From Chitinophagaceae bacterium (GTDB lineage: Bacteria; Bacteroidota; Bacteroidia; Chitinophagales; Chitinophagaceae), in NCBI GenBank assembly GCA_947372105.1, contig CANBSH010000021.1, forward strand, positions 1 to 36,719: DNA of 36,719 nucleotides. The letters run 5' to 3'. Positions within the stretch are counted from its first letter, which is position 1; each line of letters begins with the position of its first letter. Positions 1 through 36,719 of this stretch are shown one piece after another. The notes beneath the pieces are model-generated. The model worked only from the letters and a program-made list of their open reading frames with translations. It was not told the origin of the DNA and made no database searches. The translations under genes were made by a program, and so were the position numbers.

Positions 1-287
1 CCAGTTTGATCCTGATTCACTGCACCAGTTCTAAAAGCGTAACGACCCGTTAAAATCATAGCACGAGAAGGACCACAAAGTGGTGCTGTATAAGCATTAG
101 TAAATCGAATACCTTGTTTAGCTAACTTGTCAATTACAGGTGTCTTATATAAATCTGCACCATAACTAGTCACTCCGTCAATACCTAAATCATCTGCTAA
201 GACGAAAATGATATTTGGCTTTTTAGTTTGTGCCGAAACCTTGGTGGTCAAGAAAAAAACAGATAAAAGGATAGCTATATATTTCAT
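1..287 (-). CDS. Sulfatase, N-terminal part only (cut by window edge)
   Basis: The reading frame starts at an ATG whose complement is at 285-287 and runs off the left edge, so only about 95 residues are visible. It opens with a hydrophobic signal peptide ending near VSAQ. Next comes the type I sulfatase start, PNIIFVLADDLG, with the metal-binding Asp pair, followed by a PLCGPSRA segment whose Cys sits in the C-x-P-S-R maturation motif. That Cys is converted to formylglycine in this family. The product is therefore very likely an exported Cys-type sulfatase that hydrolyses sulfate esters on a polysaccharide. It is the last visible gene of the PUL, 161 bp after the PL6 lyase gene, and the PUL may continue beyond the window. 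Subfamily and substrate position cannot be assigned from this fragment. Confidence 0.9.
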   Translation of the reverse strand, partial: MKYIAILLSVFFLTTKVSAQTKKPNIIFVLADDLGIDGVTSYGADLYKTPVIDKLAKQGIRFTNAYTAPLCGPSRAMILTGRYAFRTGAVNQDQT

Positions 288-314
288 AAAAGATATTTTG
301 TAATGTTTTAGGGG

Positions 315-349
315 ATGTTATTGGGGGTTATAGGGAATGTTATTGGGGG
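315..349. repeat. Pair of 13-bp direct repeats upstream of the partial sulfatase gene
   Basis: ATGTTATTGGGGG occurs exactly at 315-327 and again at 337-349, a 22-bp period. The pair lies 28-62 bp upstream of the sulfatase start codon at 287. It could be a duplicated protein-binding site or simple slippage, and nothing in the sequence decides between them. Confidence 0.6.
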
Positions 350-416
350 AAAAATTAGGGTATGATGTAATAGGGGATTATTTAAAATGAATCGTAATGC
401 TTGTATTCAGTGTAAG

Positions 417-453
417 TTATTTAGTTATTTAGTTATTTAGTTATTTAGTTATT
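417..453. repeat. Short tandem repeat, TTATTTAG x4 plus partial copy
   Basis: Four perfect head-to-tail copies of the 8-mer TTATTTAG fill 417-448, and a fifth partial copy (TTATT) begins at 449. The partial copy supplies the TAA stop of the PL6 lyase gene on the minus strand. Copy-number change would therefore alter only the 3' untranslated spacer, not the protein. Confidence 0.85.
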
Positions 454-2695
454 GGATGTAATTACTAAAGGAAAGTTTATTAGGTGTAGGGGCTATTTTG
501 GTAATATTTTTTCCAATCAAGTTGGATCTAAAGCATTGAATCCTTCCTGATTTATAAAAATTACAATCATCCACCTTAATATTATCCCATCGTAACTCTT
601 GGAACATAATGGCACTTCCCCCTTGCCCACTTAAATAAAAGGAGGAATTTAAAATACGAGCATATTGAACACCTAACAATTTAATAACGCAACCTTGCTC
701 TCTATTATCTACATCATTAAATAAACAATGATCTATGGTCACTGCAGGACCAGTAGTGCTCTCGTCGTTACCTCCACGATATACATTAATCGCACTCGCT
801 AACATATTATAGAACACTGTATTTTTTACAATTACTTTTTCGGCGTTATACATTCCCTTGTCATCTCTTTCGCTAGATAAATCAATGGCATTGCCGCTCA
901 TGTTTCTAAAAACACAATGATTCACTACTATACTATCTGCTAAACTCCCTTTGCTCGCCTTAATACAAGCATAAGAAGATTCATTAAAATTATAAAACTC
1001 ACAATTTTCAACTTGTAAAACATAATGATTTAACATTTTTGTTTTAGCAGTGACAATGGCACTTTGTGCATCACCATAACTTTTGTAGGCACTATTAAAA
1101 TGAATTCCTTTAATAAATAACGAACCTCCATTTTCGATAGTAATAAAACTTGGAATACTTTTCTCTACCGCATTTACCCACTCTGCTTTTGTTTTTGCCA
1201 TGATTACAAGCGGCTTGGAAATAAATATGGGTTTCTTTAATTCATATAAAGGATCCACTAATAAAATAGTGTCATTACTATTCGCTTTGGCAATCACCTC
1301 TGCAAGCTCCATAGTTGTATGGGCATTTACGGAAATTAATTTTCCTTTGTTCACAGCGACAGCAGTAGGAAATTTCCAATAAGCTCCTACTTTTTCTTTT
1401 TCAACAAAAGCAACTTTACTTAAGTCAGCTCCCACAGATTTATCGGTAGGAAGATTTAATGATAAATTATGCCAGCTTATTTTTTGTACTCCTGTATTTT
1501 TAAAACCTGGTGCAGTGGTAGCAATATTAGTGGCATTGGCTTTGAATATAATACCCCCATCCTTATTTTCATCTTGATATAAATTTTTACCTAAAGGAGT
1601 GATAAAATTATTTCCAAACAACACATTGGCAGGAGGTAATGTTCTTTCAAAATCCTTCCCTACGCCAAAAATGATATTAGCACAATTAATAAAACTGTTG
1701 TTGGTGATTTTACTGTCTTTAACTTGATAGTATCGGTTAAGTTGTGAATTAGGGACCGCATTCATCACACTCAACGCCGATCTAAATCTGTCTCCCACAC
1801 AATTAATGACCAAGTTATTCGTCACGGTTTGATCTGGATTAATGACTCTTATCCCGCCTGTGTTAGGCTTGTTGTTTCCTAAGAATAAATTACCAGAAAC
1901 CACATTATGATTGCCATGTCTCAACACCACCGATCCTTCACACTCATAAAAAGTATTGTCTAATACATAATTATAACAGCTTTTAACCGATATAATTTCC
2001 ACTTCACCGCTACATTTTTCAAAATAATTATTCTTAACAGTGGTTTGCGATGGCGTCAAAGAATATCTTGAAATACCTATTCTTAAAAGCTCCCCGCCAT
2101 TACTTCCTAAATTAGTACGTGTATAAAAATAATTGCTGTCAATAGAGTGATAATTGTTTTGACTACGTTCATCATTCAAATTCACAATAATGGTTGTACC
2201 TGCGTTTAATTTATCGCCAATCGTACAATGGTCAATACGATTATATTGCCCCCAAAATATCACCCAGTTATTTTCATTTTCAAAACGTGTGGGAGGAGCA
2301 TAGTTCATAATTGCGCAATTGGTCACTCTGCAATGATTGGCTAATAATTGATCGTTTTTTCGGAACTCAATCACAGATTCTAAATTATACCCATTGTTAA
2401 AATATAAACCATCCACCACTAAATAAGAGCCACCTATTTTAATGGAAGAATTGCCCGACAAAATAGTTTGCCCTGCCACTTCCGCTTTTAGGGTAATATT
2501 TTTTTGAGCAGTACCATTTCCTTCAAAAATGATTTCAGTGTTTTCCCAAATTCCTTTACGTAAAATAATTTGGTCTCCTGGAACTGCTTGTTTAATGGCA
2601 TTCGTTAATTCCGATTTGTTAGCAACTAAATAATCGGAAGCTTGCGCGCTCATTATAAGAAAAAAAGAAAGTCCAAAAAGTAATTTATTTTTCAT
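449..2695 (-). CDS. Two-domain PL6 family polysaccharide lyase (alginate lyase / chondroitinase B type)
   Basis: This 748-residue exported protein has a signal peptide (about 1-19). Its body is rich in the Asn-containing turns of a right-handed parallel beta-helix, with one helix domain at roughly 20-400 and a second at roughly 450-740. This two-domain layout is known for PL6 enzymes of the AlyGC type. The catalytic signature is intact: E231 and E233 match the calcium ligands, K238 is the Bronsted base five residues later, and R259 follows in RHGN, 21 residues after the Lys. The same spacing holds in chondroitinase B and AlyGC as I recall them. The family cleaves uronic-acid glycosidic bonds by beta-elimination (alginate or dermatan sulfate). 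Location among sulfatases favours a sulfated uronate glycan, but substrate is not settled by sequence. The gene ends inside a tandem 8-mer repeat. Confidence 0.9.
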   Translation of the reverse strand: MKNKLLFGLSFFLIMSAQASDYLVANKSELTNAIKQAVPGDQIILRKGIWENTEIIFEGNGTAQKNITLKAEVAGQTILSGNSSIKIGGSYLVVDGLYFNNGYNLESVIEFRKNDQLLANHCRVTNCAIMNYAPPTRFENENNWVIFWGQYNRIDHCTIGDKLNAGTTIIVNLNDERSQNNYHSIDSNYFYTRTNLGSNGGELLRIGISRYSLTPSQTTVKNNYFEKCSGEVEIISVKSCYNYVLDNTFYECEGSVVLRHGNHNVVSGNLFLGNNKPNTGGIRVINPDQTVTNNLVINCVGDRFRSALSVMNAVPNSQLNRYYQVKDSKITNNSFINCANIIFGVGKDFERTLPPANVLFGNNFITPLGKNLYQDENKDGGIIFKANATNIATTAPGFKNTGVQKISWHNLSLNLPTDKSVGADLSKVAFVEKEKVGAYWKFPTAVAVNKGKLISVNAHTTMELAEVIAKANSNDTILLVDPLYELKKPIFISKPLVIMAKTKAEWVNAVEKSIPSFITIENGGSLFIKGIHFNSAYKSYGDAQSAIVTAKTKMLNHYVLQVENCEFYNFNESSYACIKASKGSLADSIVVNHCVFRNMSGNAIDLSSERDDKGMYNAEKVIVKNTVFYNMLASAINVYRGGNDESTTGPAVTIDHCLFNDVDNREQGCVIKLLGVQYARILNSSFYLSGQGGSAIMFQELRWDNIKVDDCNFYKSGRIQCFRSNLIGKNITKIAPTPNKLSFSNYIQ

Positions 2696-2807
2696 AGGAA
2701 TCGTTTTCAGTAAATTATTTATAATAAAATTATAATTTATTCGGCTTATTTAAACACTTATTCATTGATGGTTGAAGACTCACTTTTTATCTTCTTTCAA
2801 AACTCAC

Positions 2808-4562
2808 TTATTTTTTAGTTTTGGGAGCCCAAGGCCATGGTAATGCTTTGGTACGTATTGCTTCCTTCTCCCACAATGTCGCTAATTCCTTCACTTTTAA
2901 AGGAAATTGTTTAGCAAGGTCCTTCGTTTCACTAGGGTCTTTTTCCATATTGTATAATTCCCAGGCATTTTGATCTTTATCGGTAAACACTTTATTTTTT
3001 TCAGTTTTAGAAACCAATTTCCATACACCCACTTTAATAGCTCTATTTCCTTCATGTTCCCAAAAAATAAAATCGCGTTGTATAGGCAAGTTTTTAAAAG
3101 CCCCTACTAAACTTTTACCCTCCATGGGTTGAATGGCATGTCCATTATAAGTAGTAGGATAAGAAATGCCAGCAATGTCAACGCAAGTAGCCATAATATC
3201 AATTAAATGTGCGTCTTGATTTCGTATCACCCCTTTTTGAGTAATTCCTTTAGGCCAATACACAATTAATGGAGACGCAATGCCTCCTTCGTGTGTCCAA
3301 TGCTTATACATTTTAAAAGGAGTATTACTCACATTAGCCCATTCAATTCCGTAAGTCACCCAAGTATTAGCGGGACCAGGCATCACACCCATACCACTTC
3401 TAATAAATTGACCCTCTCTAGTATAATTAGGTTTCTTCCCAACAAATATAGAGTCCTTTGCATAAGGATGAATTTGTTGCTGTTCTGCAGTCATTGGAAT
3501 TTCAGGTTGATCCGAATCCAAAGGTTCCGCACAACCCCCATTATCATGCATGTAAAAAATAACAGTGTTATCTAAAATTCCTTTTTTCTCTAAAGTGGTA
3601 ATAATTTTCCCAATACCTTGATCCATCACATCAATCATAGCGGCATATACTTCCATTTTTCTAACCTGCCAATCTTTCATAGGTGCATTTTCCCATGCAG
3701 GAATACTCACGCCACGTTCGGTCAACACCGCTTCTTTACTAATGATGCCTAATTTTTGTAACTTATTAAATCTAGCTTCTCTTATCGCATCCCAACCTTT
3801 ATCATATACCCCTTTATATTTTTGTACTTCTTTTTCAGGTGCATGTAAAGGCCAATGTGCAGCAGTATAAGCTATGTAAAAAAAGAAAGGATTAGCAGTT
3901 TTATGTTCATTGATAAACTTAACAGCGGTATCGGTAATGGCATTTGTATAATAAAAATTATTGCCTGGAGTGATATAGGTATTATTACTTACTAAAGTGC
4001 CTGGATCATAAAAACTTCCGGATCCATTTAAGGTTCCAAAATATCTTTGAAAACCTCTTTGCATAGGCCAATTACTTCTGTCATTTTGATTGACAATATC
4101 CTTTGCGATATGCCATTTGCCCGTCATATAGGTTGCGTATCCCGATGATTTAAAAACCTCAGCCATCGTCACTGCATTTTTACTCAAATCATCTACATAC
4201 CCATCTTCGGTATAATTTTCGGTAGATAAATGCCCCATTCCTGCTTGATGCGGATAAAGTCCAGTTAATAAAGAAGCACGGGAAGGACTGCATCTTGCAG
4301 TGTTATAAAAATGACTAAAACGAACTCCATTTTTGGCTAATAAATCAATATTAGGTGTGTTAATTTCGGAGCCATAACAACCAATATCCGAAAAACCCAT
4401 ATCATCTGTTAAAATGACAATGATATTTGGTTTTTTATTTTGGGAAGTGAAAGATTGCGCATTTACATTCATCGCAATACTAGAGGAACATAATGATGCT
4501 ATAAATAAAGTGAAGTACTTTTTAAGAAAAAAAACCTGACTGTATTTAAAGCTTTGTTTCAT
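2808..4562 (-). CDS. Arylsulfatase-type sulfatase (type I, Cys-type)
   Basis: This 584-residue protein has an N-terminal hydrophobic export signal ending near VNAQ (about residue 36). The sulfatase fold opens at PNIIVILTDDMG, with metal-binding Asp at 53-54. The maturation motif is C91-S-P-S-R, where Cys becomes formylglycine. TGKWH (about 147-151) carries conserved active-site Lys and His. The 540-580 residue length and the AHWPLHAPEKE stretch resemble the arylsulfatase A-like subfamily often placed in S1_4; that label is from memory and tentative. It should remove sulfate groups from glycan pieces in the periplasm or at the cell surface. It starts 3 bp after the stop of the upstream sulfatase gene, so the two are almost certainly co-transcribed and possibly translationally coupled. 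A maturase (FGE or anSME) is required but not visible here. Confidence 0.92.
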   Translation of the reverse strand: MKQSFKYSQVFFLKKYFTLFIASLCSSSIAMNVNAQSFTSQNKKPNIIVILTDDMGFSDIGCYGSEINTPNIDLLAKNGVRFSHFYNTARCSPSRASLLTGLYPHQAGMGHLSTENYTEDGYVDDLSKNAVTMAEVFKSSGYATYMTGKWHIAKDIVNQNDRSNWPMQRGFQRYFGTLNGSGSFYDPGTLVSNNTYITPGNNFYYTNAITDTAVKFINEHKTANPFFFYIAYTAAHWPLHAPEKEVQKYKGVYDKGWDAIREARFNKLQKLGIISKEAVLTERGVSIPAWENAPMKDWQVRKMEVYAAMIDVMDQGIGKIITTLEKKGILDNTVIFYMHDNGGCAEPLDSDQPEIPMTAEQQQIHPYAKDSIFVGKKPNYTREGQFIRSGMGVMPGPANTWVTYGIEWANVSNTPFKMYKHWTHEGGIASPLIVYWPKGITQKGVIRNQDAHLIDIMATCVDIAGISYPTTYNGHAIQPMEGKSLVGAFKNLPIQRDFIFWEHEGNRAIKVGVWKLVSKTEKNKVFTDKDQNAWELYNMEKDPSETKDLAKQFPLKVKELATLWEKEAIRTKALPWPWAPKTKK

Positions 4563-4565
4563 AAA

Positions 4566-6176
4566 TTATTTTGTTTTGACTTGAGATGCAAAATAAGCCA
4601 ACATTTGTGCTTTTAATTTTTTGGCCACTGCATCATATTTGATATCCTTTGCAACGTTTACTTTTTCAAGCGGATCTGCTTTGTAGTCATATAATTCAGC
4701 TCCAATTTCAGACTCTTTTTTATAAGGCTGAGTGGTTCTAAAACCATTTTTCATCCAAATGGTATATCTGTATTGACTATTGCGAATAGAATATCCCATC
4801 ACATTCGCAGGACCATAACCCAATCGATCATTTTCTTCATCCACCCCACTTCTTGGATACTGACTAATTGAATATTCTTTCACAGTTGCCAAAGGATTTT
4901 TCATTAATGGCTTCAAGCTTTTTCCTTGTAATTGAGTAGGAATTGCAATACCCGCTAAATCACATAAGGTTGGGAAAATATCCAAATGTTCCGAAAAGGA
5001 TTTTGTTTTATTAGATGCATAACCTGGCGCACTAATAATTAACGGTGCATGCGTTGCTTGTTCAAAGTTGCTATGCTTACACCATAAGTTATGGTCTCCT
5101 AAATGCCAACCATGATCCCCCCAAATAACGACGATGGTATTTTTAGTTAATCCTAATGAATCTAAGGTATTTAAAAGTTTACCTACTAAAGCATCGGTGT
5201 AAGAAATGGCTGCATAATAACCATGCAATAATTCCTTTTGTTTATCGGTAGATAAGGTTAAACCAAAATCTTTTTGAGGAGTAGATGCAATCACCGCAGG
5301 GATGTCGGTATAGGCTCTTAACTCACCTGCATTATGATAAGCAACATCAATGGGGTTTTTAATAATATCTTGGAAAGGCTCTAATACAATGTCCTCTCTT
5401 TTATACAAATCCCAATATTTTTTGGGAGCTACAAAAGGCAAATGCGGTTTAGCAATTCCAACTGCAAAAAAGAAGGGCTCTTTTTTTTTGCTTAACTGTG
5501 CTAATATATCATTTGCTTCTAAAATATTGGCACCATCATTGTAAGCATTATCAGGAACATCAATACATTCGGTAGAAGGGCGCACTTTAGCAGTGGCTTC
5601 ATTATTAGCTTCTGCTTTGGTCATGCCCTTTGCTAAAGCATCTTTGATGACTTTTTCGGCTGCTAATTTGGTATCCTTTTGTTGGTATCTACCTTCTGCT
5701 GGTTCACCCAGTTCAGGGACATAATATTTTTTATCCGTTTTGTAATAAGGAACGCTCCAAGAAACTTTATCAATATTTTCATCCACATTTCTAACATCAA
5801 ATACTTTACCAATCCCTTGTGTAGAATACCCTTGTGTAATTAAATATTGAGGCATGGTTACAATATCTGGACTCACATCACGAATCTGTGTTTTTAAATC
5901 CCAAATCTTAGTCATGTCAGGACGCATACCCGTTAATAAGCTTGCGCGAGTAGGTCCGCAAACTGCTTGTTGACAATAGTTGTTCAAGAAAGTAGTTCCC
6001 ATTTTAGCCAATCTATCAATGTTGGGTGTTTTGATAAATGTATTACCATAAGCCCCCAGTATGGGTTTTAAGTCATCCACTGCAATAAATAATATATTAG
6101 GTTTTGATTTTGTTTGTGCCAATGAATGGCTTTGAATCAAAACAACAAGTAAACAAAATATAAATACTTTTTTCAT
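4566..6176 (-). CDS. Iduronate-2-sulfatase-like sulfatase, copy 1
   Basis: This 536-residue exported sulfatase has a signal peptide of about 20 residues ending SLAQ. Key parts are the metal-binding VDDL near 33-36, the maturation motif C73-G-P-T-R with Cys as formylglycine precursor, and the TGMRPD-TKIWDL segment. The latter closely resembles the equivalent region of iduronate-2-sulfatases (TGRRPDTT type, subfamily S1_7). WGDHGWHLGDH further on is another conserved active-site segment. The likely role is desulfation at O2 of a uronic acid or similar position in glycan breakdown products. It is clearly paralogous to the next sulfatase upstream (6223-7812), sharing the motif blocks and an inserted CIDVPD-AY-DG segment, so the pair arose by tandem duplication. 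The exact sulfate position is inferred, not shown. Confidence 0.92.
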   Translation of the reverse strand: MKKVFIFCLLVVLIQSHSLAQTKSKPNILFIAVDDLKPILGAYGNTFIKTPNIDRLAKMGTTFLNNYCQQAVCGPTRASLLTGMRPDMTKIWDLKTQIRDVSPDIVTMPQYLITQGYSTQGIGKVFDVRNVDENIDKVSWSVPYYKTDKKYYVPELGEPAEGRYQQKDTKLAAEKVIKDALAKGMTKAEANNEATAKVRPSTECIDVPDNAYNDGANILEANDILAQLSKKKEPFFFAVGIAKPHLPFVAPKKYWDLYKREDIVLEPFQDIIKNPIDVAYHNAGELRAYTDIPAVIASTPQKDFGLTLSTDKQKELLHGYYAAISYTDALVGKLLNTLDSLGLTKNTIVVIWGDHGWHLGDHNLWCKHSNFEQATHAPLIISAPGYASNKTKSFSEHLDIFPTLCDLAGIAIPTQLQGKSLKPLMKNPLATVKEYSISQYPRSGVDEENDRLGYGPANVMGYSIRNSQYRYTIWMKNGFRTTQPYKKESEIGAELYDYKADPLEKVNVAKDIKYDAVAKKLKAQMLAYFASQVKTK

Positions 6177-6222
6177 GGAGTGTATTTAGAGGTGATTGGA
6201 TATATGGGATAGATAAATTGAT

Positions 6223-7812
6223 TTATTTCTTTTCTTGAGATTTGAAAAAACCAATCATTTTAGAATACATTTCTTTCGCAACTTCTTTATACTTATCTGC
6301 TTTATAAATATTTACTTTTTCTAAAGGATCTGCCGTATAATCATACATTTCAGTAGCAAACACTTTTTTAGTTTCAAATGGTTTATCAGTCGTGAAATCA
6401 TTCATCCAAATAGTCAAGCGATATTGAGGGGTTCTTAAACTATAGCCCATCATTTTGTTGGAATCATACCCTGCTTTCTGCATTTCTTCCTTACTTAATT
6501 TTCTAGGATATTGACTTACTGAAAAATCATTCACTGAATTGCTATTATTAAGCATGACTGGTTTTAAGCTTTTACCTTGTAATTGCTTAGGAATACTTAA
6601 TCCAGCTAAATCACAAATAGTAGGGAAAATATCAACATGCTCGGATAAAGATTTAGTTTGTCCTGGCTTCATTCCAGGTGCAGCAATAATTAATGGAGCA
6701 CGAGTCGCATTTTCCAAATTGGTATGTTTTTCCCATAAATCATGATCTCCTAAATGCCAGCCATGATCACCCCATAATACCACAATTGTATTTTTTAAAG
6801 TACCCAAGGAATCTAATGTGTTTAATAAAATACCTACTTGCGCATCCATATAAGATACTGCAGCATAATATCCTTGAATTAATTCCTTTTGTTTTTCTTC
6901 TTTTAAATAAATATGGTTCCCTGGTTGATTAAATGTGGCATACTCAGGAATGTCAATATAGTTCCTTAATTCACCAGATTTATGATATGCAATCTCAGGA
7001 GCATCTTGCGCATGTTCTCTGAAAGAAGCTAAAGGCATCTCAGATCTTTTGTATAAATCCCAATATTTTTTAGGAGCAACAAAAGGTAAATGTGGTTTAT
7101 GAAAACCTACCGCCATGAAATACGGTTTTGCCTCTTTTGATAATTGAATCATTTTATTTTTAGCTAATAATGCAATTACACCATCATCATAAGCATCATC
7201 TGGCACATCTATACATTCTGTAGAAGGTCCTTTGATAGTAGTAGGTTCTTCGTCATCATTGTCTCTTTGTGCTCTTTGTTTTTTATTGACAAATAATAAT
7301 TTATTCTCCGGCTTTTGATATTGACTATTTGCAGGCTTGCCTAAATGATTGGCATAATCTGATTCCTGTGGTTCTAAATAAGGGAGGTTCCAACTCACTG
7401 GATCAATTTTATCAATAGCGCTACTTGGATGATAAATTTTTCCGGTACCTACCGTGTTATACCCTTGAGTTATCAAGTATTGAGGAAGCGTCACAATATC
7501 GGGGTTCATGTCACGCATTTGGGTTTTTAAATCCCAAATTTTGGTGTAATCAGGACGCATACCCGTCATTAAACTAGCACGAGTAGGTCCACAAACAGCT
7601 TGTTGACAGTAGTTACTTAAAAATAGAGTTGACATTTTAGCCAATCTATCAATATTAGGTGTCTTCACAATTTTATTGCCAAAAGCACCTAGTTCAGGCT
7701 TCAAATCATCCACCGCAATAAATAAAATATTGGGTTTGCTATTTTTTTGTGCCATGCTCTGAAAGCTAATTGCCACTAATAGCAAGGAGGAAAGGAATAG
7801 ATTTTTTTTCAT
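6223..7812 (-). CDS. Iduronate-2-sulfatase-like sulfatase, copy 2
   Basis: This 529-residue exported sulfatase has a signal peptide ending near SMAQ (about residue 22). It shows VDDL at about 34-37, the formylglycine motif C74-G-P-T-R, TGMRPDYTKIWDL and WGDHGWHLGDHDLWEKH, all as in its downstream neighbour. The lineage-specific middle region differs: this copy carries a charged stretch around NDDEE before GPSTECIDVPDDAYDDG. That suggests the two paralogues diverged in the part that often shapes substrate choice in type I sulfatases. It lies 46 bp upstream of copy 1 and 39 bp downstream of the PF05426-type lyase gene, in one operon-like run. Placement with iduronate-2-sulfatase-like enzymes (S1_7 type) rests on motif resemblance; the actual sulfate ester is unknown. 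Confidence 0.92.
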   Translation of the reverse strand: MKKNLFLSSLLLVAISFQSMAQKNSKPNILFIAVDDLKPELGAFGNKIVKTPNIDRLAKMSTLFLSNYCQQAVCGPTRASLMTGMRPDYTKIWDLKTQMRDMNPDIVTLPQYLITQGYNTVGTGKIYHPSSAIDKIDPVSWNLPYLEPQESDYANHLGKPANSQYQKPENKLLFVNKKQRAQRDNDDEEPTTIKGPSTECIDVPDDAYDDGVIALLAKNKMIQLSKEAKPYFMAVGFHKPHLPFVAPKKYWDLYKRSEMPLASFREHAQDAPEIAYHKSGELRNYIDIPEYATFNQPGNHIYLKEEKQKELIQGYYAAVSYMDAQVGILLNTLDSLGTLKNTIVVLWGDHGWHLGDHDLWEKHTNLENATRAPLIIAAPGMKPGQTKSLSEHVDIFPTICDLAGLSIPKQLQGKSLKPVMLNNSNSVNDFSVSQYPRKLSKEEMQKAGYDSNKMMGYSLRTPQYRLTIWMNDFTTDKPFETKKVFATEMYDYTADPLEKVNIYKADKYKEVAKEMYSKMIGFFKSQEKK

Positions 7813-7851
7813 GTTAATTGTATTCTTAAATTTTTAAATATTTATAGTTGA

Positions 7852-9036
7852 TTATTTATTGTCTAGCCAGATTAATGGATTTCTGATAGGTAAGTTTCTG
7901 ATCACCTCTTCTGTCTTAGGAAAATGATCTAGCTTTTTCCAAAGTGTATACCAGCTTTGTTGCTGATAAGCTTTCGCTCCAAATAATAAAAAAGGCTGTG
8001 CCACAGGCCACTCATTCCAATACATCACATCCTTGTTATAAGGCCAGGTGTTTTTATCATTTACATAAGGATATAAAAAATTAATTGCATTTTGTAATGT
8101 AGTATGATTTGGTGTTTCAGTAGCAAATAAATTATCATGCTCATCCGATAACACATGCGCAAGGGTTACCATCGCATCTAAATTAAATATAGAATACCCG
8201 AATGGTTTGGTACGTTTTAATTCCAAAGGGAAACTTCCATTTTTATCTAATTGATTAGGAAGTAACACTGTCTTAAATCGATTTTTACAAAAGTTTAATA
8301 AAGTAGTATCGTTGACTAGTTTTGCAAAAACAGCTACTTGCATTGTCCAACAAGTGCCATGATTGTTTTTGGCCTCTCTTTCGTCAATGCCATATTGATG
8401 GGTATTCACCCATGTTAAATAATTAGAGAACCAGTTTTTAATCATTTTTAAATCAGCCGGGGTAATTTCATGATACTTTTCTAAAACACGCACGCTTTGA
8501 GCCACTTCCAACATTTGAATCATATCAATGATACCCACTCCTCTACCTGTAAATCTTCCTTTAATAGCTTGAGCGTATAATAAGGAAGGATTCATTAATG
8601 TAGCAGTATCAATAAACCAAGCTTTTAAATGCTTTACGACCTGTTGGGAATATTTTTTATCCTTAGTCAATAAAAAAGCAGAAGTACAAACACCTGCTAG
8701 TTTGCTAAATCGAATCATCGCTAAACGATGTGCAGTAAAATTGTTAGGATTGGTAAGACCATCTTTTTGGATGTAAGGACCAGAAGGATTGGAAGAATCG
8801 GGCCACCAATAATCGCCCTCCGAGAAAAAATCATGTAAACCTCCTGCAGATCTTTCACTATGCTGCTGGGTCACTGTAATGGGCTTTAGCAATAACGCCT
8901 CATTTGCATTTTTTAAAATAACTTTTGATAATAATGCGCTAGTCTGTTTGAAAGAAACAGGTTGACAAAATGATACTTGTATTTGAATCAATATAAAAAA
9001 GAATAAATAGATTATTTTTTTCATATTAAAATTCAT
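7852..9036 (-). CDS. Alginate lyase superfamily protein (PF05426 type), predicted polysaccharide lyase
   Basis: This 394-residue protein has an N-terminal signal peptide (hydrophobic 6-24). An alternative ATG at residue 5 (complement ending at 9024) gives the more usual MKK start. Diagnostic blocks are GDYWWPD (74-80), FTAHR (100-104), GRGVGIIDM (164-172) and NNHGTCW (224-230) with its Asn-His pair. These match the alpha/alpha-toroid alginate lyase superfamily, which includes PL5 and the newer PL38. The WWP and NNHGT blocks remind me most of PL38-like enzymes acting on glucuronan-type substrates, but that assignment is uncertain. The family cleaves uronic-acid polymers by beta-elimination. 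It is the first gene after the susCD terminator hairpin and heads the sulfatase run. Together with the PL6 enzyme it gives this PUL two different lyase folds. Confidence 0.8.
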   Translation of the reverse strand: MNFNMKKIIYLFFFILIQIQVSFCQPVSFKQTSALLSKVILKNANEALLLKPITVTQQHSERSAGGLHDFFSEGDYWWPDSSNPSGPYIQKDGLTNPNNFTAHRLAMIRFSKLAGVCTSAFLLTKDKKYSQQVVKHLKAWFIDTATLMNPSLLYAQAIKGRFTGRGVGIIDMIQMLEVAQSVRVLEKYHEITPADLKMIKNWFSNYLTWVNTHQYGIDEREAKNNHGTCWTMQVAVFAKLVNDTTLLNFCKNRFKTVLLPNQLDKNGSFPLELKRTKPFGYSIFNLDAMVTLAHVLSDEHDNLFATETPNHTTLQNAINFLYPYVNDKNTWPYNKDVMYWNEWPVAQPFLLFGAKAYQQQSWYTLWKKLDHFPKTEEVIRNLPIRNPLIWLDNK

Positions 9037-9155
9037 TTAAGTTTTAGGGTGTGATTTTTTTACAGAATATTAAATGTGTCGTTATTTGACAAAAAACTGG
9101 TTAATAAGTTTATCGAAAACTCAGATTCATTTCTAAAATTTTCATATTTACTAAA

Positions 9156-9193
9156 AATGATTCTACCCTACAAAATTGTAGGGTAGAATCATT
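9156..9193 (-). terminator. Perfect 18-bp hairpin after susD
   Basis: 9156-9173 is the exact reverse complement of 9176-9193, with a nominal 2-nt loop and a GC core (CCCTAC/GTAGGG). On the minus strand the stem ends in a short T-run followed by AT-rich sequence. It sits 24 bp past the susD stop and well before the lyase gene, as expected for a terminator or attenuator that keeps susCD transcript levels above those of the downstream enzymes. Confidence 0.8.
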
Positions 9194-9216
9194 AACAAAT
9201 AAACTTAAACTATATC

Positions 9217-10782
9217 TTAATATCCAGCGTTTTGTTGAATTTTTATTTTAGTATTATTATCAATTTCACGTTGAGGAATTGGTAATAATAATTTTTCAGC
9301 AGTCACATATCCTTGGATTGTTGCCAAAGATGGAGGAGACGGATATTTACTATAATGAGTCGTCCACATAGCACTAAAATTACCTTGAATAGTGGTAACA
9401 GCATTGATACTAGGCATTGTAGTATTATATCTTAATAAATCAAACCATCTGATATTTTCAAAAGTGAACTCTAATCTTCTTTCAGTGGCTAATTCTTTTT
9501 CAAAAATTGCGTTGGTAGTCACAGTAGCTGAAGTCAATGCTGGCAAACCTGCTCTTGCTCTAGTTAGATTGATTAAAGTCAAGCTTGCAGCAGTATTACC
9601 TTGCGCTTCAGCTAACATTAATAATACATCCGCATATCTTATTACAACCCAATCATTTTCTCCATCCCCTTTAAGAGACACTGGAGCGATCATTTTTTTA
9701 GGATATAAGTTATTCAAAGCAGTACCATATGTAGCAACACTCGCCGCTTTTCTAAGATCTAAAGCATTATAAGTATTGGACAATTCTAAGCAAGGAGCGT
9801 TAAAGCCAGAACCATCACCATTAATAACAGCAGTACCACTTAATTCAGGAGCAAATAAGTTAGGAAAAGGAGAACCTTGAGCAATTCCGCCTGCCTTGTA
9901 TCTTACTGCAAACATAACTTCCTTATTCATCTCATTATTGATAGCAAATACATCCGCATAATTTGCTACTAAACCATAACCGCTATTTGCAATGATATCG
10001 TTCAATAAAGGAATGGCATCCGTTTTACGATTTAATGTTAAATATACTTTAGCTAATAAAGCTTTAGCAGCCCAAGCGTTTACTTTACCTAAATTGGTAG
10101 TAGGAATAGATGCATATTTAGTAGTAGAACCATTTGCAATAGAATATTGTAAATCAGCAATAATCAATTTATAAATATCATCTGTACTAGAACGATTAAT
10201 CGTAAGTGCTTCAAAAGGATCAACTGGCTCATGAATTAACATCACACCACCATATAATCTTACTAAGTTAAAGTAATGATACGCTCTAATAAAAGTAGCT
10301 TCTGAAGTAGCAATCTTTTTTTGAGCATCTGTAATATCTACATCAGTTGCATCTGAAGTAACAACACCTGTTTCAGCACTATAATTTACATTTAAACTAT
10401 TTAAAATCACATTCACATTACGAATATTAAAATAATTCGCAATCCAGTAGTTATAAATAGCAGAATGAGAAGTGCTAGGAATAAACAAGTCCAAGTCACT
10501 TAAATCTCTGTTAGGAGCTGATTTACTTGCAGAGCTATACATAATCGTATTGTCACTACGTAATTCGGTTAATTTCCACTCCTCTAATAAGGGAGCTCTT
10601 AATGCATTGTAACAACCATTTAAGGCAATTTGAATATCACCTGCGTTCTTATAAAAGTTTTCGGTGGTGATATTAGATTGTGGATACAAGTCGATATTCT
10701 TTTGACATGATGCAAAAAATATCGGTGTAAGAAGCAATAATTTAATTATATTTTTCATAAGAAATACTTTATATTTTTTCAT
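9217..10782 (-). CDS. susD: SusD/RagB-like outer-membrane glycan-binding lipoprotein
   Basis: This 521-residue product matches SusD/RagB architecture. It has a lipoprotein signal with the lipobox FFASC (Cys26), then the N-terminal SusD region with QSNITTENFYKNAGD and a helical TPR-like core. The C-terminal RagB segment includes RLEFTFENIRWFDLLRYN (about 437-454) and the ending LLPIPQREIDNN, both hallmarks of the family. It binds the glycan at the cell surface as the lid of the SusC transporter. The frame opens at 10782, but an internal ATG (complement ending 10758, residue 9) would give an 18-residue lipoprotein signal of ideal length and may be the true start. It follows susC by 8 bp, or 32 bp from the inner start. 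Substrate specificity is not evident from sequence. Confidence 0.95.
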   Translation of the reverse strand: MKKYKVFLMKNIIKLLLLTPIFFASCQKNIDLYPQSNITTENFYKNAGDIQIALNGCYNALRAPLLEEWKLTELRSDNTIMYSSASKSAPNRDLSDLDLFIPSTSHSAIYNYWIANYFNIRNVNVILNSLNVNYSAETGVVTSDATDVDITDAQKKIATSEATFIRAYHYFNLVRLYGGVMLIHEPVDPFEALTINRSSTDDIYKLIIADLQYSIANGSTTKYASIPTTNLGKVNAWAAKALLAKVYLTLNRKTDAIPLLNDIIANSGYGLVANYADVFAINNEMNKEVMFAVRYKAGGIAQGSPFPNLFAPELSGTAVINGDGSGFNAPCLELSNTYNALDLRKAASVATYGTALNNLYPKKMIAPVSLKGDGENDWVVIRYADVLLMLAEAQGNTAASLTLINLTRARAGLPALTSATVTTNAIFEKELATERRLEFTFENIRWFDLLRYNTTMPSINAVTTIQGNFSAMWTTHYSKYPSPPSLATIQGYVTAEKLLLPIPQREIDNNTKIKIQQNAGY

Positions 10783-10790
10783 TTAGAAAA

Positions 10791-13700
10791 TTAAAAATTG
10801 ATGTCAATTCCAGCGGTGATTGTTTGTGGAATTGGGAATGAACCTCTTTGATATCCATCAATTAATACCGATGAATAAGGACCGTTATTAAATCTGCCTT
10901 CTGGATTTAAACCTCTATACCCATTAGCCATATGGAAGTATAAATTTTGTGCAGATAAATAAAATCTCATTGAGTTTATTTTTAATCTTTTAATGGTCGA
11001 ACTAGGTAAAGTATACCCTAAGTTTACTTCTCTCAAAGCAAAATAAGATGCATCTTCAATTACATAATCGGTTAACATCCAGTTAAAACCATTGGTTGAA
11101 TAAGGAGTCATGCCATCACCAGGATGCGCTGCACTAATCCATCTATTTTGATTGTAAATACGGATTGTTCTACGTGACTCATTATAGTTAGGGTCACCAT
11201 TAATCAACTTTCCTCCTTGTACTCCTTGGATTAAAAAGCTAAAGTCAAAACCATTAAATTTAAAGTTATTCGTAATACCCCAGTTAAAATCAGGATAAGG
11301 ATTACCTAAATTAGTTCTATCGCTATTATCAATTTTACCATCTCCGTTCATATCTACTACTTTCAATCCTCCTGGTACAAACATCCCTGTTAAAGAAGAA
11401 GTTAAACCAGAGCTATTGATTTGGTCTTGAGAAATCCAAACACCATCTGTTTTAAAACCATAGAAAACCACTAATGGATCTCCTACTTTATTACGATACA
11501 CTTCGGTACGCTCTCCTTGGTTTAACAAGAAAGCTTCTGTACCCAATTGTAAAATTTTATTTTCGTTATGAGAGATGTTTGCAGAAGTAGTCCAAGTAAA
11601 ATTCTTTTTTTGAATATTTTTAGTAGACAACTCAATTTCAATACCCTTGTTTTGTAAGCTACCTAAGTTATTCCAAAACTGAGGAACACCCGTAAAGGCC
11701 ATCGCAGATTGTTGTAATAATAATCTGTCTGTTTTAGATTTATACATATCTATAGTAAGATTCACTCTATTTCTAAATAAAGCTAAGTCAATACCATAGT
11801 TATTTTGGTTGGTGCTTTCCCAAGTAATATTAGGGTTAGATAAATAAGCACTAGAACTTACTAAACCTGGAGTAGTAGTACCCGTTCCAGAACCATAAGT
11901 ATAGTTCGCACCATATAATAAATCCAAAAAGGCGAAGTCCACAATACGGTTATTACCAGATACCCCGTAACTCGTTCTAAATTTCAAATTGCTTAACCAA
12001 GCAACATCGCTTAAGAATTTTTCTTTACTAATTACCCAACCAGCAGAGATAGACGGGAACTTACCCCATTTTTTACCTTGAGCAAAATAAGAGCTACCAT
12101 CTGCACGATAACTAGCAGAAAATAAATATTTATTATCGTATGCATAATTAATACGACCTAAATAAGAGACCAAACCAATTTGGTTATTGGTACCCGTAGT
12201 TCCTGTTTTATCAATTTGAGCAGCACTATTTAAAGTTCTAATATCATCACTTGGAAAATCATTTCCAGTAGTTTGTTGATTTTGTATTTTAGTAGTTTGA
12301 GAAGTAAAACCTGCTAAAATGTTTAATTCATTTTTATTCGCAGACTTCGTATAGTTCAAAGTATTCTCAGACAATAAATCAGTGTATTTATTATTAGTGA
12401 AAACACCAATATTAGTAGACCCTTCACTGTTATATTCTCTTTCGTAAAAATTTAAGCCATTCGTATAGTTTACTAAACTAGTACCCAATGTTTTAAAGAT
12501 CAAACCTTTTGCCAATTCAATACTTAATTCGGCAGAAGATTGTAAACGATATTCATTGCTAGCAATATCTGATCTTTCTACATCAGAGCGAGGATTTTGT
12601 TGAGCAGAACCACTTGGATTGGCTGTAGTAGCTGAAGTCCAAACGGTACCATCAGGCATATTACCTGAATATTTTAAACCAGAGAAATGTCGAGGATGTG
12701 CATAGTCACCAGGTAAAATTCCTGCATACTGAGGATTGGTATTCACTAAAGCAGCTGTTAAAGCATTGTGGTAAACAGGCAACCATGTTGGAGCTCTCCA
12801 AAAGTTGGTAAAGTTTTGAGAAGGAGATATTTTTTTAGCATAAGAAGGGTTTAAGTTAACTGTTAACTTTACTTTTTTACTTAAATCAATATCTACTTTT
12901 GTTCTAATATTGAACTTCTCATAATTACTTTTATTTTGAATCCCTTCATCATTTTGGTATCCACCAGAAACAAAATATCTCATTTCTTTAGAACCACCGG
13001 TAGCACTCAACATTATGTTTTTAAAACCGCCTGGTCTTAAAGATTCAGATTGCCAATCGGTGGATTGACCATTGCGAAGTGCTGTTTCAATAATATAAGA
13101 AGCTCTATCACCATCTACTACGGTGTTGGTAGATTGAACTACAGAAGGATCGGTAGATCTTAATTGCATTTCGGTAAATAACATGCCTACATATTCTTTT
13201 GTATTCATGATATCATAACGCTTATAATCTTTCTTTTGACCCGCAGAATATTTAAAATTATATTTTGTTTTACCTACCACTCCTTTTTTAGTGGTTACCA
13301 TGATCACCCCACTTGCACCTCTAGAACCATAAATAGCAGCAGAAGCCGCATCTTTTAATACTTCAATAGATTCGATATCCGCAGGATTTAAAAAGGATAA
13401 ACCATCAGGAACGGGCATACCATCAATTACAATTAAAGGACTCGCACCTGCATTCACAGAGCTAATACCTCTAATACTAATTTTTGGAGCAGCACCTGCT
13501 TCTGAAGAAGTATTTTGAATGGTTAAACCAGCAATTTTACCTTGTAAGGCTTGATCCACTCTTGATACAGGAGCTTCATCTAAGTTTTCATTCTTAAATT
13601 TTGCAATCGCACCTGTTAAGCTTGATTTTTTTTGCGTACCATAACCAATCACCACCACTTCATTTTGGGTGCTTACATCCGGTACTAAGGCAATATTATA

Positions 13701-13973
13701 CACTTTCGCACTTGTAATTTTTACTATTTGAGGGACATAACCCACAAAACTGATAGTAAATGATTTAGTTTCTTTGGCAACTGAAACTGAGAAAGTACCG
13801 TTTTCTTTAGTAGAAACCCCCGTATTACTTGTTACAATAATAGAAGCACCTACTAAAGGTTGTCCTGTAGCTTGATCAGTGACTTTACCTGTTAGTTCAA
13901 TTTTTTGAGCCTGTGCTATAAAGGATAGACATAGCATAGGAATCATAGTGAAAAGCAATCGAATTGATTTCAT
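10791..13973 (-). CDS. susC: SusC/RagA-like TonB-dependent glycan transporter
   Basis: This 1060-residue outer-membrane receptor has a signal peptide (1-22 ending AQAQ). A carboxypeptidase-regulatory-like beta-sandwich follows at about 24-100 (GKVTDQATGQPLVGASI), then a VVVIGYGTQ segment at 106-114. The plug domain (about 113-230) contains the SusC-specific SIRGISSVNAGASPLIVIDG and LKDAASAAIYGSRGASGVIMVTTKKG regions. The remainder is the beta-barrel, ending in the typical terminal Phe (DINF). It imports oligosaccharides energised by TonB-ExbBD, partnered by the SusD protein encoded immediately downstream. No N-terminal STN domain is present, so it lacks the extension used for direct anti-sigma-factor signalling. 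The 352-bp upstream space leaves room for its own promoter. Confidence 0.96.
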   Translation of the reverse strand: MKSIRLLFTMIPMLCLSFIAQAQKIELTGKVTDQATGQPLVGASIIVTSNTGVSTKENGTFSVSVAKETKSFTISFVGYVPQIVKITSAKVYNIALVPDVSTQNEVVVIGYGTQKKSSLTGAIAKFKNENLDEAPVSRVDQALQGKIAGLTIQNTSSEAGAAPKISIRGISSVNAGASPLIVIDGMPVPDGLSFLNPADIESIEVLKDAASAAIYGSRGASGVIMVTTKKGVVGKTKYNFKYSAGQKKDYKRYDIMNTKEYVGMLFTEMQLRSTDPSVVQSTNTVVDGDRASYIIETALRNGQSTDWQSESLRPGGFKNIMLSATGGSKEMRYFVSGGYQNDEGIQNKSNYEKFNIRTKVDIDLSKKVKLTVNLNPSYAKKISPSQNFTNFWRAPTWLPVYHNALTAALVNTNPQYAGILPGDYAHPRHFSGLKYSGNMPDGTVWTSATTANPSGSAQQNPRSDVERSDIASNEYRLQSSAELSIELAKGLIFKTLGTSLVNYTNGLNFYEREYNSEGSTNIGVFTNNKYTDLLSENTLNYTKSANKNELNILAGFTSQTTKIQNQQTTGNDFPSDDIRTLNSAAQIDKTGTTGTNNQIGLVSYLGRINYAYDNKYLFSASYRADGSSYFAQGKKWGKFPSISAGWVISKEKFLSDVAWLSNLKFRTSYGVSGNNRIVDFAFLDLLYGANYTYGSGTGTTTPGLVSSSAYLSNPNITWESTNQNNYGIDLALFRNRVNLTIDMYKSKTDRLLLQQSAMAFTGVPQFWNNLGSLQNKGIEIELSTKNIQKKNFTWTTSANISHNENKILQLGTEAFLLNQGERTEVYRNKVGDPLVVFYGFKTDGVWISQDQINSSGLTSSLTGMFVPGGLKVVDMNGDGKIDNSDRTNLGNPYPDFNWGITNNFKFNGFDFSFLIQGVQGGKLINGDPNYNESRRTIRIYNQNRWISAAHPGDGMTPYSTNGFNWMLTDYVIEDASYFALREVNLGYTLPSSTIKRLKINSMRFYLSAQNLYFHMANGYRGLNPEGRFNNGPYSSVLIDGYQRGSFPIPQTITAGIDINF

Positions 13974-14325
13974 AATAGCAATAGTTTTCGAAATTTGTTA
14001 AATAAAATACAATGTTTGTAGATCTAAATCTATTACAAAAATGAATGAGATGAGCAGGGTCAGTCTTTAATAAACAGCCCTATGAATTACTCAACAGAAA
14101 TATGTAATATGTAGGTAATCAATAATTTAGAACACTATTTTACTTATTTAGCTATAAATCAATGAGATAAGAAAATAGATAAAATGATATACAACTATTG
14201 CTATATTAAAATATATTACGAAAACGATGTAGTAGATTTTTAAAAAGTTTTTTCAAAAAAGTGGCTGAAAAGTATCAAAATGAGACTAAAGACTTGAAAT
14301 TAAGCGACTTAGCTATTTTGCATAT
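13974..14325. other. 352-bp non-coding interval upstream of susC
   Basis: This is the longest gene-free stretch in the window, very AT-rich. It lies between the stop of the large hydrolase and the susC start, both read on the minus strand. I see no convincing TAnnTTTG element on the minus strand; the nearest is a degenerate CATTTTTG (complement of 14036-14043). I see no strong hairpin, only an A/T-rich imperfect inverted stretch near 14240-14262. A regulated susC promoter here is expected from family precedent, but it is not demonstrated. Confidence 0.5.
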
Positions 14326-17300
14326 TTAATCAACACTTTTAATAATAATCGCCGCACCTTTCGCCTTATCTATCCACACTGAAGGAATGATTCCTTTTTT
14401 CAAAGAAGCCAACATCGCCGGAGTGATGGTAAAGGATTGGAAATTATTTACTTCAGGAAAATAAGCAGTGCAACGAAGAGGATCCAAGCCTAATTTTGTA
14501 AAGTCAATTTTAATATCAACTGTTGTTGCATTATCTGCCCAACTCGCAATACTAATTAAAGCAGCATTCGGTTTTTTATACACGGTAGCCAATACTTTAG
14601 GATCGCTCGTGGTAACAGGACAGTTCTCACTCCAATAGCCAATCATTTTAGATCCCTTCATTCCAAACTCATCCCATAGTTTCCAAATGGCACGAGGATC
14701 GGCGTTATCATCCCAAGGCATACGATTGGTCATACCATAAATCATACCACGATAAGGATTGCCTCCATCTTGTAACATCTCTCCCATCAAACCAAAAGGA
14801 ATACCACTTACTTCGGTTAAATAAAAATCGGAGCTAGCTTTTTGATAATCAAAATATTCACCAAACCAAAGTTTATTAATGTAAGGGAAGTGCTCCATAT
14901 ATAAGTTAGCACTATTATTAAAACCATCATTTTTATTAAACTGATTCGCAGAATGTAAATCAATAATACCAGGATGATTTTGTTGCGTCAACACACGCTT
15001 AACTCTTTTCATAGTAATGCGATCAAAAGCAACATCATCTAAATAAATACCATCAATGCCTACATTTTTCGCCAACCAATTCATGCCTTCTATATAATAA
15101 TTATGCCAACGGCTCATACCACTATTTACAATGGCCGCATCTTTAATATTAGGCACAAACCAAGCAGCTATATAATCATCCACAATATGTTCCTGCAACC
15201 AACTATAGCCACCACCTTTACCAGGAGAATAAATTTCATGACCTAAACTGCGTAAAGGAAAAGTTTCATAGGCATGGTTGGACAACTCACGCACGGTATT
15301 ATAAATTTTTACTTTCAACCCTTTGCTATGTGCTTCATCAATGTAAGATTTCATTTTGTCATGTTCAATAAAAGGATAATTAATCCAAGGATTAATTTCA
15401 TTCGCATGATGGATGTTTACAATTTTAGCACTGCTCATTTCTTTAATGGTATCAATAGGCTTATACGCATGAAAGAATTTTGCATCCCACTGAAAATCGG
15501 TATTCAATGTATGAAAAGGAGTAATGAGTAAAGTAAAATTATAGTACAAGGATTCCCCTTTATTTAAATGACGTGCGCCACTATAGTTATTGACAAGTAC
15601 CGTGTTGTTATTTTCGGTGATATGAATTCCTCCCTTATTATTATTGCCCCAAGAAGTAGGAAGTAACAAAGGTTTTTGTAAATAAAAATTAGTGTTAAGT
15701 GGACGAACATAATTTTCATCTCTCAACGAAAATTGAAGGCCTGCATTCACATCACCCATCCAAGCTCCATCTTGATTTTTAGTAGCTACCCCCCATACCC
15801 AATCAAATTGTGCAGGACGGAATCCTCCTTTTTGCCCTAACCCCATCATATATTTTGCAGCAGATTTTGACAGAGGCATGTTTAATTGAATATCATTTAA
15901 ATCGATATTTTCTAATGCAGTCATCTTTACAGTGTACACCATAAATCCATCAAATTCAATAGAACCATTTACTTGCATCTCCAGTTGATTAGAAGAAGTA
16001 GTAGCCGTCCATTCCACAGTTCCTTTTTGTTGTTTAGTAAATGCAAAATGATGGTTGACAGCTGGTGTAGAAAAAGCCATATTATTAGCAGTGAACTGCA
16101 TAGGCTTTGTTAAAATATTTTTAGGGGCAGTTGTGTACTCTGTCATTTCGGGAGAAAAGAAGGTTTGAATTTGTGCTGGCAAACCATCTGCACTTAAAAT
16201 TACTTTGCGACCTAACAAACTAATTTCTTTTCCTTTGACCACTAAAGGAGTATAAGGAGCAATGACATCATTTTGTTGTGCCAATGTGGAATTCAACCAC
16301 TTTAAACGATTTTGATTCCAAGGAGTTTCTGCACCACTATTCGCGATGGTTTTAGAAGTGATGGTTAAAGTAAATTGAATTTCTTGAGAAGTAAACTCTT
16401 TGCTTTTTACCATTATTTTTCCTTGATATACACCAGGCGTTGCCGATACAGGAACATCTACCCCACACCATAAAGCTTGAATATGATTCGCATCTACATC
16501 CACCACTTTTTTAAATGGCTTTTGATCATAGCTCATGCCCTCGGTATTAATACAAGTTATTTTGGAAGCAGGTATGGAACCACCATTACTCGATTTTAAA
16601 TCAGAAAACTGAACCGTAACTTGATGTGCATTTTGTAAAGCGAAAATTCCTAATTGAAAAGCATACCATTCTCCTTTATCAGCAGTGCCTTTAAATTGAG
16701 AAAGATTGGCATGTATCCAACGCAAAGGTAAATCTTGATTCATCTTAATAGGGAAAGTCCTGTTTTCGGGAATCACAATAAATCCATTCCCATTTTTGGA
16801 ACTACTCACTGCATTTGCAATCAATGATTTGGTTTCTGCTGCAGTAGCAATAACTTCCATGGGATAAAAACTATTCAAGGAATCAATCGCTTCAAAAGAA
16901 ACTACTTGAGCAGTGCCATTGGTAGGCGCATCCACTATATTATTTGCGATAGGTTTTAAATATACTCCTTTAGGATAGTTAGAACGGCCTTCATTTTTAT
17001 AAGGCATGTAATACACAAAGTATTTCCCTTTACCAGAACTAGGTTTAAAATGAATTTCACCACTCTCTCTATTTGCATAAAGCGTAACAGCATTAGACAC
17101 TAAGGCATTGGTTTGCGCATCTTGAATAATGATGCGTTTGTTTTGAGGATCTGCATCTCGACGACGCCAAGGCAATACCAATTTCACCCAACTAGCATTG
17201 TCATTCACTTGCACCACCGCACGGTGATTGCCTAATGAATCACGATCCCAACAATTGTTACAATTAGTATACGGGATTTCTAAAATAGCTTTAGAAGTGG

Positions 17301-17376
17301 TGGATTGTGCAGACAAGTCTGTTAGTCCAAATAACATGAAAGCACTTGTGCAAAAACTAAAAATATATTTAAACAT
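14326..17376 (-). CDS. Large predicted glycoside hydrolase of unknown activity (DUF6067/GH123-like architecture)
   Basis: This 1016-residue exported protein has a signal peptide (1-23 ending LSAQ). An N-terminal beta-sandwich-like region follows, with the PWRRRDADP segment (69-77) and YFVYYMPYKNEGRSNYPKG. A second beta-rich region spans roughly 200-350. The C-terminal half looks like a TIM barrel, including HSKGLKVKIYNTVRELS and, at about 775-781, DGIYLDD, whose Asp pair is typical of a beta-strand-4 catalytic nucleophile in hydrolase barrels. This resembles Bacteroidota proteins grouped under DUF6067/GH123-like, an assignment from memory held with moderate confidence. I cannot name the bond cleaved. 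It is the first PUL gene, placed only 18 bp after the toxin gene stop, so its promoter must lie inside or upstream of the toxin-antitoxin pair. Confidence 0.75.
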   Translation of the reverse strand: MFKYIFSFCTSAFMLFGLTDLSAQSTTSKAILEIPYTNCNNCWDRDSLGNHRAVVQVNDNASWVKLVLPWRRRDADPQNKRIIIQDAQTNALVSNAVTLYANRESGEIHFKPSSGKGKYFVYYMPYKNEGRSNYPKGVYLKPIANNIVDAPTNGTAQVVSFEAIDSLNSFYPMEVIATAAETKSLIANAVSSSKNGNGFIVIPENRTFPIKMNQDLPLRWIHANLSQFKGTADKGEWYAFQLGIFALQNAHQVTVQFSDLKSSNGGSIPASKITCINTEGMSYDQKPFKKVVDVDANHIQALWCGVDVPVSATPGVYQGKIMVKSKEFTSQEIQFTLTITSKTIANSGAETPWNQNRLKWLNSTLAQQNDVIAPYTPLVVKGKEISLLGRKVILSADGLPAQIQTFFSPEMTEYTTAPKNILTKPMQFTANNMAFSTPAVNHHFAFTKQQKGTVEWTATTSSNQLEMQVNGSIEFDGFMVYTVKMTALENIDLNDIQLNMPLSKSAAKYMMGLGQKGGFRPAQFDWVWGVATKNQDGAWMGDVNAGLQFSLRDENYVRPLNTNFYLQKPLLLPTSWGNNNKGGIHITENNNTVLVNNYSGARHLNKGESLYYNFTLLITPFHTLNTDFQWDAKFFHAYKPIDTIKEMSSAKIVNIHHANEINPWINYPFIEHDKMKSYIDEAHSKGLKVKIYNTVRELSNHAYETFPLRSLGHEIYSPGKGGGYSWLQEHIVDDYIAAWFVPNIKDAAIVNSGMSRWHNYYIEGMNWLAKNVGIDGIYLDDVAFDRITMKRVKRVLTQQNHPGIIDLHSANQFNKNDGFNNSANLYMEHFPYINKLWFGEYFDYQKASSDFYLTEVSGIPFGLMGEMLQDGGNPYRGMIYGMTNRMPWDDNADPRAIWKLWDEFGMKGSKMIGYWSENCPVTTSDPKVLATVYKKPNAALISIASWADNATTVDIKIDFTKLGLDPLRCTAYFPEVNNFQSFTITPAMLASLKKGIIPSVWIDKAKGAAIIIKSVD

Positions 17377-17394
17377 AGCTATAAATTTAAAAAA

Positions 17395-17829
17395 TTATTG
17401 TTTATTTTCTTGTAAGATTAATTTCCAAAGTTCTTCCGCATCCATCACAGGAATATTGCTATTTTTAAACCCCTTTCGGTCTCTTGTAACAATCACATCA
17501 ATTTTAGATTTGGATAAAGCAGAGTGATACTGCACTGCATCTTCAAAATCATTGAAATTAGATTGTATAGCTTGCTGAATGATTAATTTAGTTGTATCCA
17601 CTGTTTCGGTCAATTCAAATAAAATAGCAAGGGATTGAATGACTTTTTTGTGTGAATTCAGATACTTTTTTAAAATATAATAAATGTTGGTGTAGGAGAT
17701 TGCTGCGATATTTATTTTTTTATTATGATGCGCATAATAATTAAATAGTTGTGTGGCTGCATTGGCCCCATCTCCCCTATTCGTTAAAAAATCGATGATA
17801 ATATTAGTGTCTAAATAAATATTTCTCAT
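17395..17829 (-). CDS. PIN-domain toxin (VapC/COG5573-like ribonuclease)
   Basis: This 144-residue protein has the PIN-domain layout. It starts YLDTNIIIDFL (D7, D13) and has a middle helical region. NDFEDAVQY (D97) and VTRDRKGF (D117) supply the later metal-binding acidic residues. The usual second acidic residue, a Glu near position 43-48 in classical VapC, is not obvious: the segment reads ISYTNIYYIL, a form I associate with the COG5573-type branch. The family consists of RNases neutralised by a cognate antitoxin. The gene overlaps the antitoxin stop region by 4 bp (17826-17829), the classic translational coupling of type II toxin-antitoxin pairs. Its stop lies 18 bp before the large hydrolase gene of the PUL. 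Confidence 0.85.
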   Translation of the reverse strand: MRNIYLDTNIIIDFLTNRGDGANAATQLFNYYAHHNKKINIAAISYTNIYYILKKYLNSHKKVIQSLAILFELTETVDTTKLIIQQAIQSNFNDFEDAVQYHSALSKSKIDVIVTRDRKGFKNSNIPVMDAEELWKLILQENKQ

Positions 17830-18104
17830 TTTAATTTGTTGCGTTTTTGAACCAGCGCTTTAGTAATTTCATCTTTATAATTAAAATGAGCAGGCAAGTT
17901 TAATACCCCTTTAAGTTTAGCTACTTTAGGGTGAAGCTGGGTATGCTTTAGTAGGTTCGCATCTTTATTAGGCTTTTCATCATTTGCTACCGTCTTCAAA
18001 TAATTCTCTATCAAGGAAGAAAGGCTTGTACCCTTTTTTTGAGCATAGGACTTGGCCTTATAAATGACCTCATCCTCCATGACTAGGGTTAATTTTGTGT
18101 TCAT
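17826..18104 (-). CDS. Antitoxin of the PIN toxin (DUF6364-like, ribbon-helix-helix type)
   Basis: This 92-residue, Lys-rich protein begins MNTKLTLVMEDEVIYKAKSYAQ, followed by KGTSLSSLIENYL. This is a short beta-strand followed by two helices, the ribbon-helix-helix pattern used by DUF6364 and related antitoxins to bind DNA as dimers. The C-terminal half (about 50-92) is less ordered and would be the toxin-binding tail. It precedes and overlaps the PIN toxin gene by 4 bp. The start codon is abutted by a perfect palindrome that likely serves as its own operator, so autoregulation by antitoxin or the complex is expected. Function as antitoxin is inferred from fold pattern and pairing. Confidence 0.82.
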   Translation of the reverse strand: MNTKLTLVMEDEVIYKAKSYAQKKGTSLSSLIENYLKTVANDEKPNKDANLLKHTQLHPKVAKLKGVLNLPAHFNYKDEITKALVQKRNKLK

Positions 18105-18140
18105 TTACACGTGTAATTTTATAATTAAATGTACGTGTAA
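18105..18140. promoter_or_regulatory. Candidate toxin-antitoxin operator: 12-bp palindrome plus repeated half-site
   Basis: TTACACGTGTAA at 18105-18116 is a perfect palindrome directly adjoining the antitoxin start codon (complement 18102-18104). Its half ACGTGTAA recurs exactly at 18133-18140, 24 bp away, or about two helical turns. Ribbon-helix-helix antitoxins typically bind such paired half-sites to repress their own operon. No matching TAnnTTTG element was found between the repeats and the gene. Confidence 0.6.
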
Positions 18141-18280
18141 AATAGTAACCAAAAAAATATATTTTATCTTGGTTTCGCTCTTATTTTATTGAAATCTGAC
18201 TCTTAGTATTCATTCTAATTAAATAGGGAATGAAGTGGCACTATTCGTTCCAAAGACTATGAGGTGAAAAATGGTTTTAG

Positions 18281-18288
18281 TATCTTTG
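18281..18288 (+). promoter_or_regulatory. Probable -7 promoter element of the trmB operon
   Basis: TATCTTTG fits the Bacteroidota TAnnTTTG -7 consensus exactly. It ends only 4 nt before the trmB ATG at 18293, so transcription would begin at or near the start codon and the mRNA would be leaderless or nearly so. I see no TTG -33 element at the usual 17-23 bp distance, which lowers confidence. Confidence 0.45.
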
Positions 18289-18292
18289 CCGC

Positions 18293-19057
18293 ATGGGGCA
18301 GAAAAAGTTAATCAAGTTTGCGGCAATTAAGGAATATACCAATGTGTTGGAGTACCCCGAAAACATGAAAGGGCAATGGCAGTCCTTTTTTGCTCAACAA
18401 ATGGAGGCGGGGACAATACCAACATCCCGCCCTTTAAACTTGGAATTGGCCTGCGGCCGAGGCGAATATGCCGTGGGGATGGCCAGAATGTTTCCAGATC
18501 AAAATTTTATTGGAATAGATATTAAGGGTAACCGCATTTGGAAAGGTGCAACGATTGCCAATAAAGAAGGATTGAAAAATGTAGCGTTTGTACGATCTCA
18601 AATTGAACAAGTCAACCAATATTTTGCAGCGGAGGAAGTGAATGAAATTTGGATCACTTTTCCTGATCCACAACTAAGGGCTTCTAAAGCTAAAAAGCGA
18701 TTGACGCATCCTAAATTTTTACGCGTGTATCAAGCCTTTTTGAAAAAAGGTGGCATAGTGCATTTAAAAACGGATAGTCCTAATTTATATTTATTTACAC
18801 TCAAAGTGATTGAGTTGTATGGGCTTACCTTGATCTATGAAACCAACAATTTATATGCGCAAAAGGAAATTGACCCTAGATGTTTAATTAAAACCTATTA
18901 CGAAGGATTAGATATCGCACAAAGTAATCAAATTCACTATATTCAATTTAATATTGACCAAGCATTACCGCTGGAAAAAGACGAAATTTTGAAAGAATTG
19001 GTCAAAGAAATTCCAATGGACGCTGGAGAATTAAAAAGAATGGAATCCTATGAGTAA
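18293..19057 (+). CDS. trmB: tRNA (guanine-N7-)-methyltransferase
   Basis: This 254-residue soluble protein matches TrmB, which uses S-adenosylmethionine to methylate N7 of guanosine 46 in the tRNA variable loop. The SAM-binding loop ELACGRGEY is at 51-59, the acidic strand end GIDIKG at 74-79, and the family motif FPDPQ at 123-127, followed by KKRLTHPKFL. VHLKTDSPNLY (157-166) carries the conserved TD catalytic pair. The usual FPDPWPK has QLRA after FPDP, a variant I take to be common in this phylum. It heads a three-gene plus-strand operon and overlaps the next gene by 8 bp. A consensus -7 element sits right before the start. Confidence 0.95.
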   Translation: MGQKKLIKFAAIKEYTNVLEYPENMKGQWQSFFAQQMEAGTIPTSRPLNLELACGRGEYAVGMARMFPDQNFIGIDIKGNRIWKGATIANKEGLKNVAFVRSQIEQVNQYFAAEEVNEIWITFPDPQLRASKAKKRLTHPKFLRVYQAFLKKGGIVHLKTDSPNLYLFTLKVIELYGLTLIYETNNLYAQKEIDPRCLIKTYYEGLDIAQSNQIHYIQFNIDQALPLEKDEILKELVKEIPMDAGELKRMESYE

Positions 19058-19280
19058 TCATCAAGAAGCAGAAGAAAATAAAGAAGAATATTATATTGAT
19101 GAACGAGGGCGCTGGGTGTTTACTGCTGTGTATCATCAAAAGCGAGGTTATTGTTGTGGCGAAGCGTGCAAGCATTGTCCATACGATTATGAATCCGTGC
19201 CCGAGCCTATTAAAACAAGGGTTACTTTATTAAGAGAACTGAACAAAACAAAAAATGCAGTACACTCCAAAGACAAATGA
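19050..19280 (+). CDS. Small Cys-rich DUF5522-type protein
   Basis: This 76-residue protein of unknown function has an acidic N-terminus, the core RWVFTAVYHQKRGYCCGEACKHCPY and a basic C-terminus. Cysteines at 35, 36, 40 and 43 (CCxxxCxxC) suggest a bound metal or Fe-S centre. The same CCGxxCxHCPY pattern defines the short DUF5522 family as I know it. The ATG lies within the last codons of trmB (8-bp overlap), and its own end overlaps the following gene by 26 bp. The three genes are therefore tightly coupled, and a role connected to nucleic-acid modification or repair is a possible but unproven guess. Confidence 0.85.
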   Translation: MSNHQEAEENKEEYYIDERGRWVFTAVYHQKRGYCCGEACKHCPYDYESVPEPIKTRVTLLRELNKTKNAVHSKDK

Positions 19281-19602
19281 TTTTTTTCAAAACGTTTTTG
19301 AAGTCGTAAGACTTATTCCCAAAGGGCGTGTTACCAGTTACGGAGCCATCGCAAAATATTTAGGAACAGGAGGAAGTTCGAGAATGGTAGGTTGGGCCAT
19401 GAACGCTTCGCATGGCGTTAAACCTAAAGTGCCCGCGCACCGCGTGGTAAATAGAAACGGCATGCTAAGTGGCAAGGCACATTTTGAGACCCCCACCACG
19501 ATGGAGACATTATTACTTAAGGAAAAAATAAAAGTCCACAACGAAAAAGTAGTGGACTTTGAAAAGTTATTTTGGGACCCTGCGTTAGATTTGGGGTATT
19601 AA
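19255..19602 (+). CDS. Alkyltransferase-like protein (ATL), non-catalytic MGMT homologue
   Basis: This 115-residue protein covers only the C-terminal DNA-binding domain of O6-alkylguanine-DNA alkyltransferase: the VVRLIPKGRVTSYGAIAKYLG helix-turn-helix segment (17-37) and the active-site segment PAHRVV (60-65). In true alkyltransferases this is P-C-H-R-V, with Cys accepting the alkyl group. Here position 61 is Ala, as in ATL proteins, which bind alkylated bases and pass them to nucleotide excision repair. It therefore should recognise but not repair O6-alkylguanine. It overlaps the DUF5522 gene by 26 bp and ends the trmB operon, converging on the DUF420 gene. Confidence 0.9.
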   Translation: MQYTPKTNDFFQNVFEVVRLIPKGRVTSYGAIAKYLGTGGSSRMVGWAMNASHGVKPKVPAHRVVNRNGMLSGKAHFETPTTMETLLLKEKIKVHNEKVVDFEKLFWDPALDLGY

Positions 19603-19654
19603 TTATCGCTCTAGTGATTGATCTACTGATAATTCTAATTATAGCTCTAATGAT
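19601..19654. repeat. Imperfect 18-bp direct repeats in a convergent junction
   Basis: 19601-19618 and 19637-19654 match at 16 of 18 positions (core AATTAT-GCTCTA-TGAT). They lie between the stop of the ATL gene and the 3' end of the DUF420 gene, with each copy touching one stop codon. I see no strong hairpin here. This is most likely a local duplication. Confidence 0.5.
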
Positions 19655-20231
19655 AGAAGGGCTTTATCAATAAGTACACCAAGGGACCCGTTACTGCTAC
19701 ATAAAACCATAAAGGCCAAGTACGTTTTGCTAATTTTTTATGTGCTGCAAATTCTCCAGTAAGCGCACGGTAAGTGGTAAATAAAATAAAAGGTAAAATA
19801 ACAGCGGCTAAAATAATATGCGTTGTTAATAAAATTAAATAAAAGGCGCGCGCATTGCCAGCTAATGCTATTTCTTCGGTAGACACTACCCCATCAAAAT
19901 TGGTATCTCCAAAACGAGCTTCCCCTGCAAATAAATGATGCGCAATATAAGTGACTAAAAATAATAAAGAAAACACCAAAGCAGTCAACATTAAATTTTT
20001 ATGTAGCTGATACTTTTTTTGTTTCACCGCAATCAACGCCACTACTAAAATAATTGCTACTGCAGTATTTAACAAAGCATTGATCAATGCAAAAATGTGT
20101 TTATCAAATGGAAGTTCTACTTTTAAAGTGAACTTGCTTAAAAAAGTCACCGCTACAAAAACAATCACGGAAAAAATAGCAATTAACCAATTGGCTTGCT
20201 TATCATTTTTTTGAATTACCGGTGTCAACAT
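19647..20231 (-). CDS. DUF420-family membrane protein with an EF-hand-like loop
   Basis: This 194-residue protein has about five transmembrane helices (near 16-32, 48-68, 78-98, 130-155 and 172-190). It resembles DUF420, the family of CtaM/YozB-type proteins tied to assembly or function of heme-copper oxidases. Conserved His lie at 77, 99-100, 138 and 164. Between helices 3 and 4 it carries an unusual soluble loop. Residues 109-120 read D-x-N-x-D-G-x-V-x-x-x-E, an exact 12-residue EF-hand calcium-loop pattern with ligands at loop positions 1, 3, 5 and 12. It is the last gene of the oxidase and SCO block, 35 bp after the SCO gene. A role in oxidase maturation is inferred from family and context; calcium binding is inferred from pattern alone. 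Confidence 0.85.
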   Translation of the reverse strand: MLTPVIQKNDKQANWLIAIFSVIVFVAVTFLSKFTLKVELPFDKHIFALINALLNTAVAIILVVALIAVKQKKYQLHKNLMLTALVFSLLFLVTYIAHHLFAGEARFGDTNFDGVVSTEEIALAGNARAFYLILLTTHIILAAVILPFILFTTYRALTGEFAAHKKLAKRTWPLWFYVAVTGPLVYLLIKPFYH

Positions 20232-20266
20232 AATTTATCTTTTAAATTTTATGAAACTTGTATTTT

Positions 20267-21085
20267 TTAGTGCTTAGAAGCGCTGGTGAATTTTTTATTG
20301 AAATAATACACAAACCCTGTCACCATCACTGCAATCACCAACCACAACCAACTTAAATCAATGATATCTTGGAACACTTTGCTTTTTTGTGTCTTATCTT
20401 TTTCCAACATTAAATAACCAACATCCTTCGCCATTTGTAAATAAGAAGTGGAGTCTAAGCCATCATAATAACCACGTACTTGCATTTTTTTATCCATCAA
20501 AATAAATCGGCTCGTGTGCACAAAGTCGGGGCTAATAGGCTCTTCGCTAAATTTATCTACTTTCAATTCTTCAAAAGCAAATTTGTAAATGCTATCGCGA
20601 CTTCCTGTAAGCAACCACCAATTATCTGAAATCACATTCATTTTGTTGGCATATTCACGAAGCACAGGAACGCTGTCGCGCACAGGATCTACCGATAATG
20701 ACATAAACTGAACAATGGAAGTATCAATTTTTTTGCGAATGTCTCCGCCACGTGAAAAAGATTGTTGCAGCTTACCCATATTGCGTGTGAGCTTGGGACA
20801 AATGCTACCGCAACTTGTAAAAAATAAATCTAGAATAATTATTTTCCCCTGTTGATCATATAAATTCACCGAATCACCCAATTGATTCACTAATCTGATA
20901 TCCTTGGTGGTATGCCAAATGGTATCTGATTTTTGTTTACCATCCACCACCGATTCAATGACCGTGTCCATTAAATAATGGCGAGGCATGATTACAGCAT
21001 GATCACTGGCCGACTTTAACCATAGGTAACAACCCACAGGAATAAATAAAGCAATGATTAAACCGTAAATAGATTTTTTTGACAT
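20267..21085 (-). CDS. SCO1/SenC-type copper chaperone for cytochrome oxidase
   Basis: This 272-residue protein is anchored by an N-terminal helix (about 6-23) and has a thioredoxin-like SCO domain. FFTSCGSICP supplies C92 and C96 (CxxxC), and the third copper ligand is H190 in DFVHTSRF. A second hydrophobic helix at about 243-262 forms a C-terminal anchor, an extra relative to classic SCO proteins. The family inserts copper into the CuA site of oxidase subunit II. It is encoded beyond the hairpin that closes the oxidase cluster and 35 bp before the DUF420 gene. The two probably share a transcript from an unseen promoter or from read-through. Confidence 0.93.
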   Translation of the reverse strand: MSKKSIYGLIIALFIPVGCYLWLKSASDHAVIMPRHYLMDTVIESVVDGKQKSDTIWHTTKDIRLVNQLGDSVNLYDQQGKIIILDLFFTSCGSICPKLTRNMGKLQQSFSRGGDIRKKIDTSIVQFMSLSVDPVRDSVPVLREYANKMNVISDNWWLLTGSRDSIYKFAFEELKVDKFSEEPISPDFVHTSRFILMDKKMQVRGYYDGLDSTSYLQMAKDVGYLMLEKDKTQKSKVFQDIIDLSWLWLVIAVMVTGFVYYFNKKFTSASKH

Positions 21086-21094
21086 GATAGGTAT

Positions 21095-21271
21095 TTAAAA
21101 AACCATCCCTTCTGAGGATGGTTTAGTATTTTTAGAAAAGGGCCCTCGAGCTCCTTCTCTTGATAATTTCTTTTTCTTGTTCGGAATCACTTTAACTTGA
21201 TATCTGCCGTCATAAGCACCTGCCTTCACTTGATCGTCTCGTTTCAGCGAATGCTCAAACCGCTTTTTCAT
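21095..21271 (-). CDS. Possible small basic protein, 58 aa, at the end of the oxidase cluster
   Basis: An ATG (complement 21269-21271) opens 2 bp after the subunit IV stop and reads 58 codons to TAA at 21095-21097. The product is strongly basic, starting MKKRFEHSLKRDD, with YQVKVIPNKKKKLSREGARG in the middle and ending SSEGMVF. It has no signal peptide or membrane helix. I recognise no family with confidence. Support is the tight spacing after the subunit IV gene and the open frame up to a terminator-like hairpin. Against it, the last nine or so codons are made of the hairpin itself and the ORF is short enough to arise by chance. If real, it would be co-translated with oxidase subunits. Confidence 0.45.
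   Translation of the reverse strand: MKKRFEHSLKRDDQVKAGAYDGRYQVKVIPNKKKKLSREGARGPFSKNTKPSSEGMVF
21100..21124 (-). terminator. Rho-independent terminator at the end of the oxidase gene run
   Basis: AAACCATCC (21100-21108) pairs perfectly with GGATGGTTT (21116-21124) around a 7-nt loop. On the minus strand the stem runs into TTTTTT. It lies between the oxidase genes and the SCO gene and overlaps the last codons of the possible small protein. Confidence 0.75.
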
Positions 21272-21273
21272 AA

Positions 21274-21732
21274 TTAATGTTTTTCAGCAGGCACTTCATT
21301 TTTTTCGTCTGAAGTATGCTTTTCTCCATGTTCTTCCTCTTTAGGCGCAACCTTAATAGTGGATTGTTCCTTAAAGTGTCGGTCATAAGTGTTACGTAAA
21401 TTTTTGAAGGAATTGCCATCCCACAAAAATGCAGTGATAAACCAAACAAATAATAATAAAGGCACTACGATCGTCATAATTAAATTTTTCACTTCATGTT
21501 TTAAGTGCATGAAGTAAGCAACGATATAAAAAGCTTTCGCCATCATTAATATAACGATGATCCCTTTAATAGCTAAACGTAAAGCGCCAACAGGCATACC
21601 AATCATCCAAAAACCCAACATCAATTCAATGATAGTGAATACCGATAAGATGATGGTAACTTTTTTTATTTCGGCAATAGCACTTCCATCGTTCGTACCA
21701 TGATCAGCGTGTGCATTGTGTGATTGTGACAT
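21274..21732 (-). CDS. Cytochrome c oxidase subunit IV family protein
   Basis: This 152-residue protein has three predicted transmembrane helices (about 25-45, 52-76 and 86-106) in the compact form of bacterial prokaryotic oxidase subunit IV (CtaF/CyoD-like). It contains AKAFYIVAYFMHLKHE, a conserved helix-turn in this family. The N-terminus is His-rich (SHNAHADHG). The C-terminal tail (about 125-152) is charged and hydrophilic, longer than the hydrophobic core requires. The subunit stabilises the oxidase core and is not catalytic. It follows subunit III by 38 bp and precedes a possible small ORF by 2 bp. Confidence 0.88.
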   Translation of the reverse strand: MSQSHNAHADHGTNDGSAIAEIKKVTIILSVFTIIELMLGFWMIGMPVGALRLAIKGIIVILMMAKAFYIVAYFMHLKHEVKNLIMTIVVPLLLFVWFITAFLWDGNSFKNLRNTYDRHFKEQSTIKVAPKEEEHGEKHTSDEKNEVPAEKH

Positions 21733-21770
21733 ATAAATAACTTAGTTAATGAAGTAATGTGTTGTGAAAA

Positions 21771-22457
21771 TTACAATAAGTAGAAAATGGTGAATACGAA
21801 TACCCATACTAAATCTACAAAGTGCCAGTATAAACCTGCTTTCTCAATCATATTGTAATGGCCTCTTTGTTCAAATTTGTCGGTTAAAGTCATGATCAAC
21901 ATAATAATATTAATCACCACCCCGCTAAATACGTGAAAACCATGGAAACCGGTAATAGTGAAAAAGAAGTTTGTGAAGTTGGTAGAGGAAGCAGTGCCAT
22001 CTGCATTTAAAAATGGATTCATACCCCACCAAGCACCTTCATGAAATAAGTGATTCCACTCCCAAGCTTGACAGCTTAAGAAAGCGATACCACCAATGAT
22101 GGTTAAAATCATATTGCGCACCACTCCTTTTTTATCCATGTTATGACCTGCATGAACGGCTAATACCATGGTAACAGAACTGATAATCAAGATAAAAGTC
22201 ATGATACTCACGAACACCAATGGAGCGTGAACTCCTTCGGGTGCGAAAGGGAAACTGCGGAACACAGCATTAGGGTCAGGCCATCCGTTGGTTGAAAAAC
22301 GGACAGTTCCATAGGAAATTAAGAAAGCTCCAAAAGTAAAGGCGTCACTCATCAAAAAGTACCACATCATTACTTTTCCGTATTCTACGTTGAAAGGACT
22401 TTTCCCTCCTCCCCACAATTTTGCTTCATTTGAAGAAGCGGTTGTTGTTGTTGACAT
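21771..22457 (-). CDS. ctaE: Cytochrome c oxidase subunit III (first of two copies by type)
   Basis: This 228-residue membrane protein has about five to six helices and belongs to heme-copper oxidase subunit III. Signatures are the SDAFTFGAFLISYG helix, GFHGFHVFSGV and the C-terminal YWHFVDLVWVFVFTIFYLL. Subunit III stabilises the oxygen-reducing core. I place the start at the ATG (complement 22455-22457), giving MSTTTTASSNEAK. The frame extends two codons further to a TTG, which is not needed. A consensus promoter element lies about 20 bp upstream, so the gene can be transcribed separately from the second subunit III gene (22556-23131), 98 bp away. Confidence 0.93.
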   Translation of the reverse strand: MSTTTTASSNEAKLWGGGKSPFNVEYGKVMMWYFLMSDAFTFGAFLISYGTVRFSTNGWPDPNAVFRSFPFAPEGVHAPLVFVSIMTFILIISSVTMVLAVHAGHNMDKKGVVRNMILTIIGGIAFLSCQAWEWNHLFHEGAWWGMNPFLNADGTASSTNFTNFFFTITGFHGFHVFSGVVINIIMLIMTLTDKFEQRGHYNMIEKAGLYWHFVDLVWVFVFTIFYLL

Positions 22458-22477
22458 GTTCAATTTCTATTTCAGTG

Positions 22478-22512
22478 CAAAAATATTGGCTATCAAGGAT
22501 ATTCGTATCAAA
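22478..22512 (-). promoter_or_regulatory. Predicted internal promoter upstream of the subunit III gene
   Basis: On the minus strand TATTTTTG (complement of 22478-22485) fits TAnnTTTG. A TTTG (complement of 22509-22512) lies 23 bp upstream, inside the TTG-N17-23-TAnnTTTG spacing described for Flavobacterium. The start codon at 22457 is about 20 bp downstream. A 6-bp inverted pair, GGCTAT/ATAGCC, brackets the spacer. Confidence 0.5.
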
Positions 22513-22555
22513 ATAGCCGGTTTTTTTTATATTTTGATTCCACAAAAGGGCTGAT

Positions 22556-23131
22556 TTAACTCACCCACATAAGGAATACAAACAAGTAAATCCAAAGGAT
22601 GTCTACAAAATGCCAAAAGGTAGCCACTAACTCCACCGGAAGGGCATTTATAGAGGTCGATTTGCCAAAATTAGCCTTTAATGAAACCCCTACTAAGGCA
22701 ATCACTCCACCCACCATATGCAATAAGTGTAAACCTGTAATCACCAGCAAAAAGGAACCCGCTGAATTACTGCGAGGACCCGTTAAGGCAATATGATTAG
22801 CTTCCAATTGTTGGTACCCCTGAATTTGAAGTATCACAAAAAGCAAACCCAAGATGGCAGATAAAGCGGTGAACCCACGATATTGACCCATCTCCCCTAA
22901 TTTGATTTTTTTGACAGCCATTTGAATGGTGAAGCTGCTCAATAAAATAACACCCGTAGACCACCAAAAAATACGAGGTAGATCAAACTCCAACCAATTG
23001 GCTTGACTTTTTTTAACAATGTAAGCACTGGTTAACCCTGCAAACATCATAATAATACTTCCAATCCCTACCCAAAGTAAAATTTGATAAGGATGTAGTT
23101 TCTTTTTTTCGGTAGAAGCAACAGTATCCAT
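22556..23131 (-). CDS. Second heme-copper oxidase subunit III-type protein
   Basis: This 191-residue membrane protein has five helices. It carries the subunit III ending VATFWHFVDILWIYLFVFLMWVS, TGLHLLHMVGGVIAL in the middle and the early helix ending GLTSAYIVKKS. It is shorter than, and clearly distinct from, the subunit III encoded next (21771-22457). Two non-identical subunit III genes side by side is common in Bacteroidota oxidase clusters as I know them; the pair may jointly replace the seven-helix subunit III. It starts 17 bp after ctaB, suggesting co-transcription with heme O synthase. Confidence 0.9.
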   Translation of the reverse strand: MDTVASTEKKKLHPYQILLWVGIGSIIMMFAGLTSAYIVKKSQANWLEFDLPRIFWWSTGVILLSSFTIQMAVKKIKLGEMGQYRGFTALSAILGLLFVILQIQGYQQLEANHIALTGPRSNSAGSFLLVITGLHLLHMVGGVIALVGVSLKANFGKSTSINALPVELVATFWHFVDILWIYLFVFLMWVS

Positions 23132-23148
23132 AAATATTATTTTATAAT

Positions 23149-24009
23149 TTATAATTTATCCGCCAACAATGCTAAGTACACAATAGGTAAATAAATATAA
23201 CTGCTAAACATTACACGACGTGCCGCCGGCACTCCCATGTTCTGATACAATCTCACACATTGAACCACCATAAAAATATTGGCAACTAACACAATCCACA
23301 TACTCACCGAACCAGTCAAATTTAAATAGTGTGGTAAAAAACCAATAGGAATCATAAGCACTGCATACATGATAGATTGCAATGCAGTAAATCTTGTAGG
23401 ACCTTCATTGGCAGGTAATAATTTAAAACCCACTCTAGAATAATCTGCATGAGACACCCAAGCAATTGCCCAAAAATGAGGGAACTGCCATAAAAACTGA
23501 ATTAAAAATAGAGACCAACCCGCATAAGAAAAATCATCGTTACCCGCTACCCAACCAATTAAACAAGGAAGAGCTCCAGGAAAAGCACCTACTAAAACAG
23601 CAATAGAATTTATTTTTTTAAGTGGTGTATAAATGAACGCATATAAAAACAAACTAAAGGCAGATAATAAGGCAGAAGAAATATTAAAGAAGTACCACAT
23701 TATTGCGACACCTAAAATTCCAGCGATAATAGCAAAAGTATAAGCTGTGCGAACCGACATACGACCCGAAGCCACAGGGCGTGTGGAAGTACGTTTCATT
23801 TGAGCATCGGTATCTTTTTCAACCGCTTGATTAATGGCATTGGCGCTACCAGTAATACATAAGCCTGCAAAAGTAAGCCCTAAAATCATAGACCAATCGT
23901 AATCCTTCACTGTGGGCGCTAACATATAACAAATTACGCAAGTAAACACTACAGTAAAACTGAGTGTGAACTTCATGAGTTGTGCGTAATTAGTAAGCGT
24001 TTGTTTCAA
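23149..24009 (-). CDS. ctaB: Protoheme IX farnesyltransferase (heme O synthase)
   Basis: This 286-residue UbiA-family prenyltransferase has about nine membrane helices. It carries the prenyl-diphosphate-binding segment NQAVEKDTDAQMKRT (N60, E64, D68; R77 follows in TRPVASGR) and the second conserved loop HADYSRVGFKLLP. It adds a farnesyl chain to heme B to make heme O, the precursor of heme A for the oxidase. No ctaA is visible here. The frame begins at a TTG (complement 24007-24009), with a stop codon two codons upstream. The first ATG is at residue 12 (complement ending 23976), which would remove the usual YxQLxK lead-in, so TTG initiation seems likely. A hairpin separates it from ctaD. Confidence 0.94.
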   Translation of the reverse strand: MKQTLTNYAQLMKFTLSFTVVFTCVICYMLAPTVKDYDWSMILGLTFAGLCITGSANAINQAVEKDTDAQMKRTSTRPVASGRMSVRTAYTFAIIAGILGVAIMWYFFNISSALLSAFSLFLYAFIYTPLKKINSIAVLVGAFPGALPCLIGWVAGNDDFSYAGWSLFLIQFLWQFPHFWAIAWVSHADYSRVGFKLLPANEGPTRFTALQSIMYAVLMIPIGFLPHYLNLTGSVSMWIVLVANIFMVVQCVRLYQNMGVPAARRVMFSSYIYLPIVYLALLADKL

Positions 24010-24030
24010 GAATTAAAAAAATTAAAAACG

Positions 24031-24060
24031 AATGATCCACAAAAAAATGATCCACAAAAA
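24031..24060. repeat. Tandem 15-bp duplication upstream of ctaB
   Basis: AATGATCCACAAAAA occurs twice head to tail at 24031-24045 and 24046-24060, exactly. It lies 22-51 bp upstream of the ctaB start. It may be a simple duplication or a repeated binding site. Confidence 0.7.
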
Positions 24061-24091
24061 AATTAGAGCCCTTTACAAAACAATGATACAA

Positions 24092-24123
24092 ATTATAATG
24101 CCCTGAAATCAGGGCATTATAAT
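24092..24123 (-). terminator. Perfect 15-bp hairpin after ctaD
   Basis: 24092-24106 is the exact reverse complement of 24109-24123, with GC core TGCCCTGA/TCAGGGCA and a minimal loop. It begins 14 bp past the ctaD stop. On the minus strand the stem ends AT-rich rather than in a long T-run. A terminator, or an mRNA 3'-end stabiliser for the abundant ctaCD message, is likely. Confidence 0.7.
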
Positions 24124-24136
24124 AACTGAATAATTT

Positions 24137-25942
24137 TTAGTGCGTGCCAGTTTCATCCGCGCCCACTGGAGTGGTTTGTGGAATGAAATCATGACCGTCT
24201 TTACCATAATCATAAGGCCAACGATGTACTTCCGGAATTTCTCCAGGCCAGTTACCGTGACCAGGATTAATAGGAGCAGTCCACTCTAATGTATTAGATT
24301 CCCAAGGATTTTGAACTGTTACTTTACGACCTTTAAATATGGAATAGAAAAAGTTAATTAAGAATAAAATTTGTACTGCAAAAACAATCATTGATACAGT
24401 GCTGATGAAACGATTTAAATCGGCAAATTGTTTGAAGCTTTCCCAAATACTGAAATCAAAATAACGACGAGGCATACCAGCTAAACCTTCATAGTGCATG
24501 GGCCAGAAAATCATATAAGCACCTGCAATAGTCACCCAAAAGTGGATGTATCCAAGAGAGTTATTTAAATAACGACCATACATTTTAGGGAACCAATGAT
24601 ACACACCTGCAAACATACCAAACATAGAAGCCACACCCATTACAATATGGAAATGCGCAATCACGAAATAGGTATCATGTAAGTGAATATCTAAAGCAGC
24701 GTTACCTAACCAAATACCTGTTAAACCACCTGATATAAATAAACTTACAAAACCAATTGCAAATAACATACCAGGAGTAAAACGAATATTACCGCGCCAT
24801 AAAGTAGTTAACCAGTTAAATACTTTAATCGCAGAAGGAACCGCAATTAATAAAGTTAAAAGAACGAATACCGAACCTAAGAAAGGATTTAATCCTGTTA
24901 CGAACATGTGATGCGCCCAAACTAAGAAGGCCAATACAGCAATAGCAAATAATGAACCTAACATCGCCATATAACCAAAGATAGGTTTGCGAGAATTCAC
25001 TGAAAGAATTTCAGAAACCATACCCATGGCAGGTAATAAAATGATGTATACTTCCGGATGACCTAAGAACCAGAATAAGTGTTGGAATAAAATGGCGCTA
25101 CCACCTTCGTTAGATAAAGCACCTACTCCGTTTACAAAAATATCAGAAAGATAAAAACTGGTTCCAAAGTTTCTATCAAAAATTAATAAAATTAAACCAG
25201 ACAATAATACAGGGAATGATAATACCCCTAATACTGCAGTAAAAAATAAAGCCCAAATACTTAAAGGTAAACGAGTCATGCTCATTCCTTTGGTACGCAT
25301 ATTTAATATAGTAGCGATATAGTTCAAGCCACCTAATAAAGAAGAGACTACGAATAAAGCCATAGCGATGATCCATAAATCCATCCCTGTTTTAGAACCC
25401 GGAGATGCATCGTGTAATGCAGATAAAGGAGGATAGGCAGTCCATCCACCACTAAAAGGTCCTGTTTCAACAAATAAAGAAGATAACATCACTATACTTG
25501 CTGAGAAGAAGAACCAATAAGAAAGCATATTCATAAAAGGAGACGCCATATCACGTGCACCAATTTGAAGTGGAATTAAAAAGTTGGCGAAAGTACCACT
25601 CAATCCAGCTGTTAATACAAAGAATACTAATACAGTACCGTGTGTGGTTACTAAAGCGTAATAAGCTTCGGGTGTAATTTGACCCCCTTTAGCCCACTTC
25701 CCTAGGATAGATTCCAACCAAGGAAAGCTAGCATCAGGATATCCTAATTGCAAACGGAAAAGTACACTCATTAAACCACCTAATACAGCCCAAACCATAC
25801 CAGTGATCAAGAATTGCTTCGCGATCATTTTATGATCTTGACTAAATACATATTTAGTTAAGAAAGTATCATGATGTTCGTGATGACCATGATCATCATG
25901 TCCGTGACTTTCATGACCGTGTAATACTGCTTCGTGACTCAT
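24137..25942 (-). CDS. ctaD: Cytochrome c oxidase subunit I
   Basis: This 601-residue, roughly twelve-helix catalytic subunit reduces oxygen to water while pumping protons. Ligands are all present. H101 (TTHG) and H432 bind low-spin heme a. H295 in GHPEVY with Tyr299 gives the CuB His-Tyr crosslink pair, H344-H345 complete CuB, and H430 binds heme a3. E297 in HPEVY marks an A1-type D-channel. The N-terminus is a His-rich cytoplasmic tail (residues 3-24, many HG/HD repeats) that may bind metal. It follows ctaC by 86 bp and is closed by a strong hairpin. It forms the core of the enzyme fed by the Act complex encoded upstream. Confidence 0.97.
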   Translation of the reverse strand: MSHEAVLHGHESHGHDDHGHHEHHDTFLTKYVFSQDHKMIAKQFLITGMVWAVLGGLMSVLFRLQLGYPDASFPWLESILGKWAKGGQITPEAYYALVTTHGTVLVFFVLTAGLSGTFANFLIPLQIGARDMASPFMNMLSYWFFFSASIVMLSSLFVETGPFSGGWTAYPPLSALHDASPGSKTGMDLWIIAMALFVVSSLLGGLNYIATILNMRTKGMSMTRLPLSIWALFFTAVLGVLSFPVLLSGLILLIFDRNFGTSFYLSDIFVNGVGALSNEGGSAILFQHLFWFLGHPEVYIILLPAMGMVSEILSVNSRKPIFGYMAMLGSLFAIAVLAFLVWAHHMFVTGLNPFLGSVFVLLTLLIAVPSAIKVFNWLTTLWRGNIRFTPGMLFAIGFVSLFISGGLTGIWLGNAALDIHLHDTYFVIAHFHIVMGVASMFGMFAGVYHWFPKMYGRYLNNSLGYIHFWVTIAGAYMIFWPMHYEGLAGMPRRYFDFSIWESFKQFADLNRFISTVSMIVFAVQILFLINFFYSIFKGRKVTVQNPWESNTLEWTAPINPGHGNWPGEIPEVHRWPYDYGKDGHDFIPQTTPVGADETGTH

Positions 25943-25986
25943 ACCTTTTATTTAAATAATTTTAATCTTTCTATTTCTATAATTTC

Positions 25987-26018
25987 AAGTTGTTGCTTTT
26001 TTAAAAGTGCAACTACTT
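25987..26018. repeat. Imperfect inverted repeat between ctaC and ctaD
   Basis: 25987-25996 pairs with 26009-26018 with one mismatch around a 12-nt A/T loop. It lies in the 86-bp ctaC-ctaD spacer. It could be a weak RNA hairpin tuning ctaC versus ctaD, but the support is modest. Confidence 0.35.
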
Positions 26019-26028
26019 AAAGTTGTTT

Positions 26029-27087
26029 TTACATTTTTGCAGTAGCTACTTTAGTAGTGCTATCTGTTTTCGCAGCTCCATCCACTTTTACAGCAGTGGG
26101 ATCCTTTTCAGGAAATGCTACAAAATATTGAGGCTTTTGTTTCGCCATCCATAAATCATATTCTTCTTGTTCTACTACTTCAATGATACCTTTCATAGAG
26201 TAGTGACCATTACCGCACATTTGATCACAACTAATTTCATAAGCAAAATTAGGATTGTTGGTTTTTTCACGCATTTCTTTAGTCGTGTACTTAGGCGTAA
26301 ACCACATGGTAGTAGGAATACCAGGAACGGCATCCATCTTTAAACGGAAATGAGACAAACCTACATCATGCACCACATCGCGAGAACCAATAATTAATTT
26401 TACAGGTTGACCTTTCACCACATACATAGTTTGTTCTGTTAAGATATCATCTTGAGAATAATTATCATCCCAAATAATACCTACAGAGTTGGTAGCAGGA
26501 TCAATGTTTTTATAATATTTCTTACCAAAAATAGCGTCCTTACCTGGGTAACGGAAAATCCATCCAAATTGCTTACCTGTCACTTCCACAACCATTGCAT
26601 TTTTTGGAGCTTCTCCTGTAAAGAAAAACCAGTTACGTAAACCAAAAATAACCAACACGGTTAAAGTGATCGCAGGAATCGCTGTCCAAATTAATTCCAA
26701 CTTAGTGCTATGCGCAAAGAAGAAAGATTTACGGTTATCGCTTTCTTGATATTTATAAGCAAACCAAAATAATAAAACTTGTGTGATCACAAATACAATA
26801 CCTGTAATGATTAAGGTAATCCAAAGCATTTGATCCACTTTCTCACCTTGAACACTAGCAGCTCCTTGTGCTAATAAAGTTTTACCGTAGTAAGCTTTGT
26901 TACAAACATAAATTCCAATGAAGCCAAGTACTAAAAAAGCAACCATCAAAAATCCGTTGATTTTATTGTTTTGCTTACGGCTTGCTTCTTCCCCTTTTAA
27001 AATAGATACATATTCACTTGCCTTGGCAATTTGAAAAATGACCACGTAAATAAGGGCGATAATTGCAATGGATAAAAATAAAGTCAT
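26029..27087 (-). CDS. ctaC: Cytochrome c oxidase subunit II (CuA subunit)
   Basis: This 352-residue protein carries the binuclear CuA site that passes electrons to subunit I. CuA ligands are present: H240 in VVHDVGLSHFR, then C287, C291, H295 and M298 in SCDQMCGNGHYSM. No C-terminal cytochrome c domain is fused. The membrane part has four hydrophobic segments (about 3-20, 44-62, 87-110 and 131-154); the first is additional to the two-helix plan of most subunit II proteins. The WIFRYPGKDAIFG stretch leads into the cupredoxin fold. It directly follows actF (34 bp), so Act complex and oxidase genes are one transcriptional run, consistent with the known physical association in Flavobacterium. 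Confidence 0.96.
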   Translation of the reverse strand: MTLFLSIAIIALIYVVIFQIAKASEYVSILKGEEASRKQNNKINGFLMVAFLVLGFIGIYVCNKAYYGKTLLAQGAASVQGEKVDQMLWITLIITGIVFVITQVLLFWFAYKYQESDNRKSFFFAHSTKLELIWTAIPAITLTVLVIFGLRNWFFFTGEAPKNAMVVEVTGKQFGWIFRYPGKDAIFGKKYYKNIDPATNSVGIIWDDNYSQDDILTEQTMYVVKGQPVKLIIGSRDVVHDVGLSHFRLKMDAVPGIPTTMWFTPKYTTKEMREKTNNPNFAYEISCDQMCGNGHYSMKGIIEVVEQEEYDLWMAKQKPQYFVAFPEKDPTAVKVDGAAKTDSTTKVATAKM

Positions 27088-27121
27088 AATCGTATTAATA
27101 TTTTCTTACTCGAATAATTTA

Positions 27122-28351
27122 TTAAACTTGGTGAAGGATACTTTCTTTTAAGAAAGGATGGTATTTCGCAATCAAAGGCTTGCTGGCCAAAGAGCGTGCA
27201 ACCATTAAAATCATCACACCCACAAAAAAGGCAAGGATACCAAAATCTAACCAACCTAAACTCACGTGTTCTTTCATTAAGCTACCCATCACCATTTGAT
27301 AAAAATCAATCCAGTGACCAAAAATAATAAGCACTGCCATGAAAGCCACTAAAGTGAAATTACGTTTAGCAGAACGCTTCATTAATATTAATAAAGGACA
27401 AAGGAAATTGATAAATAAGTTTAAGAAGAAGATAGGTTTGTATGCCCCTTGAACACGATGTTTAAAGTACACCGTTTCCTCAGGAATATTTGCGTACCAA
27501 ATAAGCATGTATTGAGAGAACCATAAATAAGTCCAGAAGATAGAAAACGCAAACATAAATTTACCCACGTCATGTAAATGATCGCTAGTAGATAATTCCA
27601 TGTAGCCTTTATTTTTTAAGTAGATCAACCATAAAGCGATTAAGGCCATACCTGCTACGAAAGAACTAGCAAAAGTATACCAGCTATACATAGTAGAATA
27701 CCAATGTGCATCAATGCTCATTAACCATAACCAAGGAATGGTTGAAGCGACTGTTAAACCAAACCACACTAAAAAGAAACCAGAACGCACCATGCTACGC
27801 ACATTATATTTATGTGCAGCGGCAGCATCCATTGGAGCTACATCCGCTTCCAAACTAATTTGACGCATTCTATATCCAAAATAACTCCAAAGAGTAATCG
27901 TTAATGTAGTCCATATAATAAAGAAAGTAGGATTCAAGAAACCCGCTTTTCCTTTTAAGATAGGATCAGCAGCTACTGCTTCTTTATCTAACCAATGGTA
28001 GATATGATGTTTTTCACCAATCACCACATATAATAATACTAATAAAGTGATGCCACCAAAAATAGGCACCAATGTAGAAATCGCTTCAGCGATACGACGG
28101 AAAGATTGCATCCATGCAGCCATCGCCATGGTGCTAAAACATAAAAAGAACATAGCGGCATTGGTCACTAAAGTCCAGAAAATGGTATTATACATTAAAG
28201 TACCCCAAAAGTGAACTTGTTCATGTTCGTCGGTGCTAAAACCTTTGGTCACCATACCATATAATAAGGCCACAGCGCCGATGCCTATTAATGCATAAGA
28301 CCATGTTTTAAGGGTGCCCGGAATTTCAAATTGCTCTTTAATAGATGCCAT
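27122..28351 (-). CDS. actF: Alternative complex III subunit ActF (quinol:cytochrome c oxidoreductase membrane subunit)
   Basis: This 409-residue integral membrane protein has about ten helices and is the second NrfD/PsrC-like membrane subunit of alternative complex III, shorter than ActC. Recognisable segments are FGYRMRQISLEAD, YSTMYSWYTFASSFVAG, FAFSIFWTYLWFSQYMLIWYANIPEE and the final helix ahead of KYHPFLKESILHQV. In the complex it pairs with ActC and is not thought to carry the quinol site itself. It lies between actE and ctaC with short gaps (37 and 34 bp), the standard gene order of this operon in Bacteroidota. Confidence 0.93.
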   Translation of the reverse strand: MASIKEQFEIPGTLKTWSYALIGIGAVALLYGMVTKGFSTDEHEQVHFWGTLMYNTIFWTLVTNAAMFFLCFSTMAMAAWMQSFRRIAEAISTLVPIFGGITLLVLLYVVIGEKHHIYHWLDKEAVAADPILKGKAGFLNPTFFIIWTTLTITLWSYFGYRMRQISLEADVAPMDAAAAHKYNVRSMVRSGFFLVWFGLTVASTIPWLWLMSIDAHWYSTMYSWYTFASSFVAGMALIALWLIYLKNKGYMELSTSDHLHDVGKFMFAFSIFWTYLWFSQYMLIWYANIPEETVYFKHRVQGAYKPIFFLNLFINFLCPLLILMKRSAKRNFTLVAFMAVLIIFGHWIDFYQMVMGSLMKEHVSLGWLDFGILAFFVGVMILMVARSLASKPLIAKYHPFLKESILHQV

Positions 28352-28388
28352 CTTTTATCTTTTAAAATAGGTTATATCAACTAGTTAT

Positions 28389-29006
28389 TTATTTAGCAGC
28401 TTTAGCAGCAGCTTGTTTGTTTTTGATGTACTTAATAATCATCCAACGTTGGTGACGACTTAATTGAGAAGCATAGCTACCCATTAAATTTTTACCATAC
28501 GCCACTGAATAAAACATTTGACCCGCAGGCATGTTTTCATATTTAGCATCGCCTACTAATGTTGCAGGTTTAGCAGCATAAGGACCATTACCATCTTTAT
28601 ATAAAGGGCCATTGCCATTTAATGTAGCGCCATGACAAATACCACAATTAATTAAGTATAAACGTTCTGTTTCCGCTAAATCTTTTGCAGATAAAGAATC
28701 AATAGGATTCACCACTGACTTAGAAGCAACATAGTTGGTAGAATCACCCACTGCATCTTTAGCATAAGGGAAAGGCATTTCCTTACCACGAGCAAGTGTA
28801 CCCGCTACAGGAAGGTTATTATAGTTAATTCCTTTTTCAGCAAGATTACTATGATCAGCATACGTTTCGTAAGCGCGACTATACGCCATATCGGGCATAT
28901 ACACCGAACCAGGAGTACGCTTAATGTCGTTACAACTTACAGTTGCTACAGCCACGAAAGCGATAGCGAAAAGTAAACTGATATTCATTTTATTTTTGTT
29001 CTTCAT
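28389..29006 (-). CDS. actE: Alternative complex III subunit ActE (monoheme cytochrome c lipoprotein)
   Basis: The product is 205 residues from the ATG at complement 29004-29006. The open frame reaches a TTG seven codons earlier, but the ATG gives a better lipoprotein signal, with lipobox VATVSC and Cys25. One CxxCH heme site, CGICH, is at 121-125, in a C-type domain with GNGPLYKDGNGP and the distal MGSYA-type Met region. It accepts electrons from the ActB/ActA centres and hands them to the oxidase or a soluble cytochrome. It sits between actD and actF in a tight operon. Confidence 0.92.
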   Translation of the reverse strand: MKNKNKMNISLLFAIAFVAVATVSCNDIKRTPGSVYMPDMAYSRAYETYADHSNLAEKGINYNNLPVAGTLARGKEMPFPYAKDAVGDSTNYVASKSVVNPIDSLSAKDLAETERLYLINCGICHGATLNGNGPLYKDGNGPYAAKPATLVGDAKYENMPAGQMFYSVAYGKNLMGSYASQLSRHQRWMIIKYIKNKQAAAKAAK

Positions 29007-29047
29007 CTTATACAAAGTGTTATTCAATTATTGATTCAAATAGTTAA

Positions 29048-29620
29048 TTATGCAGTAGCAGGAAGTTCATCGTTATCATAAGTACCAAACCACCAACCTT
29101 CTTCTGCTTCTTGAACGTTAGTTTCAATGGCGCCGTTAGATTTTAATAATGCTTGTAAATCGCTGGTGTTTGTTTTATCAGAACACTCAATCACCATCAC
29201 AAATAAATCATCGGTAGCGCGTTTGTGAAAATGATGTTTTTTAACACCAGGTGCTAATTGACATAAATAACAAAACGTAAGTACCATACCTACTGCGGCA
29301 AATAAAACAGTTAACTCAAAAATGATAGGCACCCAAGCTGGTAAAGCAAAGTGCGGTTTACCACCAATGTTTAAAGGCCAGTCTTTAGTGAAGATCCAGC
29401 TAATAGCGCTCACTGCAGTGGTTGTACCCGTGATGCCATAAATAAATCCAGCAGTGTGCAAGCTAGTTTCGCGCATACCTAAAGCGTGGTCTAAACCATG
29501 CACAGGGAACGGTGTGTAAACGTCTTTAATTTTATACCCCGCAGAACGAACTTGTTTTACTGCAGGAAATAAAACGTTTTCATCATCAAAACAGCCAACT
29601 ACAAATTTCTTTTGTGCCAT
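29048..29620 (-). CDS. actD: Alternative complex III subunit ActD (DUF3341)
   Basis: This 190-residue DUF3341 protein has a soluble N-terminal part beginning VVGCFDDENVLFPAVKQVRSAGYKI, two transmembrane helices (about 57-77 and 95-120) and a short C-terminal soluble domain with FVMVIECSD. DUF3341 is the structural ActD subunit of alternative complex III and has no cofactor. The VYTPFPVHGLDHALG segment (34-48) is a family hallmark. It lies 27 bp after actC and 41 bp before the actE ATG. Confidence 0.94.
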   Translation of the reverse strand: MAQKKFVVGCFDDENVLFPAVKQVRSAGYKIKDVYTPFPVHGLDHALGMRETSLHTAGFIYGITGTTTAVSAISWIFTKDWPLNIGGKPHFALPAWVPIIFELTVLFAAVGMVLTFCYLCQLAPGVKKHHFHKRATDDLFVMVIECSDKTNTSDLQALLKSNGAIETNVQEAEEGWWFGTYDNDELPATA

Positions 29621-29647
29621 AATATAATGTCTTAATCAATAATCTAA

Positions 29648-31090
29648 TTAATGGTGAGCGTTATCGTGAATAAAATTATCTAAAGGTTGCGCCTCTAATT
29701 TTTCCATTCCCGTTTTATAAGATTCACCGCTACGTTTTAATACATATTTAATTTCCGCTACCGCGATAACTGGGAAGTATTTAGCGAATAGGAAGAAACA
29801 AGTGAAGAATAAACCAAAAGTTCCCATGTAAAAACCAATCTCATAAATAGAAGGGCTATAATACACAGACCAACTAGAAGGTAAATAATCACGATATAAA
29901 GAAGTTACGATAATTACAAAACGCTCAAACCACATACCAATGTTAACGATGATACTCATGAAGAAAGTAACGAATAAATTACGACGCATTTTCTTAGACC
30001 AGAAAATTTGCGGAGACAATACGTTACAAGCCATCATACCCCAATAGCTCCAGCCATAAGGACTAAATAAATAAGCACGACTATACCAGAAAGTATATCC
30101 TTCATATTTATTTTGAGAATACCAACCCATAAATAATTCGGTTAAATAGGCGATACCCACAATAGAACCTGTTAAAACGATTACTTTATTCATCATTTCA
30201 ATATGACCTACTGTGATGTAATCTTGTAAACCAAAAACTTTACGCACCACTAACATTAAGGTTTGCACCATGGCGAAGCCAGAAAAAATCGCACCCGCCA
30301 CAAAGTAAGGAGGGAAGATAGTTGTATGCCAACCAGGAATCACTGAAGTAGCAAAGTCAAAAGATACGATAGTGTGTACCGATAATACGAGCGGAGTACT
30401 TAAACCAGCTAATACTAAAGATAAACTCTCGTGTCTTTGCCAATGTTTGGTAGAACCTGTCCAACCAAAAGCAGTAATACCATATAATTTTTTTCTAAGT
30501 TTAGTAAACGCACGATCACGCACAGTGGCTAAATCGGGAATTAAACCAGAATACCAGAATAATAAAGAAACGGTGAAGTAAGTAGAAATCGCAAACACGT
30601 CCCATAATAAAGGAGAGTTAAAGTTCACCCATAATGGACCGCGAGAGTTCGGGTAAGGCATGATAAAGAAAGCCAACCATACACGACCCATGTGGAAGAT
30701 AGGGAATTGACCAGCACACATAACGGCGAAAATGGTCATCGCTTCAGCAGCACGGTTAACACCCGTTCTCCAACCTTGACGGAATAATAATAAGATAGCA
30801 GAAATTAAAGTACCCGCGTGACCAATACCAACCCACCATACGAAGTTGGTGATATCCCAACCCCATCCAATGGTTTTATTTAAGTTCCACTGACCAATAC
30901 CGTAAGTCACCTCACGATATACACTGTACACCCCAAACATAAGAAGGCAAACAGAGATAAAAAAACCAACATACCATAAACGAGATGGCTTGGATTCAAT
31001 AGGTCGCAAAATATCTTCAGTGACTTGGTGAAAAGTTTTTTCACCGTATACTAAAGGTTCGCGGAGTTGTGATTCGTACTTAATATGCAT
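29648..31090 (-). CDS. actC: Alternative complex III subunit ActC (NrfD/PsrC-like quinol-binding membrane subunit)
   Basis: This 480-residue membrane protein has about ten helices and is of NrfD/PsrC type. It has the ActC marker segments TNFVWWVGIGHAGTLISAIL, MTIFAVMCAGQFPIFHMGR and HTIVSFDFATSVIPGWHTTIFPPYFV. In characterised complexes the periplasmic side of ActC holds the menaquinol oxidation site, and the conserved His and Asp residues in these segments are seen here. Electrons pass to the Fe-S clusters of ActB. It follows actB by 50 bp and precedes actD by 27 bp. Confidence 0.96.
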   Translation of the reverse strand: MHIKYESQLREPLVYGEKTFHQVTEDILRPIESKPSRLWYVGFFISVCLLMFGVYSVYREVTYGIGQWNLNKTIGWGWDITNFVWWVGIGHAGTLISAILLLFRQGWRTGVNRAAEAMTIFAVMCAGQFPIFHMGRVWLAFFIMPYPNSRGPLWVNFNSPLLWDVFAISTYFTVSLLFWYSGLIPDLATVRDRAFTKLRKKLYGITAFGWTGSTKHWQRHESLSLVLAGLSTPLVLSVHTIVSFDFATSVIPGWHTTIFPPYFVAGAIFSGFAMVQTLMLVVRKVFGLQDYITVGHIEMMNKVIVLTGSIVGIAYLTELFMGWYSQNKYEGYTFWYSRAYLFSPYGWSYWGMMACNVLSPQIFWSKKMRRNLFVTFFMSIIVNIGMWFERFVIIVTSLYRDYLPSSWSVYYSPSIYEIGFYMGTFGLFFTCFFLFAKYFPVIAVAEIKYVLKRSGESYKTGMEKLEAQPLDNFIHDNAHH

Positions 31091-31140
31091 TGTCTACTAT
31101 TTCAATATTTTTTATAATCAATATCTAGATTCTATTTTTA

Positions 31141-34100
31141 CTATGCTTTCTTTTCAGCTTCTTTTTCATTAGAAGCTTCATGAGCTGCTTCATGTTCATC
31201 GCTGTTTCTCACTTTTGCTAAGTAAGTCACATTAGGTAACACGTGTAATTGCTCTAACACATAGAAAGAACGATTAGGATTTTCAACACGAACTTTAGTA
31301 ATAGCGCTGTGTTTGTCGTTGGCATTACCAAAGCTGATGGCGTTGGTAGGACAAGATTGTTGACAAGCCACTTTAATATCGCCATCTTCAAAAGGACGAG
31401 AATCTTTTTTCGCTTTCAATTTACCTTCTTGTAAACGTTGAACGCAGAAAGAACATTTTTCAATCACACCACGAGAACGAACTGTAACATCAGGATTTAA
31501 TACCATACGAGTTAAATCATCACTCATATTAATCACCACATCGTTTACAATACCTTCTTGGTTGTCAGGGAAACTATCTGCACCAGAATAATCAGACCAG
31601 TTAAAACGACGCACTTTGAAAGGACAGTTGTTCGCGCAATAACGAGTACCAATACAACGGTTATAAGTCATTTGGTTTAAACCTTCACTAGAGTGGTTAG
31701 TAGCAGCCACTGGACAAACGTTTTCACAAGGAGCGTTATCGCAATGTTGACACATTAAAGGTTGGAACACCACATTTGGGTTATCCATATCACCACTAAA
31801 ATATTTATCAATACGTAACCAATGCATTTCATGGCCACGTAAAACTTCGGGCTTACCTACAACAGCAACGTTGTTTTCGGCGTTACAAGCAACTACGCAA
31901 GCACCGCAACCATTACAACTGTTTAAGTCCACGCTCATACCCCATTTAATTCCTGGACGTTCGTACACAGGATAAATAGTTCCTTGCGCTTCGTATTTTT
32001 CTAATCCACCATAAGGTTTAGTTTCTGCTTCACGCTCTTCTAAAATTTCGGTTGGATTCTTTTTGTATTCAGCTAAAGTAATTTCTTTTACTACTTCGGT
32101 ACGAGTACCTTGAGCAGTATCGTAACGGAAATGTGTTTGAGTTAAAGCAACAGGATAAGTTTCACCCGTTACAGATAATGTAACATTGGTGCAATTAAAA
32201 TGCACTGTTCCATTTTCGATGCAAGCTAAAGGGAAAGCATTTTTACCCGTACCAATGACCGCTTTACCCACTGCTTCTGCACGACCATATCCTAAAGCGA
32301 TACCCACTGTTTGAGGATGTGTACCAGGAATAATTAAAACAGGAAGTTCGATAGATTTTCCATCAACAGTTAACTTCACTACTTTTTTAGGAGGATGTAC
32401 TTCATAATCATCCGCTTGACCAGCATTATTTAAATCGATGTTCAATAAAGTACGCGCCATAGAAGGAGATACTATAATATAGTTATCCCAAGTAGCACGA
32501 GTTACTGGATCTGGTAATTCTTGTAACCAAGGGTTACTTGCACCTTGACCAGCACCTATACCTATTTTTTGATATAAAGCTAATTCGATTGTTGTATTAG
32601 GTTTGCTTGCAGCAACAACAGCTAATGCATTTGCAACAGCGGCACCGTTTAAGCTAGCACCTGCAGTAGGAACTGAAGTAGGATTTAAAACACCAGCTTG
32701 TAAAGTTTTGTTCCAAGCAGTTTCAGAACCTAATTTACGAGACCACTCATTTTTTAAGTAAGTTGTAAAATCGGTTGCATCACCAGACCACTTTAATAAA
32801 GAGTCTTCAAAAGGACGTGTCTTAAATAAAGGAGAGATAGTAGGTTGTAAGAAAGTATAATAACCAGCAGCAGGTTCGGCATCACCCCAACTTTCTAAAA
32901 AGTGAGGAGCAGGTAAAACGTATTTACAAAGAGCCGTAGTTTCATCTAATTTAGCATTGAAAGAAATAGAAGTTTTCACTTTTGCTAAACCAGATTTTAC
33001 TTTATCCGCTTGAGGCCAAGAGTAAACAGGGTTCGCGCCATAAAATAAAACAGTATTTATTTTACCCGCGTTCATGTCATCTACCACCGTAGCAAAATCA
33101 CTATCAATACCTTGACGATAATTCACAGTCACACCAAAATTAATGGTGTTACCGTTGGCGCCAATAGCATCGTTAATAGCGTTTACAATAATTTGAACAT
33201 TCACATCATTGCTACCAGCAACCACTAATGCTGCATTTTTGTTTCCAATTAAAGCATCAGCAGCTACTGCGATACCTTCTTTTAACTTTACATCATTGAT
33301 GCCCGTAATAGGTTGCCCTTTTACTGCACTTAATAAACCAGCAGCAATCGCACCAATTTCAGAAGGACGACAAGTATATTTTTGATCTGCGTTAGAACCC
33401 GTTAAGCTCGCCACTGTTTCAAAGTGGACATGCTTACTCATCGCAGGCGTTTTTTCATTTAATTTTTTACCAGTAGCATATTGTTTTGCAAATTCAACTG
33501 GATTTAACCAAGTACCTAAGAAGTCAGCGCTTAAAGAAACAACCGCTTTCGCTTTATCAAATTGATAAGAAGGTAAAACGCGTTTTCCGTAGCAAGCTTC
33601 GTTGGCTAATAACATACTAGAGTGAGACACTGCATCGTAGGTTACATGTTTGCTACCAGGATGTTTTGCTAAAAATTGTGCAATCACCGCTTTCGTAGAA
33701 GGTGAAGTGATAGAACTTGTAACAATCACAGCAGCGCCATTTAATTCAGCAGCAATGGCTTTATCTATATTTTCAAAACTCGCTTCTTTACCACTCATTA
33801 AAGGGAAACGTAAACGAGCAGTATCATATAAGTCTAACACAGCAGCTTGCACACGAGCAGAAGTACCACCATTGGTTAAAGGACTTAAATCATTTCCTTC
33901 TAATTTAATAGGACGACCATCACGCACTTTCGCTAACACACTAATCACATCCCCATCTTGCACATAAGTAGTTGCATAATAATCAGAAATACCAGGAACT
34001 AAATCCTCAGGTTTGTTGGCAAAAGGAATTGCTTTTTTAATAGGCATTTCACAACTTGCGGCTACCGCAGCAGCAGCAGTGCTAAAACCTAAATATTTAA

Positions 34101-34269
34101 GGAAGTCACGACGAGGTGCTTTAGCTTGTAAAAAACTACCGCCTTTTTCAAGAGTTGATTCGTCTTCTACAAAAGGAAGTTCTTCTTTAAACTCGTTTTG
34201 AACCTCTGCGTTAAAAGCTTCAGAATTATTTAATTCTCCAAAACTTTGCCAGTGCTTTTTTTGCTCCAT
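31141..34269 (-). CDS. actB: Alternative complex III subunit ActB (molybdopterin-oxidoreductase-like Fe-S protein)
   Basis: This 1042-residue periplasmic subunit has an unusual internal Tat-type signal. RRDFLK (twin Arg at 53-54) follows a charged 50-residue leader; then comes a hydrophobic AAAAVAAS ending at C73, a possible lipobox. The large middle region (about 90-740) resembles the catalytic subunit of molybdopterin oxidoreductases but in this family binds no molybdenum. The C-terminal part (from C785) holds four Cys-rich motifs for Fe-S clusters: CNGCGACVVAC, CQHCDNAPCENVC, CIGTRYCANNC with a following Pro, and CSFC with the distant CQQSC. Its role is to relay electrons from ActC quinol to heme subunits ActA/ActE. 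It follows actA by 39 bp. Confidence 0.97.
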   Translation of the reverse strand: MEQKKHWQSFGELNNSEAFNAEVQNEFKEELPFVEDESTLEKGGSFLQAKAPRRDFLKYLGFSTAAAAVAASCEMPIKKAIPFANKPEDLVPGISDYYATTYVQDGDVISVLAKVRDGRPIKLEGNDLSPLTNGGTSARVQAAVLDLYDTARLRFPLMSGKEASFENIDKAIAAELNGAAVIVTSSITSPSTKAVIAQFLAKHPGSKHVTYDAVSHSSMLLANEACYGKRVLPSYQFDKAKAVVSLSADFLGTWLNPVEFAKQYATGKKLNEKTPAMSKHVHFETVASLTGSNADQKYTCRPSEIGAIAAGLLSAVKGQPITGINDVKLKEGIAVAADALIGNKNAALVVAGSNDVNVQIIVNAINDAIGANGNTINFGVTVNYRQGIDSDFATVVDDMNAGKINTVLFYGANPVYSWPQADKVKSGLAKVKTSISFNAKLDETTALCKYVLPAPHFLESWGDAEPAAGYYTFLQPTISPLFKTRPFEDSLLKWSGDATDFTTYLKNEWSRKLGSETAWNKTLQAGVLNPTSVPTAGASLNGAAVANALAVVAASKPNTTIELALYQKIGIGAGQGASNPWLQELPDPVTRATWDNYIIVSPSMARTLLNIDLNNAGQADDYEVHPPKKVVKLTVDGKSIELPVLIIPGTHPQTVGIALGYGRAEAVGKAVIGTGKNAFPLACIENGTVHFNCTNVTLSVTGETYPVALTQTHFRYDTAQGTRTEVVKEITLAEYKKNPTEILEEREAETKPYGGLEKYEAQGTIYPVYERPGIKWGMSVDLNSCNGCGACVVACNAENNVAVVGKPEVLRGHEMHWLRIDKYFSGDMDNPNVVFQPLMCQHCDNAPCENVCPVAATNHSSEGLNQMTYNRCIGTRYCANNCPFKVRRFNWSDYSGADSFPDNQEGIVNDVVINMSDDLTRMVLNPDVTVRSRGVIEKCSFCVQRLQEGKLKAKKDSRPFEDGDIKVACQQSCPTNAISFGNANDKHSAITKVRVENPNRSFYVLEQLHVLPNVTYLAKVRNSDEHEAAHEASNEKEAEKKA

Positions 34270-34308
34270 AATAATGTATATATAGTATTACGCGTCTTAT
34301 TTAATTAA

Positions 34309-35565
34309 TTAGTAGTGACATTTTTGACACTCCGTACCGCCAATTTTTTCAACAGTGATTCCTTTAGCGCTATCTAATTTTCCAGATTTTAAATCCTCAT
34401 GGAATTTTTCGTAGATGCTATAAAAACCATTGTCTTTAAATTGAACTTGTGTATTGCGATGACAATTCACACACCATCCCATGCTTAAATCAGCGAATTG
34501 TTTTACTTCACCCATTTTTTGAATCTCACCATGACATTGTTGACAAGCTACTTGACCCGCATTCACGTGTTGAGCGTGGTTAAAGTAAACGTGATCAGGT
34601 AAGTTGTGAATACGAACCCACTCAATAGGTTTTGCTTGTGTTGCATCCCAAGGTTGACCTTCGGTGAAACCAGCATACTTATATAATTTTTTAATTTCTG
34701 CAGTACCATCTACCACATCTCCATTTTCACGAACTAAAGCTTCGCCTTTGTATTCGTTGATAGCCATGTGACAGTTCATACAAACATTCACACTTGGTAA
34801 AGTTGCTTGTTTGCCTTGGTAAGTACCTGTATGACAGTATTGACAGTTAATTTGATTCACACCTGCGTGTACTTTATGAGAATAGTAGATAGGTTGTTCT
34901 GGTTGATAATCCTTAGAGCGACCTAAATTCATCGCGCCTACTGTTGTCATATAACCACCCACAATAAATAATATGATAGAGATGAAAGCGATGTAAGCTT
35001 TGTTGCGATAAAAAGGAACAGGATCAACAGCAGGAATACCCGCTTTGTCATCCGATAATTTTTTAAGGTTGCTATTAACTTGTAATAAGATTAAAGAAAC
35101 TACTGCTAATATTAATGTTAATAGACCAAATACTAAAGTGCTATCAGATTCATCTGAAGGAGCAGTTGAAGTAGCAGCACCACCAGCAGGCGCAGCGCCA
35201 GCAGCAGGAACTGATTTGATATAGCCTAAAATCGCATCAATATCTTTATCCGTTAAAGTAGGAAACAAGTTCATTGCTGTTTTATTGTACTCGTTGTACA
35301 ATTTGTTGGCATAAGCATCGCCTGTTTTTAAAAATGCAGCATTGTTTTTAATCCATGCATACAGATTTTTTTTATCAGGCCAACGATCTTCTACACCAGC
35401 AAGTGCAGGACCGGTTAATTTTTTATTAACGGCGTGACATGATGCACAGTTTTGGGAGAAAAGTGATTTCCCATCTTGCGCATTCAACTGATTACCGATA
35501 GATGAACTAAGGGTGATAAATAGGAAGATCGAAACGATCTTAGCTAGGCTTCTTAAAATTGTCAT
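34309..35565 (-). CDS. actA: Alternative complex III subunit ActA (hexaheme membrane-anchored cytochrome c)
   Basis: The product is 418 residues from the ATG at complement 35563-35565; the frame continues two codons to a GTG that is not needed. An N-terminal signal is followed by a monoheme cytochrome c domain (CASCH at 40-44). Two membrane helices (about 144-162 and 190-208) and a pentaheme domain follow, with CQYCH (241-245), CMNCH (262-266), CQQCH (341-345), CVNCH (365-369) and CQKCH (413-417, nearly the last residues). Six CxxCH sites match the six-heme ActA of Flavobacterium, in which a monoheme domain is fused to the pentaheme protein. It is the first gene of the respiratory operon. Confidence 0.95.
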   Translation of the reverse strand: MTILRSLAKIVSIFLFITLSSSIGNQLNAQDGKSLFSQNCASCHAVNKKLTGPALAGVEDRWPDKKNLYAWIKNNAAFLKTGDAYANKLYNEYNKTAMNLFPTLTDKDIDAILGYIKSVPAAGAAPAGGAATSTAPSDESDSTLVFGLLTLILAVVSLILLQVNSNLKKLSDDKAGIPAVDPVPFYRNKAYIAFISIILFIVGGYMTTVGAMNLGRSKDYQPEQPIYYSHKVHAGVNQINCQYCHTGTYQGKQATLPSVNVCMNCHMAINEYKGEALVRENGDVVDGTAEIKKLYKYAGFTEGQPWDATQAKPIEWVRIHNLPDHVYFNHAQHVNAGQVACQQCHGEIQKMGEVKQFADLSMGWCVNCHRNTQVQFKDNGFYSIYEKFHEDLKSGKLDSAKGITVEKIGGTECQKCHY

Positions 35566-35610
35566 ATACACAAACAGTGTCTAGTGTGGAAAAATATCCT
35601 TGAACGGGTG

Positions 35611-35618
35611 CAAAATTA
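35611..35618 (-). promoter_or_regulatory. Possible -7 element of the act-cta operon
   Basis: The minus-strand reading TAATTTTG (complement of 35611-35618) fits TAnnTTTG and lies 46 bp before the actA start. That is a suitable position for the main promoter of the respiratory operon. No TTG is found at the 17-23 bp spacing upstream, so this is tentative. Confidence 0.4.
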
Positions 35619-35812
35619 CTTAAGAATAGGATTCGATACTAGGTTTTGGAGAAGTTTTTTTTAATTGAAAATGTTGAGTTTCAAGGATGTTATCTAAAAA
35701 ACGCTGACGAATGTCATAATATTGTAATGTTAGCCGAATGTGGGAGAATTTTGTAGAAGAAAGCGATACAAATTTTGAAAAAAACATCATCTTTGGCGCC
35801 AAGGAAAACACT

Positions 35813-36679
35813 ATGAACGGATTACAAAGATTACAGACAAAGTGGAAAGTGGGGACAGGTCAGTTTTGGCTCATCCTTTTGACTTTTGCCTTGGGCGGGA
35901 GCCTAAGTGGGAGGCTATGTTCTAAAATCCTGAATTTGGTGTTTTTAGAGAAAAATTGGGCATTTTGGCTCATTTATCCCCTAGTTTTGACCATTTTATG
36001 GCCAATTTCGGTCATTTTCGTAAGTTTCTTCACAGGGCAATTTCGCTTTTTTAAGGGGTATTTGGGTAGAATTTCGGGTCGATTTATAGGAAAAAGCACC
36101 CAGCATATTGCCATTTTTGCCTCGGGTACGGGGACCAATGCACGAAAAATAATAGAGTTTTTTGAAGCCAGAGCGGTGGAATATCCTGGGAAACGACCTA
36201 TAAAAGTGTCATTAATAGTGTGTAATGTTCCTGGAGCGGGGGTATTGGACATTGCTAAGGAAAAGGGAATTCCCACCTTACTTATTAATAAAACCGAGTT
36301 TTCGGCCACCGGATATGTAGAGAGTTTGCGTAATTCCGAGATTAATTTTATCGTGTTGGCCGGATTTTTATGGAAAGTACCCGAAGTAATGGTACGCGCC
36401 TTTCCTAAAGCCATCGTAAATATTCATCCTGCATTGTTACCTAAATATGGTGGTAAAGGAATGTATGGTGCTAAAGTGCATGATGCAGTGATTGCTGCGG
36501 GTGAAAAAGAATCTGGTATTAGTATTCATTGGGTGAATGAACATTATGATGAAGGCGATATTATTTTTCAAGCAACATGTTCGGTAAATTCTTCAGATAC
36601 ATCTGCTTCACTTGCGAATAAAATTCATTCTTTAGAACATACTCACTTTGCTCCTACTATTGAAAAGTTATTGAGTTAG
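35813..36679 (+). CDS. purN: DUF6787 membrane domain fused to phosphoribosylglycinamide formyltransferase (PurN)
   Basis: The 288-residue product starts at the ATG at 35813; an earlier in-frame ATG at 35738 adds 25 residues unlike either domain. Residues 1-90 carry two transmembrane helices (about 18-36 and 51-75) with FALGGSLSGR and GQFRFFKGYLGRISGRF, matching the small stand-alone DUF6787 family. Residues 98-288 are a full PurN: a phosphate-binding loop at IFASGTGTNARKI, NIHPALLPKYGGKG with catalytic N203 and H205, and D246 in NEHYDEGDI. PurN transfers formyl from 10-formyltetrahydrofolate to glycinamide ribonucleotide in purine synthesis and is normally a soluble protein of about 190-200 residues. 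There is no Met or alternative start codon at the junction, so the enzyme would be tethered to the inner membrane. Confidence 0.85.
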   Translation: MNGLQRLQTKWKVGTGQFWLILLTFALGGSLSGRLCSKILNLVFLEKNWAFWLIYPLVLTILWPISVIFVSFFTGQFRFFKGYLGRISGRFIGKSTQHIAIFASGTGTNARKIIEFFEARAVEYPGKRPIKVSLIVCNVPGAGVLDIAKEKGIPTLLINKTEFSATGYVESLRNSEINFIVLAGFLWKVPEVMVRAFPKAIVNIHPALLPKYGGKGMYGAKVHDAVIAAGEKESGISIHWVNEHYDEGDIIFQATCSVNSSDTSASLANKIHSLEHTHFAPTIEKLLS

Positions 36680-36719
36680 ATTTTTATTTTCAAGTTTTAT
36701 TTTCAGAATGATTTCACTT

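Follow-up and report, generated by a model that had tools for sequence, protein, structure and literature searches.

The purN gene at one end of the contig analysed here is joined, in a single open frame, to a gene for the membrane domain DUF6787, and the same fusion is present in 84 other genomes of the genus (in one of these, G005, the contig end cuts PurN). The in-frame fusion proposed in the first-pass annotation of this DNA is thus confirmed as genuine and long-lived. It is reasonably likely, with a probability of about 0.6, that two co-translated genes were joined in it, that an ordinary GAR formyltransferase is tethered by a membrane hairpin, and that the tether is tolerated while the two domains keep separate jobs. 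A family in which PurN is commonly built onto a membrane hairpin offers a natural experiment on the importance of enzyme location for purine synthesis, and the coexistence of fused, adjacent and DUF6787-free relatives within one genus makes the comparison easy. The fusion also gives DUF6787 a first partner.

The fused gene and its predicted product

The window, that is, the whole stretch of DNA that was analysed, is one complete contig (G000:C21) of 36,719 bases from a genome of 2.2 Mb in 84 contigs; the nearest named records are those of Sediminibacterium and other Chitinophagaceae, mostly MAGs. The fused gene and its parts are as follows.

35813..36679, plus strand: whole fused gene, DUF6787 domain, linker and PurN, 288 aa (open frame of 288 codons plus stop)
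35822..36082, plus strand: DUF6787 domain, two membrane helices and a basic juxtamembrane helix (Pfam; profile A1, 119 bits, a match partly by construction since A1 includes the window's own row)
35855..35941, plus strand: predicted membrane helix 1, residues 15-43 (AlphaFold model)
35957..36034, plus strand: predicted membrane helix 2, residues 49-74 (AlphaFold model; hydropathy)
36041..36088, plus strand: predicted basic juxtamembrane helix leading into PurN, residues 77-92 (AlphaFold model; charge)
36062..36064, plus strand: TTG with AAGGGG just before it, the only in-frame ATG, GTG or TTG of the scanned stretch in the window gene
36104..36676, plus strand: PurN (GAR formyltransferase) domain (Pfam; invariant residues; fold match to 3p9x)
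36419-36421, 36425-36427 and 36548-36550, plus strand: PurN catalytic residues N203, H205 and D246 (invariant in 50/50 rows of alignment A3)

The gene starts at the ATG at 35813, and the closest relatives align with its product from residues 1-3 onward; the upstream in-frame ATG at 35738 is a possible but less likely start. The contig ends 40 bases past the PurN stop (36679-36719), so that the window holds nothing further downstream.

The PurN part is readily identified. Formyl_trans_N (PF00551) matches the fused protein with 128.3 bits, over the Pfam cut-off of 26.1, and the catalytic Asn, His and Asp, the roles of which are known from E. coli PurN, are intact, as the first-pass annotation had stated. 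The TIGR00639 score (123.9-125.7) falls under the equivalog cut-off of 150.1; among the controls, five unfused Bacteroidota PurN score 138.9-153.9, with two of the five over the cut-off, and one of three other fusions is over it. Since the unfused proteins straddle this cut-off, it appears to suit Bacteroidota badly. For the N-terminal part, DUF6787 (PF20584) gives 26.3 bits on that part alone and 23.9 on the whole protein, both just under the cut-off of 27.5, so that the label, taken from the window protein alone, is marginal. Judged by sequence similarity, the relatives speak for the assignment made in the first-pass annotation: 25 of the 50 A3 rows, 29 of which are fusions, match DUF6787 at E <= 0.001 (best 2.7e-19). 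Nine A1 columns (K7, W8, F15, F22, G26, G72, F76, F77 and Y80 in the numbering of the window row) are invariant in 34 sequences of the genus. Within this one genus, the DUF6787 domain fused to PurN occurs in two subtypes, GGSL/GQF.FFK.YL and TGTTTA/GQW.FFWKYE (e.g., A1 rows L188, L186 and L172), and longer DUF6787-type proteins (L314-L316) that belong to the same class but lie outside the family resemble the latter. A search for a solved relative of DUF6787 yielded only weak hits to designed proteins, which were taken as chance.

The AlphaFold model of the fused protein, built with a 50-row alignment (mean pLDDT 93.2, pTM 0.76), consists of helices at residues 15-43, 49-74 and 77-92 followed by the PurN fold, for which the best PDB match is 3p9x, a PurN (E 2.1e-17, TM-score 0.88 by target length) that is also found by sequence as a PurN relative. 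The two membrane helices are predicted by the model and by hydropathy, which peaks at 2.15 in the 19-residue windows starting at residues 52 and 53, within helix 2. Three K/R residues precede helix 1, and residues 75-96 contain five K/R and zero D/E; these basic ends suggest that both ends of the hairpin face the cytoplasm. PurN is accordingly predicted, from model, hydropathy and charge, to be tethered at the inner face of the membrane, in agreement with the placement in the first-pass annotation.

Fused and separate forms in Chitinophagaceae and their genomic context

Among 147 genomes of the genus, 113 have PurN on the loci that were read and classified by profile on six frames. DUF6787 and PurN are fused in one frame in 85 of these loci, in 24 a separate DUF6787 gene immediately precedes PurN, and in four there is no DUF6787 beside PurN. 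DUF6787 is found in 110 of the 147 genomes, always alongside PurN. Three of the four exceptions (G009, G064 and G104) are true cases of PurN with no DUF6787 found; in the fourth, G089, contig ends cut the locus and DUF6787 lies at the end of another contig. PurN and DUF6787 are both missing from 34 of the 147 genomes, e.g., G001 (98% complete), in which PurM-like matches remain. ActA, the divergent neighbor described below, is also missing from 29 of these 34, and in the other five it matches at E <= 1e-30 on contigs that cut it or end within ~230 bases of it; in G031, a PurN tail lies at a contig edge. These genomes may reflect assembly loss of one locus or real deletion, and co-absence was set aside as functional evidence because ActA is mostly missing too.

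The family was sampled evenly with 147 genomes from 100 genera; 68 of these genomes contain DUF6787 and 141 contain PurN, and 73 of the 141 have no DUF6787 as far as profile A1 reaches. Counted by eye from coordinates, 35 of the 68 DUF6787 genomes carry the fusion, 18 have the two genes on the same strand less than 400 nt apart, five have them on opposite strands ~3 kb apart, nine are unlinked or undetermined, and in G196 the distance is ~970 nt. The two are adjacent or fused in many relatives, both in the genus (85 and 24 of 113) and in the family sample, where DUF6787 is fused to PurN or located less than 400 nt upstream on the same strand in 53 of 68. All 20 of the 35 family fusions that were re-read from sequence are open in one frame, and ten of the 18 adjacent pairs were re-read as well. 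Cultured isolates with the fusion include Pseudoflavitalea sp. G-6-1-2, Flavihumibacter fluminis RY-1 and Agriterribacter humi YJ03. PurN is a single gene in 140 of the 141 PurN-bearing genomes of the sample; G308 contains two PurN matches, on C46 and C98.

The genes divergent from the fused gene, absent from the first-pass annotation, belong to an alternative complex III operon that is a constant feature in the genus.

34309..35571, minus strand: ActA-like multihaem cytochrome, alternative complex III, divergent neighbor
31141..34269, minus strand: ActB-like subunit, alternative complex III, downstream of ActA
35572..35812, no strand: intergenic region of 241 bases that separates the divergent ActA and fused genes

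The labels ActA and ActB refer to what we take to be the respective subunits of this complex. In 109 of the 113 loci of the genus (82/85 fused, 24/24 separate and 3/4 lacking DUF6787), the PurN gene and an ActA-like gene diverge from each other, and the other four loci are located at contig ends. The same arrangement holds for all 20 of the family fusions that were read and for 10 of the 11 family loci in which DUF6787 is a separate upstream gene (L291 is the exception). It is also seen in three of eight family PurN loci with no adjacent DUF6787 (L305-L307, not L299-L303) and in 13 of the 46 named PurN loci that lack DUF6787. The adjacency of PurN and ActA therefore does not need DUF6787, and DUF6787 may, going by these gene orders, have been inserted between the two. 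Against a simple order of events, DUF6787 lies ~3 kb off on the other strand in L299-L302, four of the five loci without ActA.

On the other side of PurN, a tRNA is found ~1-2.5 kb downstream in five of seven relatives searched.

L083 7246-7317: downstream tRNA
L090 6895-6966: downstream tRNA
L086 8473-8544: downstream tRNA
L084 7975-8046: downstream tRNA
L092 7163-7234: downstream tRNA

The genes beyond the tRNA differ between L083 and L090, and the DNA downstream of PurN may form a variable, tRNA-flanked site.

DUF6787, purine metabolism and possible selection for the tether

Fused forms outnumber separate ones by 85:24 in the genus and by 35:18 in the family sample. Such an excess would not be expected if the fusion were purely tolerated, and selection for tethering is therefore possible. 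In its specific form, this alternative holds that DUF6787 acts as a scaffold and keeps PurN close to a partner in the membrane, which could be an enzyme of folate or C1 metabolism, a transporter or the neighboring respiratory complex, thereby allowing channelling or local control; we consider it unlikely. The prevalence of the fused state in the genus, the close linkage in the 53 family genomes and the divergent ActA gene in nearly all loci of the genus fit this scheme. So does the selection on DUF6787: in 22 close pairs, a few genomes appearing in more than one pair, the median dN/dS is 0.061 for DUF6787 and 0.058 for PurN, compared to 0.234 for the linker (20 pairs). Both halves are under strong purifying selection, the linker less so. 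A selected tether is at odds, however, with the DUF6787-free PurN genomes (the three in the genus and the 73 in the family sample, within the reach of A1) and with the linkers, which range from 8 to 73 residues (median 23) and share sequence only among close relatives.

The context of DUF6787 outside the family speaks against it as well. Among 62 DUF6787 genomes, the loci of the 26 best-scoring ones plus four more were read, and none of these 30 has PurN within 1.5 kb; PurN is also missing within ~2 kb in three further loci, so that it is not beside DUF6787 in 33 of 33. The 112 neighbor ORFs of the 30 loci most often belong to DUF6146 (18) and DUF937 (17) among the 25 of 69 families shown. GTP cyclohydrolase I, a folate enzyme, accounts for two of the 112, and this adjacency, found twice, favors a selected tether. 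Long frames in G533, G427 and G505, considered as candidate fusions of DUF6787 to other enzymes, turned out by eye to be DUF6787-type proteins with an extra hydrophobic stretch.

The first-pass annotation had read the fusion as a hint that DUF6787 is linked to purine synthesis or C1 metabolism. The part of this claim that survives is the partnership with PurN in one family; beyond that, a service of DUF6787 in purine synthesis is weakly supported. The DUF6787 loci read outside the family have no PurN nearby and many genomes have PurN but no DUF6787, which points to a lineage-bound partnership, confined in our samples to one family, more than to a general purine role.

PurT is over the cut-off in 0/147 genomes of the genus, so that PurN is the only GAR formyltransferase of a known type found there. 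The best PurT hits, mostly frames of 375-400 aa, are probably PurK, and the other PF00551 hit in the genome of the window is probably Fmt. PurM (TIGR00878) has matches in 146 of the 147 genomes, over the cut-off in none (13 of 14 controls are over), suggesting a divergent PurM; it accordingly says little as a pathway marker in this genus. The alternative complex III operon, being the usual divergent neighbor, raises the speculative and very improbable scenario that step three of purine synthesis in Chitinophagaceae is run by an inner-membrane enzyme, with DUF6787 as a membrane platform that links the respiratory chain to the flux of purines or formyl-folate.

The junction, its origin and likeness to known systems

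Under the preferred reading, that of a tolerated tether, the starting state would be two neighboring co-translated genes, DUF6787 followed by purN, and loss of the short stop/start junction would have produced one polypeptide. The separate pairs fit such a starting state. The PurN ATG is located at -6 from the PurN motif in 24/24 of them (23 by script, G080 by eye), and the distance from the DUF6787 stop to the PurN start is -4 to +17 nt in the 23 that were scored, with four ATGA overlaps. In the fused genes, the ATG at -6 is found in 0/85. Because the separate genes are so tightly packed, joining would seem to be the usual direction of change. In the product, a two-helix hairpin whose ends both lie in the cytoplasm would be followed by a flexible linker that changes fast and by an ordinary GAR formyltransferase at the inner membrane face. 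We infer membrane insertion of the domain, activity of the enzyme in its tethered state and the predominance of the joined protein among the products; each domain would keep its own job after joining, and the membrane part seems to be tolerated without being required.

The clade of the window comprises 40 sequences in one group (support 100) and is fused throughout; a stop and a separate PurN start, which the first-pass annotation had named as potential disproof, are seen in none of its members. Linkers in this clade come in 20 distinct lengths, all in frame (being in frame is part of the definition of fused, but the whole 40-gene clade is fused). In a PurN tree of 156 sequences, the fused-versus-not character needs 15 changes, with at least three forced by well-supported branches; the tree was obtained by a quick method with modest support, 66 of its 152 inner branches being open, and leaves out G005, G089 and G091 as partial. 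The tree indicates that the fused and separate states interchanged more than once, by changes that could be gains or losses. Several origins of the fusion are likely but, since the forced changes may be losses as well as gains, not proven. The linkers, rich in S, G, A, K and T, contain in L190, L194, L205, L214, L216 and L128 what appear by eye to be translated repeats (SLESGV, TPNSKLQTPNS, GEWSMVNGE, TSDIK), as would result from the incorporation of intergenic repeats into the coding frame.

The junction of the window gene reads GRFIGKSTQHIAIF, as quoted in the first-pass annotation, but the accompanying statement that it offers no usable alternative start went too far, given the in-frame TTG at 36062-36064, 18 codons ahead of the PurN motif and preceded by AAGGGG. 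A distinctly improbable alternative is, then, that the fused genes yield two products, part of the PurN being started inside the linker (at this TTG in the window, at other starts elsewhere) and soluble, and the rest tethered. The stretch scanned for start codons extends from 12 residues before the DUF6787 end up to the PurN motif, and it contains an in-frame ATG in 36 of the 85 fused genes (within 10 codons of the motif in seven), which together with the TTG counts against a strictly single product; a shorter soluble PurN could also be made from some fused genes. The start positions are not conserved, however; 49 of the 85 have no ATG in the scanned stretch and six have none of the three codons, on top of the loss of the ATG at -6 from all 85, and the frame is kept through the 20 linker lengths of the window's clade.

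Cleavage of the fused chain in the linker, with release of PurN to the cytoplasm, is less credible still. Variable linkers of the above composition are a plausible place for proteolysis, but no shared cleavage motif is seen in them by eye, almost nothing separates helix 77-92 from PurN in the model of the window protein, and the linker is down to 8-9 residues in five of the 40 clade members. It has a negligible probability that the fusion is an artefact of assembly or sequencing, or that an unrelated hydrophobic stretch was misread as DUF6787: the contig end 40 bases after the gene and the DUF6787 score just under the cut-off would be compatible with it, but the fusion is open in the 84 other genomes of the genus and in the 20 re-read family loci, isolates included, which excludes chance as well as the read error at the junction considered in the first-pass annotation.

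A limited, mainly title-level literature search found no relevant report on DUF6787, a PurN-membrane fusion, PurN gene fusions in Bacteroidetes, a membrane anchor of GAR transformylase or alternative complex III in Chitinophagaceae, nor, among the titles listed, on membrane-bound purine synthesis in Bacteroidota; the domain pair may already be displayed in InterPro. According to PMC3210124, purinosomes are not known to be inner-membrane associated.

In its PurN part (PF00551, TIGR00639, 3p9x), the fused protein has the same fold, the same catalytic N, H and D and the same domain length as ordinary PurN, which is usually treated as a free cytosolic enzyme; it differs by the added N-terminal membrane hairpin and by the lack of the ATG that starts PurN in the relatives with separate genes. 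The N-terminal part resembles DUF6787 (PF20584), a small membrane protein of Bacteroidota, in being a two-helix domain, with the pattern KW...F...G...GQ(F/W).FF..Y conserved in alignment A1; outside the family, DUF6787 is a separate ORF of mostly ~100-130 aa, not beside PurN in the loci read. A further parallel is human trifunctional GART, in which a GAR formyltransferase domain is likewise part of a longer fused protein; there, the partners are other soluble purine enzymes, whereas in the Chitinophagaceae fusion the partner is a membrane domain.
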